From positions 310,001 through 374,000 of the forward strand of contig NZ_CP045488.1 of the NCBI RefSeq assembly GCF_009392895.1: a stretch of DNA of 64,000 nucleotides. Direction: 5' to 3'. The translations under genes were made by a program, and so were the position numbers. Position 1 is the first letter of the stretch. The number at the start of each line of letters is the position of its first letter. This document shows positions 1 through 64,000 of this stretch, piece by piece. This DNA is from Natronorubrum aibiense. GTDB taxonomy: Archaea; Halobacteriota; Halobacteria; Halobacteriales; Natrialbaceae. The notes beneath the pieces were generated by a model that was given only the letters and a program-made list of their open reading frames with translations, had not been told where the DNA came from and ran no database searches.

Positions 1-194
1 TCGTCGCGGGCCTTCGAGCCCGCGATCGAAAACAGCCGCGCGTAGTCGAGCAGATACCGATAATCCTGCGTCACCCAGTGGCGAAACGCAGCCGCATCGA
101 GCGTTCCCGCCGCGAGTTCGCGGACGAACGGATGGGCTTTCTGTGCCTCCCAGATGTGGTCGCCGTCCTCGAGCAGTTGGTCGCTGAATGTCAT
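1..194 (-). CDS. tenA: TenA family thiaminase II-like protein (partial, C-terminus outside window)
   Basis: The reverse strand is open from the window edge to position 194 and encodes the N-terminal 64 residues of a TenA/thiaminase II helical protein. The stretches DHIWEAQKAHPFVREL and FRHWVTQDYRYLLDYARLF are typical of haloarchaeal TenA. The family hydrolyses aminopyrimidine products of thiamine breakdown for salvage in the cytoplasm; the exact substrate cannot be judged from this part. An in-frame ATG also exists at 230. I prefer 194 because a TATA-like element (complement of 221-229) lies about 31 bases upstream, as expected for a near-leaderless haloarchaeal transcript. The catalytic Cys region lies outside the window. 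Confidence 0.85.
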   Translation of the reverse strand, partial: MTFSDQLLEDGDHIWEAQKAHPFVRELAAGTLDAAAFRHWVTQDYRYLLDYARLFSIAGSKARD

Positions 195-650
195 CTCGTC
201 TCGAAAGAGGTCGGCCTCGAGAATATACATGACGAATACAACCTAGTTATCCTTTGCTCGCGGCGACGTCGAGAACTCAGACGTGATTCGAGACGCGCCG
301 CTCTCGAGTTCGTGCGACGGTAAAAGACACGCCGCGGGGTGCTCGTTCGGTGGGGGACGAACGAGCTGGGGAGTTCACGGCGCGTTGAGAGGCAACTCGG
401 TGCCGTTGTCGGGGTGGGGAGTGATGACAACGGTGCCGACGATCGTCGGCAGGTGAAACGTTATCCACAGTGCCGTATAAATTTTCTGGAGGTGTATTGT
501 TATATTAGCCCTCGAGAATCGGCAATTGTCTCCCGTTCTCGAGCGTGAAACCACTCGAAGGCATCACGATTAGCGGTCCGACTCAAGCGGGCAGCGATCG
601 ACGAACACAGATGCGGACGAAAAGCGTTCGAATCGGTTCGACGGCGGACC
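195..650. other. Intergenic region without a convincing gene
   Basis: These 456 bases lie between the start of tenA and the stop of elp3, both on the minus strand. I see no reading frame with haloarchaeal protein character. An AT-rich patch at about 470-508 contains a TATA-like run (gtataaatttt, 473-483) on the plus strand. It is followed by an inverted repeat, CTCGAGAA at 511-518 and TTCTCGAG at 536-543, with a 17-base loop. This could be a small RNA promoter with a terminator-like hairpin, but CTCGAG is very common here, so the signal is weak. Confidence 0.3.
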
Positions 651-2312
651 TCAGAGCCGTTTGCTGACGTACGGGCCGTCCTGATGGTAGCCGAGTTTGT
701 TCCGGTAGTACTCCCGTGCACCGATGCCCGAGATCACGCTGACCTTGTCGTAGCCCGCGTCGGCGGCGAGGTCCTCGGCGCGTTCCATCAGCCGCTGGCC
801 GTAGCCCTGATGCTGGTGTTGGTCCGTCTCGCCCGTCCCGCCGACGGCGACTTCGGAGCCGTAGACGTGGAGTTCTCGGATGAGCGCCGTGTTCTCGAGT
901 TCCGGGCGCACCGGATCGTTCGGGAATCGGAGCCGGCAGAAGCCGACCAGCAGGTCCTGCTCGAAGTCCTCGAACGAGATGAAGTGTTCCGTGCCGCCAC
1001 AGGCGTCGTAGGTCATGACGTCGAGGTCGACGGTGTCGGGTTCCTCGTCGTTCATGCCGGCCTCGCGACAGCGGATACACTCACACTCCCAGCCGTGCTC
1101 GTCCATGCGTTGTCGGGCGAGCTGGCGGAGGTTGGACTTCCAGACGCCGGCGTCGATGAAGTCGGCCGGAATGTCGCGCTGCACTCGCTGGAGCCGGGTG
1201 TAGCGCGGGACCATATCTTTGATCTCGGCGACGAGGTCGGCGGCCTCGTCGTTGTCGAGCGGGTCGTACTCGCCGTTGTGCCACCAGTCGTAGGTCGCTG
1301 TCCCGCGGACGATCAGCGTCGGGTAGATCTTCAGATAGTCCGGCTTCCACTGCTCTTGCTCGAAGATCCGCCGGAAGTCCTCGAGGCACATCTCCTTGGA
1401 CATCCCCGGCTGGCCAGGCATCATGTGGAAGCCGACTTTGAACGCCGAATCGCGCAGGCGCTGGTTGGCCTCGATTGATTCGGCGACGCCGTGGCCCCGG
1501 TGCATCTCCCGGTTGATCCGCTCGAACGTCGTCTGGACGCCGACCTCGACTTTCGTCCCGCCGAGGTCGAGCATCCGGTCGATCTGTTCCGGATCGCACC
1601 AGTCGGGTTTGGTCTCGAACGTCGTCCCGATGTTTCGGACATCTGCCGTCTCGTTTTCCTCGGTGACGTCCTCGACGTACTTCCACTCGTACTCCTCGGG
1701 ATCCTGTGCGAAGCTTTCGCCTTCGGCCGGTTCTGGCTCTTTCTCGACGTCGTAGTCGTTCATCGCCTCTAAGGCCCGCTTGACGAACCACTCTTGGTAG
1801 TCGTGGCTGCGGGCGGTCATCGTCCCGCCCATCAGGATGAGTTCGACCTTGTCGACGGGATGGCCGATCTCGCGCAGTTGCTCGAGTCGCAGCGTCACCT
1901 GCCCGTAGGGATCGTAATCGTTCTGGACGCCACGGGCCGCGGCGGGTTCTTCGCCCGTGTAGCTCTGGGAGGAGGAAAACTCCGAGTCGGGGCCGCCGGG
2001 ACAGTAGAGACACTTCCCGTGGGGGCAGCGCTCGGGCGAGGTCATGATCGCAACCGGCGAGACGCCTGAGGCGGTGCGGACTGGTTTACGCTGGAGGACC
2101 GCCTGCAGCTCCTCGCGGTGCTCGTTGGGGGCGTAATCGAGCAGTTCGGAGTTCTTCGGCACCTTCGGCGCCGAGTGCTCCGAACAGGCCTCGAGTTTGG
2201 CCTTCTCGACGTCGTCGCGCTCGATCTCGCCCGCGAGGATCCGCTCGACGAGCGTCTCACAGACCTGTTCGAACGCGTCGGTTTCGGTTGGATCGGGCGT
2301 CTCGGTACTCAC
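651..2312 (-). CDS. elp3: Elp3 family tRNA uridine(34) carboxymethyl synthase (radical SAM/GNAT)
   Basis: This 553-residue protein matches archaeal Elp3, which uses radical SAM chemistry and acetyl-CoA to modify the wobble uridine of tRNA. The radical SAM cysteines are in ERCPHGKCLYCPGG (about residues 94-106). The C-terminal GNAT acetyltransferase domain shows the acetyl-CoA loop QHQGYGQRLMERA and ends in GAREYYRNKLGYHQ. The open frame extends to 2384, but I choose a GTG at 2312 giving MSTETPDPTETDAFEQ. A TATA-like box (complement of 2336-2343) sits 27 bases upstream, and the longer version would meet the stop of the downstream-facing DUF411 gene. Archaeal Elp3 is thought to act without the other Elongator subunits. 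Confidence 0.95.
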   Translation of the reverse strand: MSTETPDPTETDAFEQVCETLVERILAGEIERDDVEKAKLEACSEHSAPKVPKNSELLDYAPNEHREELQAVLQRKPVRTASGVSPVAIMTSPERCPHGKCLYCPGGPDSEFSSSQSYTGEEPAAARGVQNDYDPYGQVTLRLEQLREIGHPVDKVELILMGGTMTARSHDYQEWFVKRALEAMNDYDVEKEPEPAEGESFAQDPEEYEWKYVEDVTEENETADVRNIGTTFETKPDWCDPEQIDRMLDLGGTKVEVGVQTTFERINREMHRGHGVAESIEANQRLRDSAFKVGFHMMPGQPGMSKEMCLEDFRRIFEQEQWKPDYLKIYPTLIVRGTATYDWWHNGEYDPLDNDEAADLVAEIKDMVPRYTRLQRVQRDIPADFIDAGVWKSNLRQLARQRMDEHGWECECIRCREAGMNDEEPDTVDLDVMTYDACGGTEHFISFEDFEQDLLVGFCRLRFPNDPVRPELENTALIRELHVYGSEVAVGGTGETDQHQHQGYGQRLMERAEDLAADAGYDKVSVISGIGAREYYRNKLGYHQDGPYVSKRL

Positions 2313-2335
2313 TGTACTGTTTTCGTCGCCGTTTG

Positions 2336-2343
2336 CGAATAAG
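2336..2343 (-). promoter_or_regulatory. TATA-like box of elp3
   Basis: The reverse strand reads cttattcg, centred 27 bases before the GTG at 2312. This spacing fits a leaderless transcript and supports that start. Confidence 0.45.
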
Positions 2344-2380
2344 CGTGTCGGACTCACAACCGCTCGTCTGGCGTCCAGTG

Positions 2381-2887
2381 TCAAACGGTCGTGTACGTCG
2401 AGAGGTCGCCCGCTGCGTCGAAGGCATAGATCGTCAATGGCTCGTCGCCGCGTGGCCCCATGCCCGGCGAGTACTGGGGCATCCCCGGTGCCGAAATCCC
2501 GTCGATAGCCGGCTCGTCCTCGAGCATCGTCGCGATCGCCTCGAGCGGGACGTGGCCTTCGACGAGATAGTCGCCGACCTCGAGGGTGTGACAGCTCATC
2601 GCCTCCTCCGGAACACCGACGTCGCGTTTGACGTCCTCGAGGTCGGCCGTCGATTCCACCTGCACGTCGATGTCGTGGCGCTCGAGGTAGTCGACATACT
2701 CGCTACAGCAGCCACAGGACGGGTCGTGATACTGAACGACGCTGTCGACCGGCAGCGTTCCCGACCACGCCCAGTCGTCGCCGTCTGCGTTCTCGCTCTC
2801 CGTCTCAGTGCCATCCAGACAGCCGCTCGCACCGACGAGCGCGAGTGTAAGCCCGGCCGAACACAGTCGTCGCCGTGTGACGGTCAT
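2381..2887 (-). CDS. DUF411 family lipoprotein
   Basis: This is a 168-residue exported protein. It begins with MTVTRRRLCSAG, has a hydrophobic stretch and a lipobox ending GASGC at about residue 23, then an acidic linker. The mature part carries the DUF411 hallmark HDPSCGCCSEYVDYL and the later CHTLEVGDYLVEGHVP. DUF411 proteins are often encoded near copper-resistance genes and are suspected metal-binding thiol proteins; no copper gene is visible beside this one. The arginines before the hydrophobic core suggest possible Tat export. A start further upstream at 2932 is open but would add residues before the signal peptide, so 2887 is preferred. Confidence 0.85.
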   Translation of the reverse strand: MTVTRRRLCSAGLTLALVGASGCLDGTETESENADGDDWAWSGTLPVDSVVQYHDPSCGCCSEYVDYLERHDIDVQVESTADLEDVKRDVGVPEEAMSCHTLEVGDYLVEGHVPLEAIATMLEDEPAIDGISAPGMPQYSPGMGPRGDEPLTIYAFDAAGDLSTYTTV

Positions 2888-3069
2888 GTTCGACCGTAAT
2901 CCCAGAACGACAATAGGTGTCCCGGTTGTCACCGCTCTCGCGGGACCGGCGGTGACGGACCCGACCGCACGTGCTGGCCGATCTCGAGCGAAAGCAGCCG
3001 TGGCTGTCTCACGTCGCGAATGCCAGCCAAACCGTTAAGCTACCCCTGCTGGTACCCTCATCGGACTGA

Positions 3070-5439
3070 ATGGATCCGGAGCTGCCGATCGTGCTTCTGG
3101 CAGTGGGACTTCCGTTTGCAGTTGCGGGTGTGACGCCGCTGTTGTTTCGCGCGCTCGGCGAACGGACGGGCTACGCCGGCTCGGTGGTCGCGCTCGTCTG
3201 CTTCGGACTGCTCGGCTCCCAGTACGGCAGCGAGGGGACTGTCGAACTCGAGTGGATTCCATCGCTGGCCGTCGCCCTTCGCTTCCACGTCGACGGCTGG
3301 GCGCTGCTGTTTGCGTTGCTCGCAAGCGGCATCGGGACGCTCATCTTTCTGTACTCGCCCGCGTACATGCACGACGAATCGGGGCTCGCCAGATTCTACG
3401 CCGCGTTGCTCGCCTTCATGGGTTCGATCATCGGCGTCGCGCTGGCGGCCGATCTGATCTCGATCTTCCTCTTTTGGGAACTCACCAGCCTCTGTTCGTT
3501 CGTCCTGATCGGCCACTACACGGAAGAAGACGAGTCGCAGTACGCCGCCCGGATGGCCATGCTCGTCACCGTCGGCGGCGGGCTCTTCTTGCTCGTCGGC
3601 TTCCTGTTGCTCTCGCTGGTCGCCGGCGACGTCGTCGGGCCGGCGTCGGCGTTCGACCTCGCGGCGATGCTCGAGCGACCCGACGAGCTACAGACGGCGC
3701 TGCGGGAACGGGGGCTGTTCGTCCCCGTGCTCGGATTGGTCGCCGTCGGCGCGGGTGCGAAATCCGCACAGGTCCCGCTGCACTTCTGGTTGCCAAACGC
3801 GATGGCGGCCCCGACGCCCGTCTCGGCGTTTCTCCACTCCGCGACGATGGTGAAAGTCGGCGTCTACTTCGTCGGCCGGGTGCGGCCGATGCTCGTCAGC
3901 CTCGAGTGGCTCCTCCTGTTCGCTACGGTCGGGCTCGTGACGATGACCGTCTGTGCGCTGCTCGCGGTGGCAGCGACGGACATCAAGGAACTGCTCGCCT
4001 ACTCGACGGCGAGTCACCTCGGGCTCATGATCGCCGGCTTCGGCTTCACGACCGTGCTCGGCGCGGAAACCGGTGTGTTCCACCTGCTGAACCACGCTTT
4101 GTTCAAGGCGGCGCTGTTTCTCGTCGCCGGGATCGTCGCCCACGAGACAGGCACGCGACGGATCGCAGACCTCGGCGGGCTTCGACACGACCTGCCGTTC
4201 ACGGCGGCGATCACCGCCGTCGTCGCGCTCAGCATGGCCGGCATTCCGCCGTTTAGCGGCTTCTACTCGAAGGAACTGCTGTTCGAGGCCGCGCTCGAGG
4301 CGAGCCACGTCTACGACATCGGCGTGCTGGGCTGGCTCTACCCCGCCGTCGCCGTCTTCGCGAGCGTCTTTACCGTGGTGTACTCACTGCGCTTTCTCGC
4401 GCTGTTCGTGGGTGACCGTCCCGCCGGATACAGTCACGTCCACCGGCCCTCGCTCACGTTACTCGTCCCGCCAGCGTTGCTGGCGCTGCTCACCGCTGTC
4501 ATCAGCGTCGACCCGGAACTCGCGGTTCGGGCGATCGTGCAGTCGGGCGTCGACGCGACGGCCGTCGACACCCACGAGATGCACGTCGGCATTCCCACGT
4601 CGTACTCGCCCGCGGTGGGCATGAGCGCCGTCGCGATCGCCGGCGGCATCCTCGCGTTCCCCGTCTACGGCACGCTCCACGACGGGATTCGAGCGATTCC
4701 GCGGACGGCCCCGCCCGTCGGCGCGAACTGGTGGTACGACGCCGTCGTCGGCAATCTCACGGGCAGTGGGCGCTGGCTCGCCACGCGCGTTCACAACGGC
4801 TTGCTTCGGACGTACGCGACGTGGACGCTCGCGACCACCTGCGCGCTCACGCTCGCCGGCTTCGCCGCGACGGCAACCGTCGTTCCGGCCGAGCTCATCG
4901 GCCTCGACGCCGACCCTGCGATCGCACTGGTGTTAGCGGTCGCGGTCGTCGCCGGACTCGCCGTCGTCCTCGCGTCGACGCACGTCGCCGGCGTCCTCAC
5001 GCTCTCGATTCTCGGATTTATGGTCGCTATCTTCTACATCCTCGCGAGCGCGCCCGATCTCGCGTTGACCCAACTCGTCGTCGAGACGCTCGTGCTGGTG
5101 ATCTTCCTGCTCGTCATCGAGGAGATCCCCGAGTACTACGAGGTCGGCCTCGGCAAGGTCGCTCGAGACGGCGTCCTCTCGCTCGCCGTCGGCGCGACCG
5201 CGTTCGTCACGGTCCTCGTCACGACCGACGCCCGTCCCGACGGAACGACCGAGATCGCCCGCTACTACACCGAGCGCGCGGTTCCCGAGGGCGGCGGCAC
5301 GAACGTCGTCAACGTAATTCTCGTGGATTTTCGCGGCTTCGATACGCTCGGCGAACTCGTCGTCGTCGCGCTGGCCGCGATTTCGATCCTGACGCTCATT
5401 ATTATGCGCAGCGGCGGGGCAGGAGGTGACGAGGAATGA
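3070..5439 (+). CDS. mnhA: Mrp-type Na+/H+ antiporter subunit A
   Basis: This 789-residue, many-spanning membrane protein is the large subunit of an Mrp cation/proton antiporter and is homologous to complex I NuoL. The proton-path residues are visible: FWELTSLCSF (Glu137), GAKSAQVPLHFWLPNAM (Lys231), FLHSATMVKVG (His256, Lys262) and HLLNHALFKAALF. The C-terminal quarter, including ILASAPDLALTQLVVETLVLVI, is the DUF4040-like MrpA extension that follows the NuoL-like core. It opens a seven-gene operon in the standard order A to G. The complex exports sodium in exchange for protons, useful for a halophile. The start ATG follows a short AT-rich stretch. Confidence 0.96.
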   Translation: MDPELPIVLLAVGLPFAVAGVTPLLFRALGERTGYAGSVVALVCFGLLGSQYGSEGTVELEWIPSLAVALRFHVDGWALLFALLASGIGTLIFLYSPAYMHDESGLARFYAALLAFMGSIIGVALAADLISIFLFWELTSLCSFVLIGHYTEEDESQYAARMAMLVTVGGGLFLLVGFLLLSLVAGDVVGPASAFDLAAMLERPDELQTALRERGLFVPVLGLVAVGAGAKSAQVPLHFWLPNAMAAPTPVSAFLHSATMVKVGVYFVGRVRPMLVSLEWLLLFATVGLVTMTVCALLAVAATDIKELLAYSTASHLGLMIAGFGFTTVLGAETGVFHLLNHALFKAALFLVAGIVAHETGTRRIADLGGLRHDLPFTAAITAVVALSMAGIPPFSGFYSKELLFEAALEASHVYDIGVLGWLYPAVAVFASVFTVVYSLRFLALFVGDRPAGYSHVHRPSLTLLVPPALLALLTAVISVDPELAVRAIVQSGVDATAVDTHEMHVGIPTSYSPAVGMSAVAIAGGILAFPVYGTLHDGIRAIPRTAPPVGANWWYDAVVGNLTGSGRWLATRVHNGLLRTYATWTLATTCALTLAGFAATATVVPAELIGLDADPAIALVLAVAVVAGLAVVLASTHVAGVLTLSILGFMVAIFYILASAPDLALTQLVVETLVLVIFLLVIEEIPEYYEVGLGKVARDGVLSLAVGATAFVTVLVTTDARPDGTTEIARYYTERAVPEGGGTNVVNVILVDFRGFDTLGELVVVALAAISILTLIIMRSGGAGGDEE

Positions 5440-5467
5440 CACGACTCGAGCCTCGAGGTGAACGCCG

Positions 5468-5932
5468 ATGACCACCGTCATCATGCGCACGACCGCTCGA
5501 GCGGTCGTCCCGATCATCTTCGTCGTCGCGGCCTCGCTGTTCATCGAGGGGCACAACCTCCCCGGCGGCGGGTTCATCGCGGGCGTGCTCACGACCACCG
5601 CGTTCGCGATCATCTACCTCACGTTCGGGCTGGATTTCTTAGAGCGGGCCGTCCTCGGACGGGACGTCGACCCCGGCAAGGAGCCGGCTCGGGACCGCGT
5701 CGTCGTCGCCTACCATCGCCTGTTCGCGTTCGGGCTGACGGTCGCTGTCGGCAGCGGGCTCGTTCCGCTGCTGTTCGGTCGGCCCTTCCTCACGCAGACG
5801 TTCGTCGAGCTCGAGGGCGTGCCGATCTATCATCACCTCGAGATCGCGAGCGCGCTCGCGTTCGACTTCGGGGTCTACTGTGTGGTCGTCGGCGGACTCC
5901 TGACGATCCTCTCGGTGGTGGGTGCCGAATGA
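5468..5932 (+). CDS. mnhB: Mrp-type Na+/H+ antiporter subunit B
   Basis: This 154-residue membrane protein carries the MrpB signature SLFIEGHNLPGGGFIAGVL near residues 22-40 and about four membrane segments. It is the second subunit of the Mrp antiporter. It starts 28 bases after the mnhA stop behind a Shine-Dalgarno-like gaggtga (5455-5461), and its TGA overlaps the ATG of mnhC (ATGA). This implies translational coupling within the operon. Confidence 0.95.
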   Translation: MTTVIMRTTARAVVPIIFVVAASLFIEGHNLPGGGFIAGVLTTTAFAIIYLTFGLDFLERAVLGRDVDPGKEPARDRVVVAYHRLFAFGLTVAVGSGLVPLLFGRPFLTQTFVELEGVPIYHHLEIASALAFDFGVYCVVVGGLLTILSVVGAE

Positions 5933-6285
5933 CGGCGCTCGTCCTCGCGCTCGTCGTCGGCGCGCTGTTCGCGCTCGGGACGTTCCTGCTGCTCAGACGC
6001 GACCTGATCCGGGTCGTCTGGGGGCTGGCCATCATCAGTCAGGCGGCGAACGTCTACCTGCTGGCGATGGGTGGCATCGCCGCGGGGACGTTCGATTCGG
6101 TGCCGGTGTTGGCCGGACACGGCGCGGGCGCGCCGGAGACGGCCGATCCGCTGGTCCAGGCGCTCGTCCTGACCGCGATCGTCATCGGCTTCGGGATGAC
6201 CGCGTTCGCGCTCGTGCTCTCCTATCGGGTGTACGAGGAACACGACACGCTTGACGTCTCCGAACTGGGTGAGCACGACGGATGA
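5929..6285 (+). CDS. mnhC: Mrp-type Na+/H+ antiporter subunit C (NuoK-like)
   Basis: This 118-residue protein has three membrane segments and resembles NuoK. The conserved stretch is VVWGLAIISQAANVYLLAMGG (about residues 26-46), followed by a polar loop and PLVQALVLTAIVIGFGMTAF. It is the small third subunit of the Mrp complex. The ATG at 5929 overlaps the mnhB stop by four bases. A longer upstream reading in this frame is only the shadow of mnhB. Confidence 0.94.
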   Translation: MTALVLALVVGALFALGTFLLLRRDLIRVVWGLAIISQAANVYLLAMGGIAAGTFDSVPVLAGHGAGAPETADPLVQALVLTAIVIGFGMTAFALVLSYRVYEEHDTLDVSELGEHDG

Positions 6286-6325
6286 ACTCGAGAACGGCGA
6301 CGAATCGGCGGCGAGGTGACCATCG

Positions 6326-7984
6326 ATGATGCCGATGGCCGCAGTGCCAATCGGGACGGACGCACAGCTCGTCGTCGCGCCGATGCTGATCGTCCTCGCG
6401 ACGGCCGTCGGAACCCTGCTGCTGGGCCAGCGCCCGCAGGCTCGAGCCGCCGTGAGCGTCGTGGGTGCCGTCGCCTACGCCGTCGCCGTCGCGGCGATCG
6501 ACTGGTACATCGTCCTCGCGCCCGATGCGTCGGGGATCGCGACCTACCAGGTCGGTGACTGGCCGGCACCGTTTGGCATCACGCTCGTTGCCGACGGGCT
6601 GTCGGCGTTTCTGCTGACGATGGTGGCGACGATCGGGATCGCGTCGTTCGTCTTCTCGATGCGTGTGTTGCCCGAACTCGACCGGCGCAGCTACTACTTC
6701 CCGCTGTTTCACTTCCTCATGCTCGGCGTGACCGGCGCGTTTCTCACCGGCGACCTGTTCAACCTGTTCGTTTGGTTCGAGGTGATGTTGATGGCGAGTT
6801 ACATCTTCGTCGCCTACTACGGCGGGCCCCAGCACACCCGCGCCGCGTTCTGGTACGTCGCGCTCAACTTGCTCGCGAGCGCCGTCTTCCTGCTCGGCGT
6901 CGGTGGCCTCTACGCGACGACGGGCACGCTCAACATGGCCGACCTCGCCCAGCGTCTCGCCGAGCCGGCAGCGTACGGGATCGATCCGGGTCCGGTCGTC
7001 GGCCTCCTCGCCTTGCTGCTCTCGGTGTTCGCGATCAAAGCCGGCCTCGTCCCCTTCCAGTTCTGGATTCCGACGGCCTACCGGGCGGCACCGCCACAGG
7101 TCACCGCCCTGCTCGCCGGCGCGACCAAAAAGGTCGGCATCTACGCGATCATTCGCCTCTCGTTTACCGTCTTCGCCGGCGCGCAACTCGGCGTCACACT
7201 CGAGGCCCCCGGCGTCGGCGTCGTGGTCTCGGGCGACTCGCCGCTCGCGTTCGTCGGCTCGGTGCTGTTCGTCATGGCCGCCGCCAGCATCCTCGTCGGC
7301 GGACTCGGCGCCGTCGGACGGGACTCGCTGGAGGGCGTTTTCGCGTACTCGAGTATCGGACAAGTCGGCTTCATCGCGATCCCGGTCGCCATCGCGGCGA
7401 CGACGGTGAGCCCCGAACTTCGACACATCGGGATCGTCGCCGCGCTCGTGTACGCGCTGAACCACACCCTCGCGAAGGGGTTGCTCTTTCTCTCGGTCGG
7501 CACGGTCCGAACGGCGACCGGAACGAGTCGACTAGCCGACCTGGGCGGGCTGGCGAGGCGGTCGCCACCCCTCGCGATCGCGTTTTTCGTCGCCGCGCTC
7601 TCGCTCGTCGGCATCCCGCCGCTATCTGGCTTTTTCGGCAAGTTCCTCGTGTTCGACACCGCGGCTCGAGCCGAGACGGTTCCGGTACTCGTGCTCTTGC
7701 TCGTCGGGTCGCTGTTGACCATCGCGTACGCGACGCGGACGTGGAACCGGAGCTTCTGGGGGGTACAGTCATCCGCCGTCGAGGACGCGACACCCGACTC
7801 GGTGCAGGTTGCCGTGCTCCTCGGACTTGCGGCAGCGATCCTCGCGGTCGGCGTCGGATTCGAGCCGATCTACCGGTTCGCCGACGCTGCTGCGACGGCC
7901 GCGCTGGATTCCGATGCCTACATCGACGCCGTTTCGCCGACCGACATCGAGTCACTCGACTCGAGCGGAGGTGGGCACCCGTGA
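6326..7984 (+). CDS. mnhD: Mrp-type Na+/H+ antiporter subunit D (NuoN/NuoM-like)
   Basis: This 552-residue polytopic protein is the second proton-channel subunit of the Mrp complex. Family motifs include FNLFVWFEVMLMASYIFVAYYG, GLVPFQFWIPTAYRAAPPQV and ALNHTLAKGLLFLSVGTVR, which hold the membrane Glu, Lys and His residues of the proton path. A strong Shine-Dalgarno sequence gaggtga (6313-6319) precedes the ATG at 6326 by six bases and fixes the start. Its stop overlaps the GTG of mnhE (GTGA). Confidence 0.95.
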   Translation: MMPMAAVPIGTDAQLVVAPMLIVLATAVGTLLLGQRPQARAAVSVVGAVAYAVAVAAIDWYIVLAPDASGIATYQVGDWPAPFGITLVADGLSAFLLTMVATIGIASFVFSMRVLPELDRRSYYFPLFHFLMLGVTGAFLTGDLFNLFVWFEVMLMASYIFVAYYGGPQHTRAAFWYVALNLLASAVFLLGVGGLYATTGTLNMADLAQRLAEPAAYGIDPGPVVGLLALLLSVFAIKAGLVPFQFWIPTAYRAAPPQVTALLAGATKKVGIYAIIRLSFTVFAGAQLGVTLEAPGVGVVVSGDSPLAFVGSVLFVMAAASILVGGLGAVGRDSLEGVFAYSSIGQVGFIAIPVAIAATTVSPELRHIGIVAALVYALNHTLAKGLLFLSVGTVRTATGTSRLADLGGLARRSPPLAIAFFVAALSLVGIPPLSGFFGKFLVFDTAARAETVPVLVLLLVGSLLTIAYATRTWNRSFWGVQSSAVEDATPDSVQVAVLLGLAAAILAVGVGFEPIYRFADAAATAALDSDAYIDAVSPTDIESLDSSGGGHP

Positions 7985-8580
7985 GCGTCCGAACGTGGCC
8001 GCTGACCGGTATCGGCTTTGCCGTCCTGTGGATCTTCGTCCGCGGCGTTTCCCTCTCGCCATCGGCGCTGGTCGGCCAGTTCCTGTTCGGTCTCGCCGTC
8101 GGCCTCCCCGTCGCGTTCGTCTTCCGGCGACTGTACGTCAAGCGAACCGACGTCGGACGGTGGCTGCACGCGGCACCCTATGCCGGCCTGTATCTCATCA
8201 CGTTCGTCGCGGAACTCCTCCGTGCGAACGTCGATGTCGCCTATCGGGTCCTCTCGCCGGGGATGCCGATCGAACCGGAAGTCGTTCTGGTCCCGCTTCG
8301 CGTCGAAACCGACCTCGGAATCACCATCATCGCGAACAGCATCACAATCACGCCGGGTACGGTCACCCTCGACTACGAGGCCGAGGCGAACGCACTGTAC
8401 GTCCACGCCGTCAACGGCCGCGATCCGCAGACGATCGTCGACCCGATCAGAAACTGGGAGAACTACGCCCTCGAGATGTTCAACGAACCCGCCTCACCCG
8501 ATGACCCGGTCCCGGAGCTCGTCGTTTCCGGCGGCACGCGAGACGCGGAGCACGGAGGTGACGACGATGGCAGTGAGTGA
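7981..8580 (+). CDS. mnhE: Mrp-type Na+/H+ antiporter subunit E
   Basis: This 199-residue protein starts with a GTG overlapping the mnhD stop, behind a ggaggtg. It has hydrophobic N-terminal segments and the MrpE features YLITFVAELLRANVDVAYRVL, LGITIIANSITITPGTVTL and LYVHAVNG. The tail after about residue 170 is acidic and probably cytoplasmic. It is an accessory subunit of the antiporter, and its reading frame overlaps the mnhF start by 14 bases. Confidence 0.94.
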   Translation: MSVRTWPLTGIGFAVLWIFVRGVSLSPSALVGQFLFGLAVGLPVAFVFRRLYVKRTDVGRWLHAAPYAGLYLITFVAELLRANVDVAYRVLSPGMPIEPEVVLVPLRVETDLGITIIANSITITPGTVTLDYEAEANALYVHAVNGRDPQTIVDPIRNWENYALEMFNEPASPDDPVPELVVSGGTRDAEHGGDDDGSE

Positions 8581-8857
8581 GGATCCCACAGTTCTCGAGT
8601 GGACGGTTCGCGCTGCGTTGATCCTCGTCAGTGGCCTCTGCGTGCTCTGTAGCTACCGCGTGATCCGCGGCCCGACGGACCCGGACCGGGTCGTCGCGCT
8701 GGACGCGATCGCGACGAATGTCGTCGCCATCGCCGTCCTGTTTTCCATTCAGACCGGCCGCGGCCTCTTTATTACCGTGAGTCTCGTGCTCGCGATTATC
8801 GGCTTCGTCGCGACGGTCGCCGTCGCGAAGTTCGTCATCGAAGGAGAGGTGATCTAA
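8567..8857 (+). CDS. mnhF: Mrp-type Na+/H+ antiporter subunit F
   Basis: This 96-residue, three-segment membrane protein shows the MrpF pattern YRVIRGPTDPDRVVALDAIA in the first loop. It begins inside the end of mnhE, with ggaggtg (8554-8560) six bases before the ATG. Its TAA is directly followed by the GTG of mnhG. Confidence 0.94.
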   Translation: MAVSEDPTVLEWTVRAALILVSGLCVLCSYRVIRGPTDPDRVVALDAIATNVVAIAVLFSIQTGRGLFITVSLVLAIIGFVATVAVAKFVIEGEVI

Positions 8858-9226
8858 GTGATTCGAACCGCGCTCATCATCGCGCTGCTCGTCGTCGGTG
8901 TCTTCTTCCTGACCGTTGGAACGTTCGGACTGCTTCGCCTGCCCAATGTCTACAATCGCATGCACGCGACGAGCAAGCCCACGACCCTCGGCACTGCGGC
9001 GATCTTCCTCGCGGGCTTCGTCTACTTCGGGCCGGGAAACGAAGGGCTGACATCGCTCATCGGTATCGGCTTTCTCTTCCTGACCGTGCCGACCGGCGCG
9101 CACATGATCGCCCGCTCAGCCGAACGGATCGGCATCCCGTTCGTCGAGGGCGTGACCTGGCCTGACGCGTCGGTGTTGATCGACGAACGGTCCGAATCGT
9201 CCGACGACCGATCGGACGACGATTGA
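8858..9226 (+). CDS. mnhG: Mrp-type Na+/H+ antiporter subunit G
   Basis: This 122-residue protein is the last Mrp subunit. It has three membrane segments and the conserved GTFGLLRLPNVYNRMHATSK, then TTLGTAAIFLAGFVYF. Translation starts at a GTG immediately after the mnhF stop, and gaggtgatc just before that stop can serve as ribosome-binding site. The C-terminal 25 residues are acidic. A long inverted repeat begins three bases after its stop. Confidence 0.94.
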   Translation: MIRTALIIALLVVGVFFLTVGTFGLLRLPNVYNRMHATSKPTTLGTAAIFLAGFVYFGPGNEGLTSLIGIGFLFLTVPTGAHMIARSAERIGIPFVEGVTWPDASVLIDERSESSDDRSDDD

Positions 9227-9228
9227 TA

Positions 9229-9297
9229 CTGCTGTAACGATTTCCCGGCGCGCCCGCAAGCCGTCCTGTGGCCGCGCCGGGAAATGACTTACAGCAG
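9229..9297. terminator. Long inverted repeat between convergent genes
   Basis: Between the stop codons of mnhG (+) and the MFS gene (-) lies a 69-base inverted repeat. The left arm is TGCTGTAA, two bases, then ATTTCCCGGCGCG (9230-9252). The right arm is CGCGCCGGGAAAT, three bases, then TTACAGCA (9273-9296). That gives 21 paired bases (22 with the outer C-G) around one small internal bulge and a 20-base loop. The position suits a bidirectional terminator. There is no obvious T-run or target-site duplication. It could alternatively be a palindromic repeat element scattered in the genome. Confidence 0.6.
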
Positions 9298-9322
9298 ACC
9301 GTATGAGACGATTGGCGGGTAC

Positions 9323-10633
9323 TCACGCGCTCCGCGGGGCGAGGAGGTCGCCGTCCCCGATCGGCCGCGCGCCCGCGATGACGACCGCTGCAACGGCGAG
9401 CGCGACGACCGCACTGGCGAACAGCAACGGTGCGTAGCCGGTCGTCGTGGCGACGCCGGCGAAGGCGACGGGACCGAGCGTTCGACCGAGGAACGTCGTA
9501 CTATTGCGCAGACTCAACGCGCCGGCCAGATACTGACTGGTGACTCGGTCGCTCACCTCGGCGTCGACTGACGGCAACACGAGGCCGATCCCCGCGCCGA
9601 TGATCCCGGTGGCCGCCGCGATCGCGAGGACCGACGTGGCGAGCCACGCGACGGCGAGTCCGACCGCCAGACAGACGAACCCCACCGCGACGAGCGTCGC
9701 GTTCGTCGCGCGCCTCGCGAACCGTCCGTTCGCTGCCGAGACGACGACCGACACGCCCTCCGAGAGCAACAAGACGCCCCCAACGACAGCGGGCGTGAGT
9801 CCGTACGACCCGACCAGCAAGAACGGCACCGCCGTCAGGATGGCCCCGAACAACAGCAGTTCGGCCGCGAACGTCGCGAGGAACATCGCCAGCACGCTGC
9901 CCGTGCCGACCGCGGCGAGCACCCCTCGAGCGTAGCCCGTATCGAGGCTTATCGTCCCGTCAGCAGTGCCGCCGTCGGGGGCTGCCACTCGGTCGACTCC
10001 GGGCTCGGTGTCGTCCGTGCGGTCGCCCCGGTCGTCGCGGTCGGGGGCCTCGAGCACGCGCCAGGCGAGCACACCGAGCGGGACGGCAAGCAGGTACAGC
10101 AGGTAGGGGGCGTCCCACGAGATGGCGACGAGCACCCCGCCGACGACCGGAAAGATCGCCGCCCCGACCGACAGTACTGCGGTGTTGATCCCGAGGACGG
10201 CGTTTCGCTGTGCATCTTCGAAGGTGTCGCCGATGATGGTGACCGTCGCGACGAAGATGCCGGCCGAGGCCGTCCCCTGAACGATCCGCACGAGCAAGAC
10301 CGTGGTGAACGACGGTGCGACGACGATCACGCCGCCCGCGAGGCCGAAGACGACGAGGCTCGCGGCGAGGACGAGTCGCCGACCGAGCCGATCGGCCAGC
10401 GCGCCGATGAACGGCGAGAGGACGATTCCGGCGACGAAGTACGCGCTGATCAGCAGGCTGGCCGTCACCTCGCTGACGCCGAACGTGTCGCGAACGACTG
10501 GCAGGGTCGGACTGACCAGCGGCACCCCGAGCGGTGCCAGCAGCGTGCTCACAAGGACGATACGGACCGTCGGCGAATCCCACGGGATGCGCGTGTCGGT
10601 AGGTTCGGATGCGGTGGTAGTCGTCGTGTCCAT
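9323..10633 (-). CDS. MFS family transporter
   Basis: This 436-residue protein has twelve predicted membrane segments and the MFS loop motif GALADRLGRRLVLAA between segments 2 and 3. It resembles drug/metabolite efflux MFS proteins; the substrate cannot be told. A Pro/Asp-rich cytoplasmic loop (about residues 200-225) joins the two halves. A TATA-like box (complement of 10658-10666) lies 29 bases before the ATG at 10633. The gene is divergent from a winged-helix regulator, and palindromes lie in the shared upstream region, so the regulator probably controls this transporter. Confidence 0.88.
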   Translation of the reverse strand: MDTTTTTASEPTDTRIPWDSPTVRIVLVSTLLAPLGVPLVSPTLPVVRDTFGVSEVTASLLISAYFVAGIVLSPFIGALADRLGRRLVLAASLVVFGLAGGVIVVAPSFTTVLLVRIVQGTASAGIFVATVTIIGDTFEDAQRNAVLGINTAVLSVGAAIFPVVGGVLVAISWDAPYLLYLLAVPLGVLAWRVLEAPDRDDRGDRTDDTEPGVDRVAAPDGGTADGTISLDTGYARGVLAAVGTGSVLAMFLATFAAELLLFGAILTAVPFLLVGSYGLTPAVVGGVLLLSEGVSVVVSAANGRFARRATNATLVAVGFVCLAVGLAVAWLATSVLAIAAATGIIGAGIGLVLPSVDAEVSDRVTSQYLAGALSLRNSTTFLGRTLGPVAFAGVATTTGYAPLLFASAVVALAVAAVVIAGARPIGDGDLLAPRSA

Positions 10634-10657
10634 GATGTACTACCCGCTGTGCGAACT

Positions 10658-10666
10658 CCTATACTT
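10658..10666 (-). promoter_or_regulatory. TATA-like box of the MFS gene
   Basis: The reverse strand reads aagtatagg, centred about 29 bases before the ATG at 10633, consistent with a short-leader or leaderless transcript. Confidence 0.4.
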
Positions 10667-10698
10667 GATTTCCGAGACGAGTGTCCGACAACGAACGG

Positions 10699-10717
10699 TG
10701 TCTCACGTCGTGAGACA
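10699..10717. promoter_or_regulatory. Perfect 19-base palindrome, probable operator
   Basis: TGTCTCACGTCGTGAGACA has nine-base arms around one central base and lies between the divergent MFS and regulator genes, about 40 bases upstream of the MFS TATA box. Its symmetry and place suggest a binding site for the adjacent regulator. Confidence 0.6.
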
Positions 10718-10738
10718 GGATTAAGCCGGTGGGTGGTG

Positions 10739-10750
10739 TACCACGTGGTA
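10739..10750. promoter_or_regulatory. Second palindrome, probable operator near the regulator promoter
   Basis: TACCACGTGGTA is a perfect 12-base palindrome ending 25 bases before the GTG of the regulator, where its core promoter should be. Binding here could give autoregulation. Its sequence differs from the first palindrome, sharing only the central CACGTSG-like core. Confidence 0.45.
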
Positions 10751-10775
10751 ACAGGAGCCAAAGGGTGGCCGAGCC

Positions 10776-11618
10776 GTGACAGAGCACTTCCTCGACGAAC
10801 TCATCCGATACGACCGACGCGTTCGGCGCGACCAGCAGCGACGCGACCGCGACCCGTTTCCGGACACCGAAGCGATGATCGACATCGTCCGACACGGCGA
10901 CCTGTTGCGGGCGCTGCTGGCCGAGCCGCTCGAGCGACGCGACCTCGAGGCCGAACTCGAGGTATCGAAGGCGACGAGCCACCGGTTCGTGCGTTGGCTC
11001 GAGGAACACGGCTACGGCGAGCGCGTCGACGGGCGCTATCGGCTGACGGGCCTCGGACGGGTCGTCGCTGACGGCGTCTGCAAGTTCGAGGGGTACCTCC
11101 GGACTGCCCGACGGTTGGACCCGCTGTTCGAGTACATTTGTGAGGACCACGAGGAGTTCGTCATCGAACCGTTTGCCGACGCCACAGTAACCGTCGCCAC
11201 CCCCTCAGATCCCTACGCGCCGATTGCACGCTTCCTGTCACTCCTCCGCGAGAGCGAATCGTTCCGCGGATTCAACACGACGCATATGATCCCGCCTGGG
11301 GCCGAGGACTCCGCCGATCGGTTGCTCGAGGATCGAACCGCCGAACTCGTGTACGTTCCGGACGCCGTCGAGGCCCTTCGAGACGAATCGGACACCGCTC
11401 TCGCAACGGCCATCGACGAGGGTAACGTCGCCGTCCGAACGAGAGACGCCCTACCGTACGGCCTCGCGCTGTTCGACGACCGCGTCGGCATCGGCGGCTA
11501 CGACGAGGAAACCGGGACGATGCGAGTGTTCGTCGACACCGACGCCGCGATCGCCCGTGAGTGGGCGACCCGCGTGTTCGACTCGATCCGCGCCGACTCC
11601 AGACCTGTCTCGTCGTAA
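10776..11618 (+). CDS. Winged-helix transcriptional regulator with C-terminal DUF1724-like domain
   Basis: This 280-residue protein has an N-terminal winged helix-turn-helix (about residues 40-105; DLEAELEVSKATSHRFVRWL is the recognition region). The C-terminal domain (about 125-275) resembles the DUF1724 sensor common in haloarchaeal regulators, including VYVPDAVEAL and ALPYGLALFDDRVGIGGYDE. The start is a GTG at 10776. It is divergent from an MFS transporter, with two palindromes between them, and most likely represses or senses for that transporter. The ligand is unknown. Confidence 0.85.
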   Translation: MTEHFLDELIRYDRRVRRDQQRRDRDPFPDTEAMIDIVRHGDLLRALLAEPLERRDLEAELEVSKATSHRFVRWLEEHGYGERVDGRYRLTGLGRVVADGVCKFEGYLRTARRLDPLFEYICEDHEEFVIEPFADATVTVATPSDPYAPIARFLSLLRESESFRGFNTTHMIPPGAEDSADRLLEDRTAELVYVPDAVEALRDESDTALATAIDEGNVAVRTRDALPYGLALFDDRVGIGGYDEETGTMRVFVDTDAAIAREWATRVFDSIRADSRPVSS

Positions 11619-11659
11619 TGGTCACGACGATCAGCGAACAGGTGCCTGGCGCAGCTCAC

Positions 11660-12085
11660 TCACAGCTCGAACTCCCGCTCTCGCGTCCGTTTCTCGTAAC
11701 TCTCGCGTCGCCATTCCGCGGCGTCTTCGAGCGTCTCCGTCTCCAGCAGTCGCTCGAGTTTGCGTTCGAACTGCTCGTCGGTCAACTCGCCCGCGGCGTA
11801 CCGGTCGCGAAGCGTCTCGAGGGCACCGCGTCGCTCGGCGTCGGATTCCTCACTCGACGTCGACGCCGTGGTGTCCGTTTCAGTCTTCGAGTCGGTCGCC
11901 CAGTCGTCCCACCACTCCCGTCGGTCGGCTTCGTCGCCGAACAGCAGGGCGACCAGCGGGACGACGGCGATGTAGCCGACGAGCAACGCCGCGAGCCACC
12001 ACGACTGACCGGTGAACATCGCGCCGAGCCAGACCGCCGTCACGAGCATCGATGCGATTCCGGTCGCGTTTTCACGGACTCTCAC
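11660..12085 (-). CDS. SHOCT domain membrane protein
   Basis: This protein of about 141 residues has two membrane segments (SMLVTAVWLGAMF and WLAALLVGYIAVVPLVALLF), an acidic Ser/Thr linker, and a C-terminal SHOCT-type helical motif (LRDRYAAGELTDEQFERKLERLL). SHOCT is a short oligomerisation domain common in haloarchaeal membrane proteins. The frame is open much further upstream, but that part reads as a non-haloarchaeal composition and overlaps the end of the next gene. I chose the GTG at 12085; the start is uncertain. Function unknown. Confidence 0.7.
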   Translation of the reverse strand: MRVRENATGIASMLVTAVWLGAMFTGQSWWLAALLVGYIAVVPLVALLFGDEADRREWWDDWATDSKTETDTTASTSSEESDAERRGALETLRDRYAAGELTDEQFERKLERLLETETLEDAAEWRRESYEKRTREREFEL

Positions 12086-12236
12086 CCACGGGCTGCATCG
12101 CGCTGGCGTCCGGTCGACTCGAGCAGTCCCATACGCGTCCTGTTCGGCCGAAACCAGATATCGATTGAGTTGGTCGCGATTCGACAGCCCAGCGCGACCG
12201 CTCGTGACCGGTGTGGACAGCGGAGAAGAGCGCGTG

Positions 12237-14375
12237 TTACGCGAGCGTCTCGCCGAGTGCCTCGAGTGCGGCCGCACGAACGGCGTCGCGTTCGCCGGGC
12301 AGGAACTCGACGTGGCCGTCCTGACCGCCGACGACGCCGACGCCGGCGTTCGGCGCTGCAGTAGCGATCGCGTCACCGAGTTCGCGGACATCGACAGACT
12401 CCGTCGCTCGGACGTGGAGTTCGTCGTCGCCGATACCGAGAGTCACGAACGGCCCTTCGTCGCGCTGGCGACGGTGGAGCGCGTCCAGCAACAGCGTCGT
12501 CGTCGGGAAGTTGTACCGGTGGACGAACGCGTCGGTGTCGAGGACGGCGACCGTTACGCCGTCAACGGCTTCGATCTCTAAGTTCTCGCGAGCGGTCTCG
12601 AGTTCGGTCTCGAGTTTCGCGCGGAACTGTTCGGAGACGTGAGCGGCGAGGTTACCGTCTCGCGGCGCCGTCGCCTCACCGTCACCGAACAGCAGGTCGA
12701 TGATGAGTTCGCGTTTGTCCTTGTACGACTGGTAGTACGCCTGCAGGGCGACGGCTTCGCGGCGCTCGGAGACGGCCGTCTCGTCGTAGCCGGCGTCGGT
12801 TGCGAGGTCGACGTAGCTCTCGGGCGTGTCTTCCCAGTAGCTGACCGCTGGGAGGTGCTCGAGGTCGTCGCGAACGTCGTCGTTGATGTGAGCGGCGACG
12901 TTAGCGGCGAGTGCCGTTGACGTCAAATCCGAGACGTCGACGCCGTCGAGCGACGGGGCGACGGCGACCGAGACGGCGTCGGCGATCTCGTCGTCGGCGC
13001 GGCTGTCGTCGATGACGACCGTCTCGGCGTCGTACAGCGAGAGCAGGTCGTAGCTGTCGACGGACTCGGCTGTCGAGCCAGCGTCGACGAGGACGACCAG
13101 CGGCAGCTGCTCGCCGTGGCGGTCGAGCGCCTCGAGCATCGAGGTGACGTCGTTCGTCGCGGCGTCCATATCGTAGACGCGGCCGTCGAGCGGTCGGCGC
13201 TCGAAGTAGTGATACTCCGCATCGTCGCGGGTGTGTTTCTCGCGAATCAGCGGGAGGACGGCGCGTTCGATCGCCGCGCCGGCGACGTAGCCGTCGGCAG
13301 TCGCGCCGTGGCGGACGACGACCGGACGCGCTTCCATGACAGCGCGGCGGATCGCGGTCGCCGCGTCGCCGATCCCGTCTTCGACGGCCGTCACGGCGTC
13401 GTGGTCGGCCAGCAGGTCGACGTCGGCCGGTCGGGCCTCGCTCTCGAGTGCGCTCTCGAGTCGGTCGCGAACGGTCTCTCGAGCCTCGTCTTCGAGGATT
13501 TCGAGGGACTCGGTTTCGACCTGCAACTCGCCGTGATGGCGTTCGACCTCGCCCTCGAGGGCGACGACATCCTCGATTTCAACGGCGGGGTAGGCGCGAA
13601 CGCCAGCCTCTTTGAAGGCGGCGCATTCGACGGTCGCGGTTTCGTCACGAAGTTCGAAGACGGTCGGTCCGCTGGTCTGGCGAACGCCGGTGATCTCGCC
13701 CTCAAGGCGAACGACGCTGCCGACCTGCGAGTCGATCGTGTCGATCGTGGTTCGGTTCAACGACGGTTCGGACTCGGGTTCGGCGTCGGTTGTCGGCGTC
13801 GATGCAGCGGCGCTTTCGGTTGCGACGGAGCCGCTTCCGGCGGCGACGGTGTCCGACGCGCTCGGTGCGCCGGTGCCGTCGTCGGCTGCGGATTCGTCGG
13901 CGGCCGTCTGCAGGTCGCCAGCCTCGACGTCGTCTTGGGAGTCGTCAGCGGCTTCGGCGGCGGCTTCGTCGGCCGCTTCGTCGTTATCTTCGAACTCCTC
14001 GGGACGACGTTCGCCGTCGCCCGTATCGATCAGTTTGCCGCGGAACTCGCGTTCGCGCTGGCGGATCGACCAGCCGAGGTCGACGTTTCCGTTGTCTCGA
14101 ACGTCGAGGACCTGAACGTAGACGTCGTCGCCAGGCTCCCAGTCGAGACTCTCGAGTCGTTGGTCGAGTTCGCTTCGGTGCAACAGGCCGGTGACGTGAT
14201 CGCCGATGTCGACGAAGACGCCGAAGTCGGCGTAGCCGTCGACGGTTCCCCGATAGTAGCGGTTGGGGGTGAGCTGCGAGGGAGCGCTGCCGTGAAACTC
14301 GAATACAGCGTCCTCCTCGTGACTCTCGCAGATCTCGCCGTCAACGGGTGTGCCACAGATGATACAGTTACCCAT
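12237..14375 (-). CDS. DHH/RecJ-like protein with zinc motif, S1 and OB domains
   Basis: This 712-residue protein has, in order, an N-terminal zinc-ribbon-like motif (Cys4, Cys7, Cys16, His19), an S1 RNA-binding domain (about 40-105), a long acidic Ala/Asp-rich linker (about 120-205), an OB-fold (about 215-290), and a DHH phosphoesterase region with a DHHA1-like end (about 325-710). Haloarchaea encode several such RecJ homologues, implicated in replication (Cdc45-like) or nuclease functions. The DHH metal motifs are degraded here: the usual DxD-G motif reads HGATADGYVAG (356-366) and the DHH triad position reads VVIDDSRADDE (453-463). It may bind nucleic acid without being a nuclease. A TATA-like box (complement of about 14399-14407) lies about 28 bases before the ATG. 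Confidence 0.85.
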   Translation of the reverse strand: MGNCIICGTPVDGEICESHEEDAVFEFHGSAPSQLTPNRYYRGTVDGYADFGVFVDIGDHVTGLLHRSELDQRLESLDWEPGDDVYVQVLDVRDNGNVDLGWSIRQREREFRGKLIDTGDGERRPEEFEDNDEAADEAAAEAADDSQDDVEAGDLQTAADESAADDGTGAPSASDTVAAGSGSVATESAAASTPTTDAEPESEPSLNRTTIDTIDSQVGSVVRLEGEITGVRQTSGPTVFELRDETATVECAAFKEAGVRAYPAVEIEDVVALEGEVERHHGELQVETESLEILEDEARETVRDRLESALESEARPADVDLLADHDAVTAVEDGIGDAATAIRRAVMEARPVVVRHGATADGYVAGAAIERAVLPLIREKHTRDDAEYHYFERRPLDGRVYDMDAATNDVTSMLEALDRHGEQLPLVVLVDAGSTAESVDSYDLLSLYDAETVVIDDSRADDEIADAVSVAVAPSLDGVDVSDLTSTALAANVAAHINDDVRDDLEHLPAVSYWEDTPESYVDLATDAGYDETAVSERREAVALQAYYQSYKDKRELIIDLLFGDGEATAPRDGNLAAHVSEQFRAKLETELETARENLEIEAVDGVTVAVLDTDAFVHRYNFPTTTLLLDALHRRQRDEGPFVTLGIGDDELHVRATESVDVRELGDAIATAAPNAGVGVVGGQDGHVEFLPGERDAVRAAALEALGETLA

Positions 14376-14456
14376 CTACTCGAACCAAGCAGTTTCGCCC
14401 TAAAACGGTTGTCGAAATGCACTCGCCATTATTACACGGCGCGTGCGAACGATCGC

Positions 14457-14720
14457 TTACTCGAAAACCGGCGAGTCGTCCTCGAGTTTCTCGATGTCGC
14501 TGACGAGTTTCCGGACGTCTTCGGGGAACAACGACACCTGAATCTCGTTCCCGTCCTCGTCGTCGAAGACGAGTTTGACGCGCTTGTCGCCGAACTCGCG
14601 AGCCTCGGCGGACTCGACGTCGAACAGCTTGACCGTCGCCGACTTGTTCGTCGGTCCGACGTTCTTGATCGACCCCTCGTTTAGCTCTATCATGAACTCC
14701 TCGAGCGACAGTGTGAGCAT
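14457..14720 (-). CDS. Conserved haloarchaeal small protein
   Basis: This 87-residue acidic protein reads MLTLSLEEFMIELNEGSIKN at the start and VKLVFDDEDGNEIQVSLFPE in the middle. No membrane segment or cysteine motif is present. A second ATG at 14693 (MIELNEGSIKNVGP) is an equally possible start and has a gaggag before it. It is on the same strand as, and just upstream of, the DHH/RecJ-like gene, which has its own promoter. I do not recognise a function. Confidence 0.7.
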   Translation of the reverse strand: MLTLSLEEFMIELNEGSIKNVGPTNKSATVKLFDVESAEAREFGDKRVKLVFDDEDGNEIQVSLFPEDVRKLVSDIEKLEDDSPVFE

Positions 14721-14848
14721 ACCTCCAGTACGGCATCGGGATACAAAACGACGTGCATCGACGCCGACCGCGTTCCGGCGGTCGTTAGAAGTCGGTTCGA
14801 TCGCTCGCGCCTACTTTTAAGTCGCGTTCGGCCGAACTGGCGTACGCT

Positions 14849-15571
14849 ATGGAAATTACCTGGCACGGCCACTCGACGTGGCACGTCACCGTCGGAGAGA
14901 CATCGCTGTTGATCGATCCGTTCTTCGACAACCCGAAAACGGACCTCGAGCCGGACGATATCGACACGCCGGACTACGTGCTGTTGACACACGGCCATGC
15001 CGATCACATCGCTGACGCGGGGGCGTTCTCGGACGCCACGCTGGTCGCGACGCCGGAACTCGTCTCCTACTGTCAGGACGAGTTCGGCTTCGAGGACGCC
15101 GTCGGCGGGATGGGGATGAATATCGGCGGCACCGTCGAGTGTGGCGACGCGTTCGTGACGATGGTTCGCGCTGACCACACGAACGGGATCATGACCGAAA
15201 GCGACGCCAGCGGCGGCATGCCCGCCGGCTTCGTCATCTCCGATACGAAACCGACGCAGGTTAGCGATGAGGAGTCGACGACGTTCTACAACGCCGGCGA
15301 CACGTCGCTGATGACCGAGATGCGCGAGGTCGTCGGTCCGTATCTCGAGCCGGATGTCGCCGCCGTCCCGATCGGCGACCACTTCACGATGGGGCCGTGG
15401 CAGGCCGCCGTCGCCGTCGACTGGCTCGACGTCGATTACGCCATCCCACAGCACTACGATACGTTCCCGCCGATCGAACAGGATCCCGAGGAGTTCGAAC
15501 GCGAAGTCAAAGCGACGGGCAGCGACGCCGACGTCGTGATCGCCGAGGCCGACGAACCGTTCGAACTCTGA
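14849..15571 (+). CDS. UPF0173 family metal-dependent hydrolase (metallo-beta-lactamase fold)
   Basis: This 240-residue cytoplasmic protein belongs to the YtkL/UPF0173 group of metallo-beta-lactamase fold hydrolases. It begins [13 protein letters not shown], has the metal motif [14 protein letters not shown] (about residues 46-59), a further [10 protein letters not shown] and the C-terminal [15 protein letters not shown]. The physiological substrate of the family is not established. A TATA-like cttttaag lies about 33 bases before the ATG. Confidence 0.92.
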
Positions 15572-15686
15572 GTCTGGGCCGTCGCTCGCTCCAGTCACCG
15601 ATTTTCCATGCGGTTCGCCTCGTGCCGATTGGCCGATACGACCACCAGTAACGTTTACACCACCGGGTGTGGACGTCTCGAGTGCG

Positions 15687-16082
15687 ATGACGAAAGCAGT
15701 CACCACCGTCTCCGAAGAGGGGTTCAGTTCGACGAACGAGATCCGCGAGTTCGAGACCACCATCGATCCGAACGGGGAAGAGGCACCCGACACGCTCGAG
15801 GCCCTGCTGGCGGCCTACGGCTCCTGTTACGTGCCGGCGCTGCGAGTCGGCGGCCAACAGCGCGGGGCCGACGACCTCGGAAAGATCGAAATCGAGACCA
15901 GCGGCGAACTCAACGACGACGACAAACTCGAGTCGATCGCGTTCGAAATCAACGTCGAGGCAGAGATCGACGACGACACCGCCGACGAGGTCGTCGAACG
16001 CGCCTTCGAACTCTGTAAGGTCCACGACGCGCTGAAAGACGAACTGCACGCCGAAACGACCGTCAACGCCGACGCCTTCTAA
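15687..16082 (+). CDS. OsmC family protein
   Basis: This 131-residue protein has the OsmC fold pattern: an N-terminal beta region, TLEALLAAYGSCYVPAL with the reactive Cys, and a C-terminal ELCKVHDALKDELHAET with the second conserved Cys. OsmC/Ohr proteins reduce organic hydroperoxides through these two cysteines. I chose the ATG at 15687; a GTG at 15669 is open in frame. An AT-rich gtttaca at 15651-15657 is about 31 bases upstream. Confidence 0.9.
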   Translation: MTKAVTTVSEEGFSSTNEIREFETTIDPNGEEAPDTLEALLAAYGSCYVPALRVGGQQRGADDLGKIEIETSGELNDDDKLESIAFEINVEAEIDDDTADEVVERAFELCKVHDALKDELHAETTVNADAF

Positions 16083-16330
16083 GTCGTCGGCTGTCACTGG
16101 GGACCGGCACACTCACAGACTGGGGCACAGTGTGCCGGCACTGACGGACAGCCGCCTGTCTGATACCGCCACCAATCGCCCTCGAGACTCGACAACAGGC
16201 CGAAATCCTGGCGTGTGATCGTGCCGCCTCGAGCGGGGGATGGGGCCGGCGGCGACCGATCAGTACGCTCGAGTGACAGTAATGTGCGGTGATCACAACC
16301 CACATATCCGACGATATCTTCGATTTGGGC

Positions 16331-17407
16331 ATGCAACGCCGACGCGGGGTGGGGGTCGTGATGGTGGCAGGGTTGCTCGTTTTATCGGGTTGTCTCGGCG
16401 GCGCTGGCGCGGATGAGGGCGCCGATACTACCGATATCGACGGACAACTCGAGGTCCACCACATCGACGTCGGGCAGGCCGATTCGACGCTGCTCGTGAC
16501 GCCCACTGGGGAGACGATACTGATCGATACGGGCGACTGGCGAGCGGACGGACAGGAAGTCATCGACTACCTCGAGACGCAGGATATCGACCGGATCGAC
16601 CACCTCGTAGCGACCCACGCTCACGCCGACCACATCGGCGGCCATGCGGCCGTTATCGAGCATTTCGAAGAGCACGGCGAGGGAGTCGGTGCAGTCTACG
16701 ATTCGGGTGTTGTCCACACGAGCCAGACCTATGAGGGCTATCTCGATGCCATCGAGGACCACGAGGTCACGTTGATTCAGGTTTCCGAGGGATACACACT
16801 GGATCTCGAGGACGAGCGCGTCGAGGCGACTGTGTTGAATCCACCTGAAAACGAGTCCGGGGTCGGCCTCGACGCCAACAGCGTCGCCCTCGCTGTCGAG
16901 TTCAGGTCGTTCTCCTACCTGACGACGGGCGACGTCGACGAAACGGCCGAACGGCGACTGCTCGAGACACACGACGACGGCCTCGCGGCCGACGCCTATC
17001 AGGCCGGCCATCACGGCTCCTCGACGTCGTCGACACTGCCGTTTCTCGAGCGAGTCGACCCCGAGATCGCCGTCATCTCGAGCCCACTCGAATCCCAGTA
17101 CGGCCACCCCCACGACGAGGTCCTCGAGTCGTTCGCCGAGCGCGGCATCGAAACGTACTGGACCGGCGTCCACGGCGACGTCGTCCTCACGACGGACGGC
17201 AACGACGTAGCCGTCACGGCAGAACGCGAGGCGACGGCCGACCCCGCGGCCTTGCTCGAGCGAAAACACGAGGCCCAGTCGCCGGACGACACGTCGAGTT
17301 CGTCGCTGTCGCCACCACGAGTAGCCGAGCGACCGCAGGCAGGTCCGGCAGCGACCACACCGTGGCCGGTGGTTGATACGGCAGTCACCCCTACTGTCGA
17401 CACATGA
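16331..17407 (+). CDS. Secreted ComEC-like metallo-beta-lactamase lipoprotein
   Basis: This 358-residue exported protein starts MQRRRGVGVVMVAGLL with a lipobox LVLSGC. It carries the soluble hydrolase domain also found at the C-terminus of ComEC: VHHIDVGQADSTLL, ILIDTGD, ATHAHADHIGGHAA (metal ligands), LTTGDVDETAE and AGHHGSSTS. The C-terminal 60 residues are Ser/Pro-rich. The last bases overlap the next gene, which encodes DUF3006; such pairs are common. In ComEC this domain is linked to DNA strand degradation, but a role in nucleic-acid handling for this lipoprotein is inference. Confidence 0.88.
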   Translation: MQRRRGVGVVMVAGLLVLSGCLGGAGADEGADTTDIDGQLEVHHIDVGQADSTLLVTPTGETILIDTGDWRADGQEVIDYLETQDIDRIDHLVATHAHADHIGGHAAVIEHFEEHGEGVGAVYDSGVVHTSQTYEGYLDAIEDHEVTLIQVSEGYTLDLEDERVEATVLNPPENESGVGLDANSVALAVEFRSFSYLTTGDVDETAERRLLETHDDGLAADAYQAGHHGSSTSSTLPFLERVDPEIAVISSPLESQYGHPHDEVLESFAERGIETYWTGVHGDVVLTTDGNDVAVTAEREATADPAALLERKHEAQSPDDTSSSSLSPPRVAERPQAGPAATTPWPVVDTAVTPTVDT

Positions 17408-17676
17408 CCGATTTCGACACCGCAGTCCTCGATCGGCTCGTCGACGACGAATGGGCCGTCCTGTTGCTCGAGGTCGACGGGACAGTGGTCGACGAACGCA
17501 CGCTCGCCGTCGAGCGACTGCCCGAAGACGGCCGCCACGAGGGAGCCGTGTTCGACGTCGACCTCGAGGGCGAGACACTTCGCGAGCTGACGTACCGATC
17601 GTCGGAGACGCGAGACCGGCGGCAAGCGATGCAAGAGCGGTTCGACCGACTCTCGGAGCGATTCGACGAAGAGTAA
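17404..17676 (+). CDS. DUF3006 domain protein
   Basis: This 90-residue acidic protein matches DUF3006: AVLDRLVDDEWAVLLLEVDG then LPEDGRHEGAVFDVDLEG. The C-terminal third is a charged helix. Its ATG overlaps the stop of the metallo-beta-lactamase lipoprotein (ATGA), so the two are almost certainly co-translated. DUF3006 is a small beta domain of unknown function often beside such hydrolases. Confidence 0.85.
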   Translation: MTDFDTAVLDRLVDDEWAVLLLEVDGTVVDERTLAVERLPEDGRHEGAVFDVDLEGETLRELTYRSSETRDRRQAMQERFDRLSERFDEE

Positions 17677-17881
17677 GTACGCGTTGTGGAGCCGACAGCG
17701 GAAGACCGAAGCAGGAGGGGGTGTGGGGTCGACCTAGTGGTGGTTCGGATGTGTGGGATGACACAACGACGGATGCCCTCCGATAGTTCGGTCAGGGTCC
17801 GCCGCAAATGGAGATTGTTCTGACGGGATGATAGCCGTGATGCCAACGTATGTTGGAACGCCGATTCGGTGGCGACTGTGG

Positions 17882-17926
17882 CTGTGTCTCCCCACACAGG
17901 ACGGCTCGTCGCGTCGAGAGACGCGA
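17882..17926 (+). ncRNA. Tandem hairpins in the leader of the gamma carbonic anhydrase gene
   Basis: Two perfect stem-loops occur just before the gene. The first is CTGTGT, six-base loop, ACACAG (17882-17899). The second is TCGCGTC, GAGA loop, GACGCGA (17909-17926), a GNRA tetraloop. They suggest a structured 5' leader. No known riboswitch class is recognised. Confidence 0.35.
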
Positions 17927-17944
17927 AACGGGAGACGTTCGGCA

Positions 17945-18484
17945 ATGAGCATCTTCAAGACAGTTCCCGAAACAGATGCTGACATGTTACGTTCGTTCGA
18001 CGGAACGGAACCACAGGTTGCTGACTCGGCGTACGTCGACGAGGCGGCGGTCGTGATTGGCGACGTCGTCATTGAGGCGGACGCCAGCGTCTGGCCGAAC
18101 ACGACCCTTCGAGGCGACCACGGCCAGATCGTCGTCGGCGAAGGCGCAAACGTCCAGGACAACGCCGTCCTCCACGAAGACGCAGTCCTCGAGCCGTACT
18201 CGACGGTCGGCCACAGCGCCATCGTCCACGACGCGACTGTCGCTGAGCGCGCGCTCGTCGGGATGAACGCCGTGGTCCTCGACGGAAGCCACGTCGGCGA
18301 GGGCGCGGTTGTCGCGGCCGGCAGCGTCGTCACCGAAGACACCGAGATCCCGCCGTCGACGCTCGTCGCTGGAACACCCGCCGAAGTGAAAACTGAGATC
18401 GACGACCCGCATCTCGGGGCGACGGCCGATCGCTACGTCGAACTGTCGACGAAACACGCAGAGACGTCCGACCGACTCGAGTAA
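17945..18484 (+). CDS. Gamma carbonic anhydrase family protein (left-handed beta-helix)
   Basis: This 179-residue protein is a hexapeptide-repeat, left-handed beta-helix protein of the gamma carbonic anhydrase/YrdA group. The stretch WPNTTLRGDHGQIVVGEGAN is typical. Three metal-ligand histidines are recognisable in NAVLHEDAV and VGHSAIVHDATV. Repeats run from about residue 30 to 145, followed by a C-terminal helix. An alternative start is the ATG at 17984 (MLRSFDG), which matches many family members better. The frame is open to 17828, but that upstream part is the hairpin leader and is unlikely to be coding. Confidence 0.88.
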   Translation: MSIFKTVPETDADMLRSFDGTEPQVADSAYVDEAAVVIGDVVIEADASVWPNTTLRGDHGQIVVGEGANVQDNAVLHEDAVLEPYSTVGHSAIVHDATVAERALVGMNAVVLDGSHVGEGAVVAAGSVVTEDTEIPPSTLVAGTPAEVKTEIDDPHLGATADRYVELSTKHAETSDRLE

Positions 18485-18572
18485 CGCGAGTCACGGTCGA
18501 GCGGCACCGACACCGGGTCGTGTGTTCGGTCTGATAAAAACGCTGATACAGCCACCACACCAATCGGCTGCT

Positions 18573-19040
18573 ATGAGCGACAACTCGTGGACGGACCGGA
18601 TCGTCGGCGCGCGAATGACCGTCGATCAGTCGTTTTCGACGCGGATCGCGGACTCGGAGTTTTCGAACCAGCAGTGGAGTCTGATCATGACCGCTACGGA
18701 GTTCGAGATGGAACATGCCGACGACCCCGACCGCGCACGGATCGTCGCCAACACCGACAGCGTCGAACAGATCATCCCCGAACTCGACAACATGCCGACT
18801 GGAATGGGCGCGATGGGTGGGCAGGGAGCCGGCCAGCAAGGTGGGTCCTCGAGCGGCGGCCTCTTCGGCTCGATCAAGGGCGCGCTCGGGCTGGGCGGTG
18901 GCGACGACGGCGACGGCGACGCCGAGAAACTGCGGGCCGCCGAACGGCTCACCCAAGAGTACGCCGAGGAGTTGCAGGCTCACCTCGAGTCGGAAGGGCG
19001 CTGGGAGTCGGTCCGAAAGGCGGCAGCCGTCGACGGGTAG
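18573..19040 (+). CDS. DUF5799 family haloarchaeal protein
   Basis: This 155-residue acidic protein begins MSDNSWTDRIVGARMTVDQ and contains EFSNQQWSLIMTATEFEMEH. A Gly/Ser-rich low-complexity segment (about residues 78-118) follows, then a C-terminal helical part AERLTQEYAEELQAHLESEG. It matches a haloarchaea-specific family that I believe is DUF5799. The function is unknown. A TATA-like ctgataaaaa at about 18532-18541 suggests its own promoter. Confidence 0.78.
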   Translation: MSDNSWTDRIVGARMTVDQSFSTRIADSEFSNQQWSLIMTATEFEMEHADDPDRARIVANTDSVEQIIPELDNMPTGMGAMGGQGAGQQGGSSSGGLFGSIKGALGLGGGDDGDGDAEKLRAAERLTQEYAEELQAHLESEGRWESVRKAAAVDG

Positions 19041-19123
19041 CTGTTGACTGTCGGGACCTGCCGTCTGCGGATACACACTCCGAAGCCACAGCACCTATAG
19101 GTGCGCTGCCCGACCGTACGGGT

Positions 19124-19414
19124 ATGAGCGATGACGTCGAAACCACGACCGTCTCGATCAGCACCGACGATGACACGACCGACGAAGTGACGATTCCGTC
19201 CGGACTCATCGATCTCGTCGCGGAGGGCGACCAGACCGAGGCCGAGACGATCGGCGACGTCGCGCTGCTGTCGTTCGCCAGCCGCGCCCACCATCTCGTC
19301 CACCACGGACAGGGCGCAAACGAGGAGCTCGAGGCCCAGGAAGCCCGTATCATGGACCTGTTCGAGGAACGGTTCGGCGTCACCTACGGCGAAGCGACCG
19401 GTCACCAGCACTGA
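19124..19414 (+). CDS. Conserved haloarchaeal small protein
   Basis: This 96-residue acidic protein starts MSDDVETTTVSISTDDDTTD and has a helical C-terminal part, SFASRAHHLVHHGQGANEEL then ARIMDLFEERFGV. It has several histidines but no clear metal motif. A TATA-like cctatagg lies about 27 bases before the ATG, fitting a leaderless transcript. I do not recognise a function. Confidence 0.75.
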   Translation: MSDDVETTTVSISTDDDTTDEVTIPSGLIDLVAEGDQTEAETIGDVALLSFASRAHHLVHHGQGANEELEAQEARIMDLFEERFGVTYGEATGHQH

Positions 19415-19542
19415 GACAGCGACCGCGGAACGACTCGAGCGATTTTTGCCACCACAGTAGGACACCGAGAAAAATGGCCGACGGGATTGGGACGACCACG
19501 GCACTGTAGTTCTGTGAGTCAGCCGTTGGCGTCTTCAGCTGA

Positions 19543-22500
19543 CTATCCCGCAGTCCGGGCTATCGTAACACCGACCGAGCCCGGACTACCGGGAACGGGT
19601 GAGGATGCCGACTGCCCGGCGAATGGATCGTCAAACGGTCCCTCGTCGAACGGATCATCAGATTGGTCTTCATCGAACGGATCCTCCGTCGGTCCGTCAT
19701 CCGGTGGCTCGTCGGTCGGCCCCTCATCGAACGGATCCTCCGTCGGTCCGTCTTCCGTCGGCCCGTCTTCCGTCGGCGGGTCCGGCTCATCGACCGACTC
19801 GATCGTCACCGTCGTCTCGACGAGTTCGGTCTCGCTCGAGACAGTAACCGGGTACTCGCCGGGCTCGAGTGCGGCGGTGTCCGCGGTGAGCGTCAGCGTC
19901 TCCGCCGCGCCGGGCTCGAGCGAGACCGTCGCGGCATCGACGACAGTGTCGCCGACGGCGAGTTCGATCTCCTGGGTACCCGCCTCGCCGCCGACGTTCT
20001 CGACCTCGATGGCGACCTCGAGCAGCGTTCCCTGTTCGACGGAATCGGTCGTCTCCGTGATTGAGACGGCGAACTCGGCCGGTTCGCTCGGCACGATCTC
20101 GCCGGCCGTCGCGGTCGTCGCGGGGTCGACGGCGTCCGCGTCGTAGTCGTATCTGGTCATGTCGACCGCCCAGACGAGCCGCTCGTCGTCGCTTTCAGGC
20201 GTCCACTCGACGGAGAACGTGTTCTGTCCGGGCTCGAGTTCGTCGACTGGCTCGTCCGCGGTCGCCCCCTCAACGAACTCGCTGTCGACGAGCAGGGCCG
20301 CGTCGTTCGGGTTCTCGTAGCCGAAAGTGACCTCGATGCCGTCCTCGGTCGGCGTCGTCTCCTCGACGCTGAGTTCGGGGAGTTCGGGGCGGACGTCCTC
20401 GAGACACGCCTCTGCGTCGGGGTTCGGGTAGTCAATCTCGCCCGGCGTCGCGTCGGGCGAGGCGACACCGGTGATTGCGGCACCAAAGTCGCCCTCGGGA
20501 ACGGTAACGGTCGCACCGTCGTCGGTCTCGGTGACGGTGAACTCGTCGCCGGTCTCGTACGTGATCGTTCCCTCGAACGGCGCGTCGACGTCCTCGCCGA
20601 TCGTGATCGCGTACTCGCCCATCGTGTTGCCGAAGCCGCCCGACTCGTAGAACCCGGTGGCGACGATGACCGTCTCTCCGTCCTCGAACGAGCCCGTCAC
20701 CTCGGCTTGCGAGCAGTCGGTAAACTCGACGTCGAACGCTGTCGGCTCGTCCTCGAGCGTGTACTCGACGGTCTCGTTCTCGAGGACCTGTTGATCGTCT
20801 AGCTCCGCGAGTGACACCACGGCCACCTCGAGCGTCGAATCGGTCTCGAGTGGCGGCTTGAGGTCGAGATCGACGGCCGACGCGGTCTCGTTTCGCTCGA
20901 ACGGCTCGCTCTCTACGAGTTGCTCGCCGTCCTCGTCGGTGACGGTGAGCGCGTAATCGACCGACGCAGTCGCCTCGTCGACGGTGAGCGTTTCGCCGTC
21001 GCCCGTCTGATCGGCCACCTCGAGCGTGGCGAGTTCCGCTCCCTCCTCGTCCGTCTCGTTCGTGTCATCGACTGGCTCCGCTCCCTCCTCGTCCGTCTCG
21101 TTCGTGTCATCGACTGGCTCCGCTCCCTCCTCGTCCGCGAGCGTGTACTCGAGGGATTCGGTCGCGAGTTCGTCACCGTCGGGACCGATAACGGAGACGT
21201 CGACGGTCGTGGAGTCCTCGAGCGGCGGCTCGAGGGGGAGTTCCAGATCAGTGATCGTCTCCTCGGCCTCGAACGTATCACTCTCGACGATCGTGTCGTC
21301 GGCGGTGGCCGTGACAGTGAACTCGACGTCGGCGCTCGCCTCGTCGACGACGAGCGTCTCGCCATCACCCTCCTGATCGCTCACCTCGAGGGTCGCGTCC
21401 GGCTCGTCGTCGTCCGCCGATTCCTCGGGCTCGTCAGTTCCCTCGGATTCCTCGACGCCGTCGACCGCACCACCGGTCACCAGCGCCGTATCGAGGATCG
21501 GACCGCCGCCGGGAGCGACGTACGGCTCGTCCTCCGCGCCGTCCGTCTCCGCGTACTGGAACGTCTCGTCGCCGGTCGTGTCGTGGTGGACCACTGCGAC
21601 GAGCGATTGCTCGCCCTCGAGTGGGTCCTCGAGATCGATCTCGACGTCGCTGTGCGATCCGGGTTCGAGGTACGCAGACGCGCCGACCACAGCAGCCGGA
21701 TCGACGGTGCCGTCGTCGTAGAGCGCCACGAAGCCGCCTTCTGAGAGGTCGACAGTGTCGATGACGACCGCGTCGTCGTCGCGCTCCTGGTCGGTGAACG
21801 AGACCGTCGCTTGGCCCTCGAGGGCGTCGATCTCCTCGACGCGTTGCTCGAGGTCGGCCTCGAGGAACTGGCTGAGGTCGGCAGTCGCCGCGTCGTCGTC
21901 GACCCCTTCCTCGACCGCGTACGCCGTGGCGTCGGCTGCGGCGTCCGACGTGAGTACCTGCAACTGCGTGATGCTGATCTGCTGGTACTGTACCACTCGG
22001 GCCGTCTCCTGACCGGCACTGCTGGCTGCGAGCTGGAGCTGTTCGACGGTCGCTTCCTGGGATTGTTCCAGCACGCCGCTTGCGCTGCCCGCGGCAAGCA
22101 CCTGAACTTGCGTCACGTCGACGACCTGCCGCTGGATCACGGCACCCTGACCCGCACCGAACGCAGCGGCCTGAATCTGTTCGATTTCGACGGTCTGCGA
22201 CTGGATCGCCGTCCCAACCGCGCCCTGTGCGGCACCGACAGCGGCGGACTGGATCTGTGTGATCGAAATTTCCTGGTACTGGACGAGCACCCCGCCGGCA
22301 GCCCCGTCAGCAGCGGCCTGAATCTGCTCGACCGATGCCTCCTGACTCTGGCTGATTGCTCCCTTGGCCGCGCCGAAGGATGCCTCCTGAATCTGCGTGA
22401 TCGAGATCCGTTGGACCTGTTCGATACTGATCGACTGGACCTGTATCAACGCCCCTTTGCTCGCTCCGCGTGCGGCGGCCTGTGTCTGCTCGACCGAGAC

Positions 22501-23478
22501 TTCCTGATGCTGGACCAGCGCTCCCTTCGCAGCCCCGGTCGCGGCCTTCTGGATCTGTTTGACCGTCGCCCGCTGGTACTGTCCGACCTCGATACGCTGT
22601 TCTTGCTCGAGGACGGTCTCGCTGCTCCCCTCGAGCGCGCCCGCGGATGCACCCGCGGCCGCGTTTTGGACATGATCCAGAGTGATCTGCTGGCGCTGTT
22701 CAGCCGTAATCTTCTGGTACTGCTCGAGCACGCCGTAGGATGCGCCCTGTGCGGCTTCCTGGATCTTCGGCGCGTGGGTGATGTCTTTATCCCCGGCCTC
22801 GCTCGCCGCTCCGGCGGCCCCGCCGCGGGCTGCGACCTGAATCTGCTCGACGGTCACGCGCTGTTCCTGAGCAATCGCGCCGTGTGCGGCCCCCCACGTC
22901 GCACTCTGCATCTGGCTCGCCGAGACCGTCTGGGATTGAGCGAGCGCGCCGTCGGTCGCCCCGCTGACGGCGTACTGAACCTGTTCGGCTTCGACCTGCT
23001 GGGCTTGCATCAGCGAGCCGTGGACAGCCCCCGTCGTCGCCTCCTGAACCTGCCCGACGTCGGCTTGCTGATGCTGGATGACCGACTCACGTGCGCCCTC
23101 GAGCGCCGCCGCTCGTTGCTCTTGCGTTACTTCGACACCCTGCGATTGGGCCAGTTCGATGCCCTCATCGACGCCGGCCTCGACAGCGTCTTCTTGTTGG
23201 ATCGACAGCGACCCCTGGGTGCCGCTGGTGGCGTCTGTCTCCACCGTTGACTCCATCGACACCAGTTCGAGGTCGCTGGCAACGCTGTCGGAACTGGAGC
23301 CGAGTTCGGTCTGTGAGCCGTCCGCCGACTCTGGCGATTCGCCGGCCGTGTCGTGCGTACGCTCGTCATTGCCATCATCGGTCGGAACGAACCCACCACC
23401 GAGCATGGGCAGTGCCATCGCACTCGTCATCAACAGCGCAACGACGAGCACCACGGCGATCGCACCCCGACTGCTCAT
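19543..23478 (-). CDS. Giant secreted repeat protein (23-residue Gln/Ala repeats, DUF7282-like and CARDB-like domains)
   Basis: This 1311-residue protein has a hydrophobic signal segment (residues about 5-24). Residues about 113-515 form roughly sixteen copies of a 23-residue repeat of the form (I/V)Q-x-A-A-x-G-A, x-x-G-A-L-x-Q, then x-Q-x-(V/I)-(S/T)-x-x-Q. Some copies carry an extra eight-residue VQRISITQ-like insertion. A beta domain at about 555-670 (GGFVALYDDGTVDPAAVVGA) resembles haloarchaeal DUF7282. Several beta-sandwich modules follow, including a CARDB-like one near 1130-1225. The tail is Asp/Pro-rich (PTEDPFDEGPTDEP). No C-terminal membrane anchor or PGF-CTERM motif is visible, so it is probably released or held by other surface parts. 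Function unknown; a structural or adhesive surface role is inference. Confidence 0.85.
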   Translation of the reverse strand: MSSRGAIAVVLVVALLMTSAMALPMLGGGFVPTDDGNDERTHDTAGESPESADGSQTELGSSSDSVASDLELVSMESTVETDATSGTQGSLSIQQEDAVEAGVDEGIELAQSQGVEVTQEQRAAALEGARESVIQHQQADVGQVQEATTGAVHGSLMQAQQVEAEQVQYAVSGATDGALAQSQTVSASQMQSATWGAAHGAIAQEQRVTVEQIQVAARGGAAGAASEAGDKDITHAPKIQEAAQGASYGVLEQYQKITAEQRQQITLDHVQNAAAGASAGALEGSSETVLEQEQRIEVGQYQRATVKQIQKAATGAAKGALVQHQEVSVEQTQAAARGASKGALIQVQSISIEQVQRISITQIQEASFGAAKGAISQSQEASVEQIQAAADGAAGGVLVQYQEISITQIQSAAVGAAQGAVGTAIQSQTVEIEQIQAAAFGAGQGAVIQRQVVDVTQVQVLAAGSASGVLEQSQEATVEQLQLAASSAGQETARVVQYQQISITQLQVLTSDAAADATAYAVEEGVDDDAATADLSQFLEADLEQRVEEIDALEGQATVSFTDQERDDDAVVIDTVDLSEGGFVALYDDGTVDPAAVVGASAYLEPGSHSDVEIDLEDPLEGEQSLVAVVHHDTTGDETFQYAETDGAEDEPYVAPGGGPILDTALVTGGAVDGVEESEGTDEPEESADDDEPDATLEVSDQEGDGETLVVDEASADVEFTVTATADDTIVESDTFEAEETITDLELPLEPPLEDSTTVDVSVIGPDGDELATESLEYTLADEEGAEPVDDTNETDEEGAEPVDDTNETDEEGAELATLEVADQTGDGETLTVDEATASVDYALTVTDEDGEQLVESEPFERNETASAVDLDLKPPLETDSTLEVAVVSLAELDDQQVLENETVEYTLEDEPTAFDVEFTDCSQAEVTGSFEDGETVIVATGFYESGGFGNTMGEYAITIGEDVDAPFEGTITYETGDEFTVTETDDGATVTVPEGDFGAAITGVASPDATPGEIDYPNPDAEACLEDVRPELPELSVEETTPTEDGIEVTFGYENPNDAALLVDSEFVEGATADEPVDELEPGQNTFSVEWTPESDDERLVWAVDMTRYDYDADAVDPATTATAGEIVPSEPAEFAVSITETTDSVEQGTLLEVAIEVENVGGEAGTQEIELAVGDTVVDAATVSLEPGAAETLTLTADTAALEPGEYPVTVSSETELVETTVTIESVDEPDPPTEDGPTEDGPTEDPFDEGPTDEPPDDGPTEDPFDEDQSDDPFDEGPFDDPFAGQSASSPVPGSPGSVGVTIARTAG
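19618..19794 (-). repeat. Low-complexity region encoding Asp/Pro repeats
   Basis: Short imperfect repeats of the coding unit TEDGP/TEDPFDE recur at the C-terminal end of the giant secreted protein (about residues 1229-1287). They are visible as repeated ggatcctccgtcggtccgtc-type segments on the plus strand. Confidence 0.75.
21035..21137 (-). repeat. 42-base direct tandem repeat inside the giant gene
   Basis: A 42-base unit encoding DEEGAEPVDDTNET occurs twice without change, from about 21035 to 21118, followed by a third partial copy of about 19 bases. The identity of the copies points to recent duplication by slippage. It lies in the linker between two similar beta modules (near residues 780-820). 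Confidence 0.85.
21934..23142 (-). repeat. Array of 23-residue protein repeats
   Basis: About sixteen copies of the 23-codon unit described for the giant protein run through this interval. The copies are diverged at the DNA level, so this is an old, selected protein repeat and not a DNA tandem repeat. Gln positions flanking short beta-like stretches and the AAxGAAxGA core are the best conserved. Confidence 0.8.
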
Positions 23479-23922
23479 GACTCGAGTCCCCCACGGGCGG
23501 TCGTGGTCGGCTCCCAGCCGATCGCTACCCCACCGAGGGCCGACTGCTGTCTCCGGGACGCCCCCTGATAGTGTCGACTGTTAATAGTTCGCATGAATAA
23601 CATCGGTTTCCCACCACCGGTCTGACCGAGTCAATAAGCCCCGCTGGTCGTTTCAGTTAGGCGAGAGACACAATACGAGGTTATCGTCACCGGACGCGAC
23701 AGTTCGAGCGAGTCGATCGCCGACCGGTGTCGAGACCATCGCCGCCGAGCCCCCGTTGGGTCGGCTAACTCGAGTGGCCAGTAGGATGAGAGGTAGCGGC
23801 CTGTTTCGGGCCGTACACAAGCGCCCCGAGTTACGTCGAACCTTTCGACGGTCGACGACGAGTGGCTGTCGCGCGTCTCGGAAACCGAAGTGTTGAACTA
23901 GGTTTACGAGAGTGACGGTGGT
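23479..23922. other. Intergenic region between the giant gene and bioY
   Basis: These 444 bases separate two divergent genes. A TATA-like ctattaac (complement of about 23579-23586) could start the giant-gene transcript with a leader of about 75 bases. The bioY end holds the BirA-like operator described separately. I see no credible coding sequence in between. Confidence 0.5.
23878..23909 (+). promoter_or_regulatory. BirA-like biotin operator upstream of bioY
   Basis: TCGGAAACC (23878-23886), exactly 14 bases, then GGTTTACGA (23901-23909) matches the known BirA operator layout TTGTAAACC-N14/15-GGTTTACAA with 7 of 9 and 8 of 9 identities. It ends 13 bases before the bioY ATG and overlaps the expected core promoter. 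Repression of the biotin transporter by a biotin-loaded BirA with a DNA-binding domain is the natural reading. Confidence 0.65.
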
Positions 23923-24513
23923 ATGGCAACGGAACACAACTCGGTCGCGCTCGTCGACGGCGACGTCGTTCGTCAGTTCGCTCGAGCGGCACTGCTCGCA
24001 GCGCTGCTCGGTGCGGCAGCGCCCGTCTCGATCCCGATCCCGCTATCGGCGGCACCACCGATCACCTTACAGGTGCTGTTCGTCTTCCTCGCCGGTCTCG
24101 TCCTGGGGCCGGTCTGGGGACCCATCTCGCTGCTCCTCTATCTCGCTGCGGGAGCCATCGGGCTGCCCGTCTTCTCGGGGATGAGTGCGGGACTCGGCGT
24201 ACTGGTCGGCAACACGGCCGGCTACCTCTGGTCGTACCCGCTCGCCGCCGGCCTGATCGGACTCGTGATCCATCGGGACACCGAGCTTCGAGATCCTGCT
24301 GCCGTTTCGCTTCCGGTCGTCATCGTCGCGCTCGTCGCCGGGACGATCCTCATCTACGGCATGGGCACCGGCTACATGGCCTGGCTCCTCGAGATCGGGG
24401 CGTGGGAGGCGATCACTCTCGGCGCGCTGCCGTTTATCCCCGGCGAACTGCTCAAGATCGCCGCGGCGATCGCGATCGTCAAAAGCGGCCGCATCGGGCC
24501 GGTTCGATCGTGA
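23923..24513 (+). CDS. bioY: Biotin ECF transporter substrate-binding subunit BioY
   Basis: This 196-residue protein has about six membrane segments and the BioY pattern: PITLQVLFVFLAGLVLGPVW near residue 46, LLLYLAAGAIGLPVFSGMSAG, and GTGYMAWLLEIGAWEAITLGA. It is the biotin-binding S component of an energy-coupling factor transporter. BioM and BioN follow on the same strand. A BirA-like operator overlaps its promoter region. Confidence 0.95.
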   Translation: MATEHNSVALVDGDVVRQFARAALLAALLGAAAPVSIPIPLSAAPPITLQVLFVFLAGLVLGPVWGPISLLLYLAAGAIGLPVFSGMSAGLGVLVGNTAGYLWSYPLAAGLIGLVIHRDTELRDPAAVSLPVVIVALVAGTILIYGMGTGYMAWLLEIGAWEAITLGALPFIPGELLKIAAAIAIVKSGRIGPVRS

Positions 24514-24540
24514 ACGGGCGACACCAGCCGCCAACCTCAA

Positions 24541-25245
24541 ATGATTGAGTTTCGGTCCGTCACCTACGCGTTCGACGACGTTCCCGTTCTCGAGGACGTC
24601 TCACTGTCGATCGATGACGGCGAGTTCGTCCTCTTCGCGGGGGCCAACGGCAGCGGGAAGACGACGCTGTTGCGCCACTGCAACGGCCTGCTCGAGCCCG
24701 ATTCTGGCGACGTGCTCGTCAATGGAACCCCTGTTGCGGACGACCTGATCGCCGCCCGCTCGAGCGTCGGGATGGTCTTTCAACACCCTCGCGACCAGTT
24801 CGTCGCCGCGACGATCGGTGCCGACGTCGCCTTCGGGCCCGAAAACCTCGGCCTCTCGCGCGAGGCGATCGATCGGCGAGTCGAAACCGCCCTCGACGCC
24901 GTCAACATGGCCGGTCGCGGCGACGAGCGCATCGACGCGCTCTCGGGGGGCGAACAGTCCCGCGTGGCCATCGCGGGCGCACTCGCGATGAACCCGGACC
25001 ATCTCGTCCTCGACGAACCCTTTACCGGACTCGACGACCCCGCTCGGCGGTCCGTTCTCGAGCGCATCGAGTCGCTCTCCATCGACGGCACCGGGGTTCT
25101 ATTGACGACCCACGACCTCCGAGACGTCGTCGGCCTCGCCGACCGTATCGTCGCCATGAAAGACGGCCGCGTCGTGGTCGACGACTCGCCCGAACGCGCA
25201 CTCGAGGCACTGGCGGGACTCGACGTTCGCGTCCCCGACACCTAA
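24541..25245 (+). CDS. bioM: Biotin ECF transporter ATPase BioM
   Basis: This 234-residue ABC ATPase energises biotin uptake. Walker A is GANGSGKTT (residues 34-42), the Q-loop is MVFQHPRDQF, the signature is LSGGEQSRVAIA (134-145), Walker B is LVLDEPFTGLDD (155-166), and the H-loop is LTTHDLRDVV. The Q-loop HPRDQF form is typical of ECF-type ATPases. It starts 27 bases after bioY and ends nine bases before bioN. Confidence 0.94.
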   Translation: MIEFRSVTYAFDDVPVLEDVSLSIDDGEFVLFAGANGSGKTTLLRHCNGLLEPDSGDVLVNGTPVADDLIAARSSVGMVFQHPRDQFVAATIGADVAFGPENLGLSREAIDRRVETALDAVNMAGRGDERIDALSGGEQSRVAIAGALAMNPDHLVLDEPFTGLDDPARRSVLERIESLSIDGTGVLLTTHDLRDVVGLADRIVAMKDGRVVVDDSPERALEALAGLDVRVPDT

Positions 25246-25254
25246 CCACCGACG

Positions 25255-25959
25255 ATGCTTACCTACGCCCCTGACGACACGCTCGCCCACCGGCTCGACC
25301 CCCGCTCGAAGCTGGCGCTCCAGATCGGCTTCGCGACGACGGCGCTGGCCCACACCAGTCCACGGGCGCTACTCGCCCTCTCCGTCGTAGCCGGGCTGAT
25401 CCTCGTTTTCGCCCGACTGTCGGTGCTCGAGGCACTCTACGCCTACCGCTTTGCGCTCGTCATCCTCGCGGTCGCGCCACTGGTTTCAGGATTGACCCTC
25501 GGTGCGCCGTGGTTCGATTCCACGGACGCGGGAACCTCCGCACGAGCGAGCTACCGAGTCCTGCTCATTTTGCTCGTCAGCGCAGCATATATCCGCTCGA
25601 CGCCGGTGCGAGCGTCTCGAGCCGCGATCCAGCGGACGATCCCCGGCAAACCCGGACAGGTGCTCGGTATCGGCGTCGCGCTCGTCTTCCGGTTCCTGCC
25701 GGTCTTGCAGGCGGATCTCCGAACGATCCGCGACGCGATGGCGGCCCGGCTGGGCGACGAGCGCGGCGTTATCGACCGCGCCAGCACGCTCTCGTTGCTC
25801 GCGCTCTCGAGGGCGTTCGACCGAGCGGATCGACTCGCACTCGCCTTACAGGCGCGCTGTTTCGCTTGGAACCCCACACTGCCCGCGCTGACGTTTTCAC
25901 GGGTCGACTACCCCGCGCTCGGACTGGCCGTCGTCCTCGCCGTGTCCGCGTTCTACTAA
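25255..25959 (+). CDS. bioN: Biotin ECF transporter transmembrane subunit BioN
   Basis: This 234-residue EcfT-type protein begins MLTYAPDDTLAHRLDPRSKL, the usual EcfT N-terminus, and has about five membrane segments. The coupling-helix region is VFRFLPVLQADLRTIRDAM followed by FDRADRLALALQARCF, where a classic EcfT has Ala-Arg-Gly; here the second motif reads ARC. It completes the BioMNY complex. Confidence 0.93.
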   Translation: MLTYAPDDTLAHRLDPRSKLALQIGFATTALAHTSPRALLALSVVAGLILVFARLSVLEALYAYRFALVILAVAPLVSGLTLGAPWFDSTDAGTSARASYRVLLILLVSAAYIRSTPVRASRAAIQRTIPGKPGQVLGIGVALVFRFLPVLQADLRTIRDAMAARLGDERGVIDRASTLSLLALSRAFDRADRLALALQARCFAWNPTLPALTFSRVDYPALGLAVVLAVSAFY

Positions 25960-26000
25960 CTCGAGCGTCAGCGGACCGATGGAATTCTCCCTCGACGGGC

Positions 26001-26008
26001 TTATATCC
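26001..26008 (+). promoter_or_regulatory. TATA-like box of the symporter operon
   Basis: Ttatatcc is centred 27 bases before the ATG at 26031. This fits a leaderless transcript beginning with the small membrane protein gene. Confidence 0.5.
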
Positions 26009-26030
26009 GGGAGGTGTCGACACGACAATA

Positions 26031-26177
26031 ATGCTATCGAGTGGTTCGGTCGATCTATTGTGGCTGTTTGGCCCCTTCGTGGTGTATCTCGTGATGCTCG
26101 GCGTCTACTACGTCTGGGAGGGGCGGCGAGAAAAGCGACTGCAAGAGCGATACGAGGAGGCGGAGTATGGCCAGTGA
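26031..26177 (+). CDS. Small single-span membrane protein ahead of the sodium/solute symporter
   Basis: This 48-residue protein has one membrane segment (LLWLFGPFVVYLVMLGVYYV) followed by a basic and acidic cytoplasmic tail. A TATA box places it as the first, leaderless gene of the operon. Its last 11 bases overlap the start of the symporter gene. Small partners precede other SSS-family symporters (for example DUF485, DUF3311 and DUF4212 proteins), but this one is shorter than those. An accessory subunit role is inferred from context only. Confidence 0.7.
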   Translation: MLSSGSVDLLWLFGPFVVYLVMLGVYYVWEGRREKRLQERYEEAEYGQ

Positions 26178-27855
26178 GGGAATCGCCGGCTCGGCCGGCA
26201 TCTGGGTCCTCGGAACGTTCGCAGCGTACCTCCTCGTTCTGCTCGGAATCGGGCTGTACGCGTCCCAACTTATGGACTCAGTCGACGACTACGTCATCGG
26301 TGGCCGAAGCGTCGGCCCCGTCGTTACGGGCTTTTCCGAACGCGCCTCCGAGATGAGCGGGTGGCTCACGCTCGGCGTTCCCAGCGACGCGTTCGGAACG
26401 GGTGTGATGGCCTTCTACAACGGGCTCGGCATGATCCCCGCCGACCTGTTCGCGTGGGCCGGGCTCGCAAAGCGCCTCCGGAAGTACACGGAGATCGTGA
26501 AAGCGGTCACGCTGCCGACCTTCTTCGAGACGCGTCTGCAGGACGACACCGGGCTCGTCAAAGGCGTCTCCGCGTTCGTGTTGATGATCTTCGAGGGCGG
26601 GTACGTGGGTGCCCAGATCGTCGCCGCCGGGACGCTGCTGGAAGTGCTCACCGGCGTCGAGCCGCTGGTCGGAATCCTCGCGGGCGGTGTCATCGTTGTC
26701 GGGTACACCATCCTCGGCGGCTACTTCGCCGTCGCGTGGTCCGACTACTTCCAGGGAGCCATCATCCTGATCGCGTTCATCGTCTTGCCGGTACTTGCGT
26801 TCACCACCTACGGATTTCCGTTCAACGACCTCGCCTCGGTCGGGAGTTCGTACACGAGCGTCACGGCCGGGATGACCGGCTGGGCAGCGATCTTCGGCAT
26901 CATCAGCTATGCTGCTATCGGGCTCGGCATCCCCGGGAACCCGCACGTGATGGTGCGGTTCATGGGGATCGACGAGGTGAAGAACATCCGGCTGGCGGCG
27001 CTGGTCGCCCAACTGTTCATGTTCGTCGCCTACATCGGCGCCGGCTTCGTCGGACTGTACGCGCTGGTCGCCTTCGGCCAGGGCGGCATCGACGACCCGA
27101 ACAACGTCATGCCGATGCTCACGCTCGAGTTCTTCCCCGGAGCTATTGCAGGGATCATCCTCGCAGCGGCCCTCGCCGCAATGATGTCCAGCGCCGACTC
27201 GCAGCTGCTCGTCGCGACCAGCGCAATCGTCGAGGACGTCTATCACGGCTACATCAATCCGAACGCGAGCCAAGAGAAATTGGTTCGGTACTCACAGGCC
27301 GTGACGCTCGGTCTCGGTGCGGCGAGTATCGCCTTCGCCTACCTCGCCAAGGACACCCCGATCTACACGCTCGTCCTCGACTACGCCTGGGGCGGTCTCG
27401 GCGCAGCGATCGGGCCGACGCTGATCGCCGCACTGTGGTGGAAACGCGTCACCGCCGAAGGCTCCGTCGCGAGTATGATCGTCGGAACGACGACGATGAT
27501 CCTGTGGACCCAACTGTCGACCGTCATCGAGGCCGTCGGACTCTCCGGCGCAGTCGAGAGCTCCTCGTTCCTCACCGGTCTCGTCGACGTCTACGGCCTG
27601 TTCCCGGCGTTCGTCCTCTCGACAACGACGCTCATCGCCGTCTCACTTCTCACGCGCCCGCCAGAGGGCGTCGACAACCACTTCGACGTGTTCGACAAAC
27701 CGCTCTCGGCGCTCTCGAGCGCCGAGAGCCAGACGGGAGCACCCGAGTACGTGACCGACGGCGGTCGCGACATCAACCCGAAGGCCGTCACGGAGACCGA
27801 CAACATTCGCGCCCACGTCGCTGCCAGCGACTACTGGCAGGAGGGCGACGAGTAG
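26167..27855 (+). CDS. Sodium:solute symporter (SSS/PutP-like)
   Basis: This 562-residue protein has about thirteen membrane segments. It has the SSS features DDYVIGGRSVGPVVTGFSE, SEMSGWLTLGVPSDAFGTG, GYTILGGYFAVAWSDYFQG and AAALAAMMSSADSQLLVATS. The PutP-like architecture suggests proline or another organic solute, but the substrate cannot be assigned. The start overlaps the 48-residue gene, and its stop is immediately followed by the ATG of a third gene in the operon. Confidence 0.92.
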   Translation: MASEGIAGSAGIWVLGTFAAYLLVLLGIGLYASQLMDSVDDYVIGGRSVGPVVTGFSERASEMSGWLTLGVPSDAFGTGVMAFYNGLGMIPADLFAWAGLAKRLRKYTEIVKAVTLPTFFETRLQDDTGLVKGVSAFVLMIFEGGYVGAQIVAAGTLLEVLTGVEPLVGILAGGVIVVGYTILGGYFAVAWSDYFQGAIILIAFIVLPVLAFTTYGFPFNDLASVGSSYTSVTAGMTGWAAIFGIISYAAIGLGIPGNPHVMVRFMGIDEVKNIRLAALVAQLFMFVAYIGAGFVGLYALVAFGQGGIDDPNNVMPMLTLEFFPGAIAGIILAAALAAMMSSADSQLLVATSAIVEDVYHGYINPNASQEKLVRYSQAVTLGLGAASIAFAYLAKDTPIYTLVLDYAWGGLGAAIGPTLIAALWWKRVTAEGSVASMIVGTTTMILWTQLSTVIEAVGLSGAVESSSFLTGLVDVYGLFPAFVLSTTTLIAVSLLTRPPEGVDNHFDVFDKPLSALSSAESQTGAPEYVTDGGRDINPKAVTETDNIRAHVAASDYWQEGDE

Positions 27856-28374
27856 ATGAGCGAGAGTGACGGCCACCGACGCCGGATCGGCTCCACGGAC
27901 CTCGAGAGCGGCCACTGCGAGCGTACGGCCCTGTCTGTCATCACCCCGTCGGTGGAACGCGACGACGTCGACTCGAACGGCCGCGTCGGGGCCGTCGCGT
28001 ATCCCTATCGCGTCTACGATGCGACCGCGACCGTCGAGCGGCCGCTGATCGCGGACCGCGACATCTCGTACGTCGTCACCGTCGATCGATCGCGCCGGCT
28101 CGCGGTCCGGGCCGACACGGTCCCGGAGACGACGACGCGAACGCTAGACGACGTCCTCGTCATCCCGTCGGAACTCTCCGACGTAGAGACCCGCGAAAAG
28201 GCCGAGGACGCCGTGTTTACCTGGACGCTGCGAACGGTCGCCGTCAGCTCCACACCGGCAGTGTCCTTAGAACGGGCTGTCGACGCCTACAAACTGTTCT
28301 GGATCGCGTCCCGATCGGACGGCGACGTCATCGTCGACAGCGTCCGCGGAACCGAGTCGCCGCTGGCAGACTGA
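27856..28374 (+). CDS. Hypothetical protein co-transcribed with the symporter
   Basis: This 172-residue soluble acidic protein starts directly at the symporter stop. It contains VAYPYRVYDATATVERPLIA and RRLAVRADTVPETTTRTLDD, with no membrane segment, cysteine or nucleotide motif. Its tight linkage to the symporter suggests a related role, perhaps regulatory. I do not recognise the family. Confidence 0.75.
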   Translation: MSESDGHRRRIGSTDLESGHCERTALSVITPSVERDDVDSNGRVGAVAYPYRVYDATATVERPLIADRDISYVVTVDRSRRLAVRADTVPETTTRTLDDVLVIPSELSDVETREKAEDAVFTWTLRTVAVSSTPAVSLERAVDAYKLFWIASRSDGDVIVDSVRGTESPLAD

Positions 28375-28550
28375 CGCGACTCGAGCGACGAGTTGCGTCC
28401 CTCGGAACTCCCGACACGCCGCAGAACCGATCAATAATCCATCTCACGGCATGCTCGAGGGAGAACGCGTGAACACTACCCGTTCGTCGTTCCGTTCGAT
28501 TCGTGCCGGAACAGCGCACCGGCTCACGAGTTTGTTCGTCGCAGAAAGCA

Positions 28551-28624
28551 AGCCGGTGGAGGGATTTGAACCCTCGACCTAATCCTTACGAAGGATTCGC
28601 TCTGCCAGTCTGAGCTACACCGGC
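28551..28624 (-). tRNA. tRNA-Thr (CGT anticodon)
   Basis: On the reverse strand a 74-base cloverleaf runs from 28624 to 28551. The acceptor stem pairs GCCGGTG with CACCGGC, with T as discriminator base. The D arm contains GTAGCTCAGACTGGCAGAGC. The anticodon stem pairs AATCC with GGATT around loop TTCGTAA (anticodon CGT), and the T arm reads GAGGGTTCAAATCCCTC. It reads ACG codons. No intron is present and CCA is not encoded. Confidence 0.95.
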
Positions 28625-28734
28625 ACACCATCGGTCTATCACTGTCCGATGCGAGTGCATTCATTCGTAGGGTCGATACCAGTCATAAGGATTGCGAATC
28701 GCCGTGGTTGTGCGATTGGGTCCCGTGGCCGTCC

Positions 28735-29715
28735 TTATCGCTCGAGTCGGACATCCAGACAGACGTTGAGCTCGTGTGGTGCGTACGAACGGACCGTATG
28801 CCGGGTTTCGACGCTGACCTCGTACTCGGGTTCGGCGACCGCACGGATCGCGCGCTCGCCGGGACCGAAGGGGTCGTCTTCGTGCTGGATGTCGTAGTAG
28901 TGAATCACGCAGTCATCGCCCGCGAGGGTGGCTGCGGTCTCGAGGAACTCGTCGGCGCTGTGAGGGAGGTTCATCACGAGGCGGTCGGCCCACCCCTCGT
29001 ACTCGGCGGCGACCTCGCGGACGTCCGCACAGATCGCCGTTACCCGCTCTTCGACGCCGTTCCGGCGGGCGTTCTCGCGCAGATACTCGATCGCGTCTTC
29101 GTTGACGTCGACGCCGACACATTCTGCGCCGCGTTTCGCGAAGGGAATCACGAACGGACCGACGCCGGCGAACATGTCGAAGGCCTGTTCACCCTCGCTC
29201 ACCTGCTCGGCGACTCGATGGCGCTCGGTCGCGAGCCGCGGCGAAAAGTAGACTTCGGCGAGGTCCAGTGCGAACTCACAGCCGTACTCGCGGTGGACGA
29301 CCTCGGTATCCTCGCCCGCGAGCAGGTCCCAGTCGCGCACCCGCGTCTCGCCTTTGACCTTCGATTGCTTGTTCAACACCGTGTCAACGGGTAGATCCGA
29401 CTCGAGGACGGCGTCGGCGATCCCGCGGGCACGCTCGTCGTCGTCCTCGTCGAGCAAGACGGCCTTGCCGAGTCGCTCGTAAGAGGGGTCGAACCCGAGC
29501 ACGTCGGCGGGCGTCGTCTGCGTCTCGCGCTCGGGGACGGTCATCGAGACCAACTCGAGCGAATCGGGCACCGCGTCGGGGTCGGTAACCGGTACGTAGA
29601 GGCACCCATCCTCGACGGTCAGTTCGTACTCGTCGTCGATCAGGTCCGCGTCCGCCAGTTCGCGACGCGTCTGCTCCCCCTCCTCGAGCGAAACGCGGAC
29701 ACACGGCACTTCCAT
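28735..29715 (-). CDS. trm5: tRNA (guanine-N1)-methyltransferase, Trm5 family
   Basis: This 326-residue protein resembles archaeal Trm5, which makes m1G37 in tRNA. The C-terminal methyltransferase domain has FDMFAGVGPFVIPFAKRGAE for SAM binding, ECVGVDVNEDAIEYLREN, and the catalytic NLPHSADEF. Upstream are VLNKQSKVKGETRVRDWDLL and YGCEFALDLAEVYFSPRLA, both Trm5 family marks. The ATG at 29715 (MEVPCVRVSLEEGE) is preferred to the much longer open frame, which overlaps the divergent Rieske gene. Confidence 0.92.
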   Translation of the reverse strand: MEVPCVRVSLEEGEQTRRELADADLIDDEYELTVEDGCLYVPVTDPDAVPDSLELVSMTVPERETQTTPADVLGFDPSYERLGKAVLLDEDDDERARGIADAVLESDLPVDTVLNKQSKVKGETRVRDWDLLAGEDTEVVHREYGCEFALDLAEVYFSPRLATERHRVAEQVSEGEQAFDMFAGVGPFVIPFAKRGAECVGVDVNEDAIEYLRENARRNGVEERVTAICADVREVAAEYEGWADRLVMNLPHSADEFLETAATLAGDDCVIHYYDIQHEDDPFGPGERAIRAVAEPEYEVSVETRHTVRSYAPHELNVCLDVRLER

Positions 29716-29829
29716 ACCCCCGAAAAGCCGGTCGTCCGCCGTAACGGTGACGTTTCGCGGCGGCCGTGAGGACGGCCTCGAGCCACCGAGCCGGTAAACG
29801 GTTTTCAGACTGGCAATGCTAGCGATCCT

Positions 29830-30282
29830 ATGCAGGAACTCACGACCGTGGAAACGGTCCACGAGGAGGGCTCGTGGCTGTTCACGGTTCGAAATCAGTA
29901 CGGCGAGCAGGAGGAGGTCATCCTCGTCCCCTGCGACGACGCTACCGAGCAGGGCTCGACGAGCAGTCGGCCTGCGGCCGACGACGGCGTCGCGGCGTGG
30001 ATCAACCGCTGTACGCACGAAGCACAGCGATTCGATACGGGACGGGGCGTCCCGATGCGCGACGGCCAGCTCATCTGTCCCCGACACGGGTCGATGTTCG
30101 ACGCGTGTTCGGGCCACTGCGACAACGGCGACGCCGCCGGGACGACACTCCCCTCGGTCGACATCACCGTCAGCGCCGACAACACCGTGTATCTCACCGA
30201 CGACGACACGACGTTCCTCCACGAGGGTAGCAGCGACGGGGACGACGACGGCCCCGACTCGACCTCACACATCTCGTTGTGA
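29830..30282 (+). CDS. Rieske [2Fe-2S] domain protein
   Basis: This 150-residue protein is a soluble Rieske domain. The ligands are CTHEAQRFD (Cys and His) and LICPRHGSMFDACSGHC (Cys and His) near residues 60-98. No signal peptide or membrane helix is present, so it is a cytoplasmic ferredoxin-like electron carrier rather than a bc1-type subunit. The partner oxygenase or reductase is not in the neighbourhood. The C-terminal 25 residues are acidic. Confidence 0.9.
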   Translation: MQELTTVETVHEEGSWLFTVRNQYGEQEEVILVPCDDATEQGSTSSRPAADDGVAAWINRCTHEAQRFDTGRGVPMRDGQLICPRHGSMFDACSGHCDNGDAAGTTLPSVDITVSADNTVYLTDDDTTFLHEGSSDGDDDGPDSTSHISL

Positions 30283-30306
30283 GCGCCCGCGACGGCCGAC
30301 TCGAAA

Positions 30307-30314
30307 GGTTATAG
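30307..30314 (+). promoter_or_regulatory. TATA-like box of dphB
   Basis: Ggttatag is centred about 27 bases before the dphB ATG at 30338, fitting a leaderless transcript. Confidence 0.45.
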
Positions 30315-30337
30315 CGGGTTTGTCGACTAGCGGCGCT

Positions 30338-31150
30338 ATGCTCACCTTCATCGGTCTCGGGCTCTACGACGAACGTTCGATCACCGTCGAGGGCCAAGAG
30401 GCGCTTCGCGACGCCGACCGAGTCTACGCCGAGTTCTACACCAGCAAACTGATCGGCACGACCGTCGCGGACCTCGAGTCCCACCACGACGTCGACATCG
30501 AGGTTCGCGACCGCGCGGGCGTCGAACAACACCCCGACGACATCCTCGACGCCGCCGAAACCGAGGACGTCGCCTTCCTCACCGCGGGCGATACGATGAT
30601 CTCGACGACCCACGTTGACCTGCGTTTGCGCGCTCACGACCGGGGCATCGAGACGCGGGTGATCCACGGCGTGACCGCCCAGACAGCCACGAGCGCACTG
30701 ACCGGCCTCCAGAACTACCGCTTCGGGAAGGCGACGACGTTGCCGTTTCCCTACGCCCACGGCGCTGACGGGCTTCCCGCGAGCGTGACGAGAACGATCG
30801 ACGACAACCGCGAGGACGGCCTGCACACCGTCGTCTACCTCGACATCAAAGTCGACAACGAAGCCGCGACGAACCGTCTCGAGGGCGACGAGACGATCGA
30901 GGAGTACATGACTGCCGACGTGGCCGCGGCACTGCTCGCCGAGGAGTATCCCGACCTCGTCGGCGTCGTCGTCGCCCGCGCGGGCAGTCCGGACCCGCTC
31001 GTCGACGCCGATACGATGGCCGCCCTCGCAGACCGCGAGTTCGGCGACCCGCTGCACCTGCTCGTGATCCCTGGCGACTGTCACCTGCTCGAGGCCGACG
31101 CGCTGGTCGAACTCGCCGGCGTCGATCGGGCCGATCTCGACGTCGTTTGA
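30338..31150 (+). CDS. dphB: Diphthine synthase
   Basis: This 270-residue SAM methyltransferase starts MLTFIGLGLYDERSITVEG and contains VAFLTAGDTMISTTHVDLRL, VIHGVTAQTATSALTGLQNY and DPLHLLVIPGDCHLLEADAL. These match DphB/Dph5, which methylates the histidine-derived precursor on elongation factor 2 during diphthamide synthesis. The length is normal for archaea. Confidence 0.96.
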   Translation: MLTFIGLGLYDERSITVEGQEALRDADRVYAEFYTSKLIGTTVADLESHHDVDIEVRDRAGVEQHPDDILDAAETEDVAFLTAGDTMISTTHVDLRLRAHDRGIETRVIHGVTAQTATSALTGLQNYRFGKATTLPFPYAHGADGLPASVTRTIDDNREDGLHTVVYLDIKVDNEAATNRLEGDETIEEYMTADVAAALLAEEYPDLVGVVVARAGSPDPLVDADTMAALADREFGDPLHLLVIPGDCHLLEADALVELAGVDRADLDVV

Positions 31151-31368
31151 GACGATCAGCGGCCCGTATGAAGCGTTTGAAACGGAACTGAACGCCGCTC
31201 GAGTCCGGTTCTGGATCGCGTTCTAAAACCGCTAGAAACGGCCTGAAATACGTCTTAACAAGTTGATAAACGGTTTCGATCGGATGCGATTCTGGATTGC
31301 ATCAGCGGCGGGTCGTTTAACAGCTCTATTAACAAGTACTCTGGCTGGCACGTCTCTGGTAACGACAG

Positions 31369-33279
31369 ATGAACGACGAACGCAACTCGAGCGACGGGCG
31401 CTCTCGACGGTGGCTGTTGACCACTGCCGGAGCGACGTCGGCTGCGCTGGCAGGCTGTACGGATTTCCTCTCGGAGGCGGACTCCGTGGCGGATGGAGTC
31501 TCCTCACAGGGCGGTGACGACGAGAGCGGCGCTGGCGCCGCCAGCGGTTCGATCCGCTGGCCCGCGATCGACGAGGGCGAATCGCTCTCCGACTTCGAGG
31601 ATCTCAACGAGTGGAACGCGTGGAAGACCGACCTCTCAGCCGCGCCCGACGAGGCGCGGATCGGTACCCAGGCAGCCGTCATGGAGAGCGACGAGCGGGA
31701 GGCCAGTATCAACCTCCGCTTCCCCGACGGGCTCGACCTCCGCGAGTGGGATACCTCCCTCGCCGTCAAGCCGGAAGCGGCGAACAAGATCGTCGTCGAG
31801 TTCCTCGCGCCGGATCGAGACGCGCGGCTCAACACCGTCCGGACGATTCCCGACGAGTTCGACGGCTGGTTCCGCCTCGACTGTGGCTACGAGCACAAGC
31901 CGGAGGGCGAGCCGGATCTGTCGAACGTCACCCGAATCAACATCGTGGCAGTAGGACCGGGAGACGGGAAAACGAGAATGCTCGTCGACGACCTCCGTCG
32001 AACCAAGGGAGCCGACAACGGCAAAGCGATCCTGGCGTTCTACGGCGGCCACGACTCCCACTACGACATCGCCGCGGAGATGCTCGAGGAGCGCGGCTGG
32101 GCGGCTGCGGTTCCGGTCAGCCCTGACCGAATCGGCGATCAGGGCCGGATGGGGCGGGCCGAACTTAGCGAACTCCAAGGTCGTGGCTGGGACGTCTGCT
32201 CGTACCCACGAGTGTCGATGGCGCTCCCGGAGATGCCCGAAAGCCGACAGCGACAGGTCCTCGAGACCAACCGCGATATGCTCAAATCGGAGGGGTTCGA
32301 AGACGGTTCGCGGCATCTGTTCATCCCCGATGACCGGATGGATGCGACGACCAACGAGCTCATCAGAGACGTCTACGACTCGGCGTTCCTCTTTGGCTCC
32401 TGTACGTCCGGCATCCCCCCGACCGGGATGCACACGATCCCGCTGATCTGGGGGCCTGCGCTTCACAACGGCGTACGTCGCCACATCAACCTCGCCGATC
32501 AGTATCAGGTCCTCACCGTACTTCGAATCCCGCGAATCGTCGACGAAGAGGACGTCCACCCCGACGCGAACAAGATGTCACTCGACGACTTCGAACACCT
32601 GCTCAACCACATCGAGCACCGCGGACTCGACGTCATCACGCCGTCGGATCTCGTCGACGGGACGTTCGAGTCCGACGACGAAGACGACGAGGTCGTCGAC
32701 GACGGTCGACCGACAGGGACGATCATCGAAGCGGGCCAGTCCTACGCGTTCGAAGGGTCGGAGTCATCCGAATCACTGACCATCGACCTCGACGAGGGCG
32801 TTCTCAGCGCGAGTTTCTCCCACAAGGGCGACGGCGACTTTACCGTCGAACTGATGCCAACGGGCGACGGTCGCGACGACTCGCTGGTAACCACTTCCGG
32901 AATCACCGCCGGCGAGTCGATCGCCGCGGTCGAAAGCGGAACGTATCGACTCGAGGTCGACGCCGACGGCACGTGGTCGATCGACCTCTTCCAGCCGGAG
33001 GTTCACGCCGACGACCTCGACTCGCTCCCGGTCGAGGCAAGCGGCTCGGGATCGGGCTTCGTCGGGCCGATCTGGACCGACACCGACGTCAGACTCGAGG
33101 TGTCCCACGACGGCGACGGTGACTTCGTCGTCGACGGCTACGGTGCCGACGGCAGCAAAGAATCGATCGTCAACAAGACCGGCACGTTCGACAACTCGCG
33201 ATCGTACCGCGCCGGCGGGGCCGTCTGGATCAACGTCGAGGCCAGCGGCGACTGGACGCTCGAGGTCACCGACTCGTAG
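31369..33279 (+). CDS. Tat lipoprotein with polysaccharide-deacetylase fold, catalytic motifs missing
   Basis: This 636-residue exported protein has a Tat-type signal (RSRRWLLTTAGATSAALAGC, lipobox Cys30). A beta domain resembling carbohydrate-binding modules covers about residues 60-205. A polysaccharide deacetylase-like barrel covers about 218-425, and two further beta modules lie at about 455-545 and 550-636. The NodB catalytic motifs are absent: where TFDDG is expected the protein reads AFYGGHDSHYDIA (223-235), and where SHTxxH is expected it reads CSYPRVSMA (277-285). It may bind surface polysaccharide without deacetylating it. The 218 bases upstream are AT-rich and contain TTAACAAGT twice (31255-31263 and 31329-31337). 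Confidence 0.82.
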   Translation: MNDERNSSDGRSRRWLLTTAGATSAALAGCTDFLSEADSVADGVSSQGGDDESGAGAASGSIRWPAIDEGESLSDFEDLNEWNAWKTDLSAAPDEARIGTQAAVMESDEREASINLRFPDGLDLREWDTSLAVKPEAANKIVVEFLAPDRDARLNTVRTIPDEFDGWFRLDCGYEHKPEGEPDLSNVTRINIVAVGPGDGKTRMLVDDLRRTKGADNGKAILAFYGGHDSHYDIAAEMLEERGWAAAVPVSPDRIGDQGRMGRAELSELQGRGWDVCSYPRVSMALPEMPESRQRQVLETNRDMLKSEGFEDGSRHLFIPDDRMDATTNELIRDVYDSAFLFGSCTSGIPPTGMHTIPLIWGPALHNGVRRHINLADQYQVLTVLRIPRIVDEEDVHPDANKMSLDDFEHLLNHIEHRGLDVITPSDLVDGTFESDDEDDEVVDDGRPTGTIIEAGQSYAFEGSESSESLTIDLDEGVLSASFSHKGDGDFTVELMPTGDGRDDSLVTTSGITAGESIAAVESGTYRLEVDADGTWSIDLFQPEVHADDLDSLPVEASGSGSGFVGPIWTDTDVRLEVSHDGDGDFVVDGYGADGSKESIVNKTGTFDNSRSYRAGGAVWINVEASGDWTLEVTDS

Positions 33280-33327
33280 ACAGTCGTCGCTTCGATTCTA
33301 TTCTGCGTCCCGTCTCGAGCGAACCGC

Positions 33328-34413
33328 TCACCCCTCGAGAACCGTCTCGAGGCGATCCAAAAATTCGCCGGGCACCTCGAGGTGTGGCGTGTGGCCGGTG
33401 TTGCCGAAGACGACCTCCTCGAACTGGCCGCCGGCGTCGGCGTAGGACTCGAGGACGGCTCGCGTCTGGTCGACCATCGGCTGAGGCGGGAAGATGTCCT
33501 CGCCGGGCCAGTCCGGCATCGCACCCATCTCACCGAGCGTGCCGGCGTCGAACAGCGACTCGTTGGAGACGATCTGATCCGACGCGCCGCGGATCCAGGT
33601 GATCGGTGGTTTCTGATCGGGGTCGATTTCGGTGATCGACTCGAGCGAGCAGTACTTCGGCGAAACCGCGTTGTTGACGCCAGTCTCGCCCGGCGCAACC
33701 CCGGGCCAGTTCTCACTCGGCGTCGCGTCGCCCGGATAGTTCTCGTCGCCAGTGGCCGTATCGAGCATGCCGGTCAGGTACGATTCTTCTCGCTCTGGAT
33801 CGAACTCGTGGGTCGGATTGACGTAGTACGTTCGCAACACTTTCCGCGGCGACGACTCCCCACCCTCGCTGCGGTCGCGATCCGCGAGGCCGGCGACGAA
33901 CTCGTCGTTGCCGAGGCCGCCGCCGGAGCCCGCGTAGTCGTCGAAACAAGGCGTTCCCTCGAGGTCTTTCGTCCCACCGAAGCCGTAGGGCGAAAGCGGG
34001 TTGATGAGGACGAGCGAGTCGATGGCGTCGGGGTTGTCGATCGTATACCGCATCGCGACCCCGCCGCCGTTCGACCAGCCGACGAGCGTCAGGGGCGGGT
34101 CGGGCTCAAGGTCGGCGAGCAGCGCCCGGAGGTCGCCCTCGAAATCGCCGAGCCCGTTCGTCGCATCGACGGCTTTCGGCTCCGAATCGCCGTACCCCCG
34201 CAGATCGGGGGCGATCGCCCGATACCGGGGCGGCAGGTCCGCTATAACGTCCTCGAAAAACCGGGAAGAGGAGACGTTGCCGTGGAGGAATACGACGGTG
34301 CCGTCGGTGCCGACTGTCTCGCTTCGTCCGCCCGATTCGAGGACGTGCGTCTCGAGGCGGTCGGTGTCGATGAGACGTGAGCGGACGCCGGCGAGGGTGT
34401 CGTCTCGAGTCAT
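33328..34413 (-). CDS. Alpha/beta hydrolase
   Basis: This 361-residue protein has the alpha/beta hydrolase order: oxyanion loop VVFLHGNVSSSRFFED, APDLRGYGDSEPKAVDATNG, the nucleophile elbow LVGWSNGGGVAMRY (catalytic Ser), a lid region with many acidic residues, IRGASDQIVSNESLFD and finally NTGHTPHLEVPGEF with the catalytic His. It has no signal peptide. It lies after leuB on the same strand, with 116 bases between, so it is probably separate from the leucine genes. Substrate unknown; epoxide or haloalkane hydrolase-like relatives exist. Confidence 0.9.
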   Translation of the reverse strand: MTRDDTLAGVRSRLIDTDRLETHVLESGGRSETVGTDGTVVFLHGNVSSSRFFEDVIADLPPRYRAIAPDLRGYGDSEPKAVDATNGLGDFEGDLRALLADLEPDPPLTLVGWSNGGGVAMRYTIDNPDAIDSLVLINPLSPYGFGGTKDLEGTPCFDDYAGSGGGLGNDEFVAGLADRDRSEGGESSPRKVLRTYYVNPTHEFDPEREESYLTGMLDTATGDENYPGDATPSENWPGVAPGETGVNNAVSPKYCSLESITEIDPDQKPPITWIRGASDQIVSNESLFDAGTLGEMGAMPDWPGEDIFPPQPMVDQTRAVLESYADAGGQFEEVVFGNTGHTPHLEVPGEFLDRLETVLEG

Positions 34414-34529
34414 GGACGGGCGCTACCACGTGACCCGTTATAACGGTAAGCCAACTGATGGTCGAAAGAGCAGGATTGTTCAAAAACCACTGCGGCGACG
34501 GTCGATTCGGACCGTGGCGACGTGGTGTC

Positions 34530-35510
34530 CTACAGGCGGTCGATGACCGCTTCGGTCACGTCCTCAGTCGACGCGTCGCCGCCCAGATCCGGCGTTCGCG
34601 GACCCTCCTCGAGTGTCGCCTCGACGGCCTCGTTGATGGCGTCGGCCTCTTCGTCGTAGCCGAGATACTCGACCAGCATCGCGGCGGAAATGATCGCCGC
34701 AGCCGGATTCGCGACGCCTTCGCCGGCGATGTCGGGTGCGGTGCCGTGGACGGGCTCGAACAGCGCGCGCTCGGTGCCGACGTTGGCGCTGGGCAAAAGC
34801 CCGAGCCCGCCGACGAGGCCGGCTGCGAGGTCCGAGAGGACGTCGCCCGCGAGGTTCGGACAGACGACGACGTCGAACTGCTCGGGGTCGAGACAGACGT
34901 GCGTCGCGAAGGCGTCCATCAGCACTTCGTCAGTCTCGACGCCGTGCTCGTCGGCGACCTCGGCGACGGTGTCGCGGAACAAGCCGTCGGTCTCGCGCAT
35001 GACGTTTGCCTTGTGGACGATGGTGAAGCCGTCGTGGTCGTCGGTGTCGACGTAATCGCAGGCGAACTCGGCGAGCTCTCTCGAGGCGGACTCGGTGACG
35101 ACGCGGGTCAGCGTCGAGACGTCGTTGGTCAGGCGGTCCTCGTGGCCCGAGTAGACGCCTTCCGTGTTCTCTCGCAGGAAGACCAGATCCGTCTCGGGGC
35201 GGACGGCGTCGATGCCGGGGTACGCCTTCGCGGGGCGGATGTTGACGAACGAGCCGACTGCATCTCGGAGCGGCAGGATGACGTCGGCTGCCGTCTCGCC
35301 GGCCGCACCGAACAGCGTCGCGTCAGCTGACGCCGCCAGCTCGTAGGTCTCCTCGGGCAGCGCCTCACCGGTTTCCGCTTTCACTGCGTCGCCTGCGTCG
35401 GCTTCGACGAACTCGAAGTCGATATCGAGCGCCTCGAGGACCTCAATCGCGGCTGGTGTGACTTCCTGTCCGATTCCGTCGCCAGGGATGACGGCGATTT
35501 CGTGAGTCAT
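34530..35510 (-). CDS. leuB: 3-isopropylmalate dehydrogenase
   Basis: This 326-residue enzyme carries out the third step of leucine synthesis, oxidative decarboxylation of 3-isopropylmalate with NAD+. Motifs are [66 protein letters not shown] and [20 protein letters not shown]. Relatives such as isocitrate and homoisocitrate dehydrogenases share the fold, but the operon supports LeuB. It is separated from leuCD by two membrane-protein genes. Confidence 0.95.
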
Positions 35511-35580
35511 GTCTGCATCTCTCTGGGGGTGAGAAAAGAGGGTATCGATACTGGCGACGCTGACCGACGCAACTCGGTGC

Positions 35581-37071
35581 TCAACAGTCGTACTCTATGC
35601 GTTCGTAGACTGTCGGCTCACTGACTGGGCCGTCAGGGTCGACGGGCTGTTCGACGAGCGAGATGGTCAGCGAGTCGACCTCGCGGTCCCTCCGTTGACA
35701 GAGGTACGCGGCCGCCGATTCGTACTGCGTCTCGTCGGCGTAGCGTAGCTCCATCCCGTAGCGTTTCCAGAGCGTGCTCGGATACGTCTCCGCGGCGGTC
35801 GGCGGCCGGTCGCGGCGTGCGTTGGCGATGTCGACAGTCTCGCCGGACTCGAGGGTCCCCTCGACGGCGTACCAGCTGTGTGCCGACGGCGGAGTTGGTG
35901 CGAAAAACGTCCAGCCCGCCTCGTCGAGTTCACCCTCCACCGCCGGCGTGTCGACGACGCCGATTCCAGCTGCCTGCCAGAGCAGACTCGAGATCAGCAG
36001 ACACGCGACGAGCCCGGAGGCGACGAGACGACGACCGCGCCGAAGGCGAGACGGAGCGCCGTCTCCCGTCGTGTTCGCGGGCGCACCGTCACCGTCGACC
36101 GTCGAGCGAGCACCGAATCCGTTCTCGGTCTCGAGACCGAACACGGTGACGAGTCGCTCGAGCCGATCCCAGACTCCCAGTGGGAGGAACAACAGCAGGC
36201 CAGCGATCATGACGAACGGGAACACGCCCAGCCGCATCGTCGCCGCCATCCCGAGGTGTGTCGCGCCGAACGCCGCCACGAGCGCGATGCGACGCCACCC
36301 GGTGACGACGAGCAACAACGCGCCGGCGGTCAACACGGCCGTCCAGAGCCAGTTGATCGCGGCGAGTGCCGTCGGGTACGCCGAAAGCGCCGGTCCGAGC
36401 AGTGTGAGATACTGGTTCAACTGAAAGATCTGCTGGACCGCCGTGCCGTCCATCCACGGCTCGCTCTGAAACTTGAGCACCGCGTTCGTCACGTAGATGG
36501 CCACGAAATGCACCAGAATCGCCACCGTTGCGACCGAACACACGCGGCGACCGCGACGGTCGGGCTGGCGACGGCCCTCAAGCGACCACCGGTCCTCGAG
36601 CGGGAGGAACAGGCCAAAAAGAAGAAAGCTGAGCAGGATCGTGTCACCGCCGTTAACGAGATGCGGATTACGGGCGTGCAGCGACGCGAACAGGACGAGT
36701 GAGCCAAGCGTCGCGAGGCGGGTTCGATAACCGACGAGCAAGAGGAACGCGAACCCGCCGGCGATCGCGAACAACACCGCCTGGAACCACGCCGCCCCGG
36801 ACAGCGCGTGGATCGACATCCGTCCGACCGTCGGATACGCCTCCAGAAGCGTCGACCGCGGAAAGACGCCCGCGTCGGTGTAGAACGTGCCCAGTCCCGG
36901 CAGCCGGAGGACCGCGAGATCGGCGAGCAAGAGCACGCCGAGTACGATCCGGAACGCACCGAGGGCTCGCGGGTCGATGCCAAGACGTGACTCGAGGACC
37001 GCTCGGAACGACTCGAGACCCCTCGAGTGTCGCTGCTTGGTAGTTGTTCGATCCGTTGGAGGGACAGTCAT
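35581..37071 (-). CDS. HTTM domain membrane protein (vitamin K carboxylase-like fold)
   Basis: This 496-residue polytopic protein contains an HTTM domain. [55 protein letters not shown] and [14 protein letters not shown] are typical of it, as is the later [20 protein letters not shown]. The family is related to vitamin K-dependent gamma-carboxylase, but most archaeal members have unknown function. The C-terminal 130 residues are a soluble domain. An AT-rich acttatagtacc (complement of about 37108-37119) looks like its own promoter. It interrupts the leucine gene order. Confidence 0.85.
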
Positions 37072-37212
37072 TGGGGCTGAAACCGAAGTTGCCCTGGATT
37101 GTCAACGGTACTATAAGTGTTTTCTCCCTTTCGACGCCGTCACACTCGGAGACGGGGTCGGTCGGCGACTCGAACACAGTCGACTCACCCCAGCCTGCCG
37201 GTCACGGCACTG

Positions 37213-38127
37213 TCAGGGGCTACTAACACCGGAGGTCAGTCCCACCGCGTCGGCGATCGCACGCCGTTTGAGCAACACGAACCCGACGGCGACGAGGGCG
37301 AACCCGGCGATAGTCGCCGCACCGATCGACTCACCGAGCAGGAAGACGCCCGCCACTGTCGCGACGATCGGGACCACGTACGCGACCAGCGCTGCCTCGA
37401 ATGCGCCGTGTTCCTCGAGAATCCGAAAGTAGATGAAGAAGGCGATCGCCGTCGAGAAGACGCCGAGATAAACCAGCATGGCGATCGCCATCGGGGCGAT
37501 CGCGTCGGCGGACGGAAACTCGCCGGCTAGCAGGCTGCCGGCGTGTAAGACGAGCCCGCCCACGAACATCGACCAGCCGACGAGTGGAACGCGTTCGATG
37601 GTCGGGCCGGCCCGCTGGACCACCACGCCGCCGAGGGCGACGCTGGCGACCTGTCCGACGACGAGCAACCGAGCGACGGTGTCGCCTGCGAGCAGGTTCG
37701 CCGGATCGGGCTGGACGACCAGTCCGATGCCGAGGAAGCCGACAGCAGCGCCGACGGCACCGACCGCCGAAAGGCGTTCGCCGAGCAGCAAGATCGCCCA
37801 CAGTGCGGTGATGATGGGGACCAGACCCTGCAAAATGGCGGCGACGCCGCTGGGGACGGTCTGCTGGCCGATGAACAACAGGCCGTTGCCAGCGACGAGA
37901 AAGAGTCCGCCGCCCGCGATCGCGGCGAGGTTGTTCCGTCCGGTGGGCCACCACTCGTCGGTCAGCGTGACGGCAGCCACTAACAGCAAGGCGGCCGCGA
38001 TGTCGTATCGGAAGGCGGCGAACAAAAGCGGCGGAAGATACTCGAGGCCAACCGCGATTGCGGGAAACGACAGCCCCCACAAGACGGCGAGCAACAGGAA
38101 CAGCGACACATCGAGGGCTCGAGACAT
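37213..38127 (-). CDS. EamA/DMT family transporter
   Basis: This 304-residue protein has ten membrane segments in two EamA repeats. It starts MSRALDVSLFLLLAVLWGLS, and the first repeat includes PPLLFAAFRYDIAAALLLV and PIITALWAILLLGERLSAVG. The second includes YFRILEEHGAFEAALVAYVV and GVFLLGESIGAATIAGFALV. DMT exporters often move amino acids or metabolites. Its place after leuD makes branched-chain amino-acid export a reasonable but unproven idea. Confidence 0.9.
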   Translation of the reverse strand: MSRALDVSLFLLLAVLWGLSFPAIAVGLEYLPPLLFAAFRYDIAAALLLVAAVTLTDEWWPTGRNNLAAIAGGGLFLVAGNGLLFIGQQTVPSGVAAILQGLVPIITALWAILLLGERLSAVGAVGAAVGFLGIGLVVQPDPANLLAGDTVARLLVVGQVASVALGGVVVQRAGPTIERVPLVGWSMFVGGLVLHAGSLLAGEFPSADAIAPMAIAMLVYLGVFSTAIAFFIYFRILEEHGAFEAALVAYVVPIVATVAGVFLLGESIGAATIAGFALVAVGFVLLKRRAIADAVGLTSGVSSP

Positions 38128-38279
38128 ACCGTATACAGGCGTGGATCTCCGAAAGCGCTGGCGATTTCGGAACCTATCGCCGCCGGTCACCGTTCGAGAC
38201 GCCTGCGTGAAAACGACACTCGAGTCCGCTCGAGTGCGGTGGTCGGTTCGAAAGCGGCGAAGCCGCGATTGGCTTGGCG

Positions 38280-38921
38280 TTACTCGGCCTCAGGGATCGC
38301 CGCGTCGTCGACGTACGGCAGTTCCTGGGCCTTCTTACGGACTTCGCCGGCGTTGGACTTCATCAGCGCCGTCGTGTCCCAGACACCGTCGACCAGGGCC
38401 TTGCGCTGGGCCTCGTCGACGGTGACGTCGATCGTGTCGTCGCCGTAGGTGACCGTCTCGGCTTCAACGTCGATGTCGATCTCCTCGTCAGGGTGCTCGT
38501 CGACCCAGTCCTGCAGTTCCTGGATCGTCTCGCTGTCGGCCGTCACGGTCGGGATGCCGAGGGCGAGACAGTTGCCTGCGAAAATCTCGGCGAAGCTCTC
38601 GCCGATGATCGCGTCGATCCCCCAGCGCATCAGCGCCTGCGGGGCGTGTTCGCGCGAGGAGCCACATCCGAAGTTGCTGTTGACGACCATCACCGACGAA
38701 CCCTGGAACCGATCCTCGTTCATCGGGTGGTCTTTCTGGTTGTCGTCGTCGTCGAATCGCAGGTCGAAGAAGGCGAACTCACCCAGCCCATCGAAGGTGA
38801 CGACCTTCATGAATCGCGCAGGGATGATCTGGTCGGTGTCGATGTCGTTGCCTCGGATCGGGATCCCCGAGCCGGAGACGGAATCGACTTTCGGAATCTC
38901 GACGTCGTCGGTGTCAGTCAT
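38280..38921 (-). CDS. leuD: 3-isopropylmalate dehydratase small subunit
   Basis: This 213-residue protein is the swivelling small subunit that, with LeuC, isomerises 2- to 3-isopropylmalate. Motifs are [36 protein letters not shown] and [13 protein letters not shown]. Its ATG overlaps the leuC stop by four bases. The length is normal. Confidence 0.95.
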
Positions 38922-40339
38922 ACAGTGGTCACCTCCTTCAGTTCGCGCACGTCAGTTACTTCCCCGGTGACCGCCGCCGCGGCGACCATCTGCGGGTTCA
39001 TCAAGACGGTGCGGCCGTCCTTGCTACCCTGTCGGCCGACGAAGTTCCGGTTCGAGGAGGAAGCAGAGGCCTCGTCGCCCTCGAGTTGGTCTTCGTTCAT
39101 GCCGAGACACATCGAACAGCCGGCGTTGCGCCACTCGAAGCCGGCCTCCTCGAAGATGTCTTTCAGGCCCTCCTCCTCGGCAGTGTGCTGGACGCGCTGG
39201 CTGCCGGGGACGACCAACGCACGGACGTCGTCGTCGACCTGTCGGCCGTCGATGATCTCGGCGGCACGGCGCAGGTCGGGCAGACGGGCGTTCGTACAGG
39301 ACCCGAGGAAGGCAACGTCGATGTCGTAGCCTTCCATCGTCTCGCCGGGTTCGACGCGCATGTGCTCCTGTGCGCGTCGGGCCGTGTCCTGTTTCTCCTC
39401 GGGCAGGTCCTCGGGGGCCGGAATCGGCTCGGTGACGCCGACGCCCTGTCCGGGCGTGGTCCCCCACGTGACGACTGGCTCGAGTTCGTTCGCGTCGATG
39501 GTGACGACGTCGTCGTACTCGGCATCGTCGTCGGATTTGATCGACTCCCAGTACGGTTTGAGTTCGTCGAACTTCTCGGGGTTGTCCTGGAAGTAGTCGG
39601 TCTCCTCGAGCCACTCGTAGGTGGTCTCGTCGGGGTTGACGTAGCCCGCGCGAGCGCCGCCTTCGATCGACATGTTACAGATCGACATCCGACCCTCCAT
39701 GCCGAGGTTCTCGATGGCCTCGCCAGCGTACTCGTAGACGTAGCCGACGCCGCCTTCGGTACCGAGTCGGCGGATGATCTCGAGGATGATGTCTTTCGCT
39801 TCGACACCCTCGCCGAGTTCGCCGTCGACCTGAATCTTGCGGACCTTCTGTTTCTCCATCGCGACGGTGCCCGTCGCGAGCACGTCCCGAATCTGAGAGG
39901 TCCCGATCCCAAAGGCGAGCGCGCCGAACGCGCCGTGGGTCGAGGTGTGGGAGTCCCCACAGACGATCGTCTTGCCGGGCTGGGTGAGCCCCTGCTCTGG
40001 ACCGATGACGTGGACGATCCCCTGATCGCCCGACGTCGGGTCCGAGAAGTCGATGCCCGCCTCGCGGACGTTCTCCTCGAGTTCGGCCATCATCTCCTCG
40101 GCGGCGTCTTCTTCGTACGGTCGGGACTGGTCGGCCGTCGGCACGATGTGGTCGACCGTCGCGTGAGTCAGCTTCGGATAGGCGACCTCGAGGTCGCGCT
40201 CGCGGAGCATCCCGAACGCCTGCGGACTCGTGACCTCGTGGATGAGGTGCAGCCCGATGAACAGCTGATCCTGTCCGGTCGGCAGCGTGGTGACTTTGTG
40301 TCGATCCCAGACCTTGTCGTACAGTGTTCCCTCACTCAT
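38918..40339 (-). CDS. leuC: 3-isopropylmalate dehydratase large subunit
   Basis: This 473-residue aconitase-family protein carries the [4Fe-4S] ligands in [12 protein letters not shown] and in [13 protein letters not shown]. Other marks are [21 protein letters not shown] and [20 protein letters not shown]. It works with LeuD in leucine synthesis. Its start overlaps the stop of the 89-residue gene by four bases. Confidence 0.96.
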
Positions 40340-40605
40340 TCTACGTCCTCTACGGCGTCTTCGTCTTCGTGTTCGCTGCCGCGTTCGAAGACGCGGTTTG
40401 CGTCGGCCGCCTGTTTCGGCGGCGTGTGATCGACGTCTTTCATCGTTCGGTTCTCTGTTTTGCCGTTCGAATCGGTCGCGCTCGGCTCACCGCCGTCCGT
40501 CGCGACGGTCGGGCCGCGGCTGAACAGTCGGCCAGCCGTTTCCCCGGTGTAGGGGTTGGTGTGGCTGACGTCAGCCATCGTCTCTGTCGTGTCGTGTTCG
40601 CTCAT
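40336..40605 (-). CDS. Small acidic protein with an internal duplicated motif, between ilvC and leuC
   Basis: This 89-residue protein lies inside the operon, 14 bases after ilvC and overlapping leuC by four bases. It has two similar halves: [20 protein letters not shown] (from residue 10) and [20 protein letters not shown] (from about residue 55). Both follow the pattern M-x-D-V-x-H-T-x-P, seven variable residues, R-x-F-x-R-G. There is no recognised fold or known enzyme in this. The tail is Glu/Asp-rich. Its function is unknown; a link to branched-chain synthesis is inferred from position. Confidence 0.75.
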
Positions 40606-40619
40606 TGTGTGGGGTGTGC

Positions 40620-41672
40620 TCAGTCGTCCGCCGTCACTTCAGCGGACTCGGGTTCGGTTTCGCTCTCGTCGTCGGCCCAAGCGAACAGCTCGCGCAGTCG
40701 CGCGCCGACGTCTTCGATCTCGTGTTCCTGCTCGGCCTGCCGGAGCTGACTGTAGCTCGGTCGACCGGCCTGGTTCTCGACGATCCACTCGCGCGTGAAC
40801 TCGCCGTTTTGAATCTCCTCGAGGACCTCGTCCATGTTCTCACGAACGTGGTCGTCGACGATGCGATCGCCACGGGTGAGCCCGCCGTACTCGGCAGTGT
40901 CGGAGACGGAGTTCCACATCTCCATGTTCCCACCTTCGTACATTAGGTCGACGATCAGTTTGAGTTCGTTGAGACACTCGAAGTACGCGATCTCGGGCGA
41001 ATAACCCGCATCGACCAGCGCCTCGTAGCCGTGTTTGACCAGCGCGGTCACGCCGCCACAGAGGACGGCCTGCTCGCCGAAGAGGTCGGACTCGACTTCT
41101 TCCTGGAACGTCGTCTCGATGACGCCAGCACGGGCACAGCCGATCGCCTTCGCGTACGCGAGGGCTCGCTTCTGTGCGTCACCGGTCGTATCCTGATAGA
41201 TCGCCAGCAGGCCGGGCGTTCCTTCGTCGTTCTCGTAGTTCCGGCGGACGAGGTGGCCCGGACTCTTGGGGGCGACCATCGTCACGTCGACGCCTTCCGG
41301 CGGCTGGATCTGGTTGTAGTGGATGTTCAGCCCGTGGGCGAACTGGAGCGTGTCACCGGCCTCGAGGTTCGGTTCGATGGCGTTCTCGTAGACGTCGGCC
41401 TGAACCGTGTCGGGAACGAGGACGGAAACGTAGGATGCCTGCGAGACGGCGTCGGCTGGCGTCGTGACCGTCAGCCCGTCGGCTTCGGCTGCCGAGCGCG
41501 AGGAGGAGTCCTCGCGCAGGCCGACGACGACGTCGACCCCGCTGTCGTGAAGGTTCAGTGCGTGGGCGTGGCCCTGGCTGCCGTAGCCGAGCACGGCCAC
41601 GGTCTCGTCGTCGAGCGTCGATACGTCTGCATCATCGTCGTAGTAGATGTCGGTAGTGAATTCGTCAGTCAT
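40620..41672 (-). CDS. ilvC: Ketol-acid reductoisomerase
   Basis: This 350-residue enzyme reduces and rearranges acetolactate-type acids in valine and isoleucine synthesis. It has the nucleotide-binding [38 protein letters not shown], and the knotted C-terminal domain [18 protein letters not shown] with [18 protein letters not shown]. The last 30 residues form an acidic extension. The Arg/Ser-rich loop [13 protein letters not shown] suggests NADPH use. Its ATG overlaps the ilvN stop. Confidence 0.96.
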
Positions 41673-42333
41673 CGTCTGCTGTTTGGGTGTGGGGGTGTTT
41701 GTCCTGTCGATTCATCTCCTCGGTACCGACGGCCGGCGACTGCGCGGCCGTCTCGTCGGTGCTTCGGGCGAGCGCCGTCAGACCGGTTCGGGAGATCTCC
41801 CGAATGCCGAACTGACTGAACGTCTCGACCGCGGCCTCGATCTTCTGACGGGTCCCGGTGATTTCGATCGTCGCCGTCTCCGGACAGGAGTCGACGGTCT
41901 TGCCGCCGTACATGTCCGCGACGGCAGCGACCTGGTCAGGTCGGTCGGCGGCGACTTTCACGAGAGCGAGCTCCCGGCGCATCGCGTCGGGCTCGAGTTC
42001 GCGAACCGAGATCACCGGCACCAGCTTTCGCAGCTGCTTTTTGATCTGGTCGATGCCGGGGTCGGGTTCCTCGACGACGACCGTGATTCGGGCACGCTCC
42101 TCGTCCTCGGTCGGTCCAACCGTCAGGCTCTCGATGTTGAACTGCCGTCTCGAGAACAGTCCCGAGACGTCAGAGAGCACGCCGGGCTCGTGTTTGACCA
42201 GCGCCGAGATGACCGTCCGACGTGGGTCGTGTGTCGCCTCGACTTCGGGATCGATACGAATGCCTTGCTTGTTGCGCCGGCCCGCGGGCGTTGGTCGCTC
42301 CTCGGGTGCCGGTCCATCTAAGCCACGTTTCAT
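41665..42333 (-). CDS. ilvN: Acetolactate synthase small (regulatory) subunit
   Basis: This 222-residue ACT-domain protein regulates acetolactate synthase by valine. ACT motifs are [20 protein letters not shown] and [20 protein letters not shown], followed by the second domain [20 protein letters not shown]. The ATG at 42333 overlaps the ilvB stop (ATGA), and its end overlaps ilvC by eight bases. N- and C-terminal tails are longer than in bacterial IlvN. Confidence 0.93.
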
Positions 42334-44150
42334 AGCTGATCCTCCGTCAGTGCGAACTGTCCGTTGTCGCCGCCGCTTGGCACCATCGGGTAGACGTTGG
42401 CGTCGGGATCGATGTGGACGTCGATCACCGAGGGGCCGTCGTAGGCCAGTGCCTCTTCGATCGTCTCTGCAACGTCGTCGTAGTCGTCGATACGGAATCC
42501 GGCCGCGCCGAAGGCTTCGGCGAGCTTGTCGAATTCGGGCATCCAGTTGTAGTCCGACGCGGCGTGGCGGCCACCGAAGAAGGCGTCCTGCCACTGTCGA
42601 ACCATCCCGATGTACTCATTGTTGAGCACCGCGACGGTGATGTCTAAGTTCTCGCGAACCGCAACCGACAGCTCCTGCAGTGTCATCAGGAACGAGCCGT
42701 CGCCGTCGATACAGACGACGTCCTGGTCGTCGTCGGCTGCGAGTCGCGCGCCGATCGCCGCGGGCAGGCCGTAGCCCATCGTCCCGAGTCCGTGACTCGA
42801 GACCCACGTTCGGGGCTCGGTGTAGGTCCAGTACTGGCAGGCCCACATCTGGTGTTGCCCGACGCCGGTCGTGACGATGGTGTCGTCGGCCGTCGCCTCG
42901 TCTAAGGCCTCGACGACGAACTCGGGTTGAACCGGTTCGTCCTCGGGCGCGTCGTAGGCCATCGAGTAGTCGGATTTCCACTGCTGACACTGGGCGCGCC
43001 ACTTCTTGGCTTCCGGTGAGGTCTCGACGGCAGTCGAAAGCTGCTCGACGACCGTTTCGGCGTCGCCGATCAGCGGGTAGTCCGCGTGGATGTTCTTCGA
43101 GATCTCGGCGGGGTCGATGTCGACGTGGATGATCTCCGCGTCGGGGGCAAACGTTTCGATGCCGCCGGTCAAGCGGTCGTCGAATCGCGTCCCGATTGCC
43201 AGCATCGTATCACAGTGGGTGATCGCCATGTTGGCGTACCCGGTGCCGTGCATGCCGGCCATCTCCATCGAGAGTTCGTGATCTTCGGGGAACGCCCCGA
43301 TACCGGGCATCGTCGTGATGACCGGGATCTCGTGTTCGATCGCGAACTCGCGGCAGGCCTCGCTGGCCTCGCCTTTGATGACGCCGCCGCCGAGCAGCAT
43401 GACGGGACGAGTTGCGTTCTCGAGTCGTTCGGCCGCGGCGGCGACGATCTCCGCGTTGGCCCGTTCCTGCACGTGGTAGGTATCGGGCGTTTTCGGCTCG
43501 TCGGGCTCGCGGTCGGTCTCGGATTTGGTGACGTCTTTGGGTAGGTCAACCAGCGTCGGGCCGGGTCGTCCTTCGCGGGCGAGCGCGAACGCCTCGCTGA
43601 CGTCGCTACCGACCCGATCCGGATCGCTCGCGAACGTGTTGTCTTTCGTGACCGGCTTCGTGACGCCAGTCGTGTCGGTCTCCTGGAAAGCGTCGTTGCC
43701 GACGAACGCCGTCGGCACCTGGCCCGTCAGGGCGACCAGCGGGTCCGAGTCCATGTCGGCGTCAGCGATCCCCGTCACGAGGTTCGTCGCGCCGGGACCG
43801 GACGTCGCCAGACAGATGCCCGGCTCGCCCGAGACGATGCCGTAGGCGTCGGCCGCGTGGGCCGCCGCCTGTTCGTGGGCCATCGTCACGTGATAGATCT
43901 CGGAATCATACAGCGCGTCGTAGACGGGCATGATCGCCCCGCCCTGCACGCCGAAGGCGTACTCGACGCCCGCGTTCTCGAGGGCGCGCACGACCGACTG
44001 GGCACCGTTGGTGACGGGCTCGGTCGTCGACTCTGACGCCGCGTCGGCGTCGGGTTCGGTGACCGCGTCCGGTGCTGCGCTGTCCGTGATCTGGTCGTCG
44101 TCCTGTTCGTCCGTTTCAGCTGGTGTGACCTTTGCTGCGCGTTCGCTCAT
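42330..44150 (-). CDS. ilvB: Acetolactate synthase large subunit
   Basis: This 606-residue thiamine-diphosphate enzyme makes acetolactate for valine, leucine and isoleucine synthesis. It has ALENAGVEYAFGVQGGAIMP, the catalytic Glu in TMAHEQAAAHAADAYG, GPGATNLVTGIADADMDSDP, and the TDP-binding VVCIDGDGSFLMTLQELSVA with NNEYIGMVRQWQDAFFGGR. An acidic extension of about 45 residues precedes the catalytic core. The upstream 335 bases hold a possible structured leader. Confidence 0.95.
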   Translation of the reverse strand: MSERAAKVTPAETDEQDDDQITDSAAPDAVTEPDADAASESTTEPVTNGAQSVVRALENAGVEYAFGVQGGAIMPVYDALYDSEIYHVTMAHEQAAAHAADAYGIVSGEPGICLATSGPGATNLVTGIADADMDSDPLVALTGQVPTAFVGNDAFQETDTTGVTKPVTKDNTFASDPDRVGSDVSEAFALAREGRPGPTLVDLPKDVTKSETDREPDEPKTPDTYHVQERANAEIVAAAAERLENATRPVMLLGGGVIKGEASEACREFAIEHEIPVITTMPGIGAFPEDHELSMEMAGMHGTGYANMAITHCDTMLAIGTRFDDRLTGGIETFAPDAEIIHVDIDPAEISKNIHADYPLIGDAETVVEQLSTAVETSPEAKKWRAQCQQWKSDYSMAYDAPEDEPVQPEFVVEALDEATADDTIVTTGVGQHQMWACQYWTYTEPRTWVSSHGLGTMGYGLPAAIGARLAADDDQDVVCIDGDGSFLMTLQELSVAVRENLDITVAVLNNEYIGMVRQWQDAFFGGRHAASDYNWMPEFDKLAEAFGAAGFRIDDYDDVAETIEEALAYDGPSVIDVHIDPDANVYPMVPSGGDNGQFALTEDQL

Positions 44151-44212
44151 CGATTGCCTCCCGCCGCCGTGCGGCGATCCGTTGTGGCTCTGGGTGTGTA
44201 ATAGGGTGTCAT
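44147..44212 (-). CDS. Possible 21-codon upstream reading frame before ilvB
   Basis: ATG at 44212 opens a 21-residue frame (MTPYYTPRATTDRRTAAGGN and one more residue) whose TGA overlaps the ilvB ATG as ATGA. Termination there could couple translation into ilvB. It lacks Leu, Ile and Val codons, so it is not a classical branched-chain attenuation peptide. It may simply be chance, since a TATA-like ctattacac lies inside it. Confidence 0.25.
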   Translation of the reverse strand: MTPYYTPRATTDRRTAAGGNR

Positions 44213-44485
44213 CTGCTGGAGTTGCTGTCGCTGTGAAAACGGTGCGACGAATTCGGGACCGGAGCTACGGGATACTAGATGAGGGGCGAGAGTGCCCCTA
44301 CAATACGAATCGAAGCGAGCGCGCTGCTGTCGACCGCGGATAGGCGACCCGACAGCTGAGCGCGGACCGTCATTACTACTGACGTAGGTCCCTCGAGGAC
44401 TATAATCCTTGCGAGTCTCGTCGATCGAACCGCTCGAGCGCCACAGCAGGGGCTCGCGGGCGGTGGCAAACGGGGAAGACATCGC
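44151..44485 (-). promoter_or_regulatory. ilvB upstream region with candidate structured leader
   Basis: This 335-base gap lies between the leuA stop and the ilvB start. A TATA-like gattatag (complement of about 44399-44406) could start a leader of about 226 bases. Within it are the inverted repeats GCTGTCG/CGACAGC (44326-44332 and 44350-44356) and a GGGGC/GCCCC hairpin (44283-44298). A second TATA-like box near 44199-44207 would give a short leader with gggaggc before the ATG. ilvB therefore has at least one promoter of its own. Confidence 0.4.
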
Positions 44486-45719
44486 TTAGACGCGCACCTC
44501 CTCCTCCTCTGTCTGGCGTTCAACGCCAGCCTCCTTGGCGAACCGCTCCAGATCGTCGACGGTGACCCGTCGTTTCTCGGCGCCGTAGTCTTTGACGCGG
44601 CGGGTGACCGCTTTGACCTGCTCGTCGGTCGGATCGAAGCCGCGTTCGTGCAGGCGTTCACGGACCGAGTGGGTCCCGGTGTGTTTGCCCATGACCAGTC
44701 GGCGCTTGGCACCGACCATTTCCGGCGTCATGACGCCGGGCTCGAACGTATCGGAGTTTTCGATGACGCCGGCGGCGTGGATCCCACTTTCGTGGGAGAA
44801 GGCGTTGTCACCGACGATCGGCTTGTTGCCCGGCGTCCCCATGCCGCTTTTCTCTTCGACGATCTCCGAGAGTTCGGTGATGCGGGTCGTGTCGATCCCC
44901 GTATCGGTCTGGTAGAGCGACTCGACGGCCATCACGAACTCCTCGTAGGCGGCGTTGCCTGCCCGCTCGCCAATGGAGTTGACGGAGACCTGTGCCTGGT
45001 CCGCTCCCGCTTCGATGCCGGCCAACGCGTTGGCGGTGGCCAGTCCGAAGTCGTCGTGTGCGTGGACGTCGATCCGCGCGTCGGTGTGGGCCGCGACCTT
45101 CTTGATCATGGCCTTGAACCGGGTCGGCGTCGCGACGCCAGTGGTGTCCGGAATGTTGATCCAGTCGACGCCTGCCTCCGTGACCGCCTCGATCACGTCG
45201 ATCAGGAACTGCTCGTCGGTCCGTGTCGCGTCCATCGGCGAGAACATACAGGTCGTTCCCGTTTCGGTGACACGTTCGACTGCGTCGACTGCGCGCTGTA
45301 CGACTTCGTCCCGTGTGGTGTGCATCGAGTCCTCGATCTGGACGTCGCTGGTGCTGACGAACGTGTGCACCATCTCGACGCCCGAATCCAGTGCGGCTTC
45401 GATGTCCGCATCGACAACGCGGGCTAACCCGCACGTCGTTGCCTGCGTCGAAGACGCGATGTCACGAACGGCCTCGAACTCCGCGTCCGAGTTGACCGGG
45501 AACCCAGCTTCGATGACGTGGGTGCCCATCTCGTCCAGAATGGACGCGATCTGCCGTTTGTCGTCGTAGGAGAACGAAGTTCCGGGAGACTGTTCACCAT
45601 CCCGGAGGGTGGTATCAAAGACACGTGCTGACTCTATTTCGTCAGTGGAATCTAACGTGCCCTGGAAGAACTCGACCCCCCTGACTGGTGTCAGAGGACG
45701 GGTTGTCTTGTGAAGACAT
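44486..45719 (-). CDS. leuA: 2-isopropylmalate synthase (LeuA/CimA family) with apparent frameshift near the N-terminus
   Basis: The body of this roughly 410-residue enzyme is intact: FDTTLRDGEQSPGTSFSYDD, VIEAGFPVNSDAEFEAVRD, MVHTFVSTSDVQIEDSMH, DVHAHDDFGLATANALAGIE and FSHESGIHAAGVIENSDTF. It condenses 2-ketoisovalerate with acetyl-CoA; the related citramalate synthase cannot be ruled out. No ATG, GTG or TTG exists in its frame before the catalytic FDTTLRDGEQ. An ATG at 45719, 29 bases after a TATA box, starts a frame that enters a run of six G (45676-45681). Removing one G would join MSSQDNPSSDTSQ to GVEFFQGTLDST. As written, the first in-frame ATG is 45529, which would lose catalytic residues. 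A sequencing error, recent mutation or slippage is possible. Confidence 0.88.
45676..45681 (-). other. Homopolymer run at the leuA frameshift
   Basis: Six G on the coding strand separate the frame of the leaderless ATG (45719) from the frame of the LeuA enzyme. Five G would make one continuous frame. Confidence 0.75.
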
Positions 45720-45744
45720 TGTATCTGAATCCGAGGTGCGACGA

Positions 45745-45753
45745 TATATATAA
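45745..45753 (-). promoter_or_regulatory. TATA box of leuA
   Basis: The reverse strand reads ttatatata, centred about 29 bases before the ATG at 45719. This strong box supports 45719 as the genuine, leaderless start, even though that frame is interrupted. Confidence 0.65.
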
Positions 45754-45837
45754 ACCTAACGCTGTGGTGGTCGATCGTTGATATGACATCGGTTCACGCA
45801 ATCACGTAGTAGGCGAAAAATCGCATGACGTAAACGG

Positions 45838-45865
45838 CCTAATACAGAACACAACACCCTAATAC
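45838..45865. promoter_or_regulatory. Paired direct repeats upstream of leuA
   Basis: CCTAATAC occurs at 45838-45845 and 45858-45865, exactly 20 bases apart, which is two helical turns. They lie about 85-115 bases upstream of the leuA TATA box and could bind a dimeric or tandem regulator. Confidence 0.3.
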
Positions 45866-46145
45866 CATATCCTCCTCGAGTCGGGTCGACCCCGATTCAC
45901 GACGCGATTTCGACCGATTTGCCGGTCTCGAGGCCCGCTCGAGCGCTGGCGCGCGCTCGTCGATGGACGTTTGGTCAGGACGGACCGATTCTGGCGTCGA
46001 CGAGTCTCGAAACGATCGGTTATCTGCACTGAGAGTCTGCGTTCGTCTACTTTCAGCGGACCGATCCGTCGTTCCGGCCCTCGAGTCGGCGCTACCGCGG
46101 CAGCCACCACGGACGGCGAAACGACGGGACGGCGACAGACAGTCG

Positions 46146-46739
46146 TTACTCGAGGGCCTCCTGACGTGCCTCGTACTCGCTGACGTATCGGTCCTCACAG
46201 GAGGGGCAACAGAACGTCTTCACCTCGCCGCCGACCGTCCGCGTGACGCCGTCGCCTGTGATCTGCTTGTCACAGACCACGCACTCGTGCGAGAACCCCT
46301 CAGCCGAGAGGCCGAAGGCGCGATCCGAGCGCGCGAGCAGCGTGACGTCGTAGCCGACCAGCAGGTCGAGGTCGAGTTCCGACTCGAGCCACGAGCGGGC
46401 GGTCGCCTCGGGAAGCGTCGCGTGGACGATCACGCGTCCGTCCATCCCTTCGGCGACACTTTCGACGCCCGGGAGGTCGGCCGCAGCGGCGTACACGTCG
46501 TCGACGGCGGCTGGTTTCGCTTCGAGTTCGACTAAGACGGGCACGTCGCCTCGAAGTCGCTCCCGATCGACGTCGATCGTGAACCCCTGGATAATTCCCT
46601 GTGCTTCGAGTCTCGAGATCCGATCCGAGACAGCGGGTGGCGTCAGACCGACGTGGTCGGCGATCTCCTTGTACGGTCGGCGGGAATTCTCGAGCAGTAA
46701 CTCGAGGATCTCGAGGTCGGTGTCGTCGAGGTCGCGCAT
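46146..46739 (-). CDS. Lrp/AsnC family regulator with C-terminal TRASH metal-binding domain
   Basis: This 197-residue protein has an N-terminal AsnC-type helix-turn-helix (LDDTDLEILELLLENSRRPY, HVGLTPPAVSDRISRLEAQG), a middle ligand-binding region (about 65-140), and a C-terminal TRASH motif. The TRASH part is HECVVCDKQI, twelve residues, then TFCCPSCEDRYVSEYE (about 150-187). Haloarchaeal Lrp-TRASH proteins of this design sense copper and control a copper-exporting ATPase in Halobacterium. No copper pump is in this window. A palindromic CATTAATG (46747-46754) lies just upstream of the start and might be an autoregulatory site. Confidence 0.88.
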   Translation of the reverse strand: MRDLDDTDLEILELLLENSRRPYKEIADHVGLTPPAVSDRISRLEAQGIIQGFTIDVDRERLRGDVPVLVELEAKPAAVDDVYAAAADLPGVESVAEGMDGRVIVHATLPEATARSWLESELDLDLLVGYDVTLLARSDRAFGLSAEGFSHECVVCDKQITGDGVTRTVGGEVKTFCCPSCEDRYVSEYEARQEALE

Positions 46740-46886
46740 ATGGATGCATTAATGGGCGGGACCCACAAGAGGGCTGGTATCGGATTGAGACCGTCGGACG
46801 ATCGCACCGCTCGCGCGTCAGCGATTACGGCACGTGGTGGCTCGACTGTAATCGGAACGTGACTCTCAGGTAACGCACAGACCACC

Positions 46887-46894
46887 GTTTTAGG
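46887..46894 (+). promoter_or_regulatory. TATA-like box of the ferritin-like gene
   Basis: Gttttagg is centred about 29 bases before the ATG at 46920, consistent with a leaderless or short-leader transcript. Confidence 0.4.
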
Positions 46895-46919
46895 AGTCGC
46901 CGTGGTAGTCCATCGTCGC

Positions 46920-47375
46920 ATGACGACGGACGAGATCACCGACCTCCTGACAGAGGCCTACATCGACGAACACGAGACCGTAATGAACTACCAGACGAAC
47001 GCCATCGTCCTGGATGGCGTCCACGCCGAGGAAGTCAAATCGAGCCTCGAAGCAGACGTTCAGGAGGAACTCGACCACGCCCGAATGCTCGGTGAGCGAC
47101 TGAAACAACTCGACGAGTCGCCGCCAGGTTCGGCGGCGTTCGAGGCCAGCCAGCACAGCCTCCAGCCACCCGAAGACACGACGGACGTCCAGTCGGTCAT
47201 CGAGGGCGTCCTCGAGGCTGAAGACGACGCGATCGAGACCTACCGATCGCTCCACGAGGCGGCGTCCGAGGCGAACGATCCCGTCACCGAAGACGTCGCG
47301 GTGACGATTCTGGCCGACGAAGAGGCCCACCACACCGAGTTCCGCGGCTTTCTGAAGGAGTTCCCGCAGGACTAA
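46920..47375 (+). CDS. Ferritin-like/rubrerythrin-type helical protein
   Basis: This 151-residue acidic protein is a predicted four-helix bundle. Carboxylate and histidine positions resembling a ferritin-like diiron site occur in DEHETVMNYQTNA, EELDHARMLGERL, EAEDDAIETYRSL and ADEEAHHTEFRGF. It lacks the rubredoxin cysteines of rubrerythrin. Likely roles are iron handling or oxidative-stress defence. It is divergent from the TRASH regulator, which may regulate it. Start at the ATG 46920, supported by the TATA spacing. Confidence 0.8.
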   Translation: MTTDEITDLLTEAYIDEHETVMNYQTNAIVLDGVHAEEVKSSLEADVQEELDHARMLGERLKQLDESPPGSAAFEASQHSLQPPEDTTDVQSVIEGVLEAEDDAIETYRSLHEAASEANDPVTEDVAVTILADEEAHHTEFRGFLKEFPQD

Positions 47376-47441
47376 CGGCTGAGCGGTTCACAAGAATACG
47401 CCGGCCAGCCGTTTTTCCGTCGGCCAACGGTAGCTCTGGCT

Positions 47442-47828
47442 ATGAGCGACGACGGCCCCAGCCGTGACCGCGCACAGGACCGTGCCGAACGACGGAAGTC
47501 ACAGCGAGCCGAGACGACCGAGTCGGTTCTCGAGGACGTCGAGCGCCATCTAGGCGACCTCGAGTACCCGGTCACGAGCGAAGAACTCGCCACCGAGTAC
47601 GGTTCCGAGGCGATCGACCTGCCGAACGAGACGGAGTCGCTCGGCAGCGTCTTCGATCGGTTGGCCGGCGAGCAGTTCGATAGCGCCGAAGAAGTTCGCG
47701 AGGCGGTTTACGGCGAGATTACGGGTCAGGCTGGATCGCCAAACGAGGCGAATCCCGAGCGCGAGCTCGCCGAGCTCGACGAGAAAAAACAGGGGTCGGT
47801 CGGCAAGCGCGGGGGCGACTCGCTGTAG
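47442..47828 (+). CDS. DUF5789 family haloarchaeal protein
   Basis: This 128-residue very acidic protein contains LEYPVTSEELATEYGSEAID and SAEEVREAVYGEITGQAGSP, which match a haloarchaeal family I believe is DUF5789. The N-terminal 25 residues are charged and probably disordered. The function is unknown. It stands alone between the ferritin-like gene and eIF2-beta. Confidence 0.75.
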   Translation: MSDDGPSRDRAQDRAERRKSQRAETTESVLEDVERHLGDLEYPVTSEELATEYGSEAIDLPNETESLGSVFDRLAGEQFDSAEEVREAVYGEITGQAGSPNEANPERELAELDEKKQGSVGKRGGDSL

Positions 47829-47934
47829 CGACGGAACACTCGCGACCGCCCAGCGACGTCCTGTCACCGGACGCCGTGCCGTCCCCGACTGTGATAGCAG
47901 AACCGATTTACGTCAGCATCCTCTGTTCTCGCGT

Positions 47935-48546
47935 ATGGATTACGAATCGAGTCTCGACCGAGCGATGGAAGACGTTCCGGACATCGGTGGCGACGAACAG
48001 CGACTGCAGATCCCCGATGCGGAGACCCAGAAAGACGGTGCGTTCACGCGGTTTACGAACCTCGGCGAGATCGCCGACGTCCTCTCGCGCGAAGACGAAC
48101 ACTTACACCGATTCATCCAGCGCGAGATGGGGACCAGCGGCAAACTCGAGGACGGCCGTGGCCGGTACAACGGGACCTTCTCCGAGACGGACTTCAACGC
48201 GGCCGTCGACGCCTACGTTGACGAGTACGTCCTCTGTTCGGAGTGTGGCCTGCCGGACACCCGCCTCGTCCGCGAGGACCGCACCCCGATGCTGCGCTGT
48301 GACGCCTGTGGTGCGTTCCGCCCAGTTACCAAACGCTCCGCGAGCAGCCAACAACAACAGCAGGCCGACGCCGTCGAGGAGGGCAAGACCTACACCGTCG
48401 AGATCACCGGCACCGGCCGCAAGGGCGACGGTGTCGCCGAGAAGGGCAACTACACGATCTTCGTCCCCGGCGCCGACGAAGGCGACGTCGTCGAAATTTA
48501 CATCAAGAACATCTCCGGCAACCTCGCGTTCGCGCGACTCGCCTGA
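47935..48546 (+). CDS. Translation initiation factor 2 subunit beta fused to a TRAM domain
   Basis: Residues 1-135 match archaeal aIF2-beta: MDYESSLDRAMEDVP, GEIADVLSREDEHLHRFIQR, and a zinc ribbon with Cys101, Cys104, Cys122 and Cys125 (CSECGLPDTRL, CDACGAFRP). A Gln/Ser-rich linker leads to a TRAM RNA-binding domain at about 148-203 (KTYTVEITGTGRKGDGVAEK, VEIYIKNISGNLAFARL). The first part helps deliver initiator tRNA to the ribosome. The fusion is a haloarchaeal feature. TATA-like gatttacg lies 28 bases before the ATG. Confidence 0.93.
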   Translation: MDYESSLDRAMEDVPDIGGDEQRLQIPDAETQKDGAFTRFTNLGEIADVLSREDEHLHRFIQREMGTSGKLEDGRGRYNGTFSETDFNAAVDAYVDEYVLCSECGLPDTRLVREDRTPMLRCDACGAFRPVTKRSASSQQQQQADAVEEGKTYTVEITGTGRKGDGVAEKGNYTIFVPGADEGDVVEIYIKNISGNLAFARLA

Positions 48547-48735
48547 GCACACTTCGGATTCTGTCTCTCAGTTCCGTTTTTCTCCCTGTCTCTCGTCTTT
48601 CACGTCAGTTCTCGAGACAAGCCGTGTGGCTCGATCCACGGGACTGACGACATCCGTCCCGCCGTCGGCCCGCGGGCCGTGTGATCCCGACCCAGCCTCG
48701 ATACGCTAAAGTCAACTTGCGCTAGTTACGCGAAC

Positions 48736-49374
48736 GTGGGAGTATCGTTCGACCTCTTTGACACGCTCGTGACCGCCGACAGACCGACCGATCCGGCCGC
48801 AGCCGTCGCGACGGAGCTCGAAAAACGGGACGTCGACGTCCCCGACGACTGGCGCGACGCCTACACCGAGGCCCACGTCGACGCCCCCGAGGGTGCGGAA
48901 GTACCGCTCCCGGCACACGTCTCGCGCGCACTCTCGAGTCGCGACGTGAGCTACGAGCGAAACGCGGCCCGCAGAGCGGTCGTCTCGGCGTTCGATCCCG
49001 AGGTCGAGACCAGATCCGGTGCCGTCGAAGCGGTCGAGGCTGCCCGCGAGCGGGGGCCGATCGCAATCTGTTCGAACTGCAGCGTGCCCGAGCTGGTAGG
49101 CCGAACACTCGTCCGCTCCGCGTTCGACCGCGACGATTTCGACGCCATCGTCACGAGCGTCGGCTGTGGCTGGCGCAAACCCGCCCCACAGATCTTCGAA
49201 CTCACCGCGGCCGAACTCGACGTCGAACCAGCCAACCTCGTCCACGTCGGCGACGATCCGCGGACCGACGGAGGTATCGAAGCCGTCGGCGGAACGGCGC
49301 TGTTGCTCACAGAGCATCCACTCGAGTCGATTCCGGCCCGGCTGGCGGGCCACGAGCAGACGGACGAGTCATGA
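48736..49374 (+). CDS. HAD family hydrolase at the head of the cobalamin operon
   Basis: This 212-residue protein has HAD motifs: VSFDLFDTLVTADRP (nucleophile Asp5, acid Asp7), AICSNCSVPEL (motif II) and WRKPAPQIFEL with HVGDDPRTDGG (motifs III and IV). The GTG at 48736 lies 27 bases after a TATA-like gctaaag. It is 61 bases upstream of cbiB on the same strand. The window has no CobC- or CobZ-type alpha-ribazole phosphate phosphatase, so this HAD enzyme is a candidate for that step; this is inference. Confidence 0.88.
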   Translation: MGVSFDLFDTLVTADRPTDPAAAVATELEKRDVDVPDDWRDAYTEAHVDAPEGAEVPLPAHVSRALSSRDVSYERNAARRAVVSAFDPEVETRSGAVEAVEAARERGPIAICSNCSVPELVGRTLVRSAFDRDDFDAIVTSVGCGWRKPAPQIFELTAAELDVEPANLVHVGDDPRTDGGIEAVGGTALLLTEHPLESIPARLAGHEQTDES

Positions 49375-49435
49375 CCGTGCGGCCGGGCGGCGAACGGCGT
49401 AACGAAAGCGACCGGACGAGCGGAGGGGAGACGCC

Positions 49436-50392
49436 GTGTTGCTGACGACGATCATTATCATCGGACTGGCGCTCACTCTCGACCTGCTCGTCGGTGAGCC
49501 GCCGAACGCCGCTCATCCGGTGGCGTGGCTGGGACGGCTCATCGCCCCGCTGGACCGCGAGTGGGCCACAAGCGAGCGCGGCCAGCGACTGGCGGGTTTC
49601 GCCATTGCCCTCGTCGTCCCGCTCGTTCCGGCAACCGTCGCAGGCGGGCTCGTCCTCGCGGCGAGTGTCGTCTCACCGCTCCTCGGTGTCCTCGCCGCTG
49701 GACTCGTGTTGTTCGTCACGTCTAGCCTGCGCTCGCTGCTCGAGTTGACCGAGACAGTCGTCGCAGCGACCGCTGACCACGATCTCGAGACGGCCCGCGA
49801 GGAGATCCGGGGACTCGTCGGCCGCGACACGTCGACGCTGTCACCGGCGGAGATCCGCAGCGGGGCGGTCGAGAGCGCCGGCGAGAACCTCGCCGACGGG
49901 CTGGTCGCGACGCTGCTCCCGTTTGCCCTGCTCGCGCCGATCTCGCTGCCGGCCGCTGCAGCGGCTGCAGCGTGGGTCAAAGGCGTCAACACGCTGGATT
50001 CGATGCTCGGCTACCCGTCGAAACCCCACGGTACCGGGAGCGCCCGCCTCGACGATCTCGTGATGTGGCTCCCGGCTCGAGTGACGGCGGTCGCGATCGC
50101 ACTCGCTGGCGCTGATCCAAAAGCCGTCTTTCGTGCGCGCGAGTGGGCACGAGACCCACCCTCGCCCAACTCGGGGTGGCCCATGGCGACGCTCGCCTGT
50201 GTCCTCTCGGTTCGGCTCACGAAGCCGGGCGTCTACGATCTCAACACCGGTGCCGACCTGCCGTCGGTTGCCGACGGGGAACGCGCCGTCGTCGTCGTCG
50301 GTCGGGGTGGCGTCGTCGCAGCGCTTCTTGCCGTCGTGCTCGCAGCCGGAATCACAGCGCTGGCGGGCTCGCTCGAGGTGGTCATCTCATGA
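49436..50392 (+). CDS. cbiB: Adenosylcobinamide-phosphate synthase CbiB
   Basis: This 318-residue membrane protein joins aminopropanol phosphate to cobyric acid. Family marks are TLDLLVGEPPNAAHPVAWLG near the N-terminus, ESAGENLADGLVATLLPFAL, WVKGVNTLDSMLGYPSKPHG and PSPNSGWPMATLACVLSVRL. About five membrane segments are present. The start is a GTG at 49436, giving MLLTTIIIIGLALTLDLLVG. Its end overlaps cobS by four bases. Confidence 0.95.
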   Translation: MLLTTIIIIGLALTLDLLVGEPPNAAHPVAWLGRLIAPLDREWATSERGQRLAGFAIALVVPLVPATVAGGLVLAASVVSPLLGVLAAGLVLFVTSSLRSLLELTETVVAATADHDLETAREEIRGLVGRDTSTLSPAEIRSGAVESAGENLADGLVATLLPFALLAPISLPAAAAAAAWVKGVNTLDSMLGYPSKPHGTGSARLDDLVMWLPARVTAVAIALAGADPKAVFRAREWARDPPSPNSGWPMATLACVLSVRLTKPGVYDLNTGADLPSVADGERAVVVVGRGGVVAALLAVVLAAGITALAGSLEVVIS

Positions 50393-51150
50393 TCCGTCAC
50401 CACCTCGCCGCGGTGCGTGGCGCGCTCGGCTTTCTCACCCGGCTTCCTGTCGGCTACCGGGACGGCGACTGGGACGCGTTTCGCTCGCGGCCGGCGGCGT
50501 TTCCGGTCGTCGGCTACGTCGCCGGGGCGCTGGCTGCGGTGCCGTTGCTCGCAGCCGACGTGCTCCCGGCGGCGACGGTCGCCGTCGGCTACCTGCTCGC
50601 GACCTACGCCGTCGTCGGCATCCACCACCTCGACGGCGTGGCGGATCTGGGCGACGCGCTCGTCGTCCACGGCGACACGGAGCGCCGGCGCGAGGTCCTC
50701 AAGGACACGACGACCGGCGTCGGCGCGCTGCTGGCCGTCTCGGTTGTCGTCGCTGCGCTCGCGCTGGCCGGCCTCGCGCTGGCCGGTTTGCCCGTCCTCG
50801 CGGCGGTCGCCATCGCGGTCGCCGCCGAGGTCGGGACGAAACTCGGCCTGGCCGCAATGTGCTGTTTTGGCCACGCGAACCACGAGGGAATGGGACAGCA
50901 GTTCACCGCCGCCTCGAGGCCCGTCTCGTTCGTCGTCCCAGCCGTCGTCGCCCTTCCCGCGGTCGCGTTGACGTGGCCACACCCAGCCAGCGCGGTCGCA
51001 CTCGCTGGCGCCGTCGCTGGCATCGGGCTCCCGTGGTACTGGGCGAGTCGACAGCTCGGCGGGCTCAACGGCGACATCTTCGGCGCGGCAAACGAGATCG
51101 GCCGCATCGTGGGCGTCCACGCGGGGGTGATCGCATGGACGCTGTTGTGA
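50389..51150 (+). CDS. cobS: Adenosylcobinamide-GDP ribazoletransferase CobS
   Basis: This 253-residue membrane enzyme transfers alpha-ribazole (phosphate) onto adenosylcobinamide-GDP. It has GALGFLTRLPVGYRDGDWD, the acidic motif GIHHLDGVADLGDALVVHGD, and GGLNGDIFGAANEIGRIVG near the C-terminus. The ATG at 50389 overlaps the cbiB stop, and the last 16 bases overlap cobY. Confidence 0.95.
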   Translation: MIRHHLAAVRGALGFLTRLPVGYRDGDWDAFRSRPAAFPVVGYVAGALAAVPLLAADVLPAATVAVGYLLATYAVVGIHHLDGVADLGDALVVHGDTERRREVLKDTTTGVGALLAVSVVVAALALAGLALAGLPVLAAVAIAVAAEVGTKLGLAAMCCFGHANHEGMGQQFTAASRPVSFVVPAVVALPAVALTWPHPASAVALAGAVAGIGLPWYWASRQLGGLNGDIFGAANEIGRIVGVHAGVIAWTLL

Positions 51151-51728
51151 TGTGCGGGGGCCAAGGCAGCCGCCTCGAGAGTCCCCACGAGAAGCCGCTC
51201 TATCCGATCGACGGCGTGGCGATGGTTGACCGCGTGCTCTCGGCCCTCGAGTCGAGTCGCGTCGACACCCGTTACGCCGCCGTCTCGCCGAACGCGCCGG
51301 AGACGCAGGCGCATCTGGAGCGAGCCGAGGGCGTGACGACGGTCGAAACCGACGGCGATGGCTACGTGATCGACCTCATGGCGCTGCTCGAGCGCCCCGC
51401 GATCGAGCCGCCAATCCTGACCGTCGCGGCCGATCTCCCGCTGCTGTCGGGAGCCACGGTCGACCGAGTGCTCGCGGTCCACGGCGAGAGCGACGCCTCG
51501 CAGACCGTCTGCGTGCCCGTGGCACTGAAACGCCGGCTCGGCGTCAGTATCGACTCGACGCTCGAACCAGATGATCACCTCGCGCCGACCGGGGTCAACG
51601 TCGTCGGCGATGCGAACGAACCTGAATCCATGACACACGTAAGCTACGATCCACGACTCGCGATCAACGTGAACCGACGCGAAGACGCCCGTGTTGCAGC
51701 CGATCGGCTGGCTGTGGAGGACCGGTAA
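51135..51728 (+). CDS. cobY: GTP:adenosylcobinamide-phosphate guanylyltransferase CobY
   Basis: This 197-residue nucleotidyltransferase begins MDAVVMCGGQGSRLESPHEK, the nucleotide-binding loop, and contains PPILTVAADLPLLSGATVD. CobY is the archaeal, non-orthologous replacement of bacterial CobU and lacks the kinase activity. It forms adenosylcobinamide-GDP for CobS. The start lies inside the end of cobS. Confidence 0.94.
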   Translation: MDAVVMCGGQGSRLESPHEKPLYPIDGVAMVDRVLSALESSRVDTRYAAVSPNAPETQAHLERAEGVTTVETDGDGYVIDLMALLERPAIEPPILTVAADLPLLSGATVDRVLAVHGESDASQTVCVPVALKRRLGVSIDSTLEPDDHLAPTGVNVVGDANEPESMTHVSYDPRLAINVNRREDARVAADRLAVEDR

Positions 51729-51730
51729 CG

Positions 51731-52765
51731 ATGCGCGTGATCCTCCCCGCCGGAACGACCGAGACGGGCTTGATCGACGGCATCAGCGCTGCCGGAGCCG
51801 CCCCGGAACTGATGGAACACACGCCCTCCGCGGACGTCGAGATCCTCGCATACGGCGAGCCGACGGTCGCCCCGGTGACGCCGGTCAGCCCGAACGGCTG
51901 TCCGACGCCGGCGGCGGTGACGCGAGCGGTCCGCGAAGTGGTCGATTTCGACCTCTCAGTCGTCGATGCCGGCCTCGCCCAGCCGACGGCCGCCCCTACC
52001 GTCGACCTCGGCGTCGACCCCGGCGGCGACATCCGCGAGCCGGCGGCCGTCCCCGACGCGGCGGCGACCTTCGACCGCGCGCACACCTACGGTGGGAGTC
52101 TGCCCGACGACGAACTCATGATCGGTGAGACGGTCCCCGGGGGGACGACGACCGCGCTCGGCGTGCTCACCGCCCTCGGCGAGCCGGCCGGCGTCTCCTC
52201 GTCGCTCCCGGAGAACCCGATCGAGCGCAAACGCGAGGTCGTCGACGCGGCGCTCGAGGCGAGCGACGCCGCGCCCGGTAGCTTCGAGGGCGAGCCGCTG
52301 GCAGCGGTCCGAGCCGTTGGCGATCCGGTGCAGGCGACCGTCACGGGAATCGCCGCTGGCGCGCTCGAGGCAGGGATCGACGTCACGCTCGCCGGCGGGA
52401 CCCAGATGGTCGCCGTCGCGGCACTGCTTCGCCACGCCGACGTCGACGCGCCGCTGTCGATCGCGACCACGTCTTTCGTCGCGGACGAACAGGGCGACCG
52501 ACTCGAGGAGACCTGTTCGCGACTGGACTGTGACCTGACCGTCACCGATCCCGGCTTCGACACTCGCGACCACGTCTCGATGAACCGCTACTGTGCCGGC
52601 GAAGCGAAGGAGGGCGTCGCGATGGGCGGTGCGCTCGCACTCGTTCCCGACGACCGATTCGACGAGGTTCTGGATCGCTTCGAGACGGTGTGTGCCCGAC
52701 TCGGCATCGACGACACAGCCGAATCGGCGGAATCGGACGGGCCGGAGGCCGAGCGTGGACCCTGA
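51731..52765 (+). CDS. cobT: Archaeal nicotinate-nucleotide-dimethylbenzimidazole phosphoribosyltransferase-like protein
   Basis: This 344-residue protein is of the archaeal CobT-like family that supplies the alpha-ribazole nucleotide. Marks include PAGTTETGLIDGISAAGAAP, VDLGVDPGGDIREPAAVPDA, MIGETVPGGTTTALGVLTAL and VTLAGGTQMVAVAALLRHAD. The ATG follows the cobY stop by two bases, and the end overlaps the next gene by 11 bases. Confidence 0.92.
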   Translation: MRVILPAGTTETGLIDGISAAGAAPELMEHTPSADVEILAYGEPTVAPVTPVSPNGCPTPAAVTRAVREVVDFDLSVVDAGLAQPTAAPTVDLGVDPGGDIREPAAVPDAAATFDRAHTYGGSLPDDELMIGETVPGGTTTALGVLTALGEPAGVSSSLPENPIERKREVVDAALEASDAAPGSFEGEPLAAVRAVGDPVQATVTGIAAGALEAGIDVTLAGGTQMVAVAALLRHADVDAPLSIATTSFVADEQGDRLEETCSRLDCDLTVTDPGFDTRDHVSMNRYCAGEAKEGVAMGGALALVPDDRFDEVLDRFETVCARLGIDDTAESAESDGPEAERGP

Positions 52766-53825
52766 GTCGGTTCGCGCGGGCGAGCGCGTCCCTCACGGCG
52801 GCGACACCGATCCCGATGTCCTCGATTTCTCGGCGAACACCAACCCGTACACGCCCGACGGCGTCGCGGAAGTGTACGACCGCGCGCTCGAGCAATCGCG
52901 TCGCTACCCCGACGACGAGAATCCCGATTTCCGGGCCGCTGCGGCCGAGTTCGTCGGCTGTACGCCGGACCGAGTGATCCCGACGCCCGGCGGGTTGGCC
53001 GCGATTCGGCTGGCGATGGAGCTCACGCTCGAGCCCGGTGACGACGCGCTGGTTCCGTACCCCAGTTTCGGCGAGTACGCCCGCGAGGTCCAGCTACAGG
53101 GCGCGTCGCCGCAGTTCGTCCCCCACGACGAGATCCTCGAGGCCGAGGGCGACGTCCTCGAGTCAGCTGCGCTGGCGGTCGTCTGCACGCCGAACAACCC
53201 GACCGGCGACGTGGCCGACCCGGACGAACTGGCGGCGTTTGCGGCCCGCTGTGGCGAGCACGAGACGACGCTGCTGGTCGACGAGGCGTTTCTCGGCTTT
53301 ACCGACCAACCCTCTGCCGCCGGCCTCGAGGCCGAGCACGTGATCGTCGCCCGCTCGCTCACCAAGCTATTCGGGCTGCCGGGACTGCGGGCCGGCTTCG
53401 CCGTTGCGAGCGGTGAACAGCGCGACGCCCTCGAGACGGCTCGTCGCGCGTGGTCGCTGGGCACGCCCGCCGCCAGCGTCGGTGCCCACTGCCTGCGTCA
53501 GGACGCGTTCGTCCGCGAGACGCGCGAACGGGTCGCCCGCGAGCGTGCCCGAATGACGAACGCGCTCGAGCGACGGTTCGACGTCGTTCCCTCCGCGGCC
53601 CCCTATCTGCTCTGTAACGTCGGCGACCGCGCCGTCGACGACGTGATCGCCTCGGCCCGCACGGACGGCGTCGCCATCCGTGACGCGACGACGTTTCGTG
53701 GCCTCGAGTCACACGTCCGCGTCGCCGTCAAAGACCGCGAGGCGAACGATCGACTGCTCGCGGCGCTCGACGTGCTCGAGAGCGACGATCGAACCGGAAC
53801 GGATGGGGCCGAGGCCCGCAAATGA
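52755..53825 (+). CDS. cobD: Threonine-phosphate decarboxylase-like aminotransferase
   Basis: This 356-residue PLP enzyme of the HisC/CobD type contains DVLDFSANTNPYTPDGVAEV, PGGLAAIRLAMELTLEPGDD, VVCTPNNPTGDVADPDELAA, LLVDEAFLGFTDQPSAAGLE and the PLP lysine region IVARSLTKLFGLPGLRAGFA. In the cobalamin operon it should make the aminopropanol phosphate used by CbiB. Histidinol-phosphate aminotransferase is the alternative, made unlikely by context. The start is a GTG overlapping cobT. Confidence 0.92.
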   Translation: MDPESVRAGERVPHGGDTDPDVLDFSANTNPYTPDGVAEVYDRALEQSRRYPDDENPDFRAAAAEFVGCTPDRVIPTPGGLAAIRLAMELTLEPGDDALVPYPSFGEYAREVQLQGASPQFVPHDEILEAEGDVLESAALAVVCTPNNPTGDVADPDELAAFAARCGEHETTLLVDEAFLGFTDQPSAAGLEAEHVIVARSLTKLFGLPGLRAGFAVASGEQRDALETARRAWSLGTPAASVGAHCLRQDAFVRETRERVARERARMTNALERRFDVVPSAAPYLLCNVGDRAVDDVIASARTDGVAIRDATTFRGLESHVRVAVKDREANDRLLAALDVLESDDRTGTDGAEARK

Positions 53826-54598
53826 CCGGGAGTGAGTCAGCCTACCATGCGGTTCGACGGGCGGGTGTTCTCCGCATCTCTCGGCCCGACACCGAGTGGC
53901 TCTCGACGGGGTGGAACGGCGGGAAACGGACGTCGGATGCGGTCTACAACGTCACGGTGCCGGACGGCTGGGAACGGACGGATCTCGATGCATACATTGC
54001 CGAGCGACTCGAGCGAGCCGGTTTCGCCGACGACGCCGACCGTGACCAGTCCCAAACCGACCTCGGCCCGGCGCTGCTGACCGGAGCCAAACAGCGCGAC
54101 GCCCGCGGCGCTCGGTGTGGCTCCGTGACGGCCTACGCGACGGCAGGCATCTCGAACCCGGCCGCGTTGCCGATGGACCCCGCTGGTGGGGCCGACCAAC
54201 CCGACTCGAATGGTGACGATGGGCGATCCGGCCACGGAACGGTCAACATTATCGTCGGCACGACGACAGCGCTCGCCCCCGGCGCGCTGGCGAACCTCGT
54301 CGCCGTCGCCGCGGAGGCGAAAGCCGCGACGCTGCTCGCCGAAACCGGCTTTCCGGGGACGACGACGGACGCGATCATCGTCGGCCACGACCCGACGGGC
54401 GAGCAGGTATCCTTCTCGGGCAGCGCCACCAATGTGGGCGCGGCGACTCGAGCCTGCGTTCGCGAGGCGCTCCGGGCCACCCTTCGGGCCCACTACGAGG
54501 GCAGCGATTCGACGCTCCCCGACACCGTTTCTGACGCGCCCTACGGTGTCTCGACCGACGTCCGGGCGGACGTCTTTCAGCCCTCGCTCGAGGACTGA
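53822..54598 (+). CDS. cbiZ: Adenosylcobinamide amidohydrolase CbiZ
   Basis: This 258-residue enzyme removes aminopropanol from salvaged cobinamide so it can enter the archaeal pathway as cobyric acid. Marks are WLSTGWNGGKRTSDAVYNVT, LLTGAKQRDARGARCGSVTA, TVNIIVGTTTALAPGALANL and AETGFPGTTTDAIIVGHDPT. The ATG overlaps the upstream stop (ATGA). It closes the seven-gene operon. Confidence 0.95.
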   Translation: MTGSESAYHAVRRAGVLRISRPDTEWLSTGWNGGKRTSDAVYNVTVPDGWERTDLDAYIAERLERAGFADDADRDQSQTDLGPALLTGAKQRDARGARCGSVTAYATAGISNPAALPMDPAGGADQPDSNGDDGRSGHGTVNIIVGTTTALAPGALANLVAVAAEAKAATLLAETGFPGTTTDAIIVGHDPTGEQVSFSGSATNVGAATRACVREALRATLRAHYEGSDSTLPDTVSDAPYGVSTDVRADVFQPSLED

Positions 54599-54649
54599 TC
54601 TTCTCCCGGCCTCGAAACGTTAACCCACCTCGAGTCCAACGGTCGAGCA

Positions 54650-55066
54650 ATGGCCGAGGACGACGACCCGACGACGATCCGCTCGCTCGCGCTCTCACCG
54701 GGTGATGCCGCCAGCGCCTACGCCTACACGCAGGAGAATCCCGGTGAGGCCGTCCTTCGGGTGACGCCGCCGTTTCACGGCCGGATGCGCGCTCGACTCC
54801 ACGTCTACCAGCGCGACGATACCGAACTGACTGGGGCCATCCATATCCCGCCGGAATCCGTCATCACGGGCGACGTGATCGACGACTATCCTCGCCTCGA
54901 GGCGGCACTCGAGGACGCGACACCCGACGAAACCGACGAGATTCGCAAACGCCACGCCGACGCCGTCGAGAAGTGGCAGGCTCGAGCGCGCGAGTCGATC
55001 CTCGAGGCGACCACGATCGACACCGACGACGGACCACAGCTGGTCGAACTCAAACAGATCGGGTGA
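54650..55066 (+). CDS. Conserved haloarchaeal protein
   Basis: This 138-residue acidic protein contains IRSLALSPGDAASAYAYTQE, AVLRVTPPFHGRMRARLHVY and PPESVITGDVIDDYPRLEAA. There are no membrane segments or metal motifs. It follows cbiZ by 51 bases. The pattern looks strongly conserved but I do not recognise a function. Confidence 0.78.
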   Translation: MAEDDDPTTIRSLALSPGDAASAYAYTQENPGEAVLRVTPPFHGRMRARLHVYQRDDTELTGAIHIPPESVITGDVIDDYPRLEAALEDATPDETDEIRKRHADAVEKWQARARESILEATTIDTDDGPQLVELKQIG

Positions 55067-55185
55067 ATCGGCCTCGAGTCGATCGTGCAGCGACACTGGC
55101 GACCGCGAGACATCGACGCCGTCCCGTACTTTCACTTTCACTCCGGCTGGATCGCATTCACGTCCCGTCCGTCCGAGTACCTGCT

Positions 55186-55401
55186 ATGGCACTGATCGTC
55201 GACCGCACTGACGACCGCAACGAGGCGACTGCCGGCCGCGAGCGACCAGCCACACTCGAGGCCGAACCCCGACGACGCCGAATCGACGTCACCGAGGTCC
55301 ACGCCGCGGGTATCGAGGCGTTCGTCGACGAGAACGTCGATACCGATGCCGTCTCGCTCGAGCACCGTAGTGGACGAACGTATCTCGTCCTCGAGGAGTG
55401 A
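55186..55401 (+). CDS. Small haloarchaeal protein
   Basis: This 71-residue protein has a charged N-terminal half (DRTDDRNEATAGRERPATLE) and a compact C-terminal part (IDVTEVHAAGIEAFVDENVD then SVSLEH-like SLEHRSGRTYLVLEE). The function is unknown. Codon use is like its neighbours, and it has no overlapping competitor on either strand. Confidence 0.55.
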   Translation: MALIVDRTDDRNEATAGRERPATLEAEPRRRRIDVTEVHAAGIEAFVDENVDTDAVSLEHRSGRTYLVLEE

Positions 55402-55476
55402 GCGAGCGGGTCGAACCGGTCACGATAGTAACCGGTCCCCCACATCGCTTTCATCGCACTCGTGGGAGCCGTCGGT

Positions 55477-56505
55477 ATGTCACGAACGCGAGCGACGGAC
55501 CACCAGCGATCGGCGACGACGCGACGGCGAGTGCTCGAAGGGATCGGCGTGGGCCTCACTGGCTCCATCGGTCTCGTCGGAACGGGAGCGACTGCGGGAG
55601 CCGGGACGACTCGTGAGACGGAGCCGAATCCTCGAGTCGAACCGACACAAGACGCCGTCGCCGACCAACCGCTGATCGACGTCCACACGCATCTGATCCC
55701 CGACGAGACCCTCGACAGAACACCGCTGCGTGCCGACGACCTGGTGTCGTGGATGGACAGCCGCGGCATCGACCGCGCCGTCGTTTTGGCGCTCGAGTCG
55801 CCCGAGAGCTACCCCGTTCAGGCGCCGAGCTGGTGGGTCTTAGAGCAGGTCGCGGCGTATCCGGATCGACTGATTCCCTTCTGTACGGTCGATCCACGGA
55901 CGCTGGTCTACGAGGACGACTTCGGAGCCGTGACGGACCTGCTCGAGCGCTACGTCGAACGGGGTGCACGGGGCTTCGGCGAACTGAAAGCCGGGTTGGC
56001 TATCGACGACGCACGACTCGAGACGCTGTACGAGTTGTGTGCCGACCACGACCTGCCGATCCTCTTTCACACCGACGAGAAAGCGATGCTCGACGAGGTC
56101 GGGCTCCCGCGACTCGAAGACGTACTGGCCTCCTATCCGACGGTCGATTTCATCGCTCACGCCCACGCGTGGTGGGCCCACATCTCCGCGGACGTGAGCC
56201 AGGCGGACCGCGGCGAGTATCCGTCGGGACCGATCGAACCCGGCGGTCGCGTCCCCGAACTGCTCTCCGCGTACGACAATATCTACGGCGACATCTCGGG
56301 TATTTCGGGCTGGAACGCGCTCACGCGCGACGAAGCGTACGCACAGGACTTTCTCGAGATCCACCACGAACAGCTACTCTTCGGCACGGACTACCTCCAT
56401 CCGGGACAGGAGACGCCGCAGGTCGCGCTGTTCGATCGGTTCGACCTCCCCGCCGACGCGTGGGCGAACGTTCGATATCGGACCGTCGAACGTCTCCTCC
56501 AGTAG
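55477..56505 (+). CDS. Tat-exported amidohydrolase family protein
   Basis: This 342-residue protein starts with a twin-arginine signal (TTRRRVLEGIGVGLTGSIGL). It carries an amidohydrolase-2 (decarboxylase-like) barrel: LIDVHTHLIP metal motif, GFGELKAGLAIDDARLETLY, LPILFHTDEK, VDFIAHAHAWWAHIS and LFGTDYLHPGQETPQVALFD. Related enzymes hydrolyse or decarboxylate small acids; this one probably acts outside the cell. The substrate is unknown. ATG at 55477 gives the usual signal length. Confidence 0.88.
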   Translation: MSRTRATDHQRSATTRRRVLEGIGVGLTGSIGLVGTGATAGAGTTRETEPNPRVEPTQDAVADQPLIDVHTHLIPDETLDRTPLRADDLVSWMDSRGIDRAVVLALESPESYPVQAPSWWVLEQVAAYPDRLIPFCTVDPRTLVYEDDFGAVTDLLERYVERGARGFGELKAGLAIDDARLETLYELCADHDLPILFHTDEKAMLDEVGLPRLEDVLASYPTVDFIAHAHAWWAHISADVSQADRGEYPSGPIEPGGRVPELLSAYDNIYGDISGISGWNALTRDEAYAQDFLEIHHEQLLFGTDYLHPGQETPQVALFDRFDLPADAWANVRYRTVERLLQ

Positions 56506-56668
56506 GAGACGCCGAGCGGCCACGGTCGGGCAGCATTACTGATATCTTCCGTCTCCCGGCGCGCTCGTCGATCACCGGTCGCGTTCTCGAGGCCGTCGTC
56601 TTTCTACACGGGTCAGTCTCGCCTCCCCGTTCCGTTCGAGGCCTCGCTCGCCGTTTCGACGGTCATTG

Positions 56669-57559
56669 TTACTCGCCGTCGCCTTTCTCGATCGGGGCGC
56701 GGATGAGGTTCCCCCACTCGGTCCACGAGCCGTCGTAGTTGTGGACATCCTCGTACTCGAGCAGTTCGTGGAGGGCGAACCACGCGATCGCCGACCGCTC
56801 GCCGACGCGGCAGTAGGTGACGACTGACTCGTCGCCGTCGATGCCGGCATCGGCGTAGAGGTCCTCGAGTTCGTCGGGCCCTTTGAACCGGCCGTCGTCG
56901 CGCAGGTTGGTCTTGACTGGAACGTTCGATGCGCCAGGGATGTGGCCTCCGCGCTGGGCGGTCTCCTGCATGCCTTCGGGGGCGATGAGCTCGCCCGAGA
57001 ACTCCTCGGGGGAGCGGACGTCGACCATCGGGATGCCGGCCTCGCGGGCCTTGTCGACGTCATCTTTGTACGCCCGCAGACTCTCGAAGGGGCCTTTCGC
57101 GGTGTACTCGACGGCGTCGAAGTCGGGTTCGTCCTCGGTCAGCGGGTAGTCCTCGTTGACCCAGTAGTCCTTGCCGCCGTCGAGAACTCTCGCGTCCTCG
57201 TGGCCGTAGTACTTGAACTCCCAGTAGGCAAACAGCGCGAACCAGTTGGGAATCCAGCCGTCGCCGTAGAAGACGACCGTCGAGTCCTCGCTGATGCCAT
57301 GCTCGCCGATGACTGACTCGAAGTCGTCCTTTTTCAGGATGTCCCGCTGCTCCTGATCCGAGAGATCCTCGTCCCACTGGAGGCCGATCGCACCCGGCGC
57401 GTGGCCCTCCTCGTAGCGCGATGGGAAGTCGCCTTCGTCGGGCGATTCAGGGCTGTTGACTTCCACGAGTCGATAGTCGGGGTCGTCGGCCTGAAATTCG
57501 TCTAAGTGGTCTTCGACCCAGTCCGCCGAAACCAGTACGTCGGTGTCGTATTCGGACAT
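56669..57559 (-). CDS. Thiosulfate sulfurtransferase (two rhodanese domains)
   Basis: This 296-residue protein has an inactive N-terminal rhodanese domain (VLVSADWVEDHLDEFQADDP, GEHGISEDSTVVFYGDGWIP). It is followed by an active one (VDVRSPEEFSGELIAPEGMQ, GHIPGASNVPV, and the active loop VVTYCRVGERSAIAWFAL with the persulfide Cys). It transfers sulfur from thiosulfate to acceptors such as cyanide or thiols. It is cytoplasmic and its ATG at 57559 is divergent from the FAA hydrolase gene. Confidence 0.93.
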   Translation of the reverse strand: MSEYDTDVLVSADWVEDHLDEFQADDPDYRLVEVNSPESPDEGDFPSRYEEGHAPGAIGLQWDEDLSDQEQRDILKKDDFESVIGEHGISEDSTVVFYGDGWIPNWFALFAYWEFKYYGHEDARVLDGGKDYWVNEDYPLTEDEPDFDAVEYTAKGPFESLRAYKDDVDKAREAGIPMVDVRSPEEFSGELIAPEGMQETAQRGGHIPGASNVPVKTNLRDDGRFKGPDELEDLYADAGIDGDESVVTYCRVGERSAIAWFALHELLEYEDVHNYDGSWTEWGNLIRAPIEKGDGE

Positions 57560-57666
57560 GCGCGAGTGGCTCCCACGAGCAGTGTGAAAACGGTAACACG
57601 TCGATTCGACCCGAACCGGTTCGCAAGCAAACCGGTACGCCTAATCCGTCGGAACCGAGACCGCCG

Positions 57667-58404
57667 ATGATGAAACTCGCACGGATCGCGACGGACGATG
57701 GACCGGTTTCGGGACGGTACGAGGACGGCGTCGTTCACGGCGATGACGGCGTCTACGAGGTCGGCGTCGATGGTTCACTGTTGCCACCCTGTGAGCCCTC
57801 GGCGCTGTACTGCGTCGGGCGCAACTACGCGGCGACGCTCGATCAGATGGAGTACGAACGGCCCAACGAGCCCGACTTCTTCATCAAACCGCCGGCGTCG
57901 CTGCTCGGCCACCGGGAGCCGATTCCTTATCCCGAGTTCACCGAGGAACTCACCTACGCGGGCGAACTCGCGGCCGTCATCGACGAACCCTGCAACAACC
58001 TCACCGAAGACGAGGTGTCGGACGTCGTCCGGGGCTACACCATCATGAACGACGTCGATGCGCTCGACCAGCAGGGCCGCACCGCGCGCAAGGCCTTCGA
58101 CGGCTCCGGGCCGCTCGGGCCGTGGATCGAGACCGCCGTCGATCCGTCGGGGATCGACATGTACACCGACGTCGCCGGCGAGCGCCGACAGGAGGCGAAT
58201 ACGGAACTGATGCTGTTCGGCCCCGAGGAGATCGTCGCCTACCTCTCCCGGCGATTCACCTTCCGCCCCGGCGACGTGATCGCCTTCGGCAGCCCCGCCA
58301 ACCCCGGACTGGTCGAACCCGGCGACACCGTCGAAATCACCTACGAGGGCGTCGGCACGCTCGAGAACACCGTCGTCGACGCGACCGACGAGTCGGGCCA
58401 GTAG
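57667..58404 (+). CDS. Fumarylacetoacetate hydrolase family protein
   Basis: This 245-residue enzyme has the FAH fold: CVGRNYAATLDQMEYERPNE, FFIKPPASLLGHREPI, the metal carboxylates in LTYAGELAAVIDEPCNNL, GYTIMNDVDALDQQGRTARK and FRPGDVIAFGSPANPGLVEPG. FAH members act in aromatic-acid breakdown or as acylpyruvate hydrolases; the substrate is unknown. ATG at 57667; a second ATG follows directly. Confidence 0.92.
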   Translation: MMKLARIATDDGPVSGRYEDGVVHGDDGVYEVGVDGSLLPPCEPSALYCVGRNYAATLDQMEYERPNEPDFFIKPPASLLGHREPIPYPEFTEELTYAGELAAVIDEPCNNLTEDEVSDVVRGYTIMNDVDALDQQGRTARKAFDGSGPLGPWIETAVDPSGIDMYTDVAGERRQEANTELMLFGPEEIVAYLSRRFTFRPGDVIAFGSPANPGLVEPGDTVEITYEGVGTLENTVVDATDESGQ

Positions 58405-58455
58405 GAGCCGACGCGAGAAGAAAGGCACTTGCCCACGTGGCCCTTCCCCGTCGGT

Positions 58456-58968
58456 GTGAGCGCTGACGCCACGCGACGCGTCGAGGTCTACCCCGGCCGC
58501 GAGGTCGTCGTCGAGTTCGACCCCGATCTCACCTTCGAGTGTGTCGAGGACTGCACCTGGTGTTGCCAGCACGGGGTCTTGCTCTACGATCAGGATTTGC
58601 TCGAACTCGCCCAGCGGGCGAACCTCGCCGAGACGACGACGGCGTTTCGCGGCGAGAAGTTCGTCACCCGCGAGGAGAAAGACCGCGACGACCACGTCGC
58701 CGAGGACGGCTGTGCCTGTGCGTTTTTGCGCGAGGACGGCCTCTGTTCGTTGCACCTCGAGGAAGACTGGAAACCTACGCGCTGTTCGGTCTTTCCGCTC
58801 GGCGTCTGGCTCGAGGACGGCGACCTCCACGTCGACATTCGGGATTCGGCCCACGACCACTGCGAGGGGCTGAACGTCAGCGACCGGTCCGTCATCGACA
58901 ACCTCGAGGCATTCTTGCCGGAGCTGTTGTGGGAACTCGAGAACCCGGATTCGGATCGAGAATTGTAG
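58456..58968 (+). CDS. YkgJ family cysteine-cluster protein
   Basis: This 170-residue protein has the YkgJ/zinc- or iron-cluster signature FECVEDCTWCCQHGVLLY (four cysteines), later CACAFLREDGLCSLH, RCSVFPLGVW and HDHCEGL. Such clusters may bind an Fe-S centre or zinc; the role is unknown. A GTG at 58456 gives VSADATRRVEVYPG. A TTG at 58429 would add nine residues and is less likely. It follows the FAA hydrolase gene by 51 bases. Confidence 0.85.
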   Translation: MSADATRRVEVYPGREVVVEFDPDLTFECVEDCTWCCQHGVLLYDQDLLELAQRANLAETTTAFRGEKFVTREEKDRDDHVAEDGCACAFLREDGLCSLHLEEDWKPTRCSVFPLGVWLEDGDLHVDIRDSAHDHCEGLNVSDRSVIDNLEAFLPELLWELENPDSDREL

Positions 58969-59066
58969 CCGTCCAGCCAAGCTGTAACAACGTCTCTTGA
59001 CGCAGCACGGACTAGAGTGCCCAACTGCACACTTCCGAGTCGAACGTTACCACACGTCTCCAATGG

Positions 59067-59072
59067 TTTAAA
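59067..59072 (+). promoter_or_regulatory. TATA box of the eIF1A gene
   Basis: Tttaaa is centred about 26 bases before the GTG at 59096. It fixes that GTG as the leaderless start against an in-frame ATG at 59072 inside the promoter. Confidence 0.55.
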
Positions 59073-59095
59073 TGTGTGGGCCACGTAATCAGTAT

Positions 59096-59380
59096 GTGAC
59101 AGAAGAATCCGGGCGACGGAACCTCCGTATGCCCAACAGCGATGAAGTATTCGCCGTCGTAACTGAACACCTCGGAGGCAACCACGTGCAACTCCGCTGT
59201 GAGGACGGCGAGGAACGGCTCGGCCGCATCCCAGGACGCATGAAATATCGCACCTGGATCGAGCAAGACGACATCGTCGTCGCCGAGCCCTGGGACTGGC
59301 AAGACGAGAAGGCCACGATCGAGTGGCGCTACACCAGCCAGGACGCAGATCAACTGCGTCGCGAAGGCCACATCGATTGA
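59096..59380 (+). CDS. Translation initiation factor eIF-1A
   Basis: This 94-residue S1/OB-fold protein reads [60 protein letters not shown] and [16 protein letters not shown]. It is the archaeal counterpart of bacterial IF1, binding the ribosomal A site during initiation. The GTG start at 59096 is chosen from TATA spacing. Codon bias and length are normal. Confidence 0.94.
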
Positions 59381-59487
59381 ACCTCGGTTTCGGCCTCTAA
59401 ACGAGATTTTACTGCAGTCTACCCCCAACAGACGAGCGACGGCACTTTCGATACCCCAGCCCAGCGAGCAGCCGAGCACACGGCTTC

Positions 59488-60213
59488 TCAGCGTGTCGCC
59501 TGTTTCCACTCCCGTAACCCGACGACGGCACCGTCGAGTGTCTCCGGGACAGCCTCCGTTGCTGCCCAGACGAACATCCCCGCGATCGACTCGGCGTCCC
59601 GTCCCGTCTCCCCCGACAGCCCGGTCGCGATCTGCCCCGGATCGAGACAGCCGATGGTGTACTCGGTATCGGCGGCGAAGCCTCGAGCGACAGCCTCCGC
59701 GGTCGCTTTCGAGATCGCATACGAGCCGTAGCCCGGCTTCGCCTCGCGGGCGATCGACCCCGTTGGCACGAGCACGCGAGCGCTGTCGTTCAAGTGTGGC
59801 AGTGCTTCTCGGATCGTCGCGAAGACGCCGCGCCCGTTGATCCGCCAATGGTCGTCGAAGGCTGCGTAGGTGTCGTCGTCGGTCGGTGTCGCACCCGGCT
59901 CGCCGTGATAGACGCCCGCTGCGGCGACGACGACGTCGATCCCGCTGCCGTCGCCGGCTCGAGACGCTGTTTCGACCAGCCGCTCGAGGTCGAACTCGTC
60001 GCGGACGTCGGTACGGACGCCCGCGGCGGTCCCATCTGTTCCCTCGAGTCGCGTCTCGAGCGCGTTGACGGTTTCCGAGACGTCGTGTCCGTCTCGGGCA
60101 CCGACGACGACCGTCGCGCCGATGTCGGCGAACGCGTCGGCGACGGCGCGACCGATACCGCGAGTGCCACCAGTGACGACGACTGTCAATTCGTCCATAT
60201 CCATGACCGACAT
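59488..60213 (-). CDS. Short-chain dehydrogenase/reductase
   Basis: This 241-residue Rossmann-fold enzyme has the cofactor motif VVTGGTRGIGRAVADAF, NAG-like VVAAAGVYHG, and catalytic residues in VLVPTGSIAREAK (Ser) and YGSYAISKATAEAVA (Tyr and Lys). ARDGHD after the second strand suggests NADP(H). The substrate is unknown. ATG at 60213; a second in-frame ATG gives MDMDELTVVV. Confidence 0.92.
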   Translation of the reverse strand: MSVMDMDELTVVVTGGTRGIGRAVADAFADIGATVVVGARDGHDVSETVNALETRLEGTDGTAAGVRTDVRDEFDLERLVETASRAGDGSGIDVVVAAAGVYHGEPGATPTDDDTYAAFDDHWRINGRGVFATIREALPHLNDSARVLVPTGSIAREAKPGYGSYAISKATAEAVARGFAADTEYTIGCLDPGQIATGLSGETGRDAESIAGMFVWAATEAVPETLDGAVVGLREWKQATR

Positions 60214-60285
60214 ACGCTCGGAACGTACAGGAACGTATCCCCCAACTATCGAAACCGGATGGCCGCGAAAACAAAACGGGCGCGA

Positions 60286-62148
60286 TCAGCGACCGAACAA
60301 CCGCTCGTAGAGGCTGCGCTCGTTTTTCCGCTCGGCGAGCAACACCGAGCAGTCGACGTCGTTGACGACGTCCATGTGCAACGAACTGGTCACGAGTCGT
60401 GAGAGCAGTCCGCGTTCCGTCGCCCCGATCAGCATCATCGTGTTGTCGGCAGCTTCGCGACAGATCGCACGTTCGACGTTGCCAGAGTCGTCGACGACGA
60501 GTTCGGCATCGTGGAGATCGTGGTCGGCGGCCCACTCCGCGAGGAACTGTTCGCCCTTCTCGCGTTCGTCCGGGCCGTCGACGATGTGCAACAGGGTGAC
60601 ATCGGAGCCGACGCTCGTGCTGAGCGTCTTCGCGACCGCTGCGCTCAGATCCGAGTCCGGACCGCCAGCCGTCGGCAGCAGGATACGCGAGGTGTCCAGG
60701 CCGCGGTCTTTGAACACGAGGAAATCACACGGGAGTTTGCTGGTCAACTCGCTGAGTGGGCGCTCGGCACGTGCAGCGTCCCAGAGTTTGTTCTCGCCCC
60801 AGCCCATCATCACGAGGTCGGCGTGTTCGCGTTCGGCAGTGTTGAACACCTCTTCGAACGAGCGATGGGTGACGACCGTCGACGCCTCGTAGTCGACGTC
60901 GTAGTCGTCGACCGAGTCGATGACGTCGTCGAGGAGGGCTTCGGATTCGGCGATGATCCGATCGCGCTGTTTGTCGCCGCCGACCGCCGATGGCCGGTCG
61001 GGCGTCTGGACGATGTGGACGACGTGTACGATCGCGGACTCGTGGGTGTTCGCGAGCATCGTGGCGAGGTCGATGAGTCGCGACTCGGTCCGTGGGTTTG
61101 CGATCGGGACCACGATCCGGTACGCGTCGTCGTCAGGGACGGCGTGCTCGCCGGTGTCGATCAGCGGAACGTACGAGCGGCCGACGAAGCTGCCGAACAG
61201 CCACTCGCGGATCGAGAGACGCCGTTCGGCACCCGCAAAGCGTGCCGACTCGAGGCGTTTCTCGCTCGTCTGATAGTAGTTAACGACGGTGACAAGAAGG
61301 ATGCCACCGAGCGTGTTGCCGAGCAAGACCGGCAACACGAAGTCGGTCAATCCGACAAAGACGGCGAGCTCGCCGGCGAAGACCAGATAGAGCATCTCGG
61401 TAAAGGAGACGACGACGTGAAAGAGGTTGCCGAGCGGAATCGCCAGAAACGCCAGATAGACGACGACGAGTCGGGAGATCGTATCTCGAGAGGCGAAGGT
61501 GACCCAGACGACGCCCGCAACGATCAATCCGGCGAAAGAAGCCTTGAAGAACAGATCCCACCAGCCGGTCTCGACGCCGTGTTGGGCGATGCTCATCGCG
61601 GCGGCAGCAGCTGGCTCGTCGAACACGCCACCCCAAGAGAGCGCCATCGCGCCGACGGCACCGCCGGCGAAGTTCCCCGCGAGGACGATCGTCCAGTGAC
61701 GAAGCAACGATGGCAGACTGGCCAGCCGTTCGATCGTCAACGCGACCGGTGGCAGCGTGTTCTCCGTAAAGAGCTGGTAGCCACCGATGATAATGTAGAT
61801 GAAGCCGAGCGGATACAACAGCGCGCTCAACACCGGATCGCCGTCCGTGGAGGCGTACATCGACGCGTACAGCAAGAACGTGATCGTGATCGCAAAGCCG
61901 GCGGCGAGTCCGCTGAAGAACAGTTCACGGTTCCCCGAGGTCACTTCCTCGTCGGCTGCAGCGACGATTCGCTGAAACACCTCGTCCGAGGAGAACCGAT
62001 CGCGAACGACCGATCCGACCGCCGGAGCACCGCTTCGTGACCGTTCGACGGCTTCTCGGACCGTATCCGATTCATCGGACTGCTCGTCGGGCGGATCGTC
62101 ATCCCGATTGTGTACGGACAGGGAACGATCTTGGTTCGGGCCTTCCAT
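60286..62148 (-). CDS. FNT-type channel fused to two universal stress protein domains
   Basis: This 620-residue protein has an acidic N-terminal tail (1-70). A formate/nitrite transporter family domain with six segments follows (about 75-292; YIIIGGYQLFTENTLPPVAL, VLAGNFAGGAVGAMALSWGG, GNLFHVVVSFTEMLYLVFAG), closest in look to the YfdC subgroup. Two UspA domains come next (about 342-480 and 486-612; YRIVVPIANPRTESRL, ADLVMMGWGENKLW, ILLPTAGGPDSDLSAAVAKT, MMLIGATERGLLSRLVTSSL). The Usp parts could bind nucleotide and gate the channel. The anion or substrate is unknown. Confidence 0.9.
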   Translation of the reverse strand: MEGPNQDRSLSVHNRDDDPPDEQSDESDTVREAVERSRSGAPAVGSVVRDRFSSDEVFQRIVAAADEEVTSGNRELFFSGLAAGFAITITFLLYASMYASTDGDPVLSALLYPLGFIYIIIGGYQLFTENTLPPVALTIERLASLPSLLRHWTIVLAGNFAGGAVGAMALSWGGVFDEPAAAAAMSIAQHGVETGWWDLFFKASFAGLIVAGVVWVTFASRDTISRLVVVYLAFLAIPLGNLFHVVVSFTEMLYLVFAGELAVFVGLTDFVLPVLLGNTLGGILLVTVVNYYQTSEKRLESARFAGAERRLSIREWLFGSFVGRSYVPLIDTGEHAVPDDDAYRIVVPIANPRTESRLIDLATMLANTHESAIVHVVHIVQTPDRPSAVGGDKQRDRIIAESEALLDDVIDSVDDYDVDYEASTVVTHRSFEEVFNTAEREHADLVMMGWGENKLWDAARAERPLSELTSKLPCDFLVFKDRGLDTSRILLPTAGGPDSDLSAAVAKTLSTSVGSDVTLLHIVDGPDEREKGEQFLAEWAADHDLHDAELVVDDSGNVERAICREAADNTMMLIGATERGLLSRLVTSSLHMDVVNDVDCSVLLAERKNERSLYERLFGR

Positions 62149-62272
62149 TATCGGAGCGTAGTCGTAGATCCCCTAAGGGCTTGGCATTGCTGACAACCCC
62201 TGCCGTCTGCTGACGGATCTGTAACGGTCGCTCACGCGGATTTCGGTCCCTCCCTACGTGGGTATGCTGTAC

Positions 62273-62280
62273 GTTTATGC
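62273..62280 (+). promoter_or_regulatory. TATA-like box of crtI
   Basis: Gtttatgc is centred about 28 bases before the ATG at 62304, supporting that start for the carotenoid operon. Confidence 0.4.
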
Positions 62281-62303
62281 GTTCGCCGACATTCATGTAT
62301 ACT

Positions 62304-63800
62304 ATGACATCGCTGGCCGGTGAGTCCGTCGTCGTGATCGGGGCTGGTGTTGGCGGCCTCTCGACGGCCTGTTATCTCGCCGATGCAGGTGCCGACGTTC
62401 ACGTCATCGAGAAAAACGAACAGCTCGGCGGTCGAGCGAGCCGACTCGAGGAAGACGGCTTCCGGTTCGATATGGGGCCGTCGTGGTATCTGATGCCCGA
62501 CGTCTTCGAGCGGTTTTTCGCCGAGTTCGACCGGACGCCGTCGGATTACTACGAACTAACTCATCTCGATCCCCACTATCGACTCTTCTTCAAAGACGGG
62601 GACGAGGTCGACATCACGCCCAACCTGGAGCGAACCAAACGCGTCTTCGAGGAGTACGAAGACGGCGCGGGCGACGCCTTAGAACGCTACCTCGAGAAAT
62701 CCCGCGAGAACTACGAAGTCGGGATGAAACACTTCGTCTACGAGGATCGCACCCAGCTTCGTGATTTCCTCACGCTCGACGTCGCCAGACAGGCCCGCGG
62801 ACTCTCCCTGCTGGGGTCGATGCAGGGCCACGTCGAGAACTACTTCGACCATCCGAAGCTCCAGCAGATCATGCAGTACACGCTGGTGTTCCTCGGTGGC
62901 TCGCCGACGAACACGCCGGCGCTCTACAATCTGATGAGCCACGTCGATTTCAACCTCGGCGTCTGGTACCCCGAAGGCGGGATCGGTGCCGTCATCGATG
63001 CACTCGTCGACCTCGGCGACGAACTGGGTGTCATGTACGACACCGATCGCCCGGCGACGGCGATCAAGGGTCGTGAAGGCGCGTTCCTCGTCGAGACGCC
63101 ACGGGGCCCGCTGCGGCCGGATCTGGTGGTTAGCAACGGTGACTACGCTCATACCGAACAGGAGCTGTTGGCGCCCGAAGCACGGGGCCACGACGCCGAC
63201 TACTGGGAGTCACGAACGTACGCACCGTCGGCGTTCTTGCTCTATCTCGGCGTCGAAGGCGACGTCGACGAGCTGGCCCACCACACGCTCGTCCTGCCGA
63301 CAGACTGGGAGGATCACTTCGATCAGATCTTCGAGGACCCTGCGTGGCCCGACGAGCCCGCCTACTATCTGTGCGTGCCCTCCGAAACCGACGATACGGT
63401 CGCTCCCGACGGCCACAGCGCCCTGTTCGTCCTCGTGCCGATCGCTCCGGGCCTCGAGGACACCCCCGAGATCCGTCAGGAGTACCGCGACCGGATCCTC
63501 GACGACATCGCCACCAACACCGGGGCCGAGCTTCGCGATCGGATCGTCTTCGAGGAGCGGTTCTGCGTCGACGATTTCGCGAGTCGGTACAACAGCTACG
63601 ACGGCACGGCACTCGGTCTGGCTCACACGCTCCGTCAGACCGCGCTGTTCCGACCGCCACACCGCTCCGAGAAGGTCGATGGCCTCTACTTTGTCGGCGG
63701 AGACACCACACCCGGCATCGGGATGCCGATGTGTCTCATCAGCGGCGAACTGACCGCCGACTGCGTCCTCGAGGACTACGGCCAGTCGACAGAACAGTGA
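62304..63800 (+). CDS. crtI: Phytoene desaturase
   Basis: This 498-residue FAD enzyme starts near VVVIGAGVGGLSTACYLADA and VHVIEKNEQLGGRASRLEED. It has the substrate region FRFDMGPSWYLMPDVFERFF and ends with VDGLYFVGGDTTPGIGMPMC. It introduces double bases of conjugation into phytoene on the way to lycopene and bacterioruberin. The frame is open to 62277, but the TATA spacing favours 62304. A UbiA-type gene follows 13 bases later. Confidence 0.94.
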   Translation: MTSLAGESVVVIGAGVGGLSTACYLADAGADVHVIEKNEQLGGRASRLEEDGFRFDMGPSWYLMPDVFERFFAEFDRTPSDYYELTHLDPHYRLFFKDGDEVDITPNLERTKRVFEEYEDGAGDALERYLEKSRENYEVGMKHFVYEDRTQLRDFLTLDVARQARGLSLLGSMQGHVENYFDHPKLQQIMQYTLVFLGGSPTNTPALYNLMSHVDFNLGVWYPEGGIGAVIDALVDLGDELGVMYDTDRPATAIKGREGAFLVETPRGPLRPDLVVSNGDYAHTEQELLAPEARGHDADYWESRTYAPSAFLLYLGVEGDVDELAHHTLVLPTDWEDHFDQIFEDPAWPDEPAYYLCVPSETDDTVAPDGHSALFVLVPIAPGLEDTPEIRQEYRDRILDDIATNTGAELRDRIVFEERFCVDDFASRYNSYDGTALGLAHTLRQTALFRPPHRSEKVDGLYFVGGDTTPGIGMPMCLISGELTADCVLEDYGQSTEQ

Positions 63801-63813
63801 CCGGGTGGCTGCT

Positions 63814-64000
63814 ATGAGCACGGGATCGACGGCCTCGAGCGACGGCGGACTCGCCACGCAGTTGTCGTACCTGCTGACGCTGTCGCGACCACGATTCTGG
63901 CTCTATCTGGCAGGGCCGGTGCTCGTGGGTGTTACGTACGCCGCCGACAGCGTCACCGACCTGTTCGCACCGGCCGTGATCGTCTTGTTCGCGTACTTCC
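63814..64000 (+). CDS. lyeJ: UbiA family prenyltransferase, probable lycopene elongase (partial, cut by window end)
   Basis: The visible 62 residues read MSTGSTASSDGGLATQLSYL then LTLSRPRFWLYLAGPVLVGV, the N-terminal cytoplasmic part and first membrane segment of a UbiA prenyltransferase. In haloarchaea the gene after crtI encodes the lycopene elongase/hydratase of bacterioruberin synthesis, and this context supports that name. The catalytic Asp-rich motifs lie beyond the window. Confidence 0.85.
   Translation, partial: MSTGSTASSDGGLATQLSYLLTLSRPRFWLYLAGPVLVGVTYAADSVTDLFAPAVIVLFAYF

Follow-up and report, generated by a model that had tools for sequence, protein, structure and literature searches.

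Alpha/beta solenoids of the leucine-rich repeat (LRR) type are built from units of 20-29 residues with an LxxLxLxxN core, and the curli subunits CsgA and CsgB consist of repeats of 19-23 residues with conserved Gln/Asn residues. In addition, the extracellular proteins of haloarchaea are commonly held to need a highly acidic surface. Here we analyze a repeat array in a protein of Natronorubrum aibiense, which is encoded by an open reading frame at 19543-23478 of the window, i.e. the stretch of 64,000 nucleotides that was analyzed (all features described below lie, like this gene, on its minus strand). The gene begins with ATG and its product has 1311 residues. The array resembles curli in its unit length, its predicted secretion and its possible polar ladders in alternating strands. 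It differs from curli in that its AAxGAAxGA half behaves as a helix and that the Curlin profile gave no match in our Pfam scans; no csg-like genes were found among the neighbours examined. As in LRR proteins, each 23-residue unit may combine a strand and a helix, which covariation supports but AlphaFold2, showing no strands, does not, and the conserved Asn/Gln residues of the strand may form ladders. However, Pfam scans of the 1311-residue protein and of seven relatives gave no LRR family at E<=1, the core of the strand consists of Val/Gln and the helix of Ala/Gly, and our data suggest two units per turn, not one. Haloarchaeal surface proteins with DUF7282 and CARDB share with this protein the two modules located behind the array, but the repeat is not part of these modules, and many such proteins lack it.

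The original prediction stated that no named repeat family is known to have this motif. Consistent with this, the array matched no profile of Pfam, NCBIfam or PHROGs, and neither phmmer nor a 36-row profile matched it to a PDB entry. We therefore regard the array as a candidate repeat module of an undescribed family. Two other possibilities were rejected. Firstly, no relative supporting a viral origin appeared in two scans of viral contigs or in a tblastn search of phage records. Secondly, the accessible part of a paper reporting a haloarchaeal precursor protein whose cleavage yields an antimicrobial (PMC12893001) does not name such a repeat or domain.

The repeat unit and the layout of the array

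The array occupies residues ~93-522 (21913..23202), compared with the 113-515 first proposed, and contains ~16 units, delimited by pattern and autocorrelation. The consensus of the unit is QxQx[VI]x[VI]xQ[IVL]QxAAxGAAxGALx, 23 residues, with inserts of +3 and +8. The predicted period of 23 is real: in an identity autocorrelation of residues 101-545, compared with shuffled sequence, the maximum lies at lag 23 (0.26 versus 0.11 shuffled, z=10.1). Lesser peaks lie at lags 8, 31, 46 and 54, as expected for units of 23 residues with the eight-residue inserts that had been noticed before. A strict pattern recovers 14 units, the first starting at residue 139 and the last spanning 476-498, with successive spacings of 23, 23, 23, 26, 31, 39, 23, 31, 23, 23, 26, 23 and 23. 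These are preceded by an Ala-rich helix (93-115) and a degenerate unit (116-138) and followed by one truncated unit ending at ~522, so that the earlier count of about sixteen copies is a fair one. TRF detected no tandem repeat in the DNA of the array, and hence the unit copies are old. Octads of the form QxQxVxVx also occur in tandem, and in the relatives L093 and L094 such octads, devoid of the helix motif, are set between Gly/Ser linkers.

Secondary structure and possible fold of the unit

In mutual information calculated over 1,288 distinct units, which is not corrected for common descent, positions 1-9 are coupled to each other at lags 2, 4 and 6 only, and positions 12-23 at lags 4 and 3. 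With the four Gln fixed, same-face pairs of the strand half have a mean of 0.033 and opposite-face pairs one of -0.001, positions 2, 4, 6 and 8 being coupled on one face at lag 2. The strand and helix patterns both recur when Natrialbaceae and the other families are analyzed as separate sets. Thus, as judged by covariation, positions 1-9 behave as a strand and positions 12-23 as a helix in both sets. Furthermore, in an Asn paralogue (NQNVNVNVVQNAAFGAAQGA) NVNVNV replaces QxQxVxV in ~17 repeats, and its strand moment peaks at 180 degrees (0.66 versus 0.27 shuffled); by contrast, the hydrophobic moment of the Q-type strand half is weak. Covariation and the paralogue together bear out the proposed division of the unit into a strand-like and a helix-like half. 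When whole units are compared, those two apart are the most alike (lag 2, z 8.5), a signal that is positive in most arrays taken singly, and units n/n+2 couple more than units n/n+1, which suggests two units per turn. In both sets, these n/n+2 couplings join positions that are in register or shifted by one helical turn; however, the lag-3 maps of the two sets also correlate (r=0.44).

The explanation that we favour is that the array forms an alpha/beta solenoid with ladders of Gln/Asn and serves as a rod or as an adhesive or self-associating head; we give this reading, jointly with the undescribed family, a probability of about one half. Each unit would consist of a beta strand (positions 1-9/11, QxQxVxVxQ) that leads straight into a short alpha helix at positions 12-22 (AAxGAAxGALx), and the stacking of units would produce a rigid, nearly uncharged rod. 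This rod is probably an alpha/beta solenoid with 46 residues, or two units, per turn, held by Gln ladders (Asn in the paralogue) and by close Ala/Gly packing of the helices. We infer an adhesive or structural role: the rod would be the working end of the protein, through which it most likely associates with itself or adheres within the cell envelope or matrix. The acidic modules that follow, DUF7282/CARDB, would form a soluble stalk.

A purely helical reading was favoured at first. According to this, the array is an alpha-solenoid in which each unit contributes one helix of ~17 residues (positions 7-23), packed antiparallel via Ala/Gly faces. The helix would be capped at its N-terminus by xVxV, through a capping box and a hydrophobic staple, and QxQ would lie at the C-cap. 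Several features fit such a helix N-terminus, namely T/S/N/D at position 6 (74% of units), I/V/L at position 10, and prolines, which are concentrated at positions 7-8; the couplings 21-14, 13-20 and 18-13 between successive units would suit antiparallel helices. AlphaFold2 likewise gave each of the first ~7 units a helix of ~17 residues (pLDDT 70-90), in one of five models with a mean pLDDT of 45.7. A Foldseek search with this low-confidence model of the N-terminal half against PDB and viral models gave no significant match; the nearest, non-significant neighbours were the designed helical repeats DHR8 and DHR79 (E 0.25, TM 0.15-0.18). In the canonical half the model has no support. The lag-2 coupling on one face, with opposite faces near zero, the ~17-fold NVNVNV of the Asn paralogue, and the octads, in tandem or devoid of the helix motif, all argue against an array of helices only, and it was the strand moment of the paralogue and the covariation that led us to demote this reading, which we now consider unlikely.

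The solenoid of the original prediction thus stands in part: the strand/helix periodicity is supported by covariation, but structure prediction yielded no regular solenoid. AlphaFold2, whose alignments were shallow (11 to 22 rows), showed no strand in the array and left residues 304-541, the canonical C-terminal half, without a fold (pLDDT 34.5; ~25-35 across this half). Shifted-register rows meant to deepen the alignment were realigned in register by MAFFT; a two-block alignment used instead still gave no fold for the canonical half. The array is a test case in which AlphaFold2 fails on a shallow alignment and repeat-averaged covariation yields a clear secondary structure.

Conservation, composition and the modules behind the array

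The array is held by 104 of the 125 Natrialbaceae genomes, mostly at 56-85% identity, and also occurs in four other families of Halobacteriales (five in total); in a sample of the phylum, none was found outside this order. Most Natrialbaceae arrays lie at one syntenic place, and bioY-ecfA-ecfT and DUF7545 adjoin the gene in nearly all loci examined in this family. They do not in the other families, and were hence rejected as functional partners; their association looks like inherited synteny. The order of the units is identical across the family, units pairing one to one between genomes, and dN/dS of the array within the family is 0.12-0.25, that is, selection on it is purifying. The array is therefore an old, strictly ordered and syntenic trait of the family, not the oddity of one strain. 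Most genomes of this large haloarchaeal family share a module that has gone undescribed.

These data also bear on whether the array is merely a flexible, low-complexity linker or spacer. Its composition, rich in Ala, Gln and Gly, and the very low pLDDT of the canonical half would fit a linker. However, identity among orthologues is higher for the array (59-87%) than for a folded domain, DUF7282 (22-77%), or for the tail (0-51%), and both the low dN/dS and the periodic covariation speak against a segment lacking a fixed fold. As the unit order is fixed and the positions covary, disorder is unlikely, and we consider the linker reading very improbable.

It is also conceivable that the array is a functional amyloid-like subunit, whose Gln/Asn-rich strand units polymerise between molecules in the matrix, as in curli, without a monomeric solenoid. 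The array contains 17.7% Gln, is near-neutral and almost lacks Pro. Asn/Gln ladders are given as typical of both amyloid and beta-solenoids in the accessible part of one source (PMC7556116), and amyloid has been discussed for biofilms of Haloferax volcanii (PMC4180959). On the other hand, in addition to the missing Curlin match, one half of every unit shows helix-like coupling, and a unit order fixed throughout the family would be needless for a polymerising repeat. We regard this alternative as improbable, though less so than the linker.

Returning to the solenoid, the net charge per 100 residues is -6 in the array and -28 in residues 557-1311, and the median values for the relatives are -1.2 for the array and -23.8 for the remainder. 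The near-neutral array calls into question whether haloarchaeal proteins exposed to salt require an acidic surface. Its presence in most family members and in other haloarchaea points to an uncharged module with a structural or adhesive role, and makes it a candidate component of haloarchaeal envelopes and biofilms. A bolder reading, which we hold only tentatively, is that it represents a new fold, namely a two-sided alpha/beta solenoid whose turns of 46 residues are stacked by Gln/Asn ladders and which forms uncharged surface rods or fibres in saturated salt; if true, it would break the rule that haloarchaeal extracellular proteins are highly acidic.

The other parts of the protein largely agree with what had been predicted. 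It is predicted to be secreted: a hydrophobic segment at residues ~1-25 (MSSRGAIAVVLVVALLMTSAMALP; 23404..23478; Kyte-Doolittle 2.7; Sec type assigned by eye) aligns with the signal peptides of the relatives, which share this N-terminus. Residues 557-668 (21475..21810) form a DUF7282 domain (PF23951, E 2.3e-33, 115 bits versus a gathering cut-off of 27). Two degenerate DUF7282-like modules with acidic linkers follow at residues ~695-764 and ~817-887 (20764..21474), scoring 16.4 and 21.3 bits, under that cut-off. Then come two unnamed conserved modules, residues 906-1040 (20359..20763; orthologue identity 33-83%), for which Pfam gives nothing over cut-off, and 1041-1125 (20104..20358; 56-87%), which has no Pfam match. 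The CARDB module (PF07705, residues ~1126-1232, 19783..20103) reaches 27.3 bits versus a cut-off of 22.7 when the segment is scanned alone; the whole-protein scan does not list it. The tail (residues 1233-1311, 19543..19782; Asp/Glu 30%, Pro 20%) has, by hydropathy, no hydrophobic C-terminal segment that could be a membrane anchor. The archaeosortase (PGF-CTERM) signature, a hydrophobic segment followed by basic residues, is absent here and in the Natrialbaceae orthologues, and an Rfam scan of 19000-24000 gave no match.

Among the relatives, the array remains constant while the remainder changes: it is made up of DUF7282, TSP3, NosD beta-helix, CARDB or CAP modules, and only some of the proteins end in a membrane segment; the C-terminal part is thus exchanged as modules. 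In the other families, relatives have membrane anchors at their C-terminus, and a hydrophobic tail with Arg is found in the Halorussus group and other relatives. Within the genome of N. aibiense itself, residues 905-1299 share 43% identity with a 1146-residue open frame at C1:2691155.

Architecture of the array protein

The ORF at 19543-23478 (minus strand, ATG start) encodes a protein of 1311 residues, whose N-terminal signal peptide can be aligned with those of its relatives. As originally noted, part of this protein consists of copies of a 23-residue unit: lag 23 gives the top identity autocorrelation of the array (0.26 versus 0.11 after shuffling, z=10.1), with minor peaks at lags 8, 31, 46 and 54. 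The repeat spans residues about 93-522, with successive units spaced by 23, 23, 23, 26, 31, 39, 23, 31, 23, 23, 26, 23 and 23 residues, and the unit can be written, in one register, as Q1-x-Q3-x-V5-x-V7-x-Q9-[IVL]10-Q11-x-A13-A14-x-G16-A17-A18-x-G20-A21-L22-x. The eight-residue inserts are additional copies of unit positions 1-8 (QxQxVxVx), and in relatives such octads occur in tandem, up to four in a row. TRF detected no DNA repeat in the array, and the unit copies have therefore diverged at the DNA level. On the plus strand, a 479-aa open frame (21811-23250) lies antisense to the whole array; it most likely reflects codon bias in repetitive, GC-rich DNA.

The remainder of the protein comprises a DUF7282 domain (residues 557-668; Pfam, E 2.3e-33), two weaker DUF7282-like modules scoring under the Pfam cut-off, two unnamed conserved modules, a CARDB module that exceeds its Pfam cut-off when the segment is scanned alone, and a C-terminal Asp/Glu/Pro-rich tail in which a membrane segment is absent. 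Residues 905-1299 are related to another sequence elsewhere in the N. aibiense genome, and no second array copy was found elsewhere in that genome. The proposal that the unit belongs to no known repeat family held for the libraries searched: the array had no match in Pfam, NCBIfam, PHROGs (single sequence) or the PDB (single sequence or 36-row profile), and profile scans of other, diverse array proteins likewise found no family over its cut-off across the array.

Fold and stacking of the unit

Initially, an all-helical repeat was preferred. Firstly, AlphaFold2 applied to residues 85-545 with an 11-row alignment predicted that each of the first seven units contains a helix of ~17 residues (pLDDT 70-90), with no confidence thereafter and with disagreement between the five models (mean pLDDT 45.7 to 29.4). 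Residues 304-541 with 22 rows yielded no confident fold (pLDDT 34.5), and Foldseek found no significant structural match. Secondly, column statistics showed that position 6 is T/S/N/D in 74% of units and that prolines concentrate at positions 7 and 8 (56 of 113), which looks like a helix start.

This preference was reversed by three lines of evidence, because of which the unit is best read as a strand (positions 1-9) followed by a helix (positions 12-23). First, a paralog with Asn instead of Gln (L150, L152 and others) carries about 17 copies of the unit NQNVNVNVVQNAAFGAAQGA, in which the hydrophobic moment is maximal at 180 degrees for positions 1-9 (0.66 versus 0.27 shuffled) and at 90 degrees for positions 10-22. 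Second, covariation was calculated for 1,288 distinct units (about 550 effective) as average-product-corrected mutual information. In positions 1-9 the coupling falls on lags 2, 4 and 6 and is nearly absent at odd lags; in positions 12-23 it falls on lags 4 and 3 and is weak at 2, 5 and 6. When all four Gln were held fixed, so that degenerate units could not cause the signal, same-face pairs of the strand averaged 0.033 and opposite-face pairs -0.001. Third, both signatures reappear when Natrialbaceae and the other families are analyzed separately. Among the samples searched, the Asn paralog is restricted to one genus of the Halorussus-containing family. The paralogs L150 (G271:C6:276449-278026), L152 (G289:C3:78224-79798) and L153 (G286:C3:739621-741174) are about 610-630 aa long, lack DUF7282, end in a Pro/Glu tail and carry an RR motif close to the N-terminus, as described from the full sequences of L150 and L152.

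Units resemble their second neighbor most (lag 2, z 8.5) rather than the adjacent unit (lag 1); this pattern is present in most individual arrays, few of which are significant alone. In the canonical half of the window protein, the residues at position 8 alternate from unit to unit (K E T E T E T E). Units n and n+2 couple either in register or one helical turn off (19-19, 23-19, 19-15, 12-12 and 4-4), which, together with the lag-2 similarity, suggests two units, or 46 residues, per turn. Couplings between n and n+1 run through buried small residues (21-14, 13-20, 18-13 and 14-19), which fits antiparallel helices. The suggestion of two units per turn is tempered in that mutual information is uncorrected for descent and the lag-3 maps also correlate between the two sets (r=0.44), and in simple geometry the 4.8-Å strand spacing is not yet reconciled with the helix spacing. 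Of the helix/strand solenoid originally proposed, the helix/strand reading is supported by covariation, and the solenoid is likely rather than demonstrated.

Conservation and distribution

Among twelve orthologs, no other large part is as well conserved as the array (59-87% identity, versus 22-77% for DUF7282 and 0-51% for the tail), and the dN/dS of the array within the family is 0.12-0.25. Insert positions and unit order are nearly identical across genera, and units match one to one between distant family members (rank correlation 1.0). In L071, a relative at G259:C28:413111-414693, a frame change interrupts the array after about 490 residues, and the array continues in another frame; either the gene is disrupted or the sequence contains an error. 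At almost every Natrialbaceae locus examined, the array gene is flanked by a DUF7545 gene and bioY-ecfA-ecfT; other families do not retain this neighborhood, which is therefore inherited gene order. Downstream of the array gene, the DUF5799 (18522-19040) and DUF7545 (19121-19414) genes hold their position at most of the Natrialbaceae loci examined.

A match at E<=1e-5 was present in 104 of 125 Natrialbaceae genomes, mostly with 56-85% full-length identity, the named relatives at 80-85% being Natronorubrum species. An even sample of the order gave matches in 121 of 392 genomes, 42 of which lie outside Natrialbaceae and are spread across four further families (named carriers include Halorussus halobius, Halobaculum marinum and Halomicrococcus gelatinilyticus). 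The Halorussus-containing family has the array in 25 of 28 genomes and another family in 14 of 146. Sampling 393 genomes across the phylum brought no match from outside the order, none came from phage records or viral contigs, and the bacterial search covered plasmid records and one insensitive genome-contig scan.

Partners, charge and possible role of the array

The array is the constant part of these proteins; the remainder is exchangeable, and an anchor may be present or absent. Array partners in other families are a DUF7282 series, TSP3 repeats, a NosD-type beta helix, and a CARDB or CAP domain; several of these proteins have a C-terminal hydrophobic segment with Arg residues, likely a membrane anchor, and Natrialbaceae orthologs have no C-terminal anchor. 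Some relatives carry twin-arginine signals. In the 2292-aa relative L077 (G014:C1), the array is combined with TSP3 repeats and numerous Ig-like modules, and the protein has a membrane tail as well as a CAP/SCP domain close to its C-terminus.

An uncharged module is unusual in an extracellular haloarchaeal protein. Asp+Glu make up 10.7% and Lys+Arg 4.4% of the array (net -6 per 100 residues), and residues 557-1311 have a net charge of -28 per 100 residues; across 53 non-redundant relatives, median values are -1.2 (array) and -23.8 (the part that follows). The low charge may mean that the array packs into an assembly or that its surface works in another way. The acidic Ig-like modules resemble a stalk, and the array would be the working end; its regular, uncharged Gln/Ala surfaces would be suited to self-association or to binding a regular surface. 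Asn and Gln ladders are reported to stabilize amyloid fibrils, e.g., HET-s (PMC7556116), and amyloid is under discussion for Haloferax volcanii biofilms (PMC4180959). From the constancy of the array, its uncharged Gln/Ala surfaces and this literature, we infer that it may be a structural or adhesive rod in the envelope or matrix, which is the role we favor.

The C-terminal ~60 residues of two other relatives, L093 and L094, contain lone QSQSVDVSQSQ octads between Gly/Ser linkers, with no helix half; these are preceded by a very Lys-rich stretch (KKPKKRSK), a basic region that is odd for a haloarchaeal secreted protein.

Follow-up and report, generated by a model that had tools for sequence, protein, structure and literature searches.

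The stretch of DNA analysed here is a 64,000-nucleotide window (G000:C1:310001-374000) of the 4.35-Mb genome of Natronorubrum aibiense, and positions refer to this window unless a contig or locus is named. On its plus strand lies a set of three genes for biotin uptake. The first, bioY (23923..24513, + strand), encodes the 196-aa S (substrate-binding) component of an ECF biotin transporter and matches PF02632 at 5.1e-39, with 133.9 bits against a cut-off of 25. The position of its ATG is kept in relatives, and among named bioY genes the closest by identity are those of Natronorubrum sulfidifaciens (93 per cent) and N. thiooxidans (89 per cent). It is followed by a bioM-like gene for an ECF transporter ATPase (24541..25245, + strand; PF00005 at 1.5e-29, over cut-off, and TIGR04520 at 1.9e-66, below cut-off) and by a bioN-like gene for an ECF T component (25255..25959, + strand; PF02361 CbiQ at 3.2e-16, over cut-off, and TIGR02454, below cut-off). 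The three are presumed to be co-transcribed as one operon. Three components identical in kind make up bioYMN of Corynebacterium glutamicum, an operon termed biotin-inducible in the title of its report (PMC3398298), and bioYMN of the haloarchaeon Natrialba magadii (Nmag_0886-0888), where the locus has been annotated in a paper whose passages on it are silent about regulation (PMC3403918). On the minus strand, an ORF of 1311 aa (19543-23478) has a signal-like start and, by eye, many degenerate repeats of alternating Gln/Val and Gly-Ala patterns; its product is probably a secreted or surface protein.

In front of bioY is a 32-base palindrome at 23878-23909, TCGGAAACC-GAAGTGTTGAACTA-GGTTTACGA, that is, TCGGAAACC-N14-GGTTTACGA. 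The left half-site TCGGAAACC (23878..23886, + strand) and the right half-site GGTTTACGA (23901..23909, + strand; seen in the sequence and in the 113-site alignment below) pair at 8/9 positions, and the 14-base spacer GAAGTGTTGAACTA between them (23887..23900, + strand; same alignment) contains a TATA-like element at about 23891-23898 that is the putative core promoter. A preliminary description of this DNA had recognised here the layout of a BirA operator, with 15 of 18 half-site positions matched and the palindrome ending 13 bases before bioY. Both statements hold: the arms agree with the published consensus TTGTAAACC-[N14/15]-GGTTTACAA (PMC545781) at 7/9 and 8/9 positions, and the gap to the ATG at 23923 is 13 bases. 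At three or fewer mismatches, shuffled windows contained a mean of 0.04 matches and both strands of the real window one place. A search of the whole genome with the exact bioY half-sites at the same threshold found three places, namely bioY, bioB and one place with three mismatches (L005), against none for a reversed-pattern control; with the idealised half-sites TCGTAAACC/GGTTTACGA, the whole genome yielded bioY and bioB only, and the reversed control one place.

The second operator recovered by the half-site search, TCGTTAACC-N14-GGTTTACGA, covers the start of bioB, the first gene in the order bioB-bioU-bioF-bioD. Two of these genes have products over the cut-off of their models (bioB, TIGR00433, 339.6 bits; bioD, TIGR00347), and that of bioF scores 404 bits with TIGR00858, below the cut-off of 426. 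The gene between bioB and bioF (L164:9360-10469, on G000:C1) encodes a protein that matches NF047886 at 4.3e-101 with 338 against 600 bits and, since the cut-off of that model is not reached, is called BioU-like. It aligns to Slr0355 and keeps an LKR lysine, which we take to be the reactive lysine; a polar low-complexity stretch at residues ~55-100 has no alignment to Slr0355. The BioU-like enzyme may carry out the step for which haloarchaea lack BioA, and a BioU route would fit a survey table that, with its column order inferred, apparently gives zero bioA across 31 Halobacteria (PMC6138646). The predicted regulon thus consists of uptake (bioYMN) and synthesis (bioB-bioU-bioF-bioD), two operons having been found. 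Many genomes of the family have more than two places at three or fewer mismatches among the matches listed, and several recurring ones look coding by eye.

The operator at bioY is real and conserved. Of 121 genomes sampled from the family, 116 contain PF02632 and the remaining five are 53-85 per cent complete. With two copies in G007 there were 117 family bioY loci, and 140 loci together with 23 from non-family genomes; for ten genomes of the genus the loci came from pattern searches, and coordinates place each site beside an independently found bioY. At four or fewer mismatches to TCGTAAACC/GGTTTACGA, a threshold reached by 1.1 per cent of Markov-randomised upstreams, the operator stands at 116/117 family promoters and at 21/23 non-family loci. 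Conservation of the half-sites upstream of bioY in relatives, on which the preliminary description had staked its reading, is therefore evident in the family. The two remaining non-family loci have poorer sites (5 mismatches at 14 bases from an ATG, 6 mismatches at 16), and operators of distant families are weaker than those of the own family. Spacing is also nearly fixed, with 133 of 137 sites having N14 and four N13, and 125/137 ending 12-13 bp before an ATG. Both bioY copies of G007 have an operator (G007:C1:227553-227584 and G007:C1:1344601-1344632). In G103 an identical 32-base operator-like sequence with two mismatches occurs at G103:C1:191627-191658 and at G103:C2:166228-166259, which may mark a duplication or a mobile element.

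Base by base, an alignment of 113 family and genus sites, all N14, shows conservation climbing steeply at the operator out of unconserved upstream DNA. Upstream columns -59 to -1 stay at or below 0.31 bits, with 0.52 at the base adjoining the operator; within the operator, 12 columns out of 32 lie above 1.8 bits. The second G, the first T, the A and the C of the right half-site are invariant, the spacer is strongly conserved in most columns and free in columns 15, 22 and 23, and the bases directly downstream of the operator are moderately conserved. A second locus set, which shares many species with the main census so that the counts are not independent, was scored with T also allowed at position 2 and with spacers of 8-21; a site at four or fewer mismatches was present at 56/58 haloarchaeal loci (L098 had none and L100 had five mismatches) and at 11 of 22 other loci from methanogens, bacteria and others, some perhaps by chance.

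When 116 bioY loci are aligned on the ATG, pooling spacers of 13 or 14 bases and gaps of 12 or 13, T is found at -29 in 111/116 and A/T at -26 in 110/116, both inside the spacer, and the half-sites flank a TATA-like element at about -32 to -25 relative to the ATG. The conserved TATA-like spacer of relatives supports the earlier proposal that the operator lies over the core promoter. At bioB (30 loci) the consensus TTATA falls at -29 to -25, and the operator is downstream of it, running from ~-21 into the gene itself. Both promoters are probably leaderless, as the distance of 26-31 bases from TATA box to start codon suggests; leaderless transcripts are common in haloarchaea.

With a TATA-like element in the spacer and a near-fixed distance from site to ATG, it might be supposed that the conservation reflects core promoter (BRE/TATA) and start-region sequence only, without a repressor site. 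This is extremely unlikely. The palindrome at bioB sits downstream of the TATA box, and thus the palindrome is not the promoter. The exceptional family locus, in G043 (L243), has lost the right half-site, yet its left half and its TATA-like spacer, hence the core promoter, are still there; it is a natural candidate for derepression of bioY. In addition, the real pattern is found in 117/121 family genomes, whereas the same pattern read backwards is found in 15/121.

A haloarchaeal BirA with an N-terminal helix-turn-helix (HTH) had been predicted to lie elsewhere in the genome, and lack of a DNA-binding BirA had been named as fatal to the operator reading. A BirA with an N-terminal HTH is encoded at G000:C1:212025-212960. 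Its 312 residues carry HTH_11 (PF08279, residues 5-54, 7.7e-13), the BPL_LplA_LipB ligase core (PF03099, residues 85-208, 3e-21) and BPL_C (PF02237, residues 263-308, 8.4e-13), all over cut-off. Solved BirA proteins align with it over almost the full length, from within the HTH onward, among them 1bia (2.1e-25, query 8-292) and 6apw (3.9e-31, query 15-299), which are presumably those of E. coli and S. aureus, respectively. Domain order would place the protein among the group II biotin protein ligases (BirA), and its score of 173.6 with the ligase model TIGR00121 exceeds the cut-off of 83.1. It misses the curated repressor cut-off of TIGR00122 (birA_repr_reg), with 51.7 against 70, and falls far below those of the PRK11886 models (NCBIfam BirA repressor), where a curated cut-off serves as a yardstick and not as the definition of a group II biotin protein ligase. 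In our judgement the NCBIfam repressor models are tuned to bacterial sequences; as BirA scores below them, the case for repressor function draws on domain order and co-occurrence. PF03099 also matches, at 28.8 bits, a second frame of 357 aa (L002).

Across the class, a ligase was found in 74/79 genomes, and in 74/74 the match starts at query residue 1-8 and so takes in the HTH. This bears on the idea that the palindrome belongs to some other HTH regulator, one that plays the part of BioR or BioQ in haloarchaea and happens to bind a similar sequence. HTH regulators are abundant in haloarchaea, and the haloarchaeal BirA lies under the NCBIfam repressor cut-offs; nevertheless, this idea is very unlikely given a ligase that itself brings the HTH region in every ligase-bearing genome, half-sites and spacing equal or nearly equal to the bacterial BirA consensus, and similar sites, TTGTTAACC-N13-GGTTAACAA, at some methanogen-family bioY genes (L111, L116 and L125). 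We know of no BioR- or BioQ-like analogue with the present half-site. In six genomes of one genus (G123, G130, G136, G140, G147 and G171) there is a second ligase match that begins at query residue 77 or 80 and is HTH-less.

The distribution of ligase and site agrees with BirA as the regulator. In three of the five ligase-negative genomes the ligase query matches nothing, and in the other two it aligns only briefly, with the HTH of other proteins. These five haloarchaea of the 79 (G121, G122, G125, G158 and G173), with no detectable biotin protein ligase and no bioY, may live without biotin. The site was sought in 28/79 class genomes, comprising all five without ligase and 23 of 55 ligase-bearing non-family genomes chosen across genera, all 23 of which have bioY. 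It was present in 0/5 BirA-less against 22/23 BirA-bearing genomes (Fisher 6e-5, uncorrected for the relatedness of the genomes), counting sites anywhere in the genome, where some genomes also match the reversed control by chance. The single miss, G166, arises from N14 stringency, as that genome has an N13 site with four mismatches (L167). Because the five BirA-less genomes also lack bioY, absence of the site could follow from loss of the target gene, and the pattern agrees with the BirA model without proving it.

The preliminary description had suggested a search for further operator copies at biotin-synthesis and birA promoters; the synthesis operon has one, and the birA loci examined show none. 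In the 200 bases upstream of birA, at four or fewer mismatches and with spacers of 13-16, an operator was found at 0/30 loci (of 74 found), and in the 400 bases upstream of birA in N. aibiense itself the best candidate has five mismatches. An autoregulatory site at birA was rejected on these 30 loci.

At bioB the operator and the gene share sequence. An operator with three or fewer mismatches is present at 37/37 loci examined, and in all 37 genes, from six haloarchaeal families, the right half-site spans codons 1-4, start codon included. Within the family, where 48/61 genomes have a match over cut-off and the 30 best-scoring were taken, the half-site in 30/30 overlaps a GTG or ATG that is in frame and precedes GTT TAC GA; outside it, the overlap is identical in all seven bioB genes found in 23 genomes. 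The encoded N-terminus is Met-Val-Tyr-Glu. One diverged non-family genome, G138, reads ATG GTT AAC GA and so has Met-Val-Asn-Glu, by which the protein is altered while the half-site is still a legal operator variant. Val2 is the rare codon GTT in 37/37 genes, and in the family sample GTT occupies 30/30 Val2 positions against 60/892 other Val codons of the same 30 genes (binomial 7e-36, a value that ignores relatedness). That Val2 is always GTT, though this codon is rare elsewhere, points to selection on the DNA rather than on the protein. GTG and ATG are swapped at the identical position in L267, L271, L276 and L295, and this exchange supports the overlapped codon as the true start of bioB; in N. 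aibiense another in-frame ATG occurs 24 bases upstream. It is likely that the right half-site at bioB is dual-use DNA, serving as operator and as codons 1-4 with the start among them, that BirA dictated both the N-terminus and the rare Val codon, and that bound BirA occupies the beginning of a leaderless transcript. This reading also distinguishes two geometries, one straddling the TATA element at uptake and one covering the start site at synthesis, with which a staged shut-off is possible.

Taken with the ligase, the palindrome at bioY is very probably an operator for BirA, the haloarchaeal biotin protein ligase/repressor of group II, which probably shuts uptake and synthesis together. Binding, biotinyl-5'-AMP as ligand, repression and dependence on biotin are predicted from homology. 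Once all biotin-accepting proteins had been biotinylated, BirA would retain its product biotinyl-5'-AMP, and the complex would dimerise and bind both half-sites. At bioYMN, whose promoter is probably leaderless and has its TATA-like element between the half-sites, bound BirA would thereby exclude TBP/TFB or RNA polymerase. At bioB-bioU-bioF-bioD it would cover the start codon and the site where transcription is predicted to begin, and with this second operator a single sensor could switch off uptake and synthesis together, much as in bacteria. Some archaeal regulators activate from sites beside BRE/TATA, and BirA might by analogy activate bioYMN instead; this is highly unlikely with half-sites on either side of the TATA-like element at bioY and an operator over the predicted start site and start codon at bioB, a placement from which a block of initiation is expected.

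The arrangement shares much with the bacterial BirA regulon of E. coli, B. subtilis and delta-proteobacteria, as described in passages of earlier work: half-sites of the TTGTAAACC/GGTTTACAA type with N14/15 spacing, an HTH-bearing ligase, biotin genes as the location of a genome's one or two sites, and a birA that is often unregulated (PMC545781, PMC4016012). It differs in having TCG.../...CGA in its half-sites against TTG.../...CAA in the bacterial consensus, in its archaeal TATA promoters, which are probably leaderless, and in the overlap of the bioB operator with the start codon. Conservation of the BirA signal in Eubacteria and Archaea was claimed in the title of an earlier study (Rodionov, Mironov, and Gelfand 2002), and with that prediction for Archaea on record the haloarchaeal case is a well-supported addition to a known kind of regulon and not a new system. 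A 2021 survey names a transcription factor of Thermococcus barophilus that combines an HTH with biotin ligase activity, and its passages on HTH-bearing archaeal ligases name neither a haloarchaeal case nor an operator (PMC8253408). Among the papers listed by literature searches none deals with a haloarchaeal BirA operator, which is at most a tentative indication for the literature as a whole.

The contributions of the present analysis are the family-wide census and the start-codon overlap at bioB, of which the latter is the freshest detail. The haloarchaeal operators offer a testable case of a bacterial-type metabolite-sensing repressor acting at archaeal TATA/TFB promoters, and they place a BioU-like enzyme inside a predicted BirA-controlled operon. 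With a predicted regulon as small as the two operons found, the whole logic of biotin uptake and synthesis would be testable in a tractable haloarchaeon.
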